Assembly: GCF_000337895.1 (NCBI RefSeq)
Contig: NZ_AOMA01000011.1
Location: 566-46,835 of the forward strand
From: Halobiforma nitratireducens JCM 10879
Lineage (GTDB): Archaea > Halobacteriota > Halobacteria > Halobacteriales > Natrialbaceae
DNA: 46,270 nucleotides
Direction of reading: 5' to 3'
Shown here: positions 1 through 46,270 of the stretch, one piece after another
Layout of the letters: each line of letters starts with the position of its first letter
How positions within the stretch are numbered: the first letter of the stretch is position 1
Made by a program: the position numbers and the translations under genes
The notes under the pieces: generated by a model
The model's database searches: none
What the model was told of the DNA's origin: nothing
What the model saw: only the letters and a program-made list of their open reading frames with translations

Positions 1-201
1 GACGTCGCCCACGAGGCGACCGTCGGCAAGATCGGCGACGAAGACATCTTCTATCTCCAGAGCCGCGGCCTGGACGACGACGACGCAAAGAAGATGATCG
101 TCGCCGGCTTCATCGAACCAATCACGGAGGAACTGCCCATCGAATACGCCGTCGAACTCAACCGCCTCATCGAACTCGAGATGGAGGGAAGCCTCGGCTG
201 A
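1..201 (+). CDS. sufD: Fe-S cluster assembly protein SufB/SufD family, C-terminal fragment
   Basis: The window opens inside a gene; frame 1 encodes its last 66 residues and stops at 199-201. SufB/SufD proteins form the scaffold of the SUF complex with the ATPase SufC in the cytoplasm, where Fe-S clusters are built. The visible segment has the family's C-terminal signature: a conserved H-E-A stretch, an F-Y-L-Q-S-R-G-L helix start, a D-A-x-x-M-I-V-x-G-F motif, and a final A-V-E-L-N-R-L helix ending E-M-E-G-S-L-G. Bacterial SufB ends in a similar way. Nothing of the operon continues downstream; because the usual archaeal order is sufC-sufB-sufD, this is more likely the last gene, sufD, but SufB cannot be excluded from the tail alone. 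Confidence 0.85.
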
Positions 202-313
202 TCGAGGAGATGAACGAGCGGAATTTACCCCATCGGGCGTGGTCGGACAGTCGATCGAACGGCCCCGGCGGCGTGACGCCGCCGAGGGAACCGATTCCGG
301 GAGGCGGGAAGCC

Positions 314-718
314 ATGAGAAGCGAACCGGACACTGGGACGACACGGCTTCGGTGTTTCGGCTGCGGGTGCGAGTACGGCTATCTGGGCTCGAAACCGCAC
401 CCGGGTCGGTGCCCGTCGTGTGACTCGAGGTGCGTGTCGCCGGCCGGCGAACTCGTCGTCGTGGACGTCGAACAGTGGCAAAGCGCCGCCGGCCTCTCGA
501 AAATCTGGGTCCACACGATCGACGAACGGGACCGCCGGTTCCGTTTCGAGGTCGCGGCGGCCGGGGACGAGGGGAAGGTGGTCGCCGTAATCGTCGAAGA
601 CACCGCGCTCGACCCAGCTCTTCACCCGTCACTCCGGCGTCTCCCCGCCGTCGTCTCGGAGGTAGTCGCTCACGTCGGTGTCTCCGACCTCGAGCCGCGG
701 CGGACCTCGCCCGCGTGA
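314..718 (+). CDS. Small zinc-ribbon hypothetical protein
   Basis: A 134-aa protein of unknown function. The start at 314 is preferred over an upstream in-frame ATG at 239 because the extra 25 residues are Arg-rich and not protein-like. Residues about 13-40 carry two Cys pairs (C-F-G-C and C-P-S-C) separated by about 17 residues, a rubredoxin-like zinc ribbon, followed by a V-V-D-V-E-x-W strand and a moderately acidic body. It follows the SUF gene by 112 bp on the same strand and precedes thrC. No enzyme motif is visible. A metal-binding structural or nucleic-acid-binding role is only inferred. Confidence 0.6.
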   Translation: MRSEPDTGTTRLRCFGCGCEYGYLGSKPHPGRCPSCDSRCVSPAGELVVVDVEQWQSAAGLSKIWVHTIDERDRRFRFEVAAAGDEGKVVAVIVEDTALDPALHPSLRRLPAVVSEVVAHVGVSDLEPRRTSPA

Positions 719-952
719 GTTCGAGGGGCTGCAACCGACCGGCCCGTCGAGCACTGGCTGTTCGGGTGAGTGAGCCGTTTGCTACCGGTTATTGTCTTGG
801 TCCCAGTTCCAGTCCCAGTTCCAGTCTCGGCTCCGATCCCGACCCCGCCGTATCTTCACCCTCGCGTTCGGCTCGGCCCCTCTTCCCCACCGAAACCGGC
901 GAACCGAGACGCCGATGAACAATCATTAGTCTCGGGCCGCGAACACTCGCGT

Positions 953-2146
953 ATGGAGACGACAGCCGCCTTCGCCGGCCTCGAGTGCGTCGACTGTGGA
1001 GCCGAGTTCGACGCCGCCGAGGAGAGCCACCGCTGTCCCGACTGCGGCGGGATTCTCGACCCGACCTACGACTACGACGCGATCGACCTCGACCGCGAGA
1101 CCCTCGAGTCCAGATCGTTCGACTCGATGTGGCGCTACGAGGAACTGCTGCCGTTCCGTCGCGAAGCGGCAGTTACAATGGACGAGGGTGCGACGCCGCT
1201 GGTCGACTGTCCGGCCCTCGCCGACGAGATCGGGGTCGGACGCGTCCAGATCAAAGACGAGGGGCGGAACCCGACGAACACGTTCAAGGACCGCGGTCAG
1301 ACGGTGGCGGTGACGGCCGCCACACAACACGGCGCGGACGAGGTCGTCCTCGCCTCGGCCGGCAACGCGGGGCAATCCGCGTCGGCCTACGCCGGTCGTG
1401 CGGGACTCGAGTCCAACGTCTACCTGCCGTCACGGGCCGGGTTCACGAACAAGGCGATGGTCAACGTCCACGGTGGCGACATGAACGTCGTCGGCGGCCG
1501 GATCGGCGACGCCGGCCGGGCTTACGAGGAAGCTCGCGAGGAACACGACGACTGGTACCCCCTTCAGACGTTCGTCACGCCGTACCGCCACGAAGGCAAG
1601 AAGACGATGCTCTACGAGGTCGTCGAACAACTCGAGTGGGAGACGCCGGATGCCATCGTCTACCCGACTGGCGGGGGCGTCGGTCTGATCGGGATGTACA
1701 AGGCTGCCACGGAGTACCGTGACCTCGGCCTGATCGACGACCTCCCCGGGATGTACGCCGCGCAGGCGTCGGGCTGTGATCCGATCGTCGAGGCCTTCGC
1801 GGACGGGAGAGACGAGCACGAGCCCGTCGAACACCCCGACACGATCTGTGGCGGTCTCGAGATTCCCGACCCCGGCGCGAGCCCGTGGATTCTCGAGGCG
1901 CTGCGGGAGACCGACGGCGGCGCGGTTTCGACGGACGATCCGGACATTCTGGAAGCGGGCGTTCAGGTGGCCAAACAGGAGGGGCTCGAGATGTGCCCCA
2001 GTTCGGCGGCTGCGGCGAGCGGCGCGTGGGAACTTGCGGAACGCGGCGAGTTCAGCGAGGACGATACGGTCGTGATTCTCAATACCGGAGCGGGCAACAA
2101 AGAGGCGGACGTGTTGCGAAGTCACCTGATGAGCCAGGGCGTCTGA
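953..2146 (+). CDS. thrC: Threonine synthase
   Basis: A 397-aa PLP enzyme converting O-phosphohomoserine to threonine in the cytoplasm. An N-terminal zinc ribbon (Cys12, Cys15, Cys28, Cys31) precedes the fold type II body, as is common in archaeal ThrC. The PLP lysine is K112 in the F-K-D-R-G motif; the A-G-N-A-G-Q-S substrate loop and the T-G-G-G-V-G phosphate-binding loop are present. Start 953 is chosen because the zinc ribbon begins just after it and a TATA-like tcattag lies about 27 nt upstream, which fits a leaderless transcript; an upstream in-frame ATG at 770 adds 61 non-protein-like residues. Length is normal for the family. Confidence 0.95.
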   Translation: METTAAFAGLECVDCGAEFDAAEESHRCPDCGGILDPTYDYDAIDLDRETLESRSFDSMWRYEELLPFRREAAVTMDEGATPLVDCPALADEIGVGRVQIKDEGRNPTNTFKDRGQTVAVTAATQHGADEVVLASAGNAGQSASAYAGRAGLESNVYLPSRAGFTNKAMVNVHGGDMNVVGGRIGDAGRAYEEAREEHDDWYPLQTFVTPYRHEGKKTMLYEVVEQLEWETPDAIVYPTGGGVGLIGMYKAATEYRDLGLIDDLPGMYAAQASGCDPIVEAFADGRDEHEPVEHPDTICGGLEIPDPGASPWILEALRETDGGAVSTDDPDILEAGVQVAKQEGLEMCPSSAAAASGAWELAERGEFSEDDTVVILNTGAGNKEADVLRSHLMSQGV

Positions 2147-2297
2147 TCGATCACACCCGGAAGGGGAAACCGAGAGACGAGCCCGATCGACCGGCTCGTA
2201 AACCGGCGCTCCCGACACCGCTGGTCCGTCGGTTACTGCCGCGAGGACGCGGCGCGCATTCGTAGCGTTTTTGCCGCCTGTCGGGAAACGGGGGGGT

Positions 2298-3005
2298 ATG
2301 ACTACCTCTACCCCCTGGGATGACTGGGACCATATCCTCAAGATCGACCCGGACAAGGAACTCCCCGACGGCGTCACCTACGGTGATCTCTGTGCGACCG
2401 GCACCGACGCCATCGAGATCGGCGGGACGATGGGTATCACCGAGGAGAACACCGCCGCCGTCATCGAGGCCTGCGCCGAACACGACGTGCCGCTCTATCA
2501 GGAGCCGTCTAGTCCCGACGTCGTCCTCGAGGCCGAGGAACTCGACGGCTACCTCGTCCCGACCGTCTTCAACGCCGGCTCCCCGTTCTGGATCACCGGT
2601 GCACACAAGGAGTGGGTCCGACTCGACGACGAGTACGACTGGGAACGGACGACCACGGAGGCGTACATCGTCATGAACCCCGAGGCCGACGTGGCGACCT
2701 ACACTGAAGCCGACTGTGATCTCGAGACCGACGACGTCGCCGCCTACGCCGAGATCGCCGAGCGCATGTTCGGCCAGGAGATCGTCTACCTCGAGTACTC
2801 CGGCATGCTGGGCGACGAGCGGATCGTCAGAGCGGCAGACGAGGCCACCGACGAGGCCACGCTGTTCTACGGCGGCGGGATTCACGACTACGATTCGGCG
2901 TACTCGATGGCCCAGTACGCGGACGTCGTCGTCGTCGGCGACCTCGCCCACGACGAGGGTGTCGACGCCGTTCGGGAAACCGTCGAGGGAGCTTCCGACG
3001 CGTAA
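2298..3005 (+). CDS. Geranylgeranylglyceryl phosphate synthase (phosphoglycerol geranylgeranyltransferase)
   Basis: A 235-aa TIM-barrel prenyltransferase that makes the first ether bond of archaeal membrane lipids, joining sn-glycerol-1-phosphate to geranylgeranyl diphosphate. Visible features: N-terminal H-I-L-K-I-D-P-D-K, the T-D-A-I-E-I-G-G-T strand, the Y-L-E-Y-S-G motif that contacts glycerol phosphate, and the Y-G-G-G-I phosphate loop near the C-terminus. Start 2298 is preferred over an in-frame ATG at 2271 because homologous sequence begins there. It lies 151 bp after thrC on the same strand. The length fits group I enzymes of this family. Confidence 0.93.
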
Positions 3006-3086
3006 CCGTTGGAATTAGGGACTGTCGCGGCTGAAAAAGGTCGATTGGCCTAAACTGTTTTGCGTCTCCGCACTCCACCGGGGGAT

Positions 3087-3734
3087 ATGGGTGTCCTCGT
3101 CGAGTTCGACGCGGTCTCGAGAAGGCTCGTTCTCGGGCCCACACTCGAGACGCTGCCGTCGCTCGAGGTTCGTCTCGAGCGCCAGTACGCCGTCGACCCG
3201 AGCCACCCGATCGCGTTCTGCTGGGTCCAATGTGGGGACGCCGGTCGACTCGAGCGGACCCTCGACGGCGACGGGACGGTAGACGTGTACCAGCGCGTCG
3301 GTCGGGGACCGGACCGATCGTTGTATCGAATTCGGCGGAGCGGGTCGGGAGTCGTCGACGCGTATCGGCGGTGGGTCGTGGCAGGTGGGGAACTGCTCGA
3401 GTCTCGGGGCACTGAGGGTTGCTGGCGGTTCGAGATGCGGTTCCCGGATCGGACGTCGTTCGCCCGTTATCACGATTTTCTCGAGGAGGAAGGCGTCGAA
3501 CTCACGTTACACAGAATCGCCGACGACGATCCGGCAGGAAGTGAAAACGAGCTGCTGACCGACTCACAGTACGAAGCACTCGCTGTCGCGTTCGAATCGG
3601 GCTTTTTCGAGGTTCCACGGGATGCGGACCTCTCGGAGCTCGCCACGGAACTCGGTATTTCGAATCAGGCTGTCAGCGAGCGATTGCGCCGTGCTCAATC
3701 GCGACTGGTCGAAAAGCACGTCGCATCGAACTGA
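3087..3734 (+). CDS. Bat-type helix-turn-helix regulator (HTH_10 family)
   Basis: A 215-aa predicted transcription regulator. The N-terminal 145 residues resemble the ligand or sensor part of bacterioopsin-activator-like proteins (V-L-V-E-F-D at the start, a W-R-F-E-M-R-F-P strand, then an F-L-E-E-E-G-V helix). Residues about 155-213 match the HTH_10 module: L-T-D-S-Q-Y-E-A-L followed by L-S-E-L-A-T-E-L-G-I-S-N-Q-A-V-S-E-R-L-R-R-A. Start 3087 has a TATA-like ctaaactg about 32 nt upstream; an in-frame ATG at 3060 would overlap the promoter. Its 3' end faces the sirtuin gene (28 bp apart, convergent). The target genes cannot be read from this window. Confidence 0.85.
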   Translation: MGVLVEFDAVSRRLVLGPTLETLPSLEVRLERQYAVDPSHPIAFCWVQCGDAGRLERTLDGDGTVDVYQRVGRGPDRSLYRIRRSGSGVVDAYRRWVVAGGELLESRGTEGCWRFEMRFPDRTSFARYHDFLEEEGVELTLHRIADDDPAGSENELLTDSQYEALAVAFESGFFEVPRDADLSELATELGISNQAVSERLRRAQSRLVEKHVASN

Positions 3735-3761
3735 CCGGGGTAGCGACTCGGACTGGTACGC

Positions 3762-4589
3762 TCACTCGAGTCGGTCACGGTCCGCGAGCAGCGACTGTAG
3801 CCGTGGTAGCGCATCCGTGACGTCGACGTGACTGACTGCGTCGGCAACGCCGTCGACCGGCGTCGACTCGAGATTGACGATCCCGATCGTCGCACCGGTA
3901 GTGGCGGCCTCGCGCGGCAGCGACGCGGCGGGTTCGACGACCAGTGAGGAGCCGATCCCGAGGAAGATGTCGCTCTCGGCCGTGAGGGAGCGTGCCCGCT
4001 GGATGACCGCCCCCGAGAGCTGCTCACCGAAGAGGACGACATCTGGCTTGTAGATACCGCCACAGTCGCAGGTCGGCGGCAACTCGCCGTCGGCAGCGCG
4101 CTCGAAGATCGGGTCGCCCTCGCGTCGGGTTCCGCAGTCGGTACACCGGACACGGCGGGCGTTCCCGTGGAGCTCGAGGATCGGAGTCTCGTCGTCGAGG
4201 GCGTCGGCCGCGTCGCCGTGTAATCCGTCGGTGTTCTGCGTGAGGACGGCGTCGAGGTAGCCGTCCCGCCCCAGTTCGGCGAGAGCCTCGTGGCCGGCGT
4301 TCGGTTCGTAGTCGTCGCCGAACAGCGCTCGCTGCAACTCGATGCGGTCTTCCCAGAACCCCGCGGGGTCGCTCCGAAAGCGGCCGTAGGTGAACTGGCC
4401 CTCGTCGAAGTGGTCCCAGACGCCGTCGTCGCCGCGGAACGTCGGCACACCGGACGGGGCCGAGATGCCGGCACCGGTCAGCGCGACGACAGTCGCGTCG
4501 CGATCGATCTCGGCTGCGAGTCGCTCGAGGGCGGCGTGTTCGCCGTCCTCGGACCCGAAGCCACTGTCCGGATCGTCCGTATCGGCCAT
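3762..4589 (-). CDS. cobB: NAD-dependent protein deacylase, Sir2 family
   Basis: A 275-aa sirtuin that removes acyl groups from lysine using NAD+. Motifs in order: the NAD-binding G-A-G-I-S-A-P-S-G-V-P-T-F-R-G loop, Q-N-T-D-G-L-H with the Asn/Asp pair, the catalytic His in L-H-G-N, a zinc module of C-x2-C followed by C-x-C, and G-x-G-S-S-L near the C-terminus. Start 4589 is preferred: it lies just before the acidic N-terminus, and a TATA-like sequence (gcttttgtc on the minus strand, about 4611-4619) sits 26 nt upstream. An in-frame ATG at 4646 would add 19 residues across that promoter. Archaeal sirtuins act on chromatin proteins and acyl-CoA synthetases; the substrate here is unknown. Confidence 0.93.
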   Translation of the reverse strand: MADTDDPDSGFGSEDGEHAALERLAAEIDRDATVVALTGAGISAPSGVPTFRGDDGVWDHFDEGQFTYGRFRSDPAGFWEDRIELQRALFGDDYEPNAGHEALAELGRDGYLDAVLTQNTDGLHGDAADALDDETPILELHGNARRVRCTDCGTRREGDPIFERAADGELPPTCDCGGIYKPDVVLFGEQLSGAVIQRARSLTAESDIFLGIGSSLVVEPAASLPREAATTGATIGIVNLESTPVDGVADAVSHVDVTDALPRLQSLLADRDRLE

Positions 4590-4884
4590 ATCGATACGTC
4601 GGTGCGGAGAGACAAAAGCGCCCAGGGAGCGACCGTCCGTCTCCACGCCGTCTCACGGATCAAGCGTCACTGCGCCGACGCCGCGTCGGGTGGGGCCGGT
4701 CACCTCGAGCGCTCGATCCGGGACGGTTGCTGAGAGGCGCGTTCGACCCGGCGTCGGACCAGCGGTTCGGTATCGACGCGATCGTCGTGATCGATATCAC
4801 GCCACGGTTTTCAGCGTCCCGAAATACGTGCGGCTGGCACGATTGGATACAGCGGTAAATGGCCGGGCGTTGTAGACCGAGAAT

Positions 4885-6252
4885 ATGAGCGATGCAGCCT
4901 CGACGCCCGACGACCGCCCGCCCGGACCCGACGGGCTGCCGCTGCTCGGTACCCAACTGGCCTTCCTGCGCGATCCGTACGGGTTCATGACTCGGATGGC
5001 TCGGGAGTACGGAGATATTGCGTACTGGGAGGACCCGACGGGGCCGGTCTACCAGCTCAACCACCCGGAGCACATCGAGCAGGTACTGGTCCAGAACAAC
5101 GAAAACTACATCAAAGGCGACCGGTTCCAGCACGTTCTCCGTCCGATCACTGGCAACGGCATTCTGAACAGCGAGGGCGCGGTCTGGCGACGGAATCGCC
5201 ACCGGATTCAGCCCGCGTTCCGGCCGGCTCGAATCCGGGAGTACGCGACGATGATGACCGACTTCGCCGAGGAGAACCTCGAGGACTGGGAGGACGGCGA
5301 GACCCGGCTCGTCCACGAAGACATGATGGAAGTGACGCTGCGGATCGTCGCGCGTGCGCTGTTCGGTACCGACATCGACGACCACGTCGATACCGTCGGC
5401 GAGGCACTAGCTGAGTTCATGGCGGCGACCGAGAACCTGCCGCATCTGATTCTTCCTGAAAGAGTGCCCACACCGGCCAGACGACGGATTCGACGAGCAC
5501 GGGAGGAACTCGACGAAGTCGTCTACGGCCTGATCGAACGGCGCAAGCAGCATCCGACGGATCGAGATGTCATCTCGAAATTGCTCGAGGGCGACGGGGA
5601 CAGAGACGGGAACGGCAACGGGCCCGGAGAAACCGCCATGTCCCCGGACCAGATCCGCGACGAAGTCGTCACCCTCCTGCTTGCCGGCCACGAGACGACG
5701 GCACTCTCGCTGACGCTGACGTTCTATCTCCTCTCGAAGAATCCGCGGGTAGAGCAGCGACTGGTCGAGGAACTCGAAGACGTCCTCGACAGCGAGCCGC
5801 CGACGATGGACGACCTGCCGGCGCTGACCTACACTGAAAAGGTGATCAAAGAGTCGATGCGGCTCTATCCCCCCGTCCCGGGCATCGTCCGTGAACCCGT
5901 CAAGCCCGACATCATCGGCGGCTACGAAATCTCACCCGGAGCGACCCTCCGCATGCACCAGTGGGTCGTCCACCGCGATCCGCGCTGGTACGACGACCCC
6001 CTCGCCTTCCGACCGGCACGGTGGACCGACGAGATGGAGGACGACCTGCCGAAACTCGCTTACTTTCCTTTCGCCGCGGGCCCGCGGCGCTGTATCGGTG
6101 ACCGGTTCGCGATGCTCGAGGCACGGCTCCTGCTGGCGACCGTCTACCAGCGGTACCACCTCGAGCTCGTCCCCGGGACCGAGCTGAACCTGCGGGCGAC
6201 GATCACCGCGCGGCCGAAAGACGAGATTCCGATGACGGTGTACGAGCGGTGA
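4885..6252 (+). CDS. Cytochrome P450
   Basis: A 455-aa soluble haem monooxygenase. The I-helix oxygen-activation motif A-G-H-E-T-T is at residues 267-272, the K-helix E-x-x-R appears as E-S-M-R, and the haem loop F-A-A-G-P-R-R-C-I-G places the axial ligand at Cys403. There is no membrane anchor, and the N-terminal P-P-G-P-D-G-L-P-L-L-G motif is typical. A TATA-like ggtaaatgg is about 28 nt upstream of the ATG. The gene is divergent from the sirtuin and has no ferredoxin or reductase neighbour, so electron partner and substrate are unknown. Isoprenoid or carotenoid-type substrates are only a guess for a haloarchaeal P450. Confidence 0.93.
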   Translation: MSDAASTPDDRPPGPDGLPLLGTQLAFLRDPYGFMTRMAREYGDIAYWEDPTGPVYQLNHPEHIEQVLVQNNENYIKGDRFQHVLRPITGNGILNSEGAVWRRNRHRIQPAFRPARIREYATMMTDFAEENLEDWEDGETRLVHEDMMEVTLRIVARALFGTDIDDHVDTVGEALAEFMAATENLPHLILPERVPTPARRRIRRAREELDEVVYGLIERRKQHPTDRDVISKLLEGDGDRDGNGNGPGETAMSPDQIRDEVVTLLLAGHETTALSLTLTFYLLSKNPRVEQRLVEELEDVLDSEPPTMDDLPALTYTEKVIKESMRLYPPVPGIVREPVKPDIIGGYEISPGATLRMHQWVVHRDPRWYDDPLAFRPARWTDEMEDDLPKLAYFPFAAGPRRCIGDRFAMLEARLLLATVYQRYHLELVPGTELNLRATITARPKDEIPMTVYER

Positions 6253-6330
6253 GAGGACCCGATCGACGACGGGTCTCAACGGCCACGTACTTTCCAGAAG
6301 ACATTTGACGAATATCTATTATTTTCTCGT

Positions 6331-7563
6331 ATGCCCTCCCTCAGCAGGCGTCGGCTGCTCGCCGTTCTGGGCGTCGGCGCGGCCGGTGTCGCCACCGCCT
6401 ACTCGCGGCGTCGCGACGGCCCCGACTGTCCGGAGTACGTCGAACCGCTCCGGGAGTACACCAGGTTCAGCATGAGCGGCTGGTCGCGTCCCGTGGTCGA
6501 CGACGGGACGTATTTCGTCGCCGCCGGAACCGGCGTCACTCGCATGAACCCGTCCCCGAGGATGCTCCGACTGCTCGCGCTCGAGGCCGACGGTGAGCCG
6601 GTGTGGGTAGCACGGCGGGAACTCGACGGTGGGATCGGCGTGCCACGAGTCACCGACGATTACGTGTTCGCGTCGACCGGCGAAAGCAGGGTGTTCGCTC
6701 TCGATCGGGAAACCGGCCGCTCGCAGTGGACGTTCGATAGCGGCGGCGAAAGTACGAGTTCGGAGACGGTCGTTCACGACGACATCGTGATCGCCGGCGT
6801 GTACGGGTCGACCCGCGACGCCGTCGACGGACCGTTCGGGCTGGTCGGACTCGCAACCGCCGATGGGTCGATCGAGTGGACACGCGACCTCAAGTTCCGG
6901 CTCACGAGAGGTTTAGCCACGGTGGACGGGACGGTCGTCGCAGCGACTCAGGCCGGCCGTGTCGTCGGCGTCGACCCGGAGACCGGCGACGAGTTGTGGG
7001 TAACGACGGTAGAAGGACAGATCGATGGCGGCGACAGACCGATCGCGTTCGACGGGCGAGCGTGGGTGCCCCGCAAAGACGGGGCGGTGGTCGGTATCGA
7101 CCCGGAAACGGGCGCGACTGTCGATCGGGTCTCGCCCGAGTGCGGAGCGGACGACGACAACGACGACGGGTTCCAGCAGGCCTTACGGGTGATCGAGGAC
7201 CTGTTGCTGGTCGGCCACCGTGACGGAACGGTTACCGCTCACGGGGGAGACGGTGCGGAGCGATGGCGGTACGACGGTGCCGCTCGGGCGGCCGGATTTG
7301 CCGGGCTCGAGGACGGAGGCGGAAACCGACTAGCCGTTCTCGACCAGCGCGGTGTCTACACCGAACTCGACGCCGACACCGGCGATCGCTACCGCGAACT
7401 GCTGGTGGTCGACGGGATCGGCGACGATCGGTGCGGGCTTCGGCCCTCACCTGAATCGTTCACCGGACTCGCCACGATGCCGGCAGCGTGGACGCCGTCG
7501 ATTGCCGTTACAGGGCGGCGAGGGGTACACGTCTATCACCTCCCAGCACGAGAGCGGGAGTGA
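6331..7563 (+). CDS. Tat-exported PQQ-type beta-propeller protein
   Basis: A 410-aa secreted protein. The N-terminus is a twin-arginine signal (S-R-R-R-L-L at residues 5-10) followed by a hydrophobic stretch to about residue 23. The mature part has repeated propeller blades marked by aromatic or acidic turns such as L-D-R-E-T-G-R-S-Q-W, V-D-P-E-T-G-D-E-L-W and I-D-P-E-T-G-A, typical of PQQ-like or BamB-like repeats. No dehydrogenase catalytic motif is visible, so it is more likely an extracellular binding or scaffold protein than an enzyme. It lies between the P450 and aspS, all on the plus strand, without an obvious functional link. Confidence 0.8.
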   Translation: MPSLSRRRLLAVLGVGAAGVATAYSRRRDGPDCPEYVEPLREYTRFSMSGWSRPVVDDGTYFVAAGTGVTRMNPSPRMLRLLALEADGEPVWVARRELDGGIGVPRVTDDYVFASTGESRVFALDRETGRSQWTFDSGGESTSSETVVHDDIVIAGVYGSTRDAVDGPFGLVGLATADGSIEWTRDLKFRLTRGLATVDGTVVAATQAGRVVGVDPETGDELWVTTVEGQIDGGDRPIAFDGRAWVPRKDGAVVGIDPETGATVDRVSPECGADDDNDDGFQQALRVIEDLLLVGHRDGTVTAHGGDGAERWRYDGAARAAGFAGLEDGGGNRLAVLDQRGVYTELDADTGDRYRELLVVDGIGDDRCGLRPSPESFTGLATMPAAWTPSIAVTGRRGVHVYHLPARERE

Positions 7564-7731
7564 GAGAGGCGACGAGCGCAACTGCTCAGAAGACGGCACC
7601 GCTCGAGCGCGTCCGATAGCCCCTCTCCAGGGACCTCGGGCGGCCGATCTCGATCGTCGGTTTTCGGTCGCCGGCGGACCTGTCGAGGCAGAACGGTTGC
7701 GCTTAAGTTTCGGCTACGTGAATCGGGAGGT

Positions 7732-9036
7732 ATGCAGGACAGAACCTACACTGAAAACGCCGAGCCGGGCGACGAGGTTACCGTCGCCGGGTGGGTCCAC
7801 GAGATCCGCGACCTCGGCGGTATCGCCTTCCTGATCCTCCGTGACACGACTGGCAAGATTCAGATCAAGTTCGAGAAAGACGAGATGGACGACGAACTCG
7901 TCGAAACCGGGCTCGACGTCGCTCGCGAGAGCGTCATCCGCGTCTCCGGCAGCGTCGAGGAGGAGCCGCGCGCGCCGACGGGCGTCGAGGTCACGCCCGA
8001 GGAACTCGAGGTCGTCTCCGAGGCCGACCCCGAACTGCCGCTGGACCCGTCGGGCAAGGTCGACGCCGACCTCTCGACCCGACTCGACAACCGCACCCTC
8101 GACCTGCGCAAGGACGAGGTGCAGGCCGTCTTCGAGATCCGCGCCGAGATTCTGCGTGCGGTCCGAGAACAGTTCCGCGAGTTCCACTGTACCGAGATCA
8201 ACACGCCGAAGATCGTCGCCACTGGGACCGAGGGCGGCACCGAGCTGTTCCCGATCACCTACTTCGGCGAGGAAGCGTTCATGAACCAGTCCCCGCAGCT
8301 GTTCAAGCAGCTGATCGCGGGCTCGAACGTCGAACGCGTCTTCGAGATCGGCCCCATCTTCCGCGCCGAAGAGCACAACACGCCCCGGCACTTGAACGAG
8401 GCAACCTCGATCGACTTCGAGGGTGCGTTCTGTGACGCCCACGACGCGATGGACGTCGCGGAAGGCATCGTCAAGGCGGCCTACGAAGCGGTCACCGAAA
8501 ACTGCAGCGAGGAACTCGAGACGCTTGGCCTCGAAGACGAGTTCGAGGTCCCCGACGGCGACTTCCCACGGCTCACCTACGAGGAGGCCATCGAGCGCAT
8601 CAACGCGACGGGCGAACTCGACGAACAGCTGGTCTGGGGTGACGACCTCCCGACGGAAGCCGAGAAAGCACTGGGTGACGACGTCGGCGGCCACTACTTC
8701 ATCACGGAGTGGCCAAGCGAGATCAAGCCGTTCTACATCAAGGACACCGACGACGACGAGACGCTGTCGACCGGCTTCGACCTGATGCACCCGCGCATGG
8801 AACTGGTCTCGGGAGGCCAGCGCGAACACCGCCACGAGCATCTCATCGAAGGCTTCGAGCAGCAGGGGCTTGACCCCGACCAGTTCGAGTACTACACGAA
8901 GATGTTCAAGTACGGCATGCCGCCCCACGCCGGCTTCGGTCTCGGCGGCGAGCGTCTGATCATGACGATCCTCGGACTGGACAACATCCGAGAGGCTGTT
9001 CTCTTCCCGCGGGATCGCCAGAGACTGAGCCCGTAG
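7732..9036 (+). CDS. aspS: Aspartyl-tRNA synthetase (archaeal type)
   Basis: A 434-aa class IIb synthetase. The N-terminal OB-fold anticodon-binding domain (about residues 1-100, with [13 protein letters not shown]) is followed by the catalytic core: motif 1 region with [20 protein letters not shown], motif 2 [14 protein letters not shown], and motif 3 G-L-G-G-E-R-L-I-M. Length fits archaeal AspRS, which lacks the bacterial insertion domain. A TATA-like cttaagtttc lies about 27 nt before the ATG, and a gggaggt sequence directly precedes it. Whether it is discriminating, or also charges tRNA-Asn, cannot be settled by eye. Confidence 0.96.
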
Positions 9037-9220
9037 GGCTCGCCACGGATCAGCAACGGGAGTACGCGCCGCGTCGGCGGTTGCGTGTCGGGCGAACCTG
9101 AGGCGGCTGACCCGTTTCGTTTCGTTTTTGCATCGCTCCCGGCACGATCCCGGTTCGGGCTCGTCGACTTTTCCCCTCGCTATCGGCGTGGATGTGCTCG
9201 AGTCCGGATTTGAACCGTGC

Positions 9221-9661
9221 TCACCGACAGTACGACCAGTCCCGGGGCTGCTGGGTCTCGTCTGTCCGGTCCGTGGCGTCGCGTTCTCGTTTGCCGTCGA
9301 CAGCCGAATCGGGGAAACACGACTCGCTGCAGTAGTGTCGCTCGATGCTCGCCGGACCGTCGGCAAAGCGCCAACTGAGCCGGTAGTCCGTCGGTTCGAT
9401 CGTCGTGCCGCAGGCAGCACAGGTATCGCGTGCGATGTCGAGAGCGGGACGGTCGGGCGAGCCGACGCCGGTCAGCCCGTCACCGCGGCTCGAGCAGGAC
9501 GCCGACCCGGAACTGGAAGCAGGGGTGGAAGTGGAGTCGGTATCACCGTCGATGTCGGCGTCGGTGTCGGTGTCGGTGTCGGTATCCCTATCGCTGCTCG
9601 AAGCCGCCGACAACGCCGTGTAGGAGGACTCAACTGCGGGCGGATCGCCGCTGGATGGCAT
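9221..9661 (-). CDS. Small zinc-finger protein with Asp-Thr repeat linker
   Basis: A 146-aa protein. The N-terminal half is disordered and low in complexity, with alternating Asp-Thr residues encoded by a short hexanucleotide repeat, then Ser-rich sequence. The C-terminal part (about residues 80-125) is the conserved piece: C-A-A-C-G-T, a W-R-F-A-D-G strand, and H-Y-C-S-E-S-C-F, together a two-pair treble-clef or TRASH-like zinc site. Start 9661 is chosen over 9781 because the upstream 40 residues are not protein-like. It is convergent with aspS (184 bp apart). I know similar haloarchaeal domains of unknown function but no demonstrated role. Confidence 0.65.
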   Translation of the reverse strand: MPSSGDPPAVESSYTALSAASSSDRDTDTDTDTDADIDGDTDSTSTPASSSGSASCSSRGDGLTGVGSPDRPALDIARDTCAACGTTIEPTDYRLSWRFADGPASIERHYCSESCFPDSAVDGKRERDATDRTDETQQPRDWSYCR

Positions 9662-9815
9662 ACTCGTACGTCCACGATCGGCTACAAATACGCTTCCCTG
9701 ACATTCAGCGACTGACGAGAATCCGACGTGGGTGAACGATCGGCCGTATCGGCTCCGGCCACACTGTGAGGGAACCGACAATCACGCTTAACTCGGCGTC
9801 GTCCGACCGCTACGT

Positions 9816-10883
9816 ATGCGCGCAGCAGTTCTCGAGGCGTACGGCGAGCCGCTGTCGATCGAGTCCGTCGACGATCCCGACCTCGAACCGCACGGCATCG
9901 TCGTCGACGTCGAGGCCTGTGGCATCTGTCGCAGCGACTGGCACGCCTGGCAGGGACACGGCGAGTGGGCCGACGATCGGGTGCCGATCGGACAGATACT
10001 CGGTCACGAGCCCGCCGGTCGCGTCGTCCGTACGGGTGATCGAGTCGACTCGCTGGAGACCGGCGACCGGGTCGCAATCCCGTTCAACCTCGGTGAAGGG
10101 TCCTGTCGGCACTGTCGAAACGGCCACGGAAACGTCTGCCTCGACGGGTACGCGCTCGGATTCGAGCCGGACGTTCCGGGCGCGTTCGCCGAGCGAGTGC
10201 ACGTCCCGCACGCGGAGTACAACGTGGCGACGCTTCCGGAAGGAGTGTCCGCGACCGACGCGGCCGCACTCGGGTGTCGGTACGTGACGGCGTTTCACGC
10301 GCTCGCTCACCGCGCCGACGTCCGCCCCGGGGACTGGGTCGCGGTCCACGGCTGCGGCGGTCTCGGGCTCGCAGCGGTCCAGATCGCCTCGGCACTCGGC
10401 GGCCGGGTGGTCGCGGTCGACGTTCGGGACGAGCCGCTCTCGATGGCCACGGACCTGGGTGCCGAGGAGACGGTGCGAGCCGACCGAACCGATGTCCCGA
10501 ACGCGATCCGCCGCTCGACCGACGGCGGTGCTCACGTCTCCGTCGACGCGCTCGGACGCGCCGAAACCTGTCGTACCAGTCTCGAATGTCTCCGAGCCCG
10601 CGGGACCCACGTTCAGGTCGGGCTGACGACCGACGCCGAACGTGGCGAAGTGTCGCTGCCGATCGACGAGATCACGCGCTGGGACGTGTCGTTCGTCGGC
10701 TCGCGGGGAATGCCACCCTCGAAGTACGGCGAGTTACTCGGGATGATCGACGCCGGCCGGCTCGATCCCTCCCAACTGGTAACTCGAGAGGTCGGCCTCG
10801 CGGACGTGTCGGATCGACTCGCTGCGATGACGAGCTACGAAACGCGTGGAATCGAGGTCGTGACAGAGCTTTCCGGATCGTGA
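9816..10883 (+). CDS. Zinc-dependent alcohol dehydrogenase (medium-chain family)
   Basis: A 355-aa NAD(P)-dependent dehydrogenase. Catalytic-zinc residues are Cys in A-C-G-I-C-R-S-D and the G-H-E motif. The structural zinc lobe reads E-x2-C-x2-C-x7-C, with Glu where most relatives have the first Cys; the Sulfolobus solfataricus ADH has the same Glu substitution. The Rossmann nucleotide loop is G-C-G-G-L-G-L-A, followed by V-V-A-V-D at the strand end, whose Asp favours NAD. The ATG at 9816 has a TATA-like cgcttaac 29 nt upstream. The oxidised alcohol is not identifiable. It stands alone between the zinc protein and pantoate kinase. Confidence 0.9.
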   Translation: MRAAVLEAYGEPLSIESVDDPDLEPHGIVVDVEACGICRSDWHAWQGHGEWADDRVPIGQILGHEPAGRVVRTGDRVDSLETGDRVAIPFNLGEGSCRHCRNGHGNVCLDGYALGFEPDVPGAFAERVHVPHAEYNVATLPEGVSATDAAALGCRYVTAFHALAHRADVRPGDWVAVHGCGGLGLAAVQIASALGGRVVAVDVRDEPLSMATDLGAEETVRADRTDVPNAIRRSTDGGAHVSVDALGRAETCRTSLECLRARGTHVQVGLTTDAERGEVSLPIDEITRWDVSFVGSRGMPPSKYGELLGMIDAGRLDPSQLVTREVGLADVSDRLAAMTSYETRGIEVVTELSGS

Positions 10884-10946
10884 AGCGACGGCGGCGCAAC
10901 CTCGAAATCTTCAACGTTTTACCGTTCGGGACGAAACGGCGGGGTA

Positions 10947-11780
10947 ATGCGCGACGAGGCGACAGCGTTCGTCCCCGGACACATTACGGGCTTTTTCAGC
11001 GCCCACTCCCACGACGATCCCACGAAGGCGGGCTCTCGAGGGGCCGGACTCACGCTCACCGACGGCGTCGAGGTACGGGTCGAACCCGCGAGCGCAAGCG
11101 AGTCGACGGTCGTCCTGGACGGTGAGGAGATCGAAATCGAGCCGGTCGAGACGGTGCTCGAGACGCTCGACGCGCCTGCACGGGTCGAGGCGGAATCTGA
11201 CCTGCCCCTGGGCGCTGGCTTCGGCATCTCGGGGGCGATGGCACTCGGGACGGCACTGGCCACGAACCGCGTCTTCCAGCGCCAGCTCTCGACGAACGAA
11301 CTGGTGACCATCGCCCACGGTGCCGAGGTGCAGGCAGGAACGGGGCTGGGCGACGTCGTCGCCCAGGCTCACGGCGGGATTCCGATCCGGCTCGAGCCGG
11401 GCGGACCACAGGACAACAAGCTCGACTCGATCCCTGCTCGAGCCCGAGTCGAGTACGTCTCCTTCGGGGAGCTGTCGACGACGGAGGTGCTGTCGGGTGA
11501 CACCGACCAACTGACCGAGGCGGGTCGAACTGCCCTCTCCCGGGTCGTCGAAGAGCCGACGCTGCTCTCTTTCATGTATGCGTCGCGGCTGTTCGCCCGC
11601 GAAACGGGGTTGTTGACCGACCGCGTTGCGGAAACTATCGCCGACGTGGCAGACGAGGACGGACAGGCGTCGATGGCGATGCTCGGCGAGACGGTCTTCG
11701 CGCTTGGCACCGGACTCTCCGACGCTGGGTACGACCCGTCGGTCTGTGCGACCCATCCCGCGGGCGGAGTACTCAAGTAG
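10947..11780 (+). CDS. Pantoate kinase (GHMP family)
   Basis: A 277-aa GHMP kinase that phosphorylates pantoate to 4-phosphopantoate, the archaeal detour in coenzyme A synthesis. Features: N-terminal F-V-P-G-H-I-T-G-F-F, the ATP-binding loop P-L-G-A-G-F-G-I-S-G-A, and a C-terminal G-x-G-L-S-D-A-G-Y segment ending in H-P-A-G-G-V. This short length and the P-G-H-I-T-G-F-F signature separate it from mevalonate or homoserine kinases. A TATA-like cgttttacc lies about 29 nt upstream. The next enzyme of the route, phosphopantothenate synthetase, is encoded at 15358, beyond an unrelated 2.9-kb gene. Confidence 0.9.
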   Translation: MRDEATAFVPGHITGFFSAHSHDDPTKAGSRGAGLTLTDGVEVRVEPASASESTVVLDGEEIEIEPVETVLETLDAPARVEAESDLPLGAGFGISGAMALGTALATNRVFQRQLSTNELVTIAHGAEVQAGTGLGDVVAQAHGGIPIRLEPGGPQDNKLDSIPARARVEYVSFGELSTTEVLSGDTDQLTEAGRTALSRVVEEPTLLSFMYASRLFARETGLLTDRVAETIADVADEDGQASMAMLGETVFALGTGLSDAGYDPSVCATHPAGGVLK

Positions 11781-12096
11781 CGCGGACCTGACGGATTCCG
11801 AACATTCTCGACAGCAATCAGGGATTTTGACGTAACGTTTTTCTAGTTATATACTTATTCTGCCGTTCTTATAAGGGAGTTTATTTTTTGACCGGTGGTA
11901 ACTGACGACGATAATTGTGCAACCACCACACAACGTCGCCGAGGCAGTCGGTTTCGATCATCCGTGCTGTAGTGGTTGAACACACCCGTCTAACAGAGGT
12001 GACTCTTCAGAATACGTTACAGCATATACATAATATAATGGACTCATGGCCGAAGGTTTATTGTAGTACGTCATAGTTATGCGCCCGAGTTTAGGA
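11781..12096 (+). other. AT-rich intergenic region with inverted repeat
   Basis: This 316-bp gap is far richer in A/T than the flanking genes, with runs such as ttttctagttatatac and catatacataatataatg. It contains an 11-bp inverted repeat with one mismatch (11920-11930 and 11968-11978, spacer 37 nt). No open reading frame of coding character is seen. The 3' end (about 12055-12064) supplies a TATA-like box for the next gene. Confidence 0.5.
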
Positions 12097-15000
12097 ATGT
12101 CAGTCGCAAGCGAGATTCACCAGAGCTTATATCGGCTCTACGAGCACTACGTTGGGGAACCGGACTCGGGGAAGGACGTATACGGCTACTGGCTGTTCAT
12201 TCTCGGCTACATCATCGGTGCCGCGGGGATCGTCGCGTTCATCATCGGCTACGGTGGCAGCATCGCCGAGGAGATGCTGATCCGCATCTCCGGCGTCGCG
12301 GCGTCTACCGGACTCGCGCTCTGTCTGTTCGGGATCGGACTGATGCTCCCGATGCGAAAGCGCGGGGTTCAGGCGAGCGTGGTCGGGCTGTTGGTTTCGT
12401 TGGTCGGTGTCGTACTGTACGGGTACGTGTACCCGAGTGACTGGCGTCATCGGGGGGCTGGATACGACGTGGAAGTGATCGCGGTCTATGCCGCAGGAAT
12501 CGCGATCATCGCGGGCGTTGCGGCGCTCGTTCCCGTCCTTACGGGGCGGAAAGGGATGTTCGTCGAGGAAGAAGGAACGAGCGAGGACCCGCCGATCCTC
12601 ACCGGCGACGCGCTCACGGACGCGCAGTTCGCCGTCTTCCGGGACGAGCACGGCGATTGGAAGTGGAACGTGCTTCACCGCGAGGCGCTTGCAACGAGCA
12701 ACGATAGCGCGGTCACGCGCCCGGAGGCTCGCGAGGGAATCGAACGAGTCAAGTCCCAGATCAGTTCGGCCGGGCTGATGGAGCTGACGACCTCGGCGTT
12801 CCGACTGTACGAGGATCGAGACGGGACCTGGCAGTGGACGCTCGCACGCGACGACGGGAGCGTCGTCGCTAACTGTGGGCGTGAGTTCGACCGCCGGGAC
12901 GGTGCCGAAAAGTCAGTGAGCTTCCTGAAAGATCGTGGCCCCGAGGCCGACGTCATCGAGATCGAGGGTGCCGCGTTCACCTACGCCGAGGAACGTGGCA
13001 AGTGGTACTGGCAACTGGTCGACGACGATCACAACCAGCTCGCTGGCCACGAATCCGGGTTCACCGATCAGGACGCTGCGGAGTCGGCGGCCCGAACCTT
13101 CGCCGAACGAGTCGACGACGCGCGACTGCTCGACATCGAGCATCTGGGCGTCGAACTCTACGAGGAGGACGCCGATCAGTGGACCTGGCGGTTCGTCGAC
13201 GACGCGGACGACATCATCGCGGACGCCGTCGCCAGCTACGACAGTCGACGCGAGGCCGAGGACGCAGCGGACGCGTTGCTTCCCGGTTTCGAGTCGGCGT
13301 CGGTAACCGTCGCCGGGGAGCCGACTTACGAGCTGTACGAGTCGGGCGAACACTGGCACTGGCGGCTCGTCGACGCCGGCGAGGATATCGTCGCCCGCGG
13401 ACCTGACGGCGTAGTGAATCACGATCGGATCGAGTGGGAGACGAAACAGTTCGACGCGAGCGCGAGCGACGCCGACGTCATCGAGATCGACGAGGCGGAG
13501 TACGAAGTGTACCCATCGGCGGCTGCCGGTGGAACCGGGGACGACTCGGACGACCTGCCGGCACGAGTCGAGGAACCTGCAGCGACCGACGGTGGGACCG
13601 AAGTTTCCTTCGACGAGGACGAGGCCGCCGATGGGCGCGACTGGCACTGGCGGCTCGTCACCGAAGACCGCGAGGTCGTCGCGGCAAGCACCGAACCTCA
13701 CACCGACTCCGAAGCGGCTGCCGCCGCGATCGAGCGGGTCCGCGAGCAGGCGAGTGAAGCCGACCTGATCGAGTTCGAACACGCCGCGTTCCAGGTCTAC
13801 GAGGCCGACTCCGGCGAGTGGCGCTGGCGGCTCATCGACGAAGACGGCAACGTCCTGGCCGACAGCGGCGAGGAGCACACGACCCGCAGCGAAGCCGCCG
13901 AGGCGATGATGACGCTGAAAGAGCAGGCCCCCGATGCCGAACTGCTCGAGATCGACACCGCCGCGTTCGAACTGTTCGTCAACGAGGACGACGAGTGGGG
14001 CTGGCGGCTCATCGACGAGGCCGGAAAGCTGGTCGCGGAAGACCCGTCGACCCATCCGACCCGCGGGGCCGCTCGCGACGCGATGAACCGTCTGCTCGAC
14101 CACCTCGATTCCGACGTGCGAACGATGGATCGGGCCGCGTTCCAGACGTACGCCGCCGAGGACTGGCACTGGCGGTTCGTCCTGCCATCCGGCGACATCG
14201 TCGCAGTCGACGACGAGTCGTATCCGACGCGGGACGCGCTGGTCGACGACCTCGAGTCGATCCGGCGGGACGCGACCGACGCACACCGTTCGACGATCGG
14301 CGACGCCACGGTTCAGCTCTACCGTAACGGCGACTGGACGTGGCGGCTCCTCGATCGGGACCGCGAGGAGATCGCGGACGCGACGGTTACCTACGAGGAC
14401 CGCGAGGCCGCGGTCGCACACGTCGACGACTGTCAGGCCCACGCCGCCGAAGCACCGATCTTCACCATCGAGGACGCGGCGATCCGCCTCGACGAAAGCG
14501 AAGGCAGCTGGCGCTGGGAACTGGTCGACGACGAGCGGACGGTACTCGCACACGGCGAGACCGAGGCCGACAGCAAGGACGCGGCGATCGATCGGATCGA
14601 CGAGGTCAAGAAACTCGCTCCGATGGCCGGCCGCGTCGACTTCGATGTCGCCTCGTTCGAACTCGTTGCCGACGAGGACGACCGCTGGCGCTGGCGGCTG
14701 ATCGACGAGGACGGGTACCCCGTCGCGAGTGGGACCGAAACCTACGACTCGAGCGAGGCCGCCCGCTCGGCCTTGGACGACGCCCGCGAGTTGATCGAGC
14801 GTGCGAGTATCCTCGAGATCGACAGCGTCTCGTTCGAGCTCCACACCGACGAGGACGGCTGGGTGTGGCGGCTGGTCGACGAGTTCGGCTCGACGATGGC
14901 CGAGAGTACCCAGACCTACGAGAACCGTACCGAGGCTCGCGAGGCGATGAACGCGGTGAAGTCTCACGCGCCCGACGGCTGGATCACGTTCACCGAGTAA
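12097..15000 (+). CDS. Membrane-anchored protein with 13 DUF1508/YegP-like repeats
   Basis: A 967-aa protein. Four transmembrane segments occupy about residues 27-155, starting with Y-W-L-F-I-L-G-Y. From about residue 188 to 922 there are 13 tandem repeats spaced about 60 residues apart, each with a W-x-W core followed by R-L-V/I-D-x-x-G/D, an A-x-S turn and a Glu/Ala-rich helix. The pattern matches the DUF1508 (YegP) beta-hairpin/helix motif, which usually occurs in one or two copies. Repeat 6 has a Gly/Asp/Glu-rich insertion of about 30 residues. Start 12097 is chosen because the conserved-looking helix begins there; an ATG at 12079 is possible. It separates the two CoA genes. The repeats probably face the cytoplasm or cell surface as a multivalent binding array; the ligand is unknown. 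Confidence 0.8.
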   Translation: MSVASEIHQSLYRLYEHYVGEPDSGKDVYGYWLFILGYIIGAAGIVAFIIGYGGSIAEEMLIRISGVAASTGLALCLFGIGLMLPMRKRGVQASVVGLLVSLVGVVLYGYVYPSDWRHRGAGYDVEVIAVYAAGIAIIAGVAALVPVLTGRKGMFVEEEGTSEDPPILTGDALTDAQFAVFRDEHGDWKWNVLHREALATSNDSAVTRPEAREGIERVKSQISSAGLMELTTSAFRLYEDRDGTWQWTLARDDGSVVANCGREFDRRDGAEKSVSFLKDRGPEADVIEIEGAAFTYAEERGKWYWQLVDDDHNQLAGHESGFTDQDAAESAARTFAERVDDARLLDIEHLGVELYEEDADQWTWRFVDDADDIIADAVASYDSRREAEDAADALLPGFESASVTVAGEPTYELYESGEHWHWRLVDAGEDIVARGPDGVVNHDRIEWETKQFDASASDADVIEIDEAEYEVYPSAAAGGTGDDSDDLPARVEEPAATDGGTEVSFDEDEAADGRDWHWRLVTEDREVVAASTEPHTDSEAAAAAIERVREQASEADLIEFEHAAFQVYEADSGEWRWRLIDEDGNVLADSGEEHTTRSEAAEAMMTLKEQAPDAELLEIDTAAFELFVNEDDEWGWRLIDEAGKLVAEDPSTHPTRGAARDAMNRLLDHLDSDVRTMDRAAFQTYAAEDWHWRFVLPSGDIVAVDDESYPTRDALVDDLESIRRDATDAHRSTIGDATVQLYRNGDWTWRLLDRDREEIADATVTYEDREAAVAHVDDCQAHAAEAPIFTIEDAAIRLDESEGSWRWELVDDERTVLAHGETEADSKDAAIDRIDEVKKLAPMAGRVDFDVASFELVADEDDRWRWRLIDEDGYPVASGTETYDSSEAARSALDDARELIERASILEIDSVSFELHTDEDGWVWRLVDEFGSTMAESTQTYENRTEAREAMNAVKSHAPDGWITFTE

Positions 15001-15044
15001 GCGTCGACTCCGGAGAACAGCACCATCGAACGACAGATTCGGAC

Positions 15045-15065
15045 ACGCCGTTTTTTTGCGGCCGG
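15045..15065 (+). terminator. Oligo-T terminator after the repeat protein
   Basis: Seven consecutive T residues (15051-15057) follow a GC-rich stretch 45 bp after the stop codon at 15000. Archaeal transcription commonly ends at such T tracts without needing a strong hairpin. Confidence 0.4.
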
Positions 15066-15328
15066 ACGTGGCGGTTGCACCGATCCTGACCAGGGACGGT
15101 AGCAGTCAACTGTGAGGGAACGACGGTGACAGTTGACGGCCGAGGCTGCGTCGCGGGGTTCACAGCCGGTACGAGGCGAATGCCACGGGGGTCGACCCCG
15201 AGGCAGTTGACATCGGGTGTTGTGCTCGATGTCGGAACGGGCAGCCGACTGATTTCCGGTCGGGTGAAACCTACCGAAACGAGAAACTGGTTGCCGCTAC
15301 CGGTGTCTCCGTCGGCATATCGGTCGGT

Positions 15329-15338
15329 TTTTTATTAC
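15329..15338 (+). promoter_or_regulatory. TATA-like box for leaderless GTG-start gene
   Basis: The T/A-rich decamer is centred about 25 nt before the GTG at 15358. The spacing predicts that transcription starts at or next to the start codon, giving a leaderless mRNA with a GTG start. Confidence 0.5.
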
Positions 15339-15357
15339 ACGTCTCCAGTCATCGTTC

Positions 15358-16134
15358 GTGAGCGATTACGACACCGTCTCGGCCGACGTCGAACACGAGG
15401 AGGAGATCCCGGAGGACCATCCCAGATACCAGGATCTGCTCACTCGCCACCGGATCGAGAAAGGCGTCGAAAACGGAATCACACACCTCCAGGGGATGCA
15501 CGCCGAGGGGCGTGGCAGCGCGTTCGATTATCTGCTCGGTGAGGAGACGATTCCGACCGCCGACGACGCCGAACGAGCCGCGGCAGCCCACCTCCTGTTG
15601 GCCGATCACCCCGTCCTCTCGATCAACGGTAACGTCGCGGCGCTGGTTCCCGGCGAGATGGCCACGCTTGCCGACGTCGTCGACGCCGACCTCGAGGTCA
15701 ACCTGTTCAATCGCACGCCGGAACGGATGGAAACCATCGCCGAACACCTGCGCGAACACGGAGCCACGGACGTGAAGGGGCTCGAGGCCGACGCACGCAT
15801 TCCGAACCTCGACCATCAGCGCGCGAAAGTCGACGAAGACGGGATTTACGCGGCCGACGTCGTCCTCGTCCCTCTCGAGGACGGCGACCGTGCGGAGGCC
15901 CTGGAGGGGATGGGCAAGACCGAGATCGTGATCGACCTCAACCCGCTCTCGCGGTCGCCACAGGTCGCGGACGTGCCGATCGTCGACAACATCATCCGTG
16001 CGATACCGAACGTGACTGACCACGCCCGGGAACTGGCCGATGCCGACGAGAAGCGGCTCCGGGAGATCGTCGACGAGTTCGATCGTGAGACAGCACTCGA
16101 GGCGGCTGAAGAACGGATTCGAAACGGGTTCTGA
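15358..16134 (+). CDS. 4-phosphopantoate--beta-alanine ligase (phosphopantothenate synthetase)
   Basis: A 258-aa archaeal enzyme that joins 4-phosphopantoate to beta-alanine with ATP, following pantoate kinase in CoA synthesis. The family signature is visible: N-terminal H-P-R-Y-x-x-L-L-x-R-H-R-I, G-M-H-A-E-G-R-G-x-A-F-D-Y-L-L-G-E, S-I-N-G-N-V-A-A-L-V-P, and I-D-L-N-P-L-S-R-S near the C-terminus. There is no ATG at the N-terminus; the GTG at 15358 fits the TATA-like box 25 nt upstream. Length is normal for the family. Its partner gene, pantoate kinase, lies 3.6 kb upstream, separated by the 13-repeat protein. Confidence 0.92.
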   Translation: MSDYDTVSADVEHEEEIPEDHPRYQDLLTRHRIEKGVENGITHLQGMHAEGRGSAFDYLLGEETIPTADDAERAAAAHLLLADHPVLSINGNVAALVPGEMATLADVVDADLEVNLFNRTPERMETIAEHLREHGATDVKGLEADARIPNLDHQRAKVDEDGIYAADVVLVPLEDGDRAEALEGMGKTEIVIDLNPLSRSPQVADVPIVDNIIRAIPNVTDHARELADADEKRLREIVDEFDRETALEAAEERIRNGF

Positions 16135-16640
16135 CCGGGTCGCCTGTCACCCTGCCGGCCGGGACGACGCCGTTTGCACCACTGGGAGCGGTGCTCGATT
16201 GCTGTCGGTGGCCACGGAACAGCGCATTACACGCTCTTTCATCGAATCGACATATATGTCCAGTCGGTAAAACCGGGGCTCGAGAACGTGTCAACACTGG
16301 ACATGTAGGGTCGACTGCCCGCCACCTACAGTCGAGGTCACGTCCGTCGATGTCGACGAGACGTGCTGGAACCGCGAGCGGTTCTTCGCAGTGACGGCCC
16401 GTCATTACTCGAGAGCTGGACCTGCCACACCGGGCCAGAGAGCGGGTGGCACGCTAGATCGGGTTCCTTCGAGCTCGCCCCGGAAATGTGTGTATTGTGA
16501 CGTGACCTGTGGGTCGAGCGCGGTCGGGTGGGAGTAACTCGGCCACGCAGTGCTGTCTCGAGTGGGGTTGATTTATGTCATTCGTCCATACATTTTTCCA
16601 TAGTTTTTTCTATAGTGAATTAGAAACTATCCGGAACGAC
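16135..16640 (+). other. 506-bp intergenic region with inverted repeats and a possible gene remnant
   Basis: There is no complete gene. A 12-bp inverted repeat with one mismatch (about 16253-16264 and 16296-16307) encloses a smaller hairpin cggt-aaa-accg. A short reading frame at 16328-16411 has coding-like composition but no start codon and soon turns non-coding, so it may be a gene relic. The 3' 80 bp are AT-rich and form the promoter of the FHA/vWA/kinase cluster. Confidence 0.5.
16600..16630 (+). promoter_or_regulatory. Promoter of the FHA/vWA/kinase cluster with flanking inverted repeat
   Basis: A TATA-like tctatagtg (16609-16617) sits about 28 nt before the ATG at 16641. It is bracketed by a perfect 7-bp inverted repeat, atagttt at 16600-16606 and aaactat at 16624-16630. 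A dimeric regulator bound there would cover the core promoter. The operator role is inference. Confidence 0.45.
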
Positions 16641-17660
16641 ATGCCAGAACAAACAAACCTCGAGTGTGTTTCGTGTGACACCTCGTTCGAACCGGGACCG
16701 AACGGCGGCTTTTGCCCGAGCTGTGACACGCCGCACCCGGACTACGCGGGTGGCGACGGAGATGGGGGCGAGGAAACGACTGAAGACGACTCCGAGTCGG
16801 CCGGTGAGGACGAACCCGAGGACGTAGTCGACGAAGCGGAAACGGACGAGAGCCAGGTCGACGACGACTCCGGGTCGGACGAACAGGAGGAACCGGCCGA
16901 GGAAAGTGAGTCGGACGACGAGTCCGTCGACGACGAACCCGAAGAAGGGGCCGCCGAACCGGAACCGGAACCGGAACCGGAGACGGAGGAAGACGACGCT
17001 GGCGAAGACCAACTGGAAGAAACCACCGACGAACCCGCCGGAGACGAGAGCGGGGTCGACGGCGACTCCGACACGGACCAGGCTGGCGAACCAGCGACAG
17101 TCGAGGACGACTCCGCGGCCGACGAAGACGCCGACGAAACCTGTCACGCGTGTGGCGCGGCGGTCGACGCGTCGATGGCGTTCTGCCCCGAGTGTGGAGC
17201 CGAACTCGAGGACGACGACGAGTCGGCGCTCACTGCCTGTCCGAGCTGTGAAAACGCGGTCGACGACGAGTCGTACTGTCCCAGCTGTGGGCTGCATCTC
17301 GACCCGATCCGGGAAGGCGAGGAGTCCGCCGAGAGTGTGTCTACGCCGGACGTTCCCGAGGAAGCCACGCTCGTCATCAACGGCGAGGAGTACACCTTCG
17401 GCGACGGCGACACGTTCGGCCGGCAGGACGGGGAGTGGCTCGAGGACCTCGTCGAAGCGAGCGGTGGTCGCGACGAGGTGACCTACGTCTCGAGCGAACA
17501 CCTCGAGTTCGCCGTCGAGGACGACGGCATCTACGTGGTCGACGTCAGTACGAACGGGACCAAACACAACGGAACGGAGATCGACGGCGCGTCGGCGAAA
17601 CTCGAGGACGGAGACACGCTCGAACTCGCCGACCGTGCGGAACTCGAAGTGACCCTCTAG
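16641..17660 (+). CDS. Zinc-ribbon and FHA domain protein
   Basis: A 339-aa protein. An N-terminal zinc ribbon (C-V-S-C and C-P-S-C, about residues 9-35) is followed by about 130 residues of disordered Asp/Glu-rich sequence including an E-P repeat, then two more zinc ribbons (C-H-A-C/C-P-E-C and C-P-S-C/C-P-S-C, about residues 170-215). A C-terminal FHA phosphothreonine-binding domain follows, with F-G-R, S-S-E-H-L and S-T-N-G-T (about residues 235-335). All FHA phosphopeptide-contact positions are present. Start 16641 is supported by the TATA-like box; the ATG at 16575 lies inside the promoter. It is the first gene of a co-directional set with a vWA protein, a kinase and a phosphatase, and likely reads a phosphorylated partner. 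The partner is unknown. Confidence 0.85.
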   Translation: MPEQTNLECVSCDTSFEPGPNGGFCPSCDTPHPDYAGGDGDGGEETTEDDSESAGEDEPEDVVDEAETDESQVDDDSGSDEQEEPAEESESDDESVDDEPEEGAAEPEPEPEPETEEDDAGEDQLEETTDEPAGDESGVDGDSDTDQAGEPATVEDDSAADEDADETCHACGAAVDASMAFCPECGAELEDDDESALTACPSCENAVDDESYCPSCGLHLDPIREGEESAESVSTPDVPEEATLVINGEEYTFGDGDTFGRQDGEWLEDLVEASGGRDEVTYVSSEHLEFAVEDDGIYVVDVSTNGTKHNGTEIDGASAKLEDGDTLELADRAELEVTL

Positions 17661-17853
17661 GAGACGAGGGGGCTGGACCGGACCGGACACGCGGTCCGAC
17701 TCCGACCACTGGCAACTCGATGCGGTTGGCGGGCGGCGAGTGGCGAGTGGCGAGCCGTACGGACCGGGAGCAGTCCGTCGGCCGTTCGGTCCCGTTCCGC
17801 TGTATCGCACAGTCACTCGAATCGGACGACGAACACACGACCCAACTGATCAC

Positions 17854-19056
17854 ATGACGACGACAATCTCACAGACGGTAAACAGGCCGTACGTACCCGA
17901 ACAAGGAGGCGGCATCTCCTGCGAGTTCGTCATCGAGCCGGAGGGAAGCGACGAGACTGCCGAACGCCACATCTCGATGTGCGTCGACAGCAGCGGCTCG
18001 ATGGGCTACGGGAAGATGCGCCAGGTCCGCGACGCGGCGGAGCTGGTCTTTGGCCTGCTGAACGACGACGACTATCTGAGCATCGTGACCTTCGACAACG
18101 AAGTCGAAGTGGTAATGGACGCGACCCGCTGGGGCGATATCGACCGCGAGGAAGTCCAGGAGCGTCTGGATGCAGTCGATACCCGGGGTGGCACCGACAT
18201 CTACGCCGGCGTCGAGACCGCAAAGAAGACGCTGCGAGAACTCCCCGAGGGCAACCAGATATCGAAGCGAATCCTGCTGCTGTCGGACGGCCGGGACCTC
18301 AATCGAAAGTCACCGGAGTTCGAGCCACTGGCGAAGGCAGTCGCCGATGGAGGCATCTCCATCTATTCTGCGGGTATCGGGACCAACTACGATCAGGACA
18401 TCATCCGCACGCTGGGCGAACACTCCCAGGGACGGTGGACCCACGTGGACAAACCGGTCGACATCAGGTCCTTCTTCGGCGACGTCGTCGAGGAGGCCTC
18501 GACCGTGGTCGCGAACAACCCGCGGCTGGTGATCGATCCGATCCCCGGCTGTGAAATCGCGGAAGCGTACCGGCGTCGGCCACAGGTCCAGCAGGTCGAC
18601 CTCGAGTACGACGGTGACTCCGTCGTCGTTCGACTGCCGGACCTCCAGAACCACGAAAACCAGAAGATCGTCCTGAAGATGGACGCGCCGGGTCACGACG
18701 TCGGAACGACGGAAGCGATCGCCGACGTCGAGCTACAGGGACTCTCCGAGACCGTCTCGACGGCCGTCGAGGTCAGTTACACCGACGACGAGGAGAAACT
18801 CGCCCAGAAGCAATCCGACACGTTCCTCGCTTACCGCGACACGAAGATTCGGAGCCAACTCGCACAGGCCGACTCGGAAGACGACCTCGAGGAGGTCAAA
18901 GAGCTGATCGACGAGACCGAGATCATCACCGAAGACACGTCGGTCGTCGACGACCTGCGACAGGACGTGACCCGGATCGAAGGTGGCGACGAGGAGAAAG
19001 TCCGCAAGGTACAGGAGAACACGACAGTCGTCTACGACGGCAGTCGCTTCGACTGA
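17854..19056 (+). CDS. von Willebrand factor A domain protein with intact MIDAS
   Basis: A 400-aa cytoplasmic vWA protein without a signal peptide or membrane segment. The MIDAS metal site is complete: D-S-S-G-S-M at residues 45-50, a Thr in R-G-G-T-D-I-Y, and an Asp in L-L-S-D-G-R-D. After the vWA fold (about 35-220) there is a beta-rich domain and a charged helical C-terminus (about 300-400). Start 17854 is chosen because protein-like sequence begins there; an in-frame ATG at 17740 adds 38 Arg/Pro-rich residues. It lies 193 bp after the FHA protein and 70 bp before the kinase. In bacterial vWA-kinase-phosphatase triads (TerY type) the vWA member is the metal-dependent adaptor; the same role is inferred here. 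Confidence 0.88.
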   Translation: MTTTISQTVNRPYVPEQGGGISCEFVIEPEGSDETAERHISMCVDSSGSMGYGKMRQVRDAAELVFGLLNDDDYLSIVTFDNEVEVVMDATRWGDIDREEVQERLDAVDTRGGTDIYAGVETAKKTLRELPEGNQISKRILLLSDGRDLNRKSPEFEPLAKAVADGGISIYSAGIGTNYDQDIIRTLGEHSQGRWTHVDKPVDIRSFFGDVVEEASTVVANNPRLVIDPIPGCEIAEAYRRRPQVQQVDLEYDGDSVVVRLPDLQNHENQKIVLKMDAPGHDVGTTEAIADVELQGLSETVSTAVEVSYTDDEEKLAQKQSDTFLAYRDTKIRSQLAQADSEDDLEEVKELIDETEIITEDTSVVDDLRQDVTRIEGGDEEKVRKVQENTTVVYDGSRFD

Positions 19057-19126
19057 CGATGCGCTCCCGACAGCATCGAACCGGTCGGTCGAACGAACGT
19101 CGACGTGAGACGGCCCAGTTCGTCAC

Positions 19127-20401
19127 ATGACCGAGTGGGAAACCGGAACCACACTCGCGGATCGGTACACCCTCCGCGAGGAACTCGGCAAAGGCGGGTT
19201 CGGCGTCGTCTGGGCGGCGAAAGACAGCGATCGAGACCGACTCGTCGCGCTGAAACACCCCAACTACGGCGGCCAGGCACCCGACGACCTCGTCGACAAG
19301 TACTTCGAGCGCGAGCGGGACGTCCTCGAGGACATCCGTGAGGCAGGGGGCCATCCGAACATCATGGCCTATCACGGCCAGGCGCGTGCGAACGGGACGG
19401 CGTTTCTGGACATCGAGTTGATCGACGGTGACGAACTCGGTGCAGTCGTCGAGAACGAGGATCCGATCGGTGATCCCGACGAAGTTCGTGAGATCGGTAT
19501 CGGAATCTGTGACGCGATTTCGTTCCTGCACGATCACGACATCATCTACCGGGACCTCAAACCCGACAACATCATGATTGACGGCGCTCGCGAGCCGAAG
19601 ATCATCGACTTCACCACGGCCAAGGGGTTCGTCCCCGAACGGGGCGGGCCCCAGTTTACGACCGGTGAGGGCGAGAGTTCCTCTTCGGGCGGCGATTCGA
19701 CCGTCCCTGGTGAGTTCAAACCGCCGGAACTGAACCGTGGCTCAGAACAGCGACAGGGGCCCTGGAGCGACGTCTACTCGATCGGGAAGATTCTCTGTTA
19801 CCTCCTCGTCGGCTGGGTCCCGAAGGATCACGGCGTTTCGCCGGCGGAGTTTGGCGTCGAGAGCGACGACTACCTGAACGAAATCGTCGAGACGGCGACC
19901 CAACACGACCGGTCGGATCGGTACCCGAACGCGTCGGTGTTACGGCGCGCCCTGGAGGACCGGGACGCGACGATGCCGACCCAGGCGGCGATCACCTGGC
20001 TCGGCCGCGACGAACAGTGGACGATCAGCCCCGGAGACACTATCGGACGGCGGACCGAAGACGGTCCGCGGCCGTCGCTGATGCTCTCTGACGACCGGCA
20101 CAAGGCACTATCGGCAGTCCACTGCCGGTTCGACGTGGACGACGACGGCAACTGGGCCGTGATCGACACCAGCCTCAACGGGACCTACATCAGCAAACAC
20201 GACGAACGGAACTGGCGCTTCCTGCTCTCGGAAGCCGGACAACAGCGCCAGCAACAGGCCGGCGAGTCGGTCCCCGACGACGTCGAGACTCGGGCCCGTC
20301 TGGAAGCCGGCGACACCATCGCACTGGTCAGTCCGAGCTATCCGGAGCGATTCTACTTCCAGTTTAGCACGCAACACACAGATACCAATGGAACACGCTA
20401 G
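19127..20401 (+). CDS. Hanks-type Ser/Thr protein kinase with C-terminal FHA domain
   Basis: A 424-aa soluble kinase. The glycine loop G-K-G-G-F-G-V-V starts at residue 21, the ATP lysine is K43, and the catalytic loop is Y-R-D-L-K-P-D-N with Asp143. The metal-binding motif is D-F-T at 161-163 rather than D-F-G, and P-P-E-L replaces A-P-E. The kinase fold ends near residue 285. A canonical FHA domain follows (about 298-410: I-G-R-R, L-S-A-V-H-C-R-F, S-L-N-G-T-Y). There is no transmembrane segment or PASTA repeat, so it is not a surface receptor. The last 14 bp overlap the phosphatase gene, suggesting translational coupling. Bacterial-style kinases of this kind are uncommon in archaea. Confidence 0.92.
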   Translation: MTEWETGTTLADRYTLREELGKGGFGVVWAAKDSDRDRLVALKHPNYGGQAPDDLVDKYFERERDVLEDIREAGGHPNIMAYHGQARANGTAFLDIELIDGDELGAVVENEDPIGDPDEVREIGIGICDAISFLHDHDIIYRDLKPDNIMIDGAREPKIIDFTTAKGFVPERGGPQFTTGEGESSSSGGDSTVPGEFKPPELNRGSEQRQGPWSDVYSIGKILCYLLVGWVPKDHGVSPAEFGVESDDYLNEIVETATQHDRSDRYPNASVLRRALEDRDATMPTQAAITWLGRDEQWTISPGDTIGRRTEDGPRPSLMLSDDRHKALSAVHCRFDVDDDGNWAVIDTSLNGTYISKHDERNWRFLLSEAGQQRQQQAGESVPDDVETRARLEAGDTIALVSPSYPERFYFQFSTQHTDTNGTR

Positions 20402-22025
20402 TACAGTCGACATCGGCGAACGAAAACGACGGAGTGGCGGCATCAACGAGGACAGTATCGCGACGGCGGTGCTCGAGAACCACCACCGATCGGAGAGCCG
20501 ACCGGTGGGTATCTTCGTTCTCGGTGACGGCGTCGGCGGCGAAGCGAGCGGGGACGTCGCTTCCTTCCTGGCGACGACCGTGGTCCGCAAGCGACTCACG
20601 GATACACTGCTGGGCGACGGGACCGACCTGCTGGAGCGATTCGAGATCGACGCCTACGACGGCCCGCCGCCGACCGCCGGGGAACGCACTGGGTCCGCGC
20701 TGTCGCCCCGGCGCATCCGAACGGCCATCCAGGAGGCGGTCGACGACGCCCACCAGCAGATTCAGGAGTACGCCCGCGAAATCGACGGACGACCCGCGAC
20801 CACGCTCGTCGTCGGCGTCTACGTCGACGGCCGACTCCACTACGGCTGGGTCGGTGACAGCCGTCTCTACCTCGTCAACGCACGCCACGAGGAGATTCAG
20901 CAGCTCACGACGGATCATGCAGTCACCAACGAGATGCTCGAGCGAGGCGAAATCGACGACGAGGTCGGTGCGCGCGTCCACAGGCGGAACACGGCGATCA
21001 CGAGCGCCATCGGCGGCTCGCCACACGGGAAGCCGACGGTCGACGTCGAGTTCGGCTCCGTCGATGTCTACCAGGACGATATCTTCCTGTTGACCAGTGA
21101 CGGTCTGATCGACGCCTATCCCGACGTCGCGCCCCTTCGTGCCGAGTACGAACAGGCCGACGATGCGGACACAGACGACGTCCGCGAAGAGATCCTCGAG
21201 ACCCTGGTCACCGACGACGAGATCAGGGATATCGTCCTCGAGGCCGCGGACCTCCAGGCGGGCGTCGAGGAACTGATCGCGTTTGCCAACGACCGGGGCG
21301 GGAAAGACAACCTCTCGGTCGCGCTCGCTCGGGACCCCGGCGCTGCCCCCACACCGGAGACGATCGCGGACAGGCCCTCCGCGACCGAACCCAACGACCT
21401 GACCGACCAGGAGACGGTCATCGAGACGCCGGAATCGGACCTCGACTCCGGGGCTGGAGACGATTCCGATCCGGTATCGAACCGGACCGCGACCGAGCCC
21501 CACGAGTCGGCGTCGTCCCCCGATGTCGTCTCGGCGACCGGGCCGGAACTGGCTACTGCAGCGATCAAGATCGCGGGGACGGACACGATCTACGAGATCG
21601 TCGACGGCGTCACGATCGGCCGAGACGACGACGAGGCCGAGGGTGCTGGACCGAACATCTGTCTCGTCGTCGAAGACGACACCGTCGAACGACACCACGC
21701 CCGAGTCGAACGCAACGAGGACGGCGACTGGTGGCTCCGCGATACCAGCGACGCCGGCACGTTCGTGGAGGACGACGACGAGTGGATTCGTCTCTGCTCG
21801 ACGGACGAGACGAGCGACGACGAGACGCACGACTCCGACGACGGGTTCGTCGATGACGGCCCCGAAGCACACCGGCTTCGAGACGGCACGACGTTCACGC
21901 TCGAGGACCCACGGGAGACGGATCCGATCGCGTTTCGTTTCTTCGGCGGCGTCGAACTGGCCCAGGGGTCGACGGACGAAGACGCAGCGACGAACGACGG
22001 GTTCCTCGACCGGTTCCGCTCGTAG
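20388..22025 (+). CDS. PP2C-type protein phosphatase with C-terminal FHA-like domain
   Basis: A 545-aa protein. The PP2C fold (about residues 1-315) has all metal ligands: G-I-N-E-D at 18-22, G-D-G-V-G-G with Asp47, W-V-G-D-S-R, L-T-S-D-G-L, and G-G-K-D-N-L. An acidic linker of about 75 residues leads to an FHA-like domain (about 395-515) with I-G-R, V-E-R-H-H-A-R-V and D-T-S-D-A-G-T-F; the Asn normally before Gly-Thr is Ala, so phosphopeptide binding may be weak. It overlaps the kinase gene by 14 bp, so the pair is probably made together and opposes one another on the same targets. It is convergent with the membrane protein gene, 71 bp away. Confidence 0.92.
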   Translation: MEHASTVDIGERKRRSGGINEDSIATAVLENHHRSESRPVGIFVLGDGVGGEASGDVASFLATTVVRKRLTDTLLGDGTDLLERFEIDAYDGPPPTAGERTGSALSPRRIRTAIQEAVDDAHQQIQEYAREIDGRPATTLVVGVYVDGRLHYGWVGDSRLYLVNARHEEIQQLTTDHAVTNEMLERGEIDDEVGARVHRRNTAITSAIGGSPHGKPTVDVEFGSVDVYQDDIFLLTSDGLIDAYPDVAPLRAEYEQADDADTDDVREEILETLVTDDEIRDIVLEAADLQAGVEELIAFANDRGGKDNLSVALARDPGAAPTPETIADRPSATEPNDLTDQETVIETPESDLDSGAGDDSDPVSNRTATEPHESASSPDVVSATGPELATAAIKIAGTDTIYEIVDGVTIGRDDDEAEGAGPNICLVVEDDTVERHHARVERNEDGDWWLRDTSDAGTFVEDDDEWIRLCSTDETSDDETHDSDDGFVDDGPEAHRLRDGTTFTLEDPRETDPIAFRFFGGVELAQGSTDEDAATNDGFLDRFRS

Positions 22026-22096
22026 TCGGGCCGGACGGTCGCCTCGGGGGAGTCCGCACAACTGGTTTCGACGGAAAATTCGGTGTTTGGCGACGG

Positions 22097-23488
22097 TTAG
22101 AGTTCACACCCACAGAGCGGGCAGAAGGTGTACGCGCCGTCGGACGGAATCTCCTCACCGCAATCGGGACACGCCTCCGCAGGATCGGCGTCCCCGTCGT
22201 ACTCGCCGAAGTCGTCGGCGAAGATACGCGTATCGGACGCGAACTCTTCGGTAGAGCCGACCTCGGCTGCCTCCTCCGTCTCTCCCGTCCCTCCCTGGCC
22301 GTGCGAGGCGGAGACGGCTGCCGGCTGGCTCTCGGTCCCCTCCTGTTTGTCCTGTTTGGATTCGCGCTCGTGGTCCGGCGGATCGCTGGTGTGCTCGCTC
22401 GAGTCGTCCTCGCGTTCACTATCACTATCACTATCACTATCACTATCACTATCACTATCACTATCACTATCACTATCACTATCACTATCACTATCACTAT
22501 CACTATCACTATCACTATCACTATCACTATCACTGTCGCTCGAGGCACTGTCGTTGGCGTCAGCGGATCGGCGCGAGGACGACCCGCGGTCGGAGGGGCT
22601 CGAGGGGACGACCGGCTGTTTCCGTCGCGACCGTCTGTTGACGCTCGCAGCACTGCTCGGCGACCGATCCGATGTCGTTGCAACGTTCCCGGACCCGTCT
22701 GTCGACCGCTGGGCCGCCGACTCGGACGCGCGAGTGTCGCCCTCGCCGCTTCGGATCGACGAGACGACGTTGGTGATTCGATCGCCGAGCGACGGGGAGT
22801 CCGACATTTCGCGGTCCGTCTGCAGTAGCGTGAGCCCGTAAACGACCGTCACCAGCAGCGGAACGGCGACGAGAAACGCCCGGTCGAACGGTATGCCGGT
22901 TTCGACGACGGCGGCGGGCAAGAGCTGCCTGAGCGACTCCACGCCCACGACGGAGTGGCCGCTCGCGAGGGCGGCGACGGCTGCGAGGGCGGGCAGTCCC
23001 GTGATCGCACCGACGAGCATGGACGCCTGGACCTGGCTCCCCTGCAGCGATCCGACGGCGATCGTTCGGAACGCGAGTGCGTGTGCCGCGACCACGACGA
23101 GGACGAACGCCCACAGCGGAAGCGCCAGCGACTGGGTCGTCGCCACCACGTAGCCGACTGGAACGACGATACCGACTGCCGGGACGGCAACCATCGATAG
23201 CGGGTCCACGTCCTCGAATCGTGACTCGAGGATGCGCCGGTGGCCGACCACCGCGAGCGCGCCCCCGGAGACGATCACGAGCCCAGTAACGATCGCCACG
23301 GCGATCCGTCCGACTTCGAGGATACTCGCGCTGGCCCCCGCGAGTTCGCCCACCGCCTGTACCATACTGTGAACGGCCGCACCGAGAAGCAGTACGGCCA
23401 CTGTCGCCAGTATCGAGAGGACGACGGCGGTCACCTCGAGGACGGCAAGAACGCCGTGGTCGTACGCCGATCTATTCAGCAATCCCAT
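22097..23488 (-). CDS. Polytopic membrane protein with long Ser-Asp repeat and C-terminal zinc ribbon
   Basis: A 463-aa protein. About six hydrophobic segments fill residues 10-225. A soluble tail follows: Ser-rich linker, about 20 Ser-Asp dipeptides encoded by a perfect hexanucleotide repeat (22417-22533), another acidic linker, and a terminal zinc ribbon (C-P-D-C-G and C-P-L-C-G, the last 20 residues). The ribbon resembles those in the FHA protein at 16641. Its start lies behind an AT-rich promoter (ttatatttg, about 23500 on the minus strand). It faces the vWA/kinase/phosphatase set and may be the membrane component or a substrate; the Ser-rich tail would be a natural kinase target. That link is inference. 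Confidence 0.75.
   Translation of the reverse strand: MGLLNRSAYDHGVLAVLEVTAVVLSILATVAVLLLGAAVHSMVQAVGELAGASASILEVGRIAVAIVTGLVIVSGGALAVVGHRRILESRFEDVDPLSMVAVPAVGIVVPVGYVVATTQSLALPLWAFVLVVVAAHALAFRTIAVGSLQGSQVQASMLVGAITGLPALAAVAALASGHSVVGVESLRQLLPAAVVETGIPFDRAFLVAVPLLVTVVYGLTLLQTDREMSDSPSLGDRITNVVSSIRSGEGDTRASESAAQRSTDGSGNVATTSDRSPSSAASVNRRSRRKQPVVPSSPSDRGSSSRRSADANDSASSDSDSDSDSDSDSDSDSDSDSDSDSDSDSDSDSDSDSDSDSEREDDSSEHTSDPPDHERESKQDKQEGTESQPAAVSASHGQGGTGETEEAAEVGSTEEFASDTRIFADDFGEYDGDADPAEACPDCGEEIPSDGAYTFCPLCGCEL
22417..22533 (-). repeat. Hexanucleotide tandem repeat encoding Ser-Asp
   Basis: About 19-20 copies of the unit agtgat (minus strand) run without interruption, an uncommon degree of purity. 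The unit is two codons, so copy-number change alters repeat length but keeps the frame. The codons agt/gat are A/T-rich compared with the tcg/gac used elsewhere, which marks recent expansion. Confidence 0.9.
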
Positions 23489-23813
23489 ACTATACTAATC
23501 GTCAAATATAACGTAAATAAGTAGCGGTCAGTTCAAGCGTCGTAACGGTCTGGACTGTCGTAAATGGTCGTTCGGGACAACGATCAGCAACACGACAGGT
23601 GGTCAGCTGGGTCTCCCCCCGTCGTCAACGACGGGATTCTCTCCTCGGCAACGATTTCCACACTGATCGCCGATCCGTCTGGCGAGCAGGTGCGTACTGA
23701 CTTGCAGTGACTAGAGACCGGCGGCCAAAACCGTAACCTCGAGCGCGACAGGCAGGTGTCGTCCCACCCGGTCGTCCCAACGATTATTTTCCGCGGACTC
23801 GAACACCGAGTCG
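23489..23813. other. Intergenic region with promoters and a possible IS200/IS605 end relic
   Basis: The 325-bp gap has the AT-rich promoter of the membrane protein at its left end and the TATA-like cgattatttt (23781-23790) for the small glycine-zipper gene at its right end. Between them lies a perfect 8-bp inverted repeat with a 2-nt spacer (23618-23635, cccgtcgt/acgacggg) followed by gattctctcc. No coding frame is convincing. Confidence 0.45.
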
Positions 23814-24011
23814 ATGACATCGCTCGAGCCACCGTGTCTGCGATCGGAACACGCCTCCAAGGGAGCGGCCGAAGGAGCGAAACTGGGCGGCAAAGTCGGT
23901 AAAGTCGCGGGTCCCGCTGGCGGTGCGGTCGGTGCCGGCGTCGGTGCGGCGACGGGCTACCTGGCGGGGACGGCCAGAGACCGCGTCGAGTCCGTGTTGA
24001 AGCCGTTTTGA
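23814..24011 (+). CDS. Small glycine-zipper protein
   Basis: A 65-aa protein. After a short N-terminus, residues about 18-53 are built of G-x3-G and A-x3-G repeats (G-A-A-E-G-A-K-L-G-G-K, then G-G-A-V-G-A-G-V-G-A), the pattern of a glycine zipper that packs membrane helices or oligomerises. The tail R-D-R-V-E-S-V-L-K-P-F is amphipathic. A TATA-like cgattatttt 28 nt upstream predicts a leaderless transcript from this ATG, which supports a real gene. Function unknown; similar short proteins are often membrane-associated or stress-induced. Confidence 0.55.
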   Translation: MTSLEPPCLRSEHASKGAAEGAKLGGKVGKVAGPAGGAVGAGVGAATGYLAGTARDRVESVLKPF

Positions 24012-24109
24012 GGTCGGTCGCTAGCGGCGAAAGCCGGGGCCATCGATGTCACCCGCCGTCGGGGATGACACCGCGAGTCTAACTGTGGCACTCCCCTGGA
24101 GACGCCACC

Positions 24110-24475
24110 ATGACGGCCGGTACCGAACGAACGCTCTACGACGCTCCAGTGACGAACGTCTGTCAGGGCCAGGGCTCCTTTCGAATCTCCGTCAACTTCC
24201 CCGGTTGCTCTCTCCCGATCACGACGATCACGGCCACGGCTATGGCCCCTCACGGCGGTCGTCGAGTCATTTTCGAACCGGACACGCTGACCCCGATGCA
24301 TCCCAACCGAAACGAAGAGATCGTCTCCTGGGTCCCGGACGGCGTCCGCTTCGACGAGCGGGAGCAGGGGCTGGTCGTCGGAGGCGATGATAGTGGCGTC
24401 GGCCGGAGCCGTCCCAACAGAGAGAGTCTGTCCCATTCCGGGCGTCGTTCGCAAAGGCATAAATCCGTCCGTTGA
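24110..24475 (+). CDS. Hypothetical protein upstream of tyrS
   Basis: A 121-aa reading frame. The first 90 residues have the GC-rich third positions of real genes and a plausible beta-strand pattern (F-R-I-S-V-N-F-P-G-C, R-R-V-I-F-E-P-D, E-I-V-S-W-V-P-D-G-V). The last 30 residues are Arg/Ser-rich and read across the tyrS promoter (TATA-like gcataaatcc near 24457-24466), so the native end may have been lost. I do not recognise the family. Confidence 0.45.
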   Translation: MTAGTERTLYDAPVTNVCQGQGSFRISVNFPGCSLPITTITATAMAPHGGRRVIFEPDTLTPMHPNRNEEIVSWVPDGVRFDEREQGLVVGGDDSGVGRSRPNRESLSHSGRRSQRHKSVR

Positions 24476-24488
24476 TACCACTCGAGTG

Positions 24489-25469
24489 ATGGATACCTAC
24501 GACCTGATCACGCGAAACGCCGAGGAGGTCGTCACCGAGGAGGAGGTGCGCGAACTGGCCGACGATCCCGACGGGAAGCGGGTCTACGTCGGCTACGAGC
24601 CCTCCGGCGTACTCCACCTCGGGCACCTGCTGACGGCGAACAAGCTCATCGATCTCCAGGAGGCCGGCATGGAGGTGGTCGTCCTGCTGGCCGACGTCCA
24701 CGCCTACCTCAACGACAAGGGCACCTTCGAGGAAATTCGCGAGACGGCCGAACAGATGAAAGCCCAGTTCATCGCGTACGGCCTCGAAGAGGAGAACACG
24801 GAGTTCGTCTACGGCTCGGAGTTCCAACTCGACGAGGAGTACACCCTCGATCTGCAGGAACTGCAGGTGTCGACGACCCTCAACCGCGCCCAGCGAGCGA
24901 TGGCCGAGATTCAGGGCGGCGAGACCGCGAAGGTCAGCCACGTCGTCTACCCGCTGATGCAGACGCTCGACATCGAGTACCTCGATCTCGACCTGGCCGT
25001 CGGCGGACTCGATCAGCGGAAGGTCCACATGCTCGCCCGCGAAGAGCTTCCAGAACTGGGCTACGACGTTCGGCCCGCGCTACACACTCCTATCGTCGCC
25101 GATCTGACCAGCGGCGAAGGCAAAATGTCCTCGAGCGAGGGCGTCACGATCTCGATGGAAGACTCCACCGAGGACCTCGAGGAGAAGGTCAACTCGGCGT
25201 TCTGTCCCCCGACGCGGGACCCCGAGGACGACCTCGAGAACCCCGTGCTCGAACTGTTCGAGTACCACGTCTTCCCACGGTTCGACGAAATCGTCGTCGA
25301 ACGACCGGAACAGTACGGCGGCGACCTCACCTACGAGGAGTACGAATCGCTGGCCACGGACCTCGAGTCCGGCGAGCTCCATCCAGCGGACGCCAAGGGG
25401 ACGCTGGCGACGTACCTCGACGAACTGATCGCGCCAGGCCGAAAGAAGCTACGAGAGATTCGCGACTGA
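24489..25469 (+). CDS. tyrS: Tyrosyl-tRNA synthetase (archaeal type)
   Basis: A 326-aa class I synthetase charging tRNA-Tyr. Class I signatures are present: H-L-G-H in V-L-H-L-G-H-L-L (the HIGH motif) and K-M-S-S-S. Between them are the tyrosine-pocket Y-V-G-Y-E-P-S-G and the Q-V-S-T-T-L-N-R segment. It lacks the bacterial S4-like domain, as archaeal and eukaryotic TyrRS do. Start 24489 is preferred over 24387 because a TATA-like gcataaatcc lies 28 nt upstream and the homologous sequence M-D-T-Y-D-L-I begins here. Length is normal. Confidence 0.95.
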   Translation: MDTYDLITRNAEEVVTEEEVRELADDPDGKRVYVGYEPSGVLHLGHLLTANKLIDLQEAGMEVVVLLADVHAYLNDKGTFEEIRETAEQMKAQFIAYGLEEENTEFVYGSEFQLDEEYTLDLQELQVSTTLNRAQRAMAEIQGGETAKVSHVVYPLMQTLDIEYLDLDLAVGGLDQRKVHMLAREELPELGYDVRPALHTPIVADLTSGEGKMSSSEGVTISMEDSTEDLEEKVNSAFCPPTRDPEDDLENPVLELFEYHVFPRFDEIVVERPEQYGGDLTYEEYESLATDLESGELHPADAKGTLATYLDELIAPGRKKLREIRD

Positions 25470-25523
25470 GCGCGGCTGGACCGAAAACCGTTTGACACTC
25501 CCATCAGTTCGATCATTCAATAG

Positions 25524-25541
25524 CTCCGCCGGACGGCGGAG
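25524..25541 (+). promoter_or_regulatory. Hairpin over the ribosome binding site of the membrane protein gene
   Basis: A perfect inverted repeat (ctccgccg/cggcggag, spacer 2 nt) ends 9 nt before the ATG at 25551. Its right arm contains ggag, the only Shine-Dalgarno-like sequence at usable distance. If transcribed, the stem would hide the binding site; alternatively it is the tyrS terminator. Confidence 0.4.
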
Positions 25542-25550
25542 GGCTCCTCC

Positions 25551-26051
25551 ATGACGCTCTTGCCAGCACTCGTCGACGTCGGAACGACACTCGAGAGCGC
25601 GACCGGGTTCGGACGTTACCTGCTTGTCTTCGTGCTCGCGATGATCCCGGCAGTCGAACCGTTCATCGTGATCCCAGTCGCGATCGGGCTCGGTCTCGAT
25701 CCGATTCTCACGGGTCTCGCAGCGTTTGCCGGCAGTACGGCGGCAGTCGCGTCGATCGTCGTCGCTCACCAGCGCATCACCGCGTGGTGGCGACGACGGG
25801 CCGGCTCCGATCCGACCGACTCCAGCGACCGCTACAGTCGAGCCCGCCGCGTCTGGGAGCGATACGGGCTTGCCGGCCTCGCGTTGGCGGGCCCGATTCT
25901 CGCGGGAATCCACCTGACGGCCCTGCTGGCCGCGATCGCCGGGTCGAACGGCCGTGTCACGCTCGCGTGGCTTACCGTCGGGCTGGCGGCCTGGACGGTC
26001 GCGCTCGTCGGTGCGACCGTCGGTGGGCTGTCGCTGCTCGGCGTTGCGTAG
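25551..26051 (+). CDS. Small multidrug-export family membrane protein
   Basis: A 166-aa inner membrane protein with about four transmembrane helices and a short Arg/Asp-rich cytoplasmic loop (residues about 80-100). The segment F-V-L-A-M-I-P-A-V-E-P-F-I-V-I-P-V-A-I-G-L-G, with a Glu and Pro inside the membrane, is the hallmark of the family annotated as small multidrug export proteins (Pfam Sm_multidrug_ex). Transport activity is poorly supported for this family, so the name is positional only. It follows tyrS by 81 bp; an inverted repeat covers its ribosome-binding site. Confidence 0.75.
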   Translation: MTLLPALVDVGTTLESATGFGRYLLVFVLAMIPAVEPFIVIPVAIGLGLDPILTGLAAFAGSTAAVASIVVAHQRITAWWRRRAGSDPTDSSDRYSRARRVWERYGLAGLALAGPILAGIHLTALLAAIAGSNGRVTLAWLTVGLAAWTVALVGATVGGLSLLGVA

Positions 26052-26105
26052 GCTCTCGATATCACTGTAATCAGGTTGAAGTACGAGCGCACCCCTCGAG
26101 CGCGT

Positions 26106-27071
26106 ATGAACGAGACGCGACGGGCGATCCTCGAGGCGCTTTCCGACGGGCCGGTTTCGGGACCGGAACTCGCCGACTCACTCGAGGTCTCGCGGGCAGC
26201 GGTCTGGAAACACGTCGAGGAGCTCCGCAAAGCCGGTTTCGACGTCGAGAGTGAGCCGACAGGGTACCGACTCGAGGAAGTTTCGGCCTACAGCGGCCCG
26301 GCCGTCGAGTTCGGTCTCGAGGCCCCCTTCGAAATCGAGTACCACGACGCGATCGGGAGTACCAACGACCGCGCCCGCGAACTCGCAGGCGAGGGTGTTG
26401 CCGACGTCGTCGTCCTCGCGGACGAACAGACCGGTGGCCGGGGCCGCCTCGACCGCGAGTGGGCCGCACCGTCCGGCGGCGTCTGGGCGAGCGTCGTCAC
26501 CCGGCCGGCCGTCGCGCCGCTGCGGGCACCGTTGTTTACGCTCGCTGCGGCGGTCGCGACGGCTCGAGCGGCCCGCGAGGCGGGCGTCGACGCGGGGATC
26601 AAGTGGCCGAACGACGTGGTCGTGCCGGGGGGCGGCGAGGACAGCAACGGACCCGAGTACCACAAACTCGCCGGTATCCTCACCGAGATGGAAGGCGAGA
26701 CGGACCGCGTCGAGTGGCTGGTCGTCGGCATCGGGGTCAACGCGAACGTCGACCGCGGCTCGTTGCCCGACGGAGCGACCAGCATCCGCGACGAAGCAGG
26801 TGACGTCGACCGCAGGCGGTTCGTCCAGCGGCTCCTAGAGGAGTTCGAGTCGCTCCGAACGGACCTCGAGTCGGTCGTTCCGGCCTGGTCCGACCTCGCG
26901 TTGACGCTCGGCCAGCGCGTCCGTGTCGACCGACCGAGCGGCGAGGTCGTCGGTGAGGCAGTCGACGTAACCGACTCGGGAGCCCTCCTCGTCGAACCCG
27001 ACGAAGGCAGCGAGGGGAGCGACCACGTCACCGTCGCTGCGGGCGACTGTGAACACTTGCGGCCGGTTTGA
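26106..27071 (+). CDS. birA: Biotin--[acetyl-CoA carboxylase] ligase with N-terminal HTH (BirA)
   Basis: A 321-aa bifunctional protein. Residues 1-60 form a winged helix (L-E-V-S-R-A-A-V-W-K-H-V-E-E-L-R), the DNA-binding biotin sensor. The ligase domain has S-T-N-D, E-Q-T-G-G-R-G-R-L-D-R-E-W, the biotinoyl-AMP lysine region K-W-P-N-D, and K-L-A-G-I-L-T-E, with a C-terminal SH3-like cap. It attaches biotin to carboxylase subunits and may repress biotin genes. Start 26106 is preferred over 26076, with a TATA-like gttgaagtac 27 nt upstream. The gene ends 6 bp from the convergent stress-protein gene. The only biotin gene seen nearby is the degenerate BioF-like gene at 40565. Confidence 0.93.
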   Translation: MNETRRAILEALSDGPVSGPELADSLEVSRAAVWKHVEELRKAGFDVESEPTGYRLEEVSAYSGPAVEFGLEAPFEIEYHDAIGSTNDRARELAGEGVADVVVLADEQTGGRGRLDREWAAPSGGVWASVVTRPAVAPLRAPLFTLAAAVATARAAREAGVDAGIKWPNDVVVPGGGEDSNGPEYHKLAGILTEMEGETDRVEWLVVGIGVNANVDRGSLPDGATSIRDEAGDVDRRRFVQRLLEEFESLRTDLESVVPAWSDLALTLGQRVRVDRPSGEVVGEAVDVTDSGALLVEPDEGSEGSDHVTVAAGDCEHLRPV

Positions 27072-27077
27072 GACGAG

Positions 27078-27551
27078 CTACTCGGCGGCCAGTTGTCGTT
27101 CGGCCGCGTCGTCTCTCTCCGGCGGATCGACGTGGACGGTCAGGACGGGAACCGGGGCGTTCCGTACGACCCGTTCCGTGACGCTGCCCAGGAGGAGGCG
27201 ATCGATCCCGCCTCGGCCATGAGTGCCCATGACGATCAGATCACAGTCGCCAGCGACAGCCTGGTCGACGATGATCCGACTCGGTGCGCCCTCGAGTACT
27301 TCCGTCTCGACTGTGACGTCGTCGGGCGCGACCTCTCGAGCGCGCTGTACCGCCGCTCGCCCCTCGTCCCGAAGCGCGTCGCTGATCCCTTCCCAGGCGG
27401 TTTCCATCGGCAGGCCGCCGTAGCTGGCGGCGTTGACGACGTAGAGTACCCGGGCCGTGGCGTCGTGGGCCCGTGCGAGGTCGAACCCGTACTCGAGGGC
27501 GCGCTCGACCTCCGAAGAACCGTCCGTCGGGACGAGGATACGGTCGTACAT
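27078..27551 (-). CDS. Universal stress protein (UspA family)
   Basis: A 157-aa nucleotide-binding stress protein. It begins with M-Y-D-R-I-L-V-P-T-D-G-S and carries the ATP-binding signature G-T-H-G-R-G-G-I-D-R-L-L-L-G-S-V-T-E-R-V-V with P-V-P-V-L at the end; G-x2-G-x9-G-S/T is intact, predicting an ATP-binding subclass. Start 27551 is chosen from the conserved N-terminus; the extra 36 residues to 27659 cover the promoter, where a 10-bp palindrome ataacgttat (27586-27595) is found. Specific stress is unknown. Confidence 0.9.
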   Translation of the reverse strand: MYDRILVPTDGSSEVERALEYGFDLARAHDATARVLYVVNAASYGGLPMETAWEGISDALRDEGRAAVQRAREVAPDDVTVETEVLEGAPSRIIVDQAVAGDCDLIVMGTHGRGGIDRLLLGSVTERVVRNAPVPVLTVHVDPPERDDAAERQLAAE

Positions 27552-27691
27552 CGTGTCGTATGGTAACGTACATACCCCGACGGTAATAACGTTATCGTGG
27601 TCCCATCCGTTCGACGAGCGGGAACCGAACGAGATTATTTTCAATCGATCCGTCCCCAAACTCTAATTACAGCTACTTTTACACATAGTGC

Positions 27692-28324
27692 ATGGGCAGT
27701 CCGAATTCCGGACGGGCAGTGTCGGGGACCGGTGACGATACCGGTGTCACCGACGATGACAACGAAGAGACGGGAGCCGAGACGGAAACGACAGCGACAT
27801 CGGGCGGGGACCCAGACACGGACGCAAAACCCCACTCGATACAACGGGAGATTCTCGAACAAGCACTGGGTGAGTACGATTTCCAGATCTTCAAGGCGCT
27901 AAACGAGGACGGTCGCGTCTCGGACACGGAACTCGCCGAACGGATCGATCTCTCCCGGTCCGCGCTCCGTCGCCGTCGCGAGAACCTCCTCGAGCGGGAC
28001 ATCATCGACGTCCACGCGGTGTTAGTCCTGCAGGAACTCGACATGGCGTACGCGGATGCGCTGGTGACCCTCGACTCGAGTGCCTCGTCCGACGAACGCG
28101 CGAACCTGATCTCGAAACTGATCGACGAAGAACTCATCTACTCGCTCGACTCCTGTCTCGGCGAGTACGATCTGTACGTTCGGCTCTGGCACCGGTCGCT
28201 GGGTGATGTCAAGAGCTACACCTGGGAACTGTTCGAGGGCGAGGAGATCGTCGACTCGTACCAGATCGTCCCAATGGTCCACACGTGGAAAGCGTGGGAC
28301 AAGGAACTCGATCGACCCGAGTGA
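27692..28324 (+). CDS. Lrp/AsnC family transcription regulator
   Basis: A 210-aa regulator. A disordered Thr/Glu/Asp-rich N-terminus of about 45 residues precedes the winged helix (L-G-E-Y-D-F-Q-I-F-K-A-L-N-E-D-G-R-V-S-D-T-E-L-A with the recognition helix L-S-R-S-A-L-R-R-R-R, about 55-105). The C-terminal half is a RAM-like alpha/beta domain used for ligand binding and oligomerisation. The long acidic extension is unusual compared with the typical 140-160-aa Lrp. A TATA-like ctaattac lies 26 nt upstream. Divergent from the stress-protein gene; its targets are not evident. Confidence 0.88.
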   Translation: MGSPNSGRAVSGTGDDTGVTDDDNEETGAETETTATSGGDPDTDAKPHSIQREILEQALGEYDFQIFKALNEDGRVSDTELAERIDLSRSALRRRRENLLERDIIDVHAVLVLQELDMAYADALVTLDSSASSDERANLISKLIDEELIYSLDSCLGEYDLYVRLWHRSLGDVKSYTWELFEGEEIVDSYQIVPMVHTWKAWDKELDRPE

Positions 28325-28481
28325 CGCGGACGAAACAAAAAGAGAGACAGAACCGCGAACACGGCCCGAATACGGTTTACTGTGGTCAATTATCGCCGAT
28401 CGCCGGAGCGGGGTCGGCAATCGGCGGTACATAGTTACGACAATCCGTATAAGAGGCCACGGCTCGAGCCGTGACCGGGCC

Positions 28482-29504
28482 TCACGGAGAGAGGACGACC
28501 TCCCGAACGTCGTCGACGCCGGCCCGACGAACGACCGCGCGAACGGGCTCGCGGGCCCCGGCCAGGTTCGGCGTGTCGCCGTCGAGCACCAGCAGCCGGG
28601 CTTTCCGTCCCGGTTCGATCAGGCCGTACTCGAGGTCGGCGATCTCCGCACCGTTGATCGTCGCCGTCCGGAGGATCTCGGTCGCCGAGAGCTCCGAGAG
28701 CTTCGCGAGAAACTCCATCTCGCGGAACATCGACGGCGAGTTGAGCATCACGTTGTCCGTCCCGAGCGCGAGTTTCGTCCGCTCGTGGAGGTCCTCGACC
28801 GGCGGGACGCCCACGTCGGTCACGAGGTTCGACCGCGGGCAGACCGCGATCGGAACGTCCTGGTCGGCAACCCGCTCGAGGTGTGCGGGCTCGGGGTGAA
28901 CCATGTGGACGAGGAAATCGGGTTCGAGTTCCAAGGCCGGGTCGATGTCCGTCGCATCGACCTCACCGGCGTGAATCCCGAACGGTTTCCCGGCATCACG
29001 GGTCGCTGCCCGTTCGCGGCCGAACTCGTCGTCGTTCGCGCCGCTGGCTCCGAACCCGTCGCCCTCCTGCATCGCTTCGACCGAGCCACGAGCGAACGCG
29101 AGCGCATCGACATCGACCCCGGTTGCGGCGTCTCGAAGCGCGTGCACCCCCGCGACGTCGCCCTCGCGGAAGTCCAGGCAGGCCGCAGTGCCGCTTTCCT
29201 GCATGAATCGCAGCGACGTCCGCATGGCGTCGACGAGCTCCTCGTGTGAGGCGTTCCGCAGCAGCCGGTGTTTCAGCCCGTCCGGCGGCGCGACCAGCTC
29301 CTCGAGCGAGAGTCCACCGCCGGCCTCCTTGGCGATCGAGTCGCCGATGTGGGTGTGTGCGTTAATAAAGGCCGGTAGCACGATGTTCGAACTGTCGACG
29401 GCAGCCGATTCGACCGCGTCGATCCGCCCCTCGTCGTCGATCACGACTCGTCCTTCGATGGGCTCGAACTCCCGCCCTCGAAGGATCGTCCCCGTGAGTT
29501 CCAT
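28482..29504 (-). CDS. Amidohydrolase family protein (cytosine deaminase-like)
   Basis: A 340-aa metal-dependent hydrolase. An N-terminal small beta domain (I-L-R-G-R) leads to the metal site N-A-H-T-H-I-G-D, then H in G-I-H-A-G-E, H in L-V-H-M-V-H, and the catalytic Asp in L-G-T-D-N-V-M. The C-terminal I-L-R-T-A-T-I-N-G-A and G-x-I-E-P-G-R-K-A-R-L-L-V-L are the usual closing strands. The H-x-E pairing suggests a deaminase or chlorohydrolase-type subfamily acting on a nucleobase or similar heterocycle, but the substrate is not fixed by the sequence. It is co-directional with and 48 bp downstream of the HD gene. Confidence 0.85.
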   Translation of the reverse strand: MELTGTILRGREFEPIEGRVVIDDEGRIDAVESAAVDSSNIVLPAFINAHTHIGDSIAKEAGGGLSLEELVAPPDGLKHRLLRNASHEELVDAMRTSLRFMQESGTAACLDFREGDVAGVHALRDAATGVDVDALAFARGSVEAMQEGDGFGASGANDDEFGRERAATRDAGKPFGIHAGEVDATDIDPALELEPDFLVHMVHPEPAHLERVADQDVPIAVCPRSNLVTDVGVPPVEDLHERTKLALGTDNVMLNSPSMFREMEFLAKLSELSATEILRTATINGAEIADLEYGLIEPGRKARLLVLDGDTPNLAGAREPVRAVVRRAGVDDVREVVLSP

Positions 29505-29552
29505 ACCGGACGTTCGGGCTTGTTCCCTTCAACGCCACCGGTTCGGAACAGC

Positions 29553-30791
29553 TCAGTCGACGAACTGATCCAGCGTCGTCTCGAGGCCGTCGCCGTTCCG
29601 GACCTCGCTGACCAGCGCCCCGTCGATATCCAGGCCCAGAACCTCGACGGCGACACGCCCGACGCGGTCCCGAAGCTCCGCCGGCGAATAAACGCCGAGT
29701 CGCCACTGTGAGTACTGGGCGGCCCGCAGGGCCTCGACCAGCGGCGACTGCTGCTCGAGCCGTCGAATCTCGCCGCTGACCATCACACGCGAGGACGTCT
29801 CCTTCATCGACGGACGGCTCGGAACGTCGAGGATCACGTGTTCGTCGTCGACGCTCGCCCGCTGGGCGATTTCCCGTTCGAACTCCCGGATCGTCTCGTG
29901 GTCGGCCTCGATGATCCCGCCCGGAACGGCGTCGATTTCGGCCCAGACGGCCCGCTTGAACAGGTCGCGTTCGTCGAGTCGGCGCGAGAACTCGCCGGTC
30001 GCGTCACACGAGCGCAGCGCCACGAGCAGGTCGGCGTCGTCCATCCGCTGGAGGGCGGCAGCGTCGATGTCGGTCTCGGGGGCGTCGAGCAGCCGTTCGG
30101 CCGCCCGGCGCAACATCGCCTTGCTGATGCGGGCGACGCTGTGACTGTAGACGGTCGGGTTCATCAGCGCGCGGGCGACCAGCAAACTCTCGGCAGCCTG
30201 CACGTTCCCCTCCTCGAGGACGAGCTCCCCGTCGACGAAAGCGAGTTCCCGCAGGATTCGGCCGGGATCGATCGTCCCGTAGGGGACGCCGGTGTGGTGG
30301 GCGTCCCGCACCAGGTAGTCCATCCGGTCGACGTCGAGTTCGCCGGAGACCAGCTGGCCGAACCGTCCCTCGCCGGCGACCAGATCCGCGACGGTCTCGG
30401 GTTCGAGGTCGTGCTCCCTGAGGACTGCGCCGACCTCGCCGTCGGCGAGCAGGTCGTGGACGTCGTCGTGGTACCGACCCGTGCGCCGGTAGGTCAGCGA
30501 CTCGAGGTTGTGACTGAACGGACCGTGGCCGACATCGTGGAGCATGGCCGCGGCCTGGACGCGCTCGGCACGCTTTCCCTCGACATCGAGTTGCTCGAGG
30601 GCTTCACAGGCGAGATGGTAGACGCCGATGCTGTGTTCGAACCGAGTGTGGTTCGCCGAGGGGTAGACGAGCGAGACGGTTCCGAGCTGGCGAATGCGTC
30701 GGAGCCGCTGGAGCGCCGGCGTATCGAGAAGAGCGCGGGCGACGCCGTCGACCTGGATGTGGTCGTGGACGCTGTCCTTGATGACCTTCAT
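29553..30791 (-). CDS. HD-domain phosphohydrolase (dNTPase/SAMHD1-like)
   Basis: A 412-aa metal-dependent phosphohydrolase. Early residues K-D-S-V-H-D-H-I and L-Q-R-L-R-R-I-R-Q-L-G lead to the metal ligands: His in R-F-E-H-S-I-G-V, the H-D pair in M-L-H-D-V-G-H-G-P-F-S-H, and Asp in L-D-V-D-R-M-D-Y-L. This order is that of the SAMHD1/dGTPase branch, which removes triphosphate from deoxynucleotides. Start 30791 is chosen at M-K-V-I-K-D. Whether it is a dNTPase or acts on another nucleotide is inferred from family only. Confidence 0.88.
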   Translation of the reverse strand: MKVIKDSVHDHIQVDGVARALLDTPALQRLRRIRQLGTVSLVYPSANHTRFEHSIGVYHLACEALEQLDVEGKRAERVQAAAMLHDVGHGPFSHNLESLTYRRTGRYHDDVHDLLADGEVGAVLREHDLEPETVADLVAGEGRFGQLVSGELDVDRMDYLVRDAHHTGVPYGTIDPGRILRELAFVDGELVLEEGNVQAAESLLVARALMNPTVYSHSVARISKAMLRRAAERLLDAPETDIDAAALQRMDDADLLVALRSCDATGEFSRRLDERDLFKRAVWAEIDAVPGGIIEADHETIREFEREIAQRASVDDEHVILDVPSRPSMKETSSRVMVSGEIRRLEQQSPLVEALRAAQYSQWRLGVYSPAELRDRVGRVAVEVLGLDIDGALVSEVRNGDGLETTLDQFVD

Positions 30792-30904
30792 TACCGGGGT
30801 TTTGGCCGGTTCGTACAAAAAACGTCGGAGGCTCGAGGTGTGGTTCGCTCACGTCTCTCACGTCGGAACGGTACTGCTTTCAGGGGCGATTTCGAACCGC
30901 TGAT

Positions 30905-31006
30905 ATGGACGTTCCGGGACCGCCGCTCATGACGATCGCACTGTTTGTCATCGTCGTCCTCTGTCTGATCGCGCTGCTGTACATCTCGACACAGTGGGAC
31001 GCCTAG
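30905..31006 (+). CDS. 33-aa single-pass membrane miniprotein
   Basis: A short gene with an ATG at 30905 and TAG at 31004-31006. The predicted peptide has a brief N-terminus (M-D-V-P-G-P-P-L), one hydrophobic helix of about 20 residues (from I-A-L-F-V-I to L-L-Y-I-S) and a polar end T-Q-W-D-A. The strongly hydrophobic segment with GC-rich third positions argues against chance. An internal ATG at 30929 is an alternative start. It is divergent from the HD gene; function unknown. Confidence 0.5.
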   Translation: MDVPGPPLMTIALFVIVVLCLIALLYISTQWDA

Positions 31007-31029
31007 TACGGGCTGCTGTCCGATGTCCC

Positions 31030-31060
31030 GGTACAACCGTCGTCCGGTTGCGGTTGTACC
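31030..31060. repeat. 10-bp perfect inverted repeat, 11-nt spacer
   Basis: ggtacaaccg at 31030-31039 and cggttgtacc at 31051-31060 are perfect inverted repeats. A variant with the same arm and spacer lengths lies at 43429-43459. It could be an operator, a transcription end signal or a dispersed palindromic element. Confidence 0.5.
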
Positions 31061-31184
31061 GAACGTGGCCGACAGGAAACCGTATACCGGCAGACGACCG
31101 TGACGAGTTTGCGGTCGACAAAAGCCGCCGTCACCTGACGCGGTACTGTTTATTCATCCGGCCGTCGTTGTGCGACGATAGCCC

Positions 31185-31433
31185 ATGACAGAGCTGACGA
31201 TTCCGCCAGACGCCGACGACCAGCGGGCTGCCAAACTCGTCCGTGACCACCTCGAGATCGGTGACGCAGTCGAAGTGCGAGAGATGGACCGAACCGGAAG
31301 CGACGACCCCGAAACGACCGGCGAGGTGACGGGGTTCGAGGCCGGCTACCTCGAGTTAGACGGCAATCCTCCTACGGAAGGAAGTCCGCGGTACGACGAG
31401 ATTCACACCGTCTCGCGGTTGGACACCCAGTAG
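31185..31433 (+). CDS. Small acidic hypothetical protein
   Basis: An 82-aa acidic protein of unknown function. The N-terminal L-T-I-P-P-D-A-D-D-Q-R-A-A-K-L-V is followed by strands V-E-V-R-E-M-D-R and T-G-E-V-T-G-F-E-A-G-Y-L-E-L-D-G, suggesting a small beta barrel. A TATA-like tgtttattc (about 31147-31155) lies about 33 nt upstream. It ends 48 bp before the convergent oxidoreductase gene. No family is recognised. Confidence 0.65.
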   Translation: MTELTIPPDADDQRAAKLVRDHLEIGDAVEVREMDRTGSDDPETTGEVTGFEAGYLELDGNPPTEGSPRYDEIHTVSRLDTQ

Positions 31434-31481
31434 GGCGGCGAACTCGGCCGACGGCCGGAAAGAAGGCGACGCGAGTGGTGG

Positions 31482-32651
31482 CTACTCGAGGGCGACCCAC
31501 TCGCCGCGGTCGTCGCTGTCCTGGATCGCGGCGAGGAGCCGCTGGACGGCGAGGCCGTCCTCGAAACTCGGTTCGAACGCTGTCCCCTCGGACACGGCCG
31601 AGAGGAACTCGTAGTTCTCGTGGACGAACGTATGCTCCCACCCCAGGACGTGACCCGGCGGCCACCAGTGATCCACGTAGGGATCGTCCGCGTCGGTCAC
31701 CAGAATCGTCTCGTAGCCACGGTCGCCCTCACGATGGATCTCGAGTTCGTTCAGCCGCTCGAGCGAGAACCGGAGGCTGCCCTTCGAGCCGTGAATCTCG
31801 ATCGTATGGTCGTTCTTGTGGCCCGTGGCGTACCGCGAGGCCTCGAGCGTACCGATCGCGCCGTTTGCGAACTCGAGTTGGGCGGCGTAGGCGTCGTCGA
31901 CGGTGACGGGGCGGGTTTCGACGGCATCGCCATCCCCACCGGACTCCCCCGGCGTCTCCTCGCTCCCTTCGACGGGCCGTTCGTCGACGAACGTCTGTAA
32001 GTGACCACTGAGCCGTTCGATGTCACCCGCGAGGTCGTCGTCGCCCACGAGAAACCGGACCAGGTCGACCGTATGTGCGCCCAGGTCGCCGAGCACGCCC
32101 GATCCGGCCAACTCCTCGTCGAGCCGCCACGACCACGGTGCGTCGGGATCGACCAGCCAGTCCTGCAGGTAGCGACCGCGGACGTGGCGGATCTCGCCGA
32201 GTTCGCCGTCCTCGAGCAGCCCCTTCGCGTACTGGATCGCGGGGACGAACCGGTAGTTGAAGGCCGTGCCCGCGGGCACGTCGTCGCCGGCTTCGCGGGC
32301 CGCCTCTGCCATCCGCTCGGCGTCTGCGAGAGTAGGCGCGAGCGGCTTCTCACAGAAGACGGGGGTGCCCGCCTCGAGCGCGGCGATCGACGGTTCGGGG
32401 TGGACGTGGTTCGGACCGAGGTTGTAGAAGACGTCGATGTCGTCGACGACGGCTTCCCAGTCGGTCGCGGTCGATTCGAAGCCGAACCGGTCGGCGGCGT
32501 CGGCGAGGGCGTCCTCGTCGCGGCCGACCAGTACGGTGCGTTCGATCTCCGGCGCGTCCGGGAAGAACATCGGCAGCCGTGCCATCGCGTTCGCGTGTGC
32601 CTTGCCCATGAATCGATACCCCAGCACGCCGACCTCGAGTGTGTCAGTCAT
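31482..32651 (-). CDS. Gfo/Idh/MocA family oxidoreductase
   Basis: A 389-aa NAD(P)-dependent sugar or polyol dehydrogenase. The Rossmann start V-G-V-L-G-Y-R-F-M-G-K-A-H and the conserved C-E-K-P-L-A catalytic lysine segment are clear, followed by the alpha/beta C-terminal domain with G-D-L-G-A-H-T-V-D (catalytic Asp/His). A Gly/Asp-rich insertion around residue 225 is unusual in length. It lies 60 bp downstream of the TIM-barrel sugar isomerase gene on the same strand, so the two are likely co-transcribed in carbohydrate or cyclitol breakdown. Confidence 0.9.
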   Translation of the reverse strand: MTDTLEVGVLGYRFMGKAHANAMARLPMFFPDAPEIERTVLVGRDEDALADAADRFGFESTATDWEAVVDDIDVFYNLGPNHVHPEPSIAALEAGTPVFCEKPLAPTLADAERMAEAAREAGDDVPAGTAFNYRFVPAIQYAKGLLEDGELGEIRHVRGRYLQDWLVDPDAPWSWRLDEELAGSGVLGDLGAHTVDLVRFLVGDDDLAGDIERLSGHLQTFVDERPVEGSEETPGESGGDGDAVETRPVTVDDAYAAQLEFANGAIGTLEASRYATGHKNDHTIEIHGSKGSLRFSLERLNELEIHREGDRGYETILVTDADDPYVDHWWPPGHVLGWEHTFVHENYEFLSAVSEGTAFEPSFEDGLAVQRLLAAIQDSDDRGEWVALE

Positions 32652-32711
32652 ACGTTGTCGGTTACGAGTGGCGTCGGTAGTAGTTGTCTTCGCTGTGCTT
32701 GCGAGGGGTCG

Positions 32712-33680
32712 TTACTCCGCCCAGTAGGCGTCGCCGGGTTGAGTCCGGAAGACGGCCCGCCCGAGCAGTTCGACGGCCTTCTCGAGACCTTCTCGGCCGC
32801 TGGTCAGGGAGTCCTCGTGTTCGATACTCAAGGTGCCGTCGTAGCCGACCATCCGCAGCGTCGAGACGAGGTCTTTCCAGTGGGACTCGTCGTGGCCGTA
32901 GCCGACAGAGCGGAACAGCCACGAGCGGTTGAGTTCGTCGTCGTAGGCGGTCGTATCGAGGACGCCCTTCTCGCGGGCCTGTTCCTCGTAGACTTTCGTG
33001 TCCTTGGCGTGGAAGTGGTGGATGGCGTCGCGCTCGCCGAGAAAACGGATCGCGTCGGTGATCGAGACTCCCTGCCAGTACAGATGCGAGGGATCGAAGT
33101 TCGTGCCGACGCGGTCGTTCGTCTCTTGGCGGAGCCGTGCCATCCCGTGGGGCTCGTAGACGAGCATGTTGGGGTGCATCTCGATGGCGAGATCGACCTC
33201 GTGGTCGTCGGCGAACGCCGCCAGGTCCGACCAGTAGTCGACGGCCACGTCCCACTGGTACTCGTGGGCCTCGGCGTGTTCCGGTGGCCAGGGCGCGGTG
33301 ATCCAGTTGGGAACCTCGTCGTCCGGACTGCCCGCAGGCAGGCCGGAGAAACAGGTAACGACGCCGACGTCGATCTGGTCGGCCAGGCGGATCGCCTCCC
33401 GCAGTTCCGTGTCGGCCTCCTCGGCCCGCTCCTCGTCGGGATGCAGGGGGTTGTTGTGCGTCGCGAGCGCACTGATGTGTATCCCGTGCTCGTCGAGGAC
33501 CGCCTCGAGTTCGGCCTGGGCGTCCTCGTCGTCCAGGTACTCCCGCCGAGGAAGGTGGTCCTCGCCGGGGTGGCCCCCGACACCGGGTTCGATCGCGTCG
33601 ACCCCGATGTCCGCGAGGTACGCGAGCGCACCCTCGAGCGATTCGTCGGCCAGCGGCGGCGTGTGGACACCGATATCCAT
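32712..33680 (-). CDS. Xylose-isomerase-like TIM-barrel sugar phosphate isomerase/epimerase
   Basis: A 322-aa (beta/alpha)8 protein of the AP_endonuc_2 superfamily. Metal-binding residues are suggested by E in L-A-I-E-M-H-P, D and H in F-D-P-S-H, H in H-F-H-A-K-D, and E in S-I-E-H-E-D at the end. Such proteins paired with Gfo/Idh/MocA dehydrogenases epimerise or isomerise keto-sugars in inositol and related pathways. The start lies just behind an AT-rich promoter. It is first in a two-gene set with the dehydrogenase; the PfkB kinase upstream could belong to the same route. Confidence 0.88.
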   Translation of the reverse strand: MDIGVHTPPLADESLEGALAYLADIGVDAIEPGVGGHPGEDHLPRREYLDDEDAQAELEAVLDEHGIHISALATHNNPLHPDEERAEEADTELREAIRLADQIDVGVVTCFSGLPAGSPDDEVPNWITAPWPPEHAEAHEYQWDVAVDYWSDLAAFADDHEVDLAIEMHPNMLVYEPHGMARLRQETNDRVGTNFDPSHLYWQGVSITDAIRFLGERDAIHHFHAKDTKVYEEQAREKGVLDTTAYDDELNRSWLFRSVGYGHDESHWKDLVSTLRMVGYDGTLSIEHEDSLTSGREGLEKAVELLGRAVFRTQPGDAYWAE

Positions 33681-33741
33681 ACACGTGGCTACTGCGTCGG
33701 TTGATAAATTATTTACTGTTTTCTGAGTGAATTATTTAGAT

Positions 33742-33753
33742 AGCGATATCGCT
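33742..33753. promoter_or_regulatory. 12-bp perfect palindrome upstream of the sugar operon
   Basis: agcgatatcgct is a perfect palindrome, 62 bp upstream of the TIM-barrel start and within an AT-rich promoter zone. It may be the operator of a dimeric regulator. Confidence 0.35.
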
Positions 33754-33821
33754 GGGCGTGCCAGCTGACCCGGGTGGCCGGCCGTCGGCGGTCGGCTCCG
33801 TCGAGGGTATCCGTCGGCGAG

Positions 33822-34670
33822 ATGCGAACGGATCGGCCGCCACGAGTCGAGTTCGGCCTCCGGTTCCGAGTCGGCGGTCACGCGATCCGTCGCGGACGAC
33901 GACTCACCGCGGCGGCGCTCGGTGCCGTCGGAACCAGTGCGATCGTGCTGCGTGGCTATCTCGTTCCCTACACGCCGCGGGTCCCACCCCATCTCGCGGC
34001 GAGGCCGCCGGCCGACCCGTTCGACCATGGCGGGTCCGGCTCGGCCGCTACCGGATCGTTGTCCGACTCGAGGCGCGGAGCCGACGGTATCGCGGACGAC
34101 GGTCCGGGCGGGGACGAGAGTCTCGCCGCACTCCTCGAGTGTGGCGTGGTCGTCGCTGACGGTGACGAAATCCGTCTGACCGAGCAGTTCCGGGCCGACT
34201 GGCGACTCGAACGGCGGGCGCTACGGAGTCGAAGCGTCGACGCCCTCGCACGCGTGGCCGACGAGCGAACACCGCCGTTCGTCGAGGCCAAGTCGAGGCG
34301 TACCTGGAGGCGGCCGGTCGTCGTCCTCGAGAGCACACGCGACGCCGCGGGCCCGCCGACGACGCTCCAGCGCGGAGTCGCCGTCGCCGAACTCGCTGCT
34401 GACCGTGCTCTCGAGTCCCGGCTCGACTCTTATCGCTCGTCGTGTGGGTTCCCGTTCGCGTTCGCGTTCACGTCTCCGTCGCCCATCGACACGACGCTCT
34501 CGCGGTCCGGAAGTGCGGCCATCGCACCCACGGCCGTCGTCGCGGCCGCCCCAACCGCGTTGGCGAACGCGAGCGTTTTCCTCAGGTCTCGTCCCTCGCG
34601 TAGCCCCAGGATCGTCCCCGCGACGAACGCGTCCCCCGCGCCGGTCGTGTCGACGATGTCGGGGTCGTAG
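33822..34670 (+). pseudogene. Hypothetical protein gene apparently truncated at its 3' end
   Basis: The first 200 codons (33822 to about 34429) look coding: a short N-terminal helix, P-P-A-D-P-F, then L-L-E-C-G-V-V-V-A-D-G-D-E-I-R-L-T-E-Q-F-R-A-D-W-R and, near the end, V-A-V-A-E-L-A-A-D-R-A-L. This layout reminds me of a haloarchaeal hypothetical family whose members continue to a C-terminal zinc motif, missing here. The frame then runs 240 bp antisense through the 3' end of pfkB before a stop at 34670, and that part has no protein-like character. I therefore read it as a gene that lost its 3' end at a junction near 34425. It could still be a short functional gene. Confidence 0.4.
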
Positions 34671-35431
34671 CCGGGATGGCTCGCGGTTCCATCGGCGGTG
34701 ACGGCGATCGCACCGTCGCTGCCCCGAGTGACGAAGACGGCGTCGGGTCCAGCAGCCCTCGCCTCGCGGGCAAGGGCCGTCACCGACTCGCCCTCGAACC
34801 CGAGCGCCTCGAGTTCGTCGTCGGTCGCTTTCAGCACGTCGACGTGTGCGAGCGCGTCTCCGAGGACGCTACGGAAGGTCTCGTCGCCCGGCCACAGCTC
34901 CGGCCGGCGGTTCGGATCGAACGACACCGTACAGCCCGCCTCCGACGCACGCTCGAGCAGGTCCAGCGTCGCCTCGTGGGAGCGACCACTCGAGAGCGCG
35001 ACGCCGCCCGCGTGGACCCACTCACACGCTGCCAGCGTCGCGTCGTCGACCCGGCCGGGCTCGAGGCGGGTGTCGGCCATTCCGTCGCGGTAGAACGAGA
35101 ACTCGCGGTCGCCGTCCTCGTCGTGGGTGACGAACGCAAGGCTCGTCTTCGCGTCCGAGTCGAGTTCGACGAACCGGCCGACGACACCGTACTCCGCGAG
35201 CGCGTCACGGAGGTAGCGGCCGAACGGGTCGTCGCCGACTCGGGTCCAGAACAGCGGCGGCTCCTCGAGTCGGGCGAGTGCGACGGCGACGTTCGCCGGT
35301 GCGCCGCCCGGCCGGCGGTCGAACCCCTCGACGCTCGAGAGCGGGCCGGACGCTGCGGGGAGGAAGTCGATCAGCGTTTCGCCGGCGACCAGCACTTCTG
35401 GATCGCGGTTCCGACTCCGAGACCGATCCAT
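34430..35431 (-). CDS. PfkB-family carbohydrate kinase
   Basis: A 333-aa ribokinase-type kinase. The N-terminal L-V-A-G-E-T-L-I-D-F and G-G-A-P-A-N-V-A-V-A-L-A-R-L sugar-binding motif and the C-terminal V-D-T-T-G-A-G-D-A-F-V-A-G signature with catalytic Asp are intact. The G-G-A-P-A-N-V form is common in fructokinase and 2-keto-3-deoxygluconate kinase subfamilies; the substrate is unresolved. Its last residues (Asn-Ala and Asn-Gly repeats) are low in complexity. It lies on the same strand as the isomerase/dehydrogenase pair but is separated from it by an opposing truncated gene. Confidence 0.9.
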   Translation of the reverse strand: MDRSRSRNRDPEVLVAGETLIDFLPAASGPLSSVEGFDRRPGGAPANVAVALARLEEPPLFWTRVGDDPFGRYLRDALAEYGVVGRFVELDSDAKTSLAFVTHDEDGDREFSFYRDGMADTRLEPGRVDDATLAACEWVHAGGVALSSGRSHEATLDLLERASEAGCTVSFDPNRRPELWPGDETFRSVLGDALAHVDVLKATDDELEALGFEGESVTALAREARAAGPDAVFVTRGSDGAIAVTADGTASHPGYDPDIVDTTGAGDAFVAGTILGLREGRDLRKTLAFANAVGAAATTAVGAMAALPDRESVVSMGDGDVNANANGNPHDER

Positions 35432-35470
35432 GGATGGTCGGTTTCGGCGCGACCGACAAGGCGGCTGTGG

Positions 35471-36091
35471 TTACTCGAAGCCGCCGCGGTGAACGATTTC
35501 CTCGAGCGGCTTGCGATCGCTCGGCTGTTCGCGCTCCGCTAGGTCGTCGGGCAGCGTCTCCGGCGGGGCCCGCTCCCCGATCGCGACCATCGCCTGGACC
35601 TCGAACGCCGCGGGAACGTCCAGCTCGTCGGCCGCACGCTCGTAGTCGAGGCCAGCCATCGCGTGGACCGCGAGGCCGCGGCGTGCCCCCTCGAGAGCGA
35701 GGTTCTGCCAGGCCGCGCCAGTGTCGAACGCGTTGGTCGGGGCTGGTTCGCCGTTGTGGTCGAACGTCGTTTTCGAGACGATCACGGCGAGGGCGGCCGC
35801 GTCGCTGGCCCACGCCTGGTTCATCTCGTTGAGGAGCCCGACGAACGTCTCCCACTCCTCGTCCTCGCGGTCGGCAACGAGGAACCGCCAGTGCTGGTTG
35901 TTGAACGCGGACGGAGCCCAGCGGGCGGCCTCGAACAGAGGCATGTACTCCGCTTCGGGAAGCGGTTCGCCAGTCATCGCGCGTGGGGACCACCGGTTGA
36001 CGAAAATCGGGTCGACATCGTGTTCGGGTTCGCGGTGCTCGGCGACTTCCTCGCGGAAGTCTCGTCGGCTCGAGACGTTCTCTTGCATCAT
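35471..36091 (-). CDS. Nitroreductase family protein
   Basis: A 206-aa FMN oxidoreductase. Family features: R-W-S-P-R-A near residue 33, A-R-W-A-P-S-A-F-N-N-Q-H-W-R-F (FMN-binding), a central hydrophobic A-L-A-V-I-V strand, and G-A-A-W-Q-N-L-A-L-E-G-A-R-R-G-L in the C-terminal half. It reduces nitro compounds or quinones with NAD(P)H; the natural substrate is unknown. Two adjacent ATGs (36091 and 36088) are possible starts. It is 40 bp upstream of pfkB on the same strand. Confidence 0.88.
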   Translation of the reverse strand: MMQENVSSRRDFREEVAEHREPEHDVDPIFVNRWSPRAMTGEPLPEAEYMPLFEAARWAPSAFNNQHWRFLVADREDEEWETFVGLLNEMNQAWASDAAALAVIVSKTTFDHNGEPAPTNAFDTGAAWQNLALEGARRGLAVHAMAGLDYERAADELDVPAAFEVQAMVAIGERAPPETLPDDLAEREQPSDRKPLEEIVHRGGFE

Positions 36092-36285
36092 CGGGTCGTT
36101 AGTTCGGGGCGGTTATGTATGCTTTTAGACAATACTGTTACCTAATAACGGTCGTGTCATCGCCTCGTGTTGTCGTCTGACACCGCTTCTGGTGGTGTAG
36201 TAGCGACACCGATGATCGGGAACAGGGAGAAAGCGACCGGCCGAGACGCGACTGGATGCCCGACGGATCGACTCGAGTTCGCTCG

Positions 36286-37356
36286 TCAGTCGTCTGCCGG
36301 TGCTGGCGCACCGCGTTCGATGTCGATGTTACCCTCGTCGAGGTCTTGCTCGACGTTGCGGGCAGCCTCGACCATGTTCGCCATCTTGCCGTAGGCGACC
36401 TCTCGCGGGAGGAGTTTCACGCCACAGTCCGGCGAGACGACCAGCTGTTCGGGCGGGACGACCTCGAGGCCCTTCTTGATGTTGTCCTCGATCTGTTCGA
36501 CGGACTCGACCTCGGCGACGTGGGCGTCCGTGACGCCAAGCGCCAAATCCTTCGTGAACTCGGGGTCCTTGAAGACGTCGAGCTGCTCGTAGTCACCGTT
36601 TGCCAGCTCGAGGTCGAACTCGTCGACCGGGAACTCGAGAATCTCGGGGTAGATACGGGAGTAGTCGCCGTAACAGACGTGAAGTCCGATCCGCACTTCG
36701 TCGGGGATGTCGGCGACGATGCGCTCGAGACACTCGCCGACGATCGCGTGGTCGTCGGGTGTCGTAGCGAGTGCCGGTTCGTCGATCTGGATGTACCGTG
36801 CACCGGCCTCGACGAGTTTCTCGATTTCCTCGTTGACGAGGTCGGCGAGGTCGTAGGCGAGCTGTTCGTCGTCCGCGTAGGCTTCGTTGAACGACCAGTT
36901 GGCGAGGGTGTACGGACCCGTAATGGGCACCTTGACCGGACGGTCGCTGGCGGCCGCGGTGAACTCGTACTCGTCGACGAGCCAGCTCTCGTCGTACTCG
37001 ACCTCGCTGACGACGGACGGTTTGTCGAAGTAGTTGTGTCCCCAGACCTTGACGGGGCCGTTGAACTCGTAGCCCTCGATGCGGTGGGCGAAGAACTCGA
37101 CCATCTCGTTGCGCCGCATCTCGCCGTCGACGACGACGTCGAGGCCGGCGCGTTCGTGCTCGTCGGTGATGAGACGAGCGGCGTCGTCTTTGGCCTCCTG
37201 CCAGTCGTCTTCGTCGAACTCGTGGTCCGGGTCCTGGTAGAGCTCCTTTGCGCGGTTGAGCCACTTGGGCTTCGGGTAGGAGCCGACGACGGTCGTCAGC
37301 AGGAAGCTGTCGTTCGGATGGGTCTCGGGTCGGAACTGGTCTTTGTTGCGGCTCAT
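36286..37356 (-). CDS. metE: Methionine synthase, MetE C-terminal-domain type (catalytic)
   Basis: A 356-aa zinc-dependent methyltransferase matching only the C-terminal barrel of classical MetE. Zinc and homocysteine residues are seen: G-E-M in D-G-E-M-R-R, H and C in G-L-H-V-C-Y-G-D, and the last Cys in S-P-D-C-G-V-K. The N-terminus has T-T-V-V-G-S-Y-P-K-P, and D-E-P-A-L binds substrate. It lacks the folate-binding N-terminal barrel, so the methyl donor may be a corrinoid or another carrier. The start overlaps the upstream gene's stop by 4 bp (37353-37356, ATGA), implying tight co-translation with the zinc-less partner. Confidence 0.9.
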   Translation of the reverse strand: MSRNKDQFRPETHPNDSFLLTTVVGSYPKPKWLNRAKELYQDPDHEFDEDDWQEAKDDAARLITDEHERAGLDVVVDGEMRRNEMVEFFAHRIEGYEFNGPVKVWGHNYFDKPSVVSEVEYDESWLVDEYEFTAAASDRPVKVPITGPYTLANWSFNEAYADDEQLAYDLADLVNEEIEKLVEAGARYIQIDEPALATTPDDHAIVGECLERIVADIPDEVRIGLHVCYGDYSRIYPEILEFPVDEFDLELANGDYEQLDVFKDPEFTKDLALGVTDAHVAEVESVEQIEDNIKKGLEVVPPEQLVVSPDCGVKLLPREVAYGKMANMVEAARNVEQDLDEGNIDIERGAPAPADD

Positions 37357-38360
37357 GCTGCTTTCACCTCCGCGAGGTCCGCGGCCTCGGCAAGGACGGC
37401 GAGTTTCTCCTCGAACTTGCCGGCGGGCAGATAGAACGTCTCCGTGTTGGTCGTCAGATAGACAGTCTCGAACTCCGTCACCGGAATCTGGTCGTAGACC
37501 CAGTCGACGCGGTCACGGATCGCCTCGGGGTCCTCGACCAGCGTGTTCTGACCGTCCGCGAGACCGAGCGAGACGGCATCGGTCGCACCGTACTCCTGGA
37601 GGTTGTAGACGTTCTCGTCCTGGTTCGCGACGAAGTCGAAGCCGACAGCATCGATATCGGCGTCGAGCAGGTGTGCGTAGACCTTCTCCTCGAGTGAGCC
37701 CCAGTAGGGCTGGACGACCACGTCGGCGTCCGTCGCGTTCGCGACCGTATCGATCGCCTCGCTTGCGCGTTCGTCCTGCCCGTCGCCGGGAGCGGACTCG
37801 ACGAGCGACGGCTCGAGCAAGAACAGCGTCTCGTGGTCGGGGAACGCGTCGACTTCACCCGCCAGGAAGTCGGCGGTTGCGGCGAGGAAGTCGGCCTCGT
37901 CGCCGTAGTGGTCGTCGGTCGCGAGGTCGGCAAGCGAGTACGGGCCGGGTAGCACGGCCTGCAGGTCGTCGCTGTCGTCGGTTAGTTCGGCAGCCGTCTC
38001 GAGTTCGCTGGCTACGTCTCCCGAAAACTCGAGGTCGCCCTGGACGACGGGTTCACGATAGAAGTTGTTGTTGTCGTAGTAGCGGACGATACCGCGGGTT
38101 TCGACGGCGTCGTGGACTGCAAGCGGGTGTGCCAGCATGTCGTCCCAGCGCAGTTGACCCTCGACGATCCGGTCGAGACCAGCCTCCTCCTGGACGCCGA
38201 TCACTTCCTCACGGGCCTCGGTGTAAGCTGCGGTGATCTCTTCGCTTTCGTCGCCGCTGATGAGATCGCCCTTCTGGTGGCCTTTCAGGTCCGAGAGGTC
38301 GTCTTTCGCCCAGTCCGGGAGCGGAAACAGTCCCGGTGTCGTCGAAACGTAGTCAGTCAT
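37353..38360 (-). CDS. MetE-like protein lacking zinc ligands (methionine synthase partner)
   Basis: A 335-aa barrel related to the same family as its neighbour, with N-terminal T-T-P-G-L-F-P-L-P and an L-P-G-P-Y-S-L-A-D-L motif. It contains no cysteine at all: the place of H-V-C-Y-G-D reads V-Q-P-Y-W-G-S, and the S-P-D-C-G-V segment is replaced by T-T-N-T-E-T-F. It therefore cannot bind the catalytic zinc and most resembles the non-catalytic N-terminal half of MetE. Start 38360 is supported by a TATA-like aaatatta about 33 nt upstream; the longer frame to 38717 is spurious and would overlap rfcL. First gene of the operon. Confidence 0.85.
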   Translation of the reverse strand: MTDYVSTTPGLFPLPDWAKDDLSDLKGHQKGDLISGDESEEITAAYTEAREEVIGVQEEAGLDRIVEGQLRWDDMLAHPLAVHDAVETRGIVRYYDNNNFYREPVVQGDLEFSGDVASELETAAELTDDSDDLQAVLPGPYSLADLATDDHYGDEADFLAATADFLAGEVDAFPDHETLFLLEPSLVESAPGDGQDERASEAIDTVANATDADVVVQPYWGSLEEKVYAHLLDADIDAVGFDFVANQDENVYNLQEYGATDAVSLGLADGQNTLVEDPEAIRDRVDWVYDQIPVTEFETVYLTTNTETFYLPAGKFEEKLAVLAEAADLAEVKAA

Positions 38361-38389
38361 CGTAGAGCGGAGTAGGCTATACCGACGCT

Positions 38390-38427
38390 TAATATTTTCC
38401 ATCGACTTTAATACCTCTTGGTAATAT
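38390..38427 (-). promoter_or_regulatory. Promoter and inverted repeat of the methionine synthase operon
   Basis: The TATA-like box lies at 38390-38397, about 33 nt before the start at 38360. Immediately upstream is an inverted repeat with one mismatch (38409-38415 taatacc and 38420-38426 ggtaata, spacer 4), placed where an activator or repressor of methionine synthesis could bind. Confidence 0.45.
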
Positions 38428-38542
38428 TTTTTCTCGAGCGACGGGGCGTCTGCGGACGGTTCCCCTCGGCAGAATCGAAAGAGGGTCGACGCCGCGTGGC
38501 GCTCCGGAACCACTAAACGCCGCACATCCCAACAACGTAGCA

Positions 38543-40096
38543 ATGAGCGACTGGACCGAGAAGTACCGTCCGACGACCCTGTCGGAGGTACGCGGGAACA
38601 ACAAGGCCCGCGACCAGCTGAAAGAGTGGGCCGAGACGTGGGACGACCACCGTGACGCGGTGATCGTCCACGGCAGCCCCGGCGTGGGGAAGACCTCCGC
38701 CGCCCACGCGCTGGCAAACGACATGGGCTGGCCGATGATGGAACTCAACGCCAGTGACAACCGCCAGGCCGACGTGATCGAACGCATCGCCGGCGAAGCC
38801 TCGAAGACCGGTACCCTCACGGCCGGCGGCTCGGGCCGTCGACTGGTCATCTTAGACGAGGCCGATAACTTCCACGGCAACGCCGACTACGGCGGTTCGC
38901 GGGAGGTAACCCGCGTCGTCAAGAACGCCACCCAGCCGGTCGTCCTCGTGGCCAACGAGTTCTACGATATGAGCCAGTCGCTTCGTAACGCCTGCGAGAC
39001 GATCGAGTTCCGGGACGTTTCGAAACGATCGATCGTCCCAGTGTTGCGAGACATCTGTCGCAAGGAGGGAGTGGAGTTCGAGGACGACGCCCTCGAGAAG
39101 ATTGCCGAGGACACGAGCGGGGACCTGCGTTCGGCGGTCAACGACCTGCAGGCGGTCGCCGAGGAAGCCGAGCGACTCACCGTCGAGGACGTAGTTACGG
39201 GTCAGCGCGACACCACCGAAGGGATCTTCGACTTCCTGGATACGCTGATCAAGGAGGAGGACGCCCAGGGGGCGCTGCAGGCCTCCTACGACGTCGACGA
39301 GAACCCCGACGAGATGTTGAACTGGATCGAGGACAACGTCCCGAAAGACTACGAGGGCGACGAGTTGGCCGACGCCTACGAGTTCCTCTCGAACGCCGAC
39401 CGCTGGCTCGGTCGGGTGCGCTCGACGCAGAACTACTCGTTCTGGCGGTACGCGACCGACAACATGACCGCGGGAGTTGCCGCGTCGCGTTGCGAGCCGA
39501 AAGGCGGCTGGACGCGGTACGGCCCGCCGAGCTACTGGTCGAAACTCGGGCGGACGAAAGGTACCAGAAACACCCGCGACGCCATCGCGGAGCGTATCGC
39601 CGAACGCGAGGGGACGAGCGTGGCGACGGCCCGACTGGAGATACTTCCGTTCCTCTCGGCGATGACCCATCACTGCAAGAACCGCGAACTCACCGTCCAG
39701 ATGGCGGCGATCTACGACCTCGACGAGGCCGAGGTGTCGTTCGTCACCGGCAGCGGCAAAACCACCAACAAGGTCCAGTCGATCGTCGAGGACGCCGAAC
39801 AGCGGCGGACCGAAGCGACCGTCGAACACTCCGGGAACGCCTTTTTCGACGCCGGAGAGGGTGACGATGGCCCACAGGATAGCCAAGACAGCGAGGCCGA
39901 GGCTGTAACTGAGTCCGAAAGTGGCTCCCGGTCGTCCGACGGATCGGACGACACGAACGGCCAGGCGACGTTAGCCGCCTCGAGCGCAAGCGATGGGGAG
40001 TCCGGCCCGGCTGCCGACTCCGACGGCGAGACGGGGAGTGCGGACGCCAACTCGGAGCCGGACGACGATCAGTCCGGACTGAACGACTTCCTCTGA
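38543..40096 (+). CDS. rfcL: Replication factor C large subunit
   Basis: A 517-aa AAA+ clamp-loader subunit. It starts W-T-E-K-Y-R-P, has Walker A G-S-P-G-V-G-K-T and Walker B I-L-D-E-A-D, and a sensor 1-like V-A-N-E-F-Y. The collar domain follows. The acidic disordered C-terminus ends Q-S-G-L-N-D-F-L, a PIP box (Q-x2-L-x2-F-L) that docks onto PCNA. With small subunits it loads PCNA on primed DNA. A TATA-like ccactaaac is about 28 nt upstream of the ATG. Divergent from the methionine synthase operon. Confidence 0.96.
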   Translation: MSDWTEKYRPTTLSEVRGNNKARDQLKEWAETWDDHRDAVIVHGSPGVGKTSAAHALANDMGWPMMELNASDNRQADVIERIAGEASKTGTLTAGGSGRRLVILDEADNFHGNADYGGSREVTRVVKNATQPVVLVANEFYDMSQSLRNACETIEFRDVSKRSIVPVLRDICRKEGVEFEDDALEKIAEDTSGDLRSAVNDLQAVAEEAERLTVEDVVTGQRDTTEGIFDFLDTLIKEEDAQGALQASYDVDENPDEMLNWIEDNVPKDYEGDELADAYEFLSNADRWLGRVRSTQNYSFWRYATDNMTAGVAASRCEPKGGWTRYGPPSYWSKLGRTKGTRNTRDAIAERIAEREGTSVATARLEILPFLSAMTHHCKNRELTVQMAAIYDLDEAEVSFVTGSGKTTNKVQSIVEDAEQRRTEATVEHSGNAFFDAGEGDDGPQDSQDSEAEAVTESESGSRSSDGSDDTNGQATLAASSASDGESGPAADSDGETGSADANSEPDDDQSGLNDFL

Positions 40097-40249
40097 GACG
40101 GACTGCTGTGACTATTCACCGCGATCGCCAGGACCGGGTCTACGATCACCCGTCACCGACGACAGTAAACCGTACAGGACCTCGAGCGATCGTTTCGCCG
40201 GATTGATAGACGATACGCTTACGTCCATCACCATCGTTACCTGGTAGCG

Positions 40250-40507
40250 ATGAACAGGCAACTGATCGATCGACGGCGATGTCCCCTCTGTACTGAGCGA
40301 TACGACTGCCGATCGGAGCTTCGGGTTCACCTCGAGGTCCAACACCGAAAATCCGAGATCGTATCGCGGCTGCTGGATCACGAACTCGAATCCGACTTCG
40401 AGGGTGGAAACGAACGCGAAAGCGAAAGCGAAAACGACTCCGAACGGGCACGCCGGCGCGACGAGTCGGTGACCGTCGACGGGGACCCAGCACCGACCTC
40501 CGTGTGA
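40250..40507 (+). CDS. Small C2H2 zinc-finger protein
   Basis: An 85-aa protein with a single C2H2 finger near the N-terminus: C-P-L-C, twelve residues, then H-x4-H in V-H-L-E-V-Q-H. The following helix ends in L-L-D-H-E-L-E-S-D-F, and the C-terminal 35 residues are disordered and Glu/Ser/Arg-rich. Haloarchaea encode many such miniproteins with one or two fingers, some involved in biofilm or stress control, but this one's role is unknown. It ends 58 bp from the convergent BioF-like gene. Confidence 0.75.
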   Translation: MNRQLIDRRRCPLCTERYDCRSELRVHLEVQHRKSEIVSRLLDHELESDFEGGNERESESENDSERARRRDESVTVDGDPAPTSV

Positions 40508-40564
40508 CCGGCTTCGTATCCGACTACCCGCCCGCGAGTGCAAGCGACGGGGAACGTGGGCCGG

Positions 40565-41773
40565 TCACAGCAGTCCGATCTCTTCGCCGGCTGCCTGTAG
40601 CGACTCGAGACAGTCGACCACGTCGTCGGATTCGTGGGTCGCCATCGGCGTCACGCGAAGCCGCCACTCCTCGTCCGAAGCGAACGGCGGAGCAACTGCC
40701 GGTGCGACGATTCCACGCTCGCGGAGTCCGTCGGCCAGCGCGACGGCGTCCGACTCGTCGCCGACGCGAACGGTGAGAATCTGTGATTCGCCGAGGACAT
40801 CTAGACCCATCGTCCGGAGCCCGTCCTGGAGGTGAGCGACGTTCTCCCAGATGCGCTCGCGGGCGTCGCCGTGTCGGGCGCGGTGTAGCGCCTCGCTCGC
40901 GGCTGCGGCAGCCGTCGGGGCAAGCCCGACTGAAGCGTCGAACAGTCGTAACTCCTGGAGCAGACAGTCGACGAGTGCGTCGCTTCCCGCGACGTAGCCG
41001 CCCTGGCTGGCCAGTGCCGTCCCGAGCGATCCGAACTGGACGTGGATGTGCTCCTCGAGCCCTTCGGCCTGGACGACCCCGCCACCGCCCGCGTAGAGCC
41101 CGGTGGCGTGGGTTTCGTCGACTGCGACCCAGGCACCGAACTCCGCGGCGCTTGTACAGATCGCTGCCAGCGGAGCCACGGTGCCGTCGACGTCGAAGAC
41201 CGTGTTCGTCGCGACGAGCCAGGACTCGGTCGCAGTTCCCTCGGCTGCCCGAGCCTCGAGTGCCGAGCGGAGACTCTCGGAATCGCAGTGGTCGTATGTA
41301 ACGAGTTCGGCGTCGGCCAGCCGGCAGCCGTCGACGACAGACGGGTGTGTCGCCTCGTCGACGAAGACGACGTCCGGCTCGAGGGTGGTGAGTACGCCGG
41401 CAGCAGCGGCATACCGGGATGGAAAGGCGAGCGCGCGGTCGGTTCCTTCGGTTTCCGCGAGCTGTCGCTCGAGGTCGTGGTGAAGCAGCGTATCGCCCGT
41501 TCGAAGTCGGCTCGCGCCGGCCCCGGTGCCGACGGCCGCGGCGGCCTGTCGGACCGCGTTCTGGACCCGCTGGTCGTCAGTCAGTCCCAGATAGTTGTCC
41601 GAGCCAAACACCAGCAGTTCCTCGGATTCGAGCACCGGGAGATTACCACCGGACGCCGAGGCGAAATAACCACGCTCGGCTACCCGATCGACGGGTGATA
41701 GCTGCCCCCTCCGTTTGCTTTCCTCGACGGCCGCTCGACCCTCGAGGTCGAACCCGCGGTCACGGTCTGCCAT
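40565..41773 (-). CDS. BioF/KBL-like alpha-oxoamine synthase homologue lacking the PLP lysine
   Basis: A 402-aa protein with the fold type I layout of 8-amino-7-oxononanoate synthase: S-D-N-Y-L-G-L, G-A-G-A-S-R-L, the H-x-D-L-E-x-x-L segment, and the pyridine-binding D in V-D-E-T-H-A-T-G. The lysine that should hold PLP in the consensus G-T-L-S/G-K-A-L is Thr252 (codon acg, 41018-41020) in G-S-L-G-T-A-L-A-S-Q-G-G. The only lysine in the protein is near residue 20. It thus cannot form the usual internal aldimine and is probably inactive as KAPA synthase, or has another job. TATA-like sequence about 29 nt upstream; no bioA or bioD nearby. Confidence 0.8.
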   Translation of the reverse strand: MADRDRGFDLEGRAAVEESKRRGQLSPVDRVAERGYFASASGGNLPVLESEELLVFGSDNYLGLTDDQRVQNAVRQAAAAVGTGAGASRLRTGDTLLHHDLERQLAETEGTDRALAFPSRYAAAAGVLTTLEPDVVFVDEATHPSVVDGCRLADAELVTYDHCDSESLRSALEARAAEGTATESWLVATNTVFDVDGTVAPLAAICTSAAEFGAWVAVDETHATGLYAGGGGVVQAEGLEEHIHVQFGSLGTALASQGGYVAGSDALVDCLLQELRLFDASVGLAPTAAAAASEALHRARHGDARERIWENVAHLQDGLRTMGLDVLGESQILTVRVGDESDAVALADGLRERGIVAPAVAPPFASDEEWRLRVTPMATHESDDVVDCLESLQAAGEEIGLL

Positions 41774-42195
41774 TCGCGTGAACGGAAATCACGGGGTCGT
41801 TTTACTCTCACGGTTCCGGTCGAGAGTGTGTATCGGACACACACCCGCGTGCCGATCGTCGCTTCATCGTATCGACGGATTCCGGAGGGTACGGATGGTC
41901 AGTTCGAATCCGGCCTCCCCTCTCCTGTGTCTCCAGGACGATCGAAACGACAGCCGACGGCCAGAAGTGTGAGACACGACACCGACCGAGTTCGGACGGC
42001 CACGAGCCGCTCGTTTCGTCCCGTCGTGTTGTCGATTTCGAGAAAACTCGTTTAATCTGGACGTATGTCCACCACTTGCCGCCGGCACTCGCGTGATCGG
42101 CCGACACGCTAATGTAGATCTCCTCTTGCACGTCCTCCGTGCAAAAATTCCAAAAGTTAAATAGCTGTGAAAATGTAGTTGTACGAAATCGACTT
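41774..42195. other. Intergenic region with divergent promoters and inverted repeats
   Basis: The 422-bp gap holds the BioF-like gene's promoter at the left (TATA-like near 41802), a 6-bp inverted repeat gtgtgt/acacac (41826-41842), a perfect 7-bp inverted repeat ttgcacg/cgtgcaa (42126-42144, spacer 5), and the TATA-like ttaaatag (about 42157-42164) of the right-hand gene. A gttcgaatc sequence near 41901 resembles a tRNA T-loop but has no matching stem. No coding frame is convincing. Confidence 0.45.
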
Positions 42196-43203
42196 ATGAC
42201 CGACAGTACGCTCGACGACGATACGGGGGAGCCCGGTGGCGCGGGCGGCGGTGGACTCGAGTTCTCCTCGAGTGCAGACGACCTGTTCGGCGGGATTGCG
42301 ACTGACGCCGTCGGGGAGCCGTCGATCGACGATCGTTCCGGGGGACAGACGGACGAGCGAACCGATGGGGACGTGGACGGGAACGGGGACGAAAACGGGA
42401 ACGGGAACGGGAACGGGATCGAGGATCGAACTGCAGCCTCCGTCTTCGGCGAACTCAAAAGCACCGTCGGCAACGACGCCGACGAACTGCTCGAGGACGA
42501 GACACCGGACGACATCATCGAAACCGCCGACGAACCGGAACCGGAACCCGAACCGGAGCCGGACGCCGACCTCGACGAGGACATCCTCGCCGACGAGGGC
42601 GAACTCGAGGATCTGCTGCTGACGGGCCGAACGAAAGACCAGGAGTTCCTCTGGGTCGATCCGGACAGCGATGGTGAGCACGCCGAACAGAAGGCGGAGG
42701 CTCGTGACGACGAACGTGACGGGTCTTCGACGGCCACAGAACCCGACATCGACTGGGCGGCCAACGTCGATATCGAGATCGGGACTGAGACGGAGTCGGA
42801 GTCGGTGTCTGAACCCGAACCTGAACCCGAAACCGAACCGGAGCTCGACGAAACGCACGCCGACACCGACGGTCAGTCCTCGAGCGACGGCGAGACGGCC
42901 GATGCCAGCAGTTCCGAGACGGAGCAGTCGGCACCGGAACGGGACGGTCAGGACAACGAGGAAAGAGTAGCCGACCGCAACGCGGACGACGGAGCGGCGT
43001 CGGACGGTCTCGACGAGTCCCGCTCGGCGTTCCGGACCACGTCCGATTCAACTCCCGAGACGGACGCCGAGGATTCGGCTTCCGCGGACGACCCCACGGC
43101 GTCGACCACGGCTTACGGAGCAGCAACCGACACCGAAACCAGCAGTTCGGACGACGAAACGCCAGGGTTCTTCAGTCGACTGCTCTCGAAACTGCCGTTT
43201 TAG
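42196..43203 (+). CDS. Acidic disordered protein with Pro-Glu and Gly-Asn repeats
   Basis: A 335-aa highly acidic protein. Conserved-looking pieces are near the N-terminus (L-E-F-S-S-S-A-D-D-L-F-G-G-I), a middle segment (S-V-F-G-E-L-K-S-T-V-G-N-D-A-D-E-L-L) and T-K-D-Q-E-F-L-W-V-D-P. Between them lie Asn-Gly and Pro-Glu repeats. The C-terminal 12 residues (G-F-F-S-R-L-L-S-K-L-P-F) form an amphipathic helix able to touch membrane or a partner. No catalytic motif is visible. Start 42196 follows a TATA-like ttaaatag by about 35 nt; the longer frame to 42139 covers the promoter. Confidence 0.7.
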   Translation: MTDSTLDDDTGEPGGAGGGGLEFSSSADDLFGGIATDAVGEPSIDDRSGGQTDERTDGDVDGNGDENGNGNGNGIEDRTAASVFGELKSTVGNDADELLEDETPDDIIETADEPEPEPEPEPDADLDEDILADEGELEDLLLTGRTKDQEFLWVDPDSDGEHAEQKAEARDDERDGSSTATEPDIDWAANVDIEIGTETESESVSEPEPEPETEPELDETHADTDGQSSSDGETADASSSETEQSAPERDGQDNEERVADRNADDGAASDGLDESRSAFRTTSDSTPETDAEDSASADDPTASTTAYGAATDTETSSSDDETPGFFSRLLSKLPF

Positions 43204-43428
43204 CGCCCTGGTGTCCCACCACCTGTCCGATCTCGCGTGTTACTCCGACCGTTGCACGCTGTCAGACACGACGAGATCGTCCGGGATCGAGTGAGATCGG
43301 ACCGATCGTACTCGAGGAAAGCGGCCGCCGTCGCCAACCGCGCTCGAGTCTCGCAAGCGCGTCCGAGAACTAACAGGACGACCCGAAGCGACATCCAGTC
43401 ACTCGTAGGAGTGCTGTACCGATATACA

Positions 43429-43459
43429 GGCACAACCGCTATGGGGTCGCGGTCGTACC
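43429..43459. repeat. 10-11-10 inverted repeat, variant of the copy at 31030
   Basis: ggcacaaccg (43429-43438) and cggtcgtacc (43450-43459) pair at 8 of 10 positions with an 11-nt spacer, the same geometry as the perfect copy at 31030-31060. It lies in the convergent gap (43204-43483) between the acidic protein and the stress protein genes, which otherwise shows no coding frame. Confidence 0.4.
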
Positions 43460-43483
43460 GGAACCGACGGACAGTAACCCGTC

Positions 43484-43921
43484 TCAGTCATCGACGTTGA
43501 CCGTCACGACCGGCACCGGCGACGCACGAACGACCCGTTCGGCGACGCTCCCGATCAGCTCCCGGGACGTCCCCGTTCGCCCCGAGGTCGCCATGACGAC
43601 GAGGTCGATATCGTTCTCCTCGACGTACGCGAGGATCTCTTCGTGAGGAATACCTCTCGAGACCGCCGTTTCGACCTCGAGTCCCTCGGTCGACCCGCGG
43701 GTGGCGACCGATTCGACGGCTCGTTCGCCCGCGTCGAACAGGGAGCCGTAGACTTCCTCTTCGGTGTCGCCGTCGAGATCGTTGCCAAACGCCGGCGAGG
43801 ACTCGACGACGTACTGAGTGTGCAACGTCGCGTCGTACGTACTGGCGAGATCGATCGCGTGCTCGAGGGCGGCTTCCGAGCGGTCGGAACCGTCGGTCGG
43901 CGCAAAGACCCTATCGTACAT
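43484..43921 (-). CDS. Universal stress protein (UspA family)
   Basis: A 145-aa UspA-type protein beginning M-Y-D-R-V-F-A-P-T-D-G-S and ending P-V-P-V-V-T-V-N-V. The ATP-binding signature is A-T-S-G-R-T-G-T-S-R-E-L-I-G-S-V-A-E-R-V-V, keeping G-x2-G-x-type spacing. It is related to but clearly different from the copy at 27078. A gggag sequence lies just upstream of the ATG. Specific stress is unknown. Confidence 0.9.
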   Translation of the reverse strand: MYDRVFAPTDGSDRSEAALEHAIDLASTYDATLHTQYVVESSPAFGNDLDGDTEEEVYGSLFDAGERAVESVATRGSTEGLEVETAVSRGIPHEEILAYVEENDIDLVVMATSGRTGTSRELIGSVAERVVRASPVPVVTVNVDD

Positions 43922-44089
43922 ATCTCCCCATTCGAAGAATCGACTTGAAGCGTTTACGGCCCTGCTCGAGGGTTGGAGTCCAGGGTCGGATTCGAGGTCG
44001 ATGGGGAGACAGGAGCCGAAAACGAACGCGCTCGAGGACTCGAGCGATCGGTGTGAAACGAACGCAGACCGAAACCGTTCCGCAGGCCC

Positions 44090-44962
44090 TTAGGCCAGGA
44101 ACTCTTCGATGTGGTCGGCGACCTCTTCGGGAGTGTCGCCGACGGGAACACCGGCGTCGTTCAGGGCCGAAATCTTGCTCTCTGCGGTGCCGGTCCCGGA
44201 GCCGGAGACGATCGCGCCGGCGTGGCCCATCCGCTTGCCCGGCGGCGCGGTACGGCCCGCGATGAAGCCGGCGACGGGCGTGTCGACGTGTTCGTCGATG
44301 TAGGCGGCCGCCTGTTCCTCGTCCTCGCCGCCGATCTCGCCGCACATGACGATCGCGTCGGTGTCGTCGTCGTCCTCGAACAGCTCGAGGGCGTCGATGA
44401 AGCTCGTCCCGATGATCGGGTCGCCGCCGATGCCGATGGCGGTCGTCTGTCCGATACCACGGTTCGTGAGGTTATCGACGACCTGGTAGGTCAAGGTTCC
44501 CGAGCGGGAGACGAGGCCGACGTTCCCCTCGGCAAAAATGTTTCCTGGGAGGATGCCGAGTTTGGCCTCGCCGGGCGTGATGAGACCGGGGCAGTTGGGG
44601 CCGACGAGTCGGGTGTCGGTCTCAGAGAGGCGCTTGTTGACTTTGGCCATGTCCTGGGTCGGAATGCCCTCCGTGATGGCGACGGCCAGATCGAGGTCGC
44701 TGTCGAGCGCCTCGAAGACCGCGTCGCCGGCGAACGCCGGCGGGACGAAGATGACCGACGTGTCGGCGTTTTCTTCGTCGACAGCTTCGTGGACCGTGTC
44801 GTAGACCGGGACGCCAGCGGCCTCCTGACCGCCCTTGCCCGGGACCGCACCGGCAACGACGTTGGTCCCGTACTCCATCATCTGTTCGGCGTGGAACTTG
44901 CCTTCCCCGCCGGTGATGCCCTGTACCACCACGCGCGTGTCGTCGTCGACTAGAACGCTCAT
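44090..44962 (-). CDS. sucD: Succinate--CoA ligase (ADP/GDP-forming) subunit alpha
   Basis: A 290-aa subunit of succinyl-CoA synthetase in the citric acid cycle. It has the CoA-binding Rossmann domain ([14 protein letters not shown] at the N-terminus), [10 protein letters not shown], and the S-R-S-G-T-L-T-Y loop. The phosphorylated histidine is in the G-H-A-G-A-I motif near residue 243. Its start overlaps the sucC stop by 4 bp (44959-44962), so the subunits are translated together. Length is normal. Confidence 0.96.
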
Positions 44963-46110
44963 TGTTCGTTCACCTCGTCAGCGTACTCGACGGAACGCTG
45001 AACCGCGTCCTCGAGGGTCTGTTCGACCGTCACGAGGTCTTCGTTCAGAATCTCCATGCCTTCCTCCCAGTTCGTGCCGGCGAGCCGGACGACGACCGGC
45101 TTCGGAATCTCGTCGAACTGCCCGAGCGCCTCGTTGATCCCGCGGGCGACCTCGTCGCCACGGGTGATGCCGCCGAAGATGTTGAAGACGACCGAGTCGA
45201 CGTTGTCGTCCGAGAAGACCATATCGAGCGCGTTCGCGATGCGCTGGGCTTTCGCGCCACCGCCGACGTCCAGGAAGTTGGCGGGTTCGCCGCCGTAGTG
45301 ATCGACGAGGTCCAGCGTCGTCATCACCAGTCCAGCGCCGTTGCCGATGATGCCGACGTTGCCCGAGAGACGGACGTAGTCGAAGTCGTACTCGTCGGCC
45401 TTCTGCTCGAGTTCGTCACCGCCCGCCGCCTCCTCTTCCATCTCGGCGAGTTCGGGCTGGCGGAACAACGCATCCTCGTCGACGTTCATCACGGCGTCGG
45501 CCGCGATGACCTCGTCGTCCTCGGTGATCATCAGCGGGTTGATCTCGACGTCGGAGCCGTCGCGGCTCTCCCAGAGATCGTACAGCGTTTTCAGGATACT
45601 CGAGACGTCACGGGCGACCGACTTGTCGACGCCCGCATCGTAGACGGCCTTGCGGGCCTGGTAGGGATGCATGCCGAAGGACGGATCGATGTGCTCGCGT
45701 GCGATCGCGTCGGGGTCCTCCTCGGCGACTTCCTCGATGTTGACGCCGCCCTTGGTCGAGACCATCGCCACGGGCTTGCCCTCGCCGCGGTCCATCGTGA
45801 TCCCGACGTAGAGTTCGTTCGCGAAGTCGACGGCCTCCTCGACGAGGACCTGCTCGACGTGGTAGCCCTTGAGGTCCATCCCCAGAATCGAGTCGGCTGC
45901 CTCTCGGGCCTCGTCGGCATCCTCGACGAGTTCGATGCCGCCGGCCTTGCCGCGACCGCCAACGTGTACCTGCGCCTTGACTGCGACTGGATACCCGATC
46001 TCGTCTGCCGCGGAGACGACCCCGTCGACATCGGAGGCGAGTTGTGATGCCGGCGTCGGGATGCCGGCGTCGGCGAAGACCTCCTTCGCCTGATATTCGT
46101 GTAGTCTCAT
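44959..46110 (-). CDS. sucC: Succinate--CoA ligase (ADP/GDP-forming) subunit beta
   Basis: A 383-aa ATP-grasp subunit that forms succinyl-CoA, or ATP in the reverse direction, together with SucD. It starts M-R-L-H-E-Y-Q-A-K and has [11 protein letters not shown], the E-I-N-P-L metal-binding strand, and the C-terminal ligase domain with [11 protein letters not shown] 46110 matches the family's usual start. An ATG two codons earlier (46116) lies 26 nt from a TATA-like atttaag (46139-46145) and could be the leaderless start. The 46111-46270 remainder is promoter and unassigned upstream sequence. Confidence 0.95.
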
Positions 46111-46270
46111 ATCCATTCGAACCGCCGTTCCGGCCTTGCTTAAATCCTGCCAGTTTCCGCTCGCCACGGAGTACCACTCGGCCTGCTCCGTTGCGAGGTC
46201 ATCTAATCCTCCTCTCAGGCGTTCACTCCACTGTTCTTCGTGAGACTTGTAGGGAATTGGACGCCGTCTT

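Follow-up and report, generated by a model that had tools for sequence, protein, structure and literature searches.

The window analysed in this study is a stretch of 46,270 nucleotides from Halobiforma nitratireducens JCM 10879. Five open reading frames at 16641–23488 were confirmed by translation and Pfam. Four of them are on the forward strand. The first (16641–17660) encodes ZnFHA, which consists of an N-terminal zinc ribbon, a long acidic linker, a double zinc ribbon, and a C-terminal FHA domain (17370–17657; R261, S285, H287, and N305, from Pfam and the alignment of relatives). The second (17854–19056) encodes a vWA protein, for which the ATG at 17854 was taken as the start, as in relatives, rather than the GTG of a longer frame from 17740. 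The third (19127–20401) and fourth (20388–22025) encode a Hanks-type Ser/Thr kinase and a PP2C phosphatase, each with a C-terminal FHA domain. The 14-bp overlap of these two genes, described in an earlier note on this DNA, is correct and lies at 20388–20401. On the reverse strand, 22097–23488 encodes MEM, a protein with N-terminal membrane helices, a disordered acidic and Ser-containing linker (residues 262–432), and a C-terminal zinc ribbon (22109–22171; C440, C443, C456, and C459).

The flanking genes are ordinary, encoding a 4-phosphopantoate-beta-alanine ligase, a DUF7139/HVO_2922-repeat protein, and TyrRS. Pfam reading of the window revealed neither Ter nor restriction genes near the operon; the former had also been reported as absent earlier. 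A possible defence-system identity was tested with PADLOC, which matched only generic kinase models. Promoter and terminator scans gave nothing usable, as their patterns are bacterial and the host is archaeal.

The enzymes, the vWA protein, and their co-inheritance

The kinase domain (PF00069, E 7e-31) and the FHA domain of the kinase (E 2e-7) were assigned by Pfam, and no transmembrane segment was seen in this protein. K43, the HRD aspartate D143, N148, and the DFG aspartate D161 are invariant in 35/35 relatives, and the DFG glycine is replaced by Asn or Thr in all relatives aligned (n = 35). The protein has the catalytic residues of an active Hanks-type kinase and may be active, although DF[N/T] replaces DFG. 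The phosphatase contains a PP2C domain (E 1e-10) and an FHA domain (E 3e-9). D22, D47, D157, D238, and D307 are invariant in 28/28 relatives; with these metal-binding aspartates, phosphatase activity is predicted. A Hanks kinase and a PP2C phosphatase had been named in the earlier note, and the invariant residues agree with it. The note had also counted three FHA domains. Among relatives, the kinases and the ZnFHA proteins retain the FHA Gly/Arg and Asn residues, but the FHA domain of PP2C was aligned in only 10/28, as most Haloarculaceae PP2Cs stop soon after the catalytic domain. Hence, the count holds in the window and not as a general trait. The linker behind the PP2C domain contains the motif DQETVI (T343; 21405–21422, forward strand), the counterpart of a [DE]T-V-[IL] motif that Haloarculaceae PP2Cs carry close to their C-terminus.

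The vWA protein has the ArnB fold, with a vWA domain, a beta-sandwich, and a helical bundle. Its MIDAS residues (D45, S47, S49, T114, and D145) are invariant in 30/30 relatives, and the intact MIDAS noted before is borne out. The best PDB match of the family is Sulfolobus ArnB (8S05), with a profile E of 1.3e-21 against 2e-13 for the next match. The model of the protein (pTM 0.87) matches ArnB over the full length (TM 0.74–0.78). T391, at the beginning of the disordered tail, is conserved in 29/30 relatives and belongs to the candidate phospho-site TTVVYD (T390–D395; 19021–19038, forward strand).

Strong matches to the vWA protein, the kinase, and PP2C occur in the same 27 of 194 haloarchaeal genomes, always adjacent and in a single order; most of the sampled haloarchaea (167/194) lack the operon. 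The triad is present in 26/26 named loci. The ZnFHA gene adjoins this set in 28/28 copies, and the MEM gene is adjacent in 23/28 and unlinked in one further. The component trees are congruent, and one genome carries two whole copies. The flanks change among relatives while the module genes remain adjacent. The earlier note had read these genes as a phospho-signalling module and had proposed their co-occurrence in haloarchaeal genomes as a check, which the reading has withstood. Co-occurrence, adjacency despite changing flanks, and congruent trees support a co-inherited phospho-signalling module of five genes, MEM included, as judged from sequence. Bacterial vWA relatives (L128–L181) have no kinase, PP2C, or FHA neighbours, except for an FHA-vWA-PP2C trio in L172. 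Since they mostly lack module neighbours, no bacterial source was found. A literature search covering few subscription journals found no described haloarchaeal operon joining kinase, PP2C, and FHA readers, consistent with the earlier statement that the system was not a described one.

MEM, its threonine motif, and other carriers

At its C-terminal end, MEM has a T-x-[V/I]-[F/Y] motif and, behind it, the zinc ribbon. In the window, the motif is TRIFADDF (T420–F427; 22208–22231, reverse strand), a candidate phospho-site and FHA-docking site. T-x-[VI]-[FY] is present in the MEM linkers of 36/36 relatives, with 54 motifs against 0.72 expected from shuffles, a ratio to be read with a motif defined post hoc and relatives that are not independent. 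The motif is mostly 5–25 residues from a zinc ribbon. A second copy, GTRVFSPDE, lies far from the ribbon in most Haloarculaceae, and related Thr motifs occur without a ribbon in the vWA and PP2C tails. T-x-[VI]-[FY] was found in no ZnFHA protein; it is present on MEM, in the tail of the vWA protein, and on further clients. The long Ser-rich tail to which the earlier note had drawn attention is in part the product of a perfect (TCACTA)19.8 microsatellite (22416–22534, no strand assigned), which encodes a Ser-Asp run. The microsatellite is missing in the sister genome L010; hence, the run is not conserved. MEM keeps its place as a module member, given its adjacency in 23/28 copies, but the conserved elements are the Thr motif and the zinc ribbon rather than the Ser-rich tail. 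Homology between the membrane domains of MEM in the two main families was tested and not detected. The MEM tail gave chance-level matches only against PDB sequences, and a fold search with the MEM model (pTM 0.47) gave no match.

The motif also lies beside a zinc ribbon on a number of unrelated neighbour proteins in two genomes from another family, namely on PQQ propellers, a cold-shock protein, and a TBP-domain protein. The tagged TBP-domain protein is encoded directly upstream of ZnFHA in G174. In the TBP-domain client and a cold-shock client, the motif is at the very C-terminus. The Thr-motif/zinc-ribbon cassette was sought with profile A2; below E 1e-8, it was found in 13/16 genomes with the module versus 0/16 without. 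The motif beside a ribbon on unrelated neighbours suggests a portable client tag. Tentatively, and with somewhat more doubt than confidence, we propose that T-x-[VI]-[FY] plus a zinc ribbon makes otherwise unrelated proteins, membrane proteins among them, the clients of a single ArnA/ArnB-type kinase-phosphatase-FHA hub. If true, a single switch in archaea could act via a common tag on targets in the membrane, RNA, and transcription. To our knowledge, this would be the first common kinase-client tag proposed in archaea.

A putative phosphorylation switch and its known relatives

The gene set, its co-inheritance, the intact active sites, the ArnB fold, and the conserved Thr motifs were established computationally. 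We consider it fairly probable that the locus encodes a switch dedicated to protein phosphorylation in haloarchaea, which has an ArnA/ArnB-like core and a kinase and a phosphatase of its own. For its working, we infer phosphorylation of the Thr motifs, FHA docking, and zinc-ribbon docking. The kinase would phosphorylate short Thr motifs in the MEM tail (T-x-[VI]-[FY]), the vWA C-terminal tail, and the linker of PP2C. The resulting phosphothreonines would be docking sites for the FHA domains of ZnFHA and the kinase, and for that of PP2C in the family of the window. This docking would build a complex on the vWA scaffold, placed at the membrane by MEM, and PP2C would disassemble it. The ribbons of ZnFHA and the tagged clients probably hold a loose unphosphorylated state through contact with the vWA protein, by analogy with Sulfolobus. 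There, according to a passage of PMC12852372, the ArnA zinc finger binds unphosphorylated ArnB and the ArnA FHA domain binds pThr in the C-terminal helical bundle of ArnB.

If this reading is right, haloarchaea have a self-contained form of a switch so far studied in Sulfolobales, and a single locus encodes its writer, eraser, reader, and scaffold along with a defined candidate substrate. Among the carriers are several cultured species of Haloarcula and Natrinema; therefore, the route of an ArnA/ArnB-type complex to its kinase and clients is testable.

Other explanations were weighed against this switch. The Thr motif may serve zinc-ribbon tails in another manner (folding, metal loading, degradation, or targeting) and be no kinase site, the operon acting via other substrates. 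Its usual position 5–25 residues from a ribbon would fit; the distant second copy, the extreme C-terminal position in the TBP-domain client and one cold-shock client, the ribbon-free motifs of the vWA and PP2C tails, and the cassette counts below E 1e-8 (0/16 genomes without the module, 13/16 with it) make this account unlikely. The operon may also be the counterpart, in haloarchaea, of the archaellum network of Sulfolobus, with repression of motility or pilus genes as its output. An ArnB fold with an ArnA-like partner is what such a counterpart would have, and the tagged TBP-domain protein in G174 would fit a transcriptional output. We regard it as rather improbable, given that neither the window nor the loci read showed recognisable archaellum or pilus genes, that 167/194 sampled haloarchaea do without the operon, and that ArnA-ArnB also affects metabolism and the DNA-damage response.

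A TerY-P-like triad of the stress or anti-phage kind, with FHA domains added, would account for the same three enzyme and domain types in a single operon and for their patchy presence in haloarchaea. TerY is a single-domain vWA protein, whereas the vWA protein here is of the three-domain ArnB type. PMC11090510 presents TerY-P triads as phosphorylation switches and gives related modules an anti-phage role; there, TerY-P is defined by a kinase with a C-terminal zinc ribbon, and an OB fold occurs in related modules. The C-terminus of the present kinase is an FHA domain and neither of these. In addition, the vWA protein and PP2C match no PADLOC model, and no recurrent defence genes were seen in the flanks read around the copies. 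We judge this explanation quite improbable. The locus shares with TerY-P the clustering of vWA, PP2C, and kinase genes, and differs in the separate ZnFHA, the FHA-fused kinase, the ArnB-type vWA protein, and the lack of Ter or restriction genes nearby.

Actinobacterial GarA/OdhI offers a second likeness. The short GarA motif T-S-V-F-R-A-D-F is phosphorylated by Hanks kinases (ETTS motif, PMC12321487). The MEM motif T-R-I-F-A-D-D-F, of the form T-x-I-F-x-x-D-F, matches this phospho-motif (T22-SVFRADF), and both systems combine an FHA reader with a PP2C-type eraser. In GarA, the FHA protein itself carries the motif, at its N-terminus; here, other proteins do.

By profile and model, the core is most closely related, among known systems, to the archaeal ArnA-ArnB switch rather than to the TerY triad with which the earlier note had compared it. 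ArnA and ArnB are often in a predicted operon, as stated in a passage of PMC4858521, and structurally related products in Euryarchaeota such as Halorubrum are mentioned in a passage of PMC12852372; neither passage describes the present operon or its tag. The likeness to the Sulfolobales switch (S. acidocaldarius; PDB 8S05, 5A8I, 5A8J) comprises the vWA, beta-sandwich, and helical-bundle architecture, a conserved Thr where the helical part ends, and a neighbouring protein with the ArnA layout of N-terminal zinc ribbon and C-terminal FHA domain. In sequence, the ribbon of ZnFHA matches 8S05 chain C weakly (E 0.005), and its FHA part matches GarA and Rad53 and is no closer to ArnA than to these; a link of the FHA part to ArnA was undetected at this level. 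Compared with ArnA, ZnFHA has additional ribbons and a long acidic linker, and the haloarchaeal set includes a tagged membrane protein. The Sulfolobus kinases, ArnC and ArnD, are encoded elsewhere and the phosphatase is PP2A, whereas here an FHA kinase and PP2C are in the same operon.

Gene content, active sites and co-inheritance

All five genes described in the earlier note were recovered in translations and Pfam matches: ZnFHA (zinc ribbons, an acidic linker and a C-terminal FHA domain; 16641-17660, forward), a vWA protein (17854-19056, forward), a kinase-FHA protein (19127-20401, forward), a PP2C-FHA phosphatase (20388-22025, forward) and MEM, a membrane protein with a disordered linker and a C-terminal zinc ribbon (22097-23488, reverse). 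The 14-bp overlap of the kinase and PP2C genes was borne out. ATG 17854 is the most likely vWA start and matches the start in relatives. The MIDAS of the vWA protein, the kinase Lys/Asp/Asn/Asp and the PP2C aspartates are all intact in the window, and none of them varies among relatives (30/30, 35/35, and 28/28, respectively); the kinase DFG motif is replaced by DF[N/T] in every case. The FHA domain ascribed to the phosphatase is present in the window but is not common to all relatives. Part of the supposed Ser-rich tail of MEM is a Ser-Asp run that is absent from the sister genome; it is encoded by a perfect (TCACTA)19.8 microsatellite within the gene (22416-22534) and is possibly length-variable. 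A 973-aa protein (12079-15000, forward) combines a DUF7139 membrane part with a long DUF1508/HVO_2922 repeat array (8-12 matches).

PP2C, vWA, and kinase were each searched separately in 194 haloarchaeal genomes. Strong matches to all three converge on one set of 27 genomes, where the genes are adjacent and ordered vWA, kinase, PP2C; at that strength, a genome has either the whole trio or none of it. Were genomes independent, two such sets would coincide completely with a probability of about 1e-33; relatedness raises the true figure. The genes are thus neither rarely together nor in unrelated contexts, and the earlier reading of them as a module stands. Its presence is patchy within families, and one genome (G138) carries two different complete copies. 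Full-length vWA relatives are confined to the window's order among the 295 genomes of the phylum searched. A weaker vWA relative occurs without kinase and PP2C in two genomes, G030 and G033; this different family (L028 8230-11409, L029 10043-13724) adjoins an Hsp70/DnaK-like gene and has no FHA gene beside it.

ZnFHA was found in all 28 copies around which 20 kb was read; its gene precedes vWA in the two f4 genomes and the window's family and follows PP2C in most others. MEM is adjacent in 23/28: within the window's family its gene is convergent or divergent, whereas Haloarculaceae-type loci have it as the last co-directional gene. G041 encodes it away from the module (L095). Flanking genes vary between families. 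In 26 named haloarchaeal loci obtained by scanning a second collection (Halovivax, Natrinema, Haloarcula, Halomicroarcula, Halomicrobium, Salinibaculum, and MAGs; some genomes overlap the first sample), vWA-kinase-PP2C was present in 26, ZnFHA in 24, and MEM in 21. Trees of the four soluble proteins are congruent (distance r 0.91-0.96), a correlation also expected for any jointly inherited genes.

Additional genes were observed at some loci. A second, diverged kinase-FHA gene lies downstream of PP2C in L012, L013, L014, L015, and L016, and nearby in L019, L020, L126, and L127. In one copy (L018 7282-8441, forward), vWA is directly preceded by an adjoining pair of related genes, of which the first encodes a bacterial PH domain (bPH_2). 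Adjacent FHA, vWA, and PP2C genes on a Cloacimonadota MAG contig (L172 2443-5644, forward) are perhaps an independent bacterial cousin.

Threonine motifs beside zinc ribbons

The MEM linker is essentially unalignable except for T-x-[VI]-[FY] motifs, after which the C-terminal ribbon follows. The motif occurs in 36/36 linkers, with 54 instances against 0.72 expected from shuffled linkers; as the expression was picked post hoc from these related sequences, this excess is descriptive support and no unbiased test. Between the two main families of carriers, the membrane domains of MEM show no detectable homology, an indication that the tail is the functionally constant part.

Near the module in G112 and G174, from another family, different proteins have the motif next to a zinc ribbon. 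Seven of them lie in a stretch of about 25 kb in G174, namely three PQQ propellers, one cold-shock protein, one TBP-domain protein, and two of unknown type. The TBP-domain protein (L020 12363-13142, reverse) bears a zinc ribbon and the C-terminal motif NTQVYNPSE; it lies directly upstream of ZnFHA and is a possible transcriptional client. G112 has two, and also a double cold-shock protein that lacks a ribbon but has a TKIF motif at its end. The cassette profile matched below E 1e-8 in 13/16 genomes with the module and 0/16 without it; since tails of this kind went into the profile, its positives are in part circular, whereas the absence in module-less genomes is not. In the window's own genome, only MEM has the C-terminal cassette among 30 zinc-ribbon matches fetched. 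Neither the five-gene operon nor this tag was found described in the literature searched, which covers only a minority of subscription journals.

The vWA fold and comparison with known systems

Among PDB sequences, the vWA-family profile matched Sulfolobus acidocaldarius ArnB best (8S05, E 1.3e-21; next 2e-13), with a second, weak stretch aligning the C-terminal helical region; the ArnB paralogue vWA2/ArnE (5A8J) scored 2.4e-11. The AlphaFold model (pLDDT 89, pTM 0.87) matches 4FX5, 8S05 (E 2e-25, TM 0.74-0.78) and 5A8J at full length, and Sec23/24 less well. 4FX5 is a Catenulispora vWA protein, and a vWA protein from Catenulispora is named as having ArnB architecture in PMC12852372. The model thus places the window's protein in the ArnB three-domain fold, and the structural features of ArnB that can be tested computationally are found in the module. 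T391 (of 400 residues), at the start of the disordered tail, is conserved in 29/30 relatives, with an aliphatic residue at +2.

The module shares its gene types with the TerY-P triad but lacks the kinase fusion of the TerY-P definition (PMC11090510). In the window's family, the MEM motif T-x-I-F-x-x-D-F follows the pattern of the phospho-motif in GarA, T22-SVFRADF. ZnFHA has the layout of ArnA, with an N-terminal zinc ribbon and a C-terminal FHA domain, but its FHA sequence is no nearer to ArnA than to GarA or Rad53, and its ArnA membership by sequence is unproven. ArnA/ArnB pairs are reported in predicted operons (PMC4858521). According to PMC12852372, which mentions ArnB-related haloarchaeal (Halorubrum) proteins in a single sentence, the Sulfolobus ArnA zinc finger binds unphosphorylated ArnB; the ArnC kinase phosphorylates threonines of the ArnB helical bundle, lastly T371-T375, and ArnA then binds tightly through its FHA domain. 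By inference, the vWA protein would be the docking partner of the zinc ribbons, the kinase would write the threonine motifs, and the FHA domains would read them. We propose that the module works as a switch of the ArnA/ArnB-like kind that brings a writer and an eraser of its own, and that the MEM tail anchors it at the membrane or lets it be read out there.

Follow-up and report, generated by a model that had tools for sequence, protein, structure and literature searches.

The window studied here, a stretch of DNA of 46,270 nucleotides, encodes a protein of 402 amino acids with the fold of BioF (alpha-oxoamine synthase family) and without the lysine that binds PLP; this protein is probably a BioF-derived pseudoenzyme that has been kept for a lysine-independent role predating the loss of biotin synthesis. 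Enzymes of this class are defined by their PLP lysine, and a gene that has lost it is usually taken to be dead. No report of a lysine-less BioF was found in the open-licence literature, a scope outside which most subscription journals lie.

The gene (40565–41773, minus strand) was delimited by its open frame, its Pfam and NCBIfam matches and its predicted fold; the frame runs from an ATG at 41773 down to 40565 and is uninterrupted over 402 codons. The protein was matched by Pfam PF00155 (Aminotran_1_2) with 141.5 bits. Its top NCBIfam model was bioF with 283.8 bits, which falls short of the curated cut-off of this equivalog model (426.45), a comparison made for the window protein alone. Structure prediction gave a pTM of 0.84 and a mean pLDDT of 83.5 and was confident except for residues 1–3 and 18–48. 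By this prediction the AONS fold is present: structural comparison gave Z 39.4 (rmsd 2.1 Å over 332 residues) against E. coli AONS (1bs0), Z 42.8 against KBL (2-amino-3-ketobutyrate CoA ligase, 1fc4), Z 43.3 against serine palmitoyltransferase 3a2b and Z 39.6 against the human SPT complex chain 7k0i_A, the SPT chains being 22–24% identical to the window protein when structurally aligned. In the alignment to E. coli BioF, codon 252 (acg, Thr; 41018–41020, minus strand) stands at the place of the PLP-binding lysine K236, and K20 is the sole lysine of the protein, both as the sequence-only reading had claimed.

Flanked by sucCD and rfcL, the gene occupies the former biotin locus, from which bioB and bioD have gone. 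The convergent neighbour at 38543–40096 (plus strand), which we take to be rfcL by its sequence, marks the ancestral bio locus in relatives, its ortholog cluster (cluster 1) adjoining bioF or lying close to it in 15 of the 19 loci compared. In sequence family, fold and ancestral locus beside rfcL and sucCD the window protein is like E. coli BioF, and it differs in the missing lysine, in further active-site residues given below and in the departure of bioB and bioD. No new conserved neighbour or partner gene was found in the 19 loci; only rfcL, sucCD, an acidic protein and a USP-like gene recurred, all ancestral or general. The acidic low-complexity protein of the window (42139–43203) has no Pfam match, and similar acidic proteins lie near the locus in several relatives. 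A biotin protein ligase with an N-terminal HTH domain (26106–27071, plus strand; Pfam BPL_LplA_LipB, BPL_C and HTH_11) was found elsewhere in the window, as had been claimed, so biotin is used by the host; with its HTH domain this ligase is possibly a biotin-responsive repressor too. Farther off in the window, a Hanks-type protein kinase and, immediately after it, a PP2C-like phosphatase each have an FHA domain (19127–22025), and a 973-residue protein (12079–15000) contains a DUF7139 domain and six DUF1508 stretches.

For the survey of the window's family, 125 genomes were searched (labelled G; genera are labelled g), 118 of which gave a BioF match, and position 252 was read in the fetched loci. 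It was K in 109 of 129 readable BioF-like proteins and another residue in 20 (T in 12, M, N and A in two each, Q and S in one each), so that Thr does recur among haloarchaeal relatives, together with five other residues. All five genomes of the window's genus are without the lysine (T, T, T, M, M). Copies without it were found in 10 of 29 genera, of which g3, g8, g12, g17 and g29 also contain lysine-bearing ones. All 20 lysine-less frames are free of internal stops. Rescue of PLP binding by another lysine was rejected because four of the 20 proteins contain no lysine anywhere and the others have theirs at scattered positions. A DNA pattern with a T, M, I, R or S codon before ALASQGG(Y/F), whose range does not include N, Q and A codons, had 14 matching genomes among 392 from the order, each belonging to the family and already found; its reversed control had no match in the 392 genomes. 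Fragments and distant copies (L128, L129 and L130, from G087b, G093b and G092b) were left out of the tree and of the column counts, and the sample does not contain the second bioF copy of G117 or some split second-bioF fragments of G092 and G093.

Orthology of the window protein to the lysine-bearing BioF of the family is indicated by the common locus and by best matches of 57–77% identity in most relatives. In the tree the lysine-less proteins have long branches and are interspersed among lysine-bearing ones, and the fewest state changes for the lysine are five, as counted on a quick tree with long branches. The loss of the lysine is neither an error nor recent.

Lysine loss tracks the orphaning of bioF. 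Among 127 copies, those with bioB or bioD within 8 kb were 98 with the lysine and one without (G084), and the orphans were nine with and 19 without (Fisher 7e-15, relatedness ignored). bioB is missing from 20 of the 125 family genomes, 14 of which keep BioF, and 12 of these 14 are lysine-less (G010 and G029 keep K); bioD is distributed much as bioB is. When the loss of bioB and that of the lysine were compared on the tree by independent pairs, four pairs stood on firm branches (0.9 agreeing in direction, 0 opposed, 3.1 without difference), too few for significance. In G089, where position 252 is A, a 149-residue piece of bioB still adjoins the lysine-less gene; the residue is T in G144 and K in the orphans G010 and G090. 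The bioA model (TIGR00508) was rejected as a pathway marker, paralogs being matched in 125 of 125 genomes and none above the cut-off. In genus g17, G084 and G086 have bioB beside bioF and no convincing bioD; G086 is 99% complete and its BioF keeps the lysine, which suggests that a different dethiobiotin step may exist. With completeness of at least 90% and contamination of at most 5% as limits, 111 of 111 genomes have BioY, which makes import of biotin plausible; none was found in the window's own assembly, which is 85% complete.

Active-site positions were numbered by E. coli BioF from the MG1655 record and compared with 107 lysine-bearing relatives. Besides the lysine, the window protein is changed at seven invariant or near-invariant positions, R21>G, N47>D, G108>R, E/D175>N, S179>D, T233>S and R349>A (E. 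coli numbering); five of these, R21, N47, S179, T233 and R349, we take to be substrate and cofactor residues of the E. coli enzyme, and they are G, D, D, S and A here. The Asp replacing S179 is D194 (41192–41194, minus strand; Ser in 104 of 107 lysine-bearing and 6 of 20 lysine-less proteins), and the Ala replacing R349 is A361 (40691–40693, minus strand; Arg in 105 of 107 and 4 of 20). Kept in the window protein are H143, D219 and H222, the equivalents of H133, D204 and H207, and among the 20 lysine-less proteins T233 is retained in three, R21 in 10, H133 in 13 and D204 and H207 in 19 each. The stretch after the lost lysine, S256-Q-G-G259 (40997–41008, minus strand), is identical in 20 of 20. 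The sequence-only view that the fold and the other PLP residues remain thus stands for the fold and for the two histidines and the aspartate, but is only partly right for the residues, because R21, S179, T233 and R349 are eroded as well. Linked copies define 149 conserved columns; the 20 lysine-less proteins all agree with them at 54 of these, and pocket positions are among the most eroded. Acidic low-complexity inserts were seen at about residues 178–184 in the lysine-less BioFs of genus g6 (G142, G143, G145, G144 and G036).

The changes in the pocket could themselves be adaptive, the active site having been remodelled so that it binds another ligand or runs a lysine-independent reaction, and we consider this unlikely. 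Parallel changes would fit it: A221 (E. coli A206) became T or S in 8 of 11 lineages, T249 became S in 7 of 11 and G120 became R in 4 of 11, the 11 lineages being our own grouping by genus and tree and not a computed result. D219 is also kept in 19 of 20 proteins, and neither R nor E, the likeliest one-step products of AAG, was found at position 252 in any of the 20 (at kappa 2, P 0.03 for 6 events and 0.005 for 9, a value that depends on the assumed number of events). Yet residue 252 is diverse (T, M, N, A, Q, S), which leaves no single new catalytic residue, and of the columns that used to be conserved, those of the pocket rank with the least retained.

Intermediate states were found among the orphans that still have the lysine. 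M195 (E. coli M180) was lost in nine of nine of them and is kept in 96 of 98 linked copies, and the orphan of G032 has its lysine and has lost the equivalents of R349, S179, H207 and H133; erosion of the pocket can therefore precede the loss of the lysine. Selection was measured with a codon model (GY94-type, F3x4) on hand-picked neighbouring pairs, from which the pair G082b–G081 was dropped as saturated (dS 43). Seven pairs in which both members are lysine-less gave dN/dS values of 0.076–0.166 (median 0.10), with omega = 1 rejected throughout (2dlnL 72–241), and 17 lysine-bearing pairs gave 0.027–0.112 (median 0.05). Selection on the lysine-less proteins is thus relaxed about twofold yet far from neutral. 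The Thr that G001 and G002, and likewise G142, G143 and G145, have in common makes parallel loss unlikely, so the selection measured in these pairs postdates the loss, and low dN/dS in pairs that diverged after the loss argues that the lysine-less protein is kept.

These values bear directly on the possibility that the gene is a decaying leftover, which lost its lysine after biotin synthesis was lost and is heading towards a pseudogene. Decay would produce an eroded active site, long branches and a dN/dS about twice that of lysine-bearing pairs, all of which are observed, and an open frame speaks against it with little force: in neutral simulations (60 runs each) no stop arose in 18% of runs at dS 0.19, the value of the closest pair, in 10% at dS 0.33 and in 0 of 60 at dS 0.43, a weak test. 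The intact 402-codon frame, which the sequence-only reading had taken to favour a kept function or very recent loss, is there, but it is a weak sign alone, and the codon-rate test decides. At 0.08–0.17 in pairs that split after the loss, with 0 of 20 frames interrupted and with 54 of 149 conserved columns fully retained, neither a dN/dS near 1 nor a broken frame, the marks of a pseudogene, was observed. The suggestion of a recently inactivated enzyme is not supported, since all five members of the genus are without the lysine and the codon changes after the loss were under strong purifying selection; the other suggestion of that reading, a repurposed PLP-fold protein, is supported by the same two observations.

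Decay is also opposed by what became of BioF outside the family. In an order-wide sample of 273 genomes, 56 of them in the window's family, BioF was kept in nine of nine bioB-less genomes of the family, and matches were found in 4 of 149 bioB-less genomes outside it. All four of these matches are KBL-like (31–34% identity to the window protein, K present, V at the R361 site), so that 0 of 149 kept a BioF ortholog; one of the four genes adjoins an epimerase-like gene. KBL, for all its likeness in fold, differs from the window protein in keeping its lysine, as it does in four of these four. No other observation suggests as strongly as this contrast between the family and its surroundings that BioF is of a second use to the clade. 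In the full survey of 125 family genomes, six of the 20 without bioB have no BioF; four of these are less than 71% complete, and G014 and G146 are at least 90% complete, so the role would be dispensable there. We judge the decaying leftover to be improbable.

A second bioF had been proposed as something to look for in the window's genome (G000), and it exists: a lysine-bearing copy on contig C124, 52% identical to the window protein, overlaps bioD and lies near bioB in a bioB-bioF-bioD cluster. Lysine-less BioFs in bioB-bearing genomes mostly occur with such a second, lysine-bearing BioF (G000, G003, G004, G033 and G082), the exceptions being G084 (77% complete), G030 and G081 (where the bioB match is split in two and stays under the cut-off). 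The second BioF of the window's genome (L002, G000:C124) is 99% identical to that of G003, against a much lower 67% for the orphan copies of these genomes, which suggests recent transfer.

LCB1/SPTLC1, the non-catalytic subunit of eukaryotic serine palmitoyltransferase, is described in PMC3794620 as having the alpha-oxoamine synthase fold without the PLP lysine and as evolutionarily kept, and in fold and missing lysine the window protein is like it. This known lysine-less member of the superfamily and the second BioF in the five genomes raise the idea that the window protein is a non-catalytic subunit whose partner would be an alpha-oxoamine synthase that has the lysine, in this case the second BioF. 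LCB1, however, requires its lysine-bearing partner LCB2, and at E ≤ 1e-30 no further alpha-oxoamine synthase was matched in 15 of the 20 genomes with a lysine-less protein; since a lysine-bearing partner is present in only five, the window's included, such a role is unlikely in general, and as an account of the group we give it very little weight. It is possible in the window's own genome. A sequencing or assembly error at codon 252, conceivable in an assembly of 205 contigs, was ruled out to near certainty, the lysine being missing also from four other members of the genus and from 15 further genomes, with several different codons.

The preferred reading, a BioF-derived pseudoenzyme kept for a lysine-independent role, was examined further through residues that mark the clade. 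Those kept in lysine-less copies include T65, D100, E107, S293, H297 and H301. D100 and E107 lie in a predicted helix (residues 96–109; 41447–41488, minus strand) and were both kept in 18 of 18 lysine-less proteins counted; S293, H297 and H301 lie in another (residues 286–301; 40871–40918, minus strand), with fractions kept of 1.00, 1.00 and 0.89 among the same 18, and none of 16 BioFs taken from outside the family has this trio. Clade-specific positions were kept at 92% vs 82% for universal ones, a difference that is not significant (p = 0.09; 18 of the 20 lysine-less proteins, G081 and G082b left out). The two helices are presumably close to each other, as judged from the fold in general and not from a computed distance.

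As a pseudoenzyme the window protein would no longer make 8-amino-7-oxononanoate and would probably no longer hold PLP covalently. It would probably still fold as an AONS dimer, because NYLGL, VGTGAGASR and SQGG stay invariant, stretches that we take to be core or interface-like in this fold. The second, lysine-free role would probably consist in binding a partner or a ligand through the surface marked by D100/E107 and S293/H297/H301, and it would have been present already in the lysine-bearing BioF of the clade before biotin synthesis went. Biotin synthesis in the window's genome would now rest on the second, lysine-bearing bioF beside bioB and bioD.

It is close to an even call, leaning slightly against, that the BioF of this family is in general a moonlighting protein, which makes the biotin precursor and has a lysine-independent function, and which became a pseudoenzyme after loss of the pathway independently in at least five lines. 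If so, these lines would be parallel natural experiments in the conversion of a PLP enzyme into a non-catalytic protein. All stages coexist in the family, namely the working enzyme, the orphan with its lysine, the orphan with an eroded pocket and its lysine (G032) and the lysine-less protein. Genes of this kind that are called bioF would imply biotin synthesis in organisms without bioB and bioD, which calls for caution in annotation. With repeated lysine loss in one archaeal family, frames that are always open and the rest of the protein still under selection, it becomes testable whether a textbook biotin enzyme has a second, hidden function.
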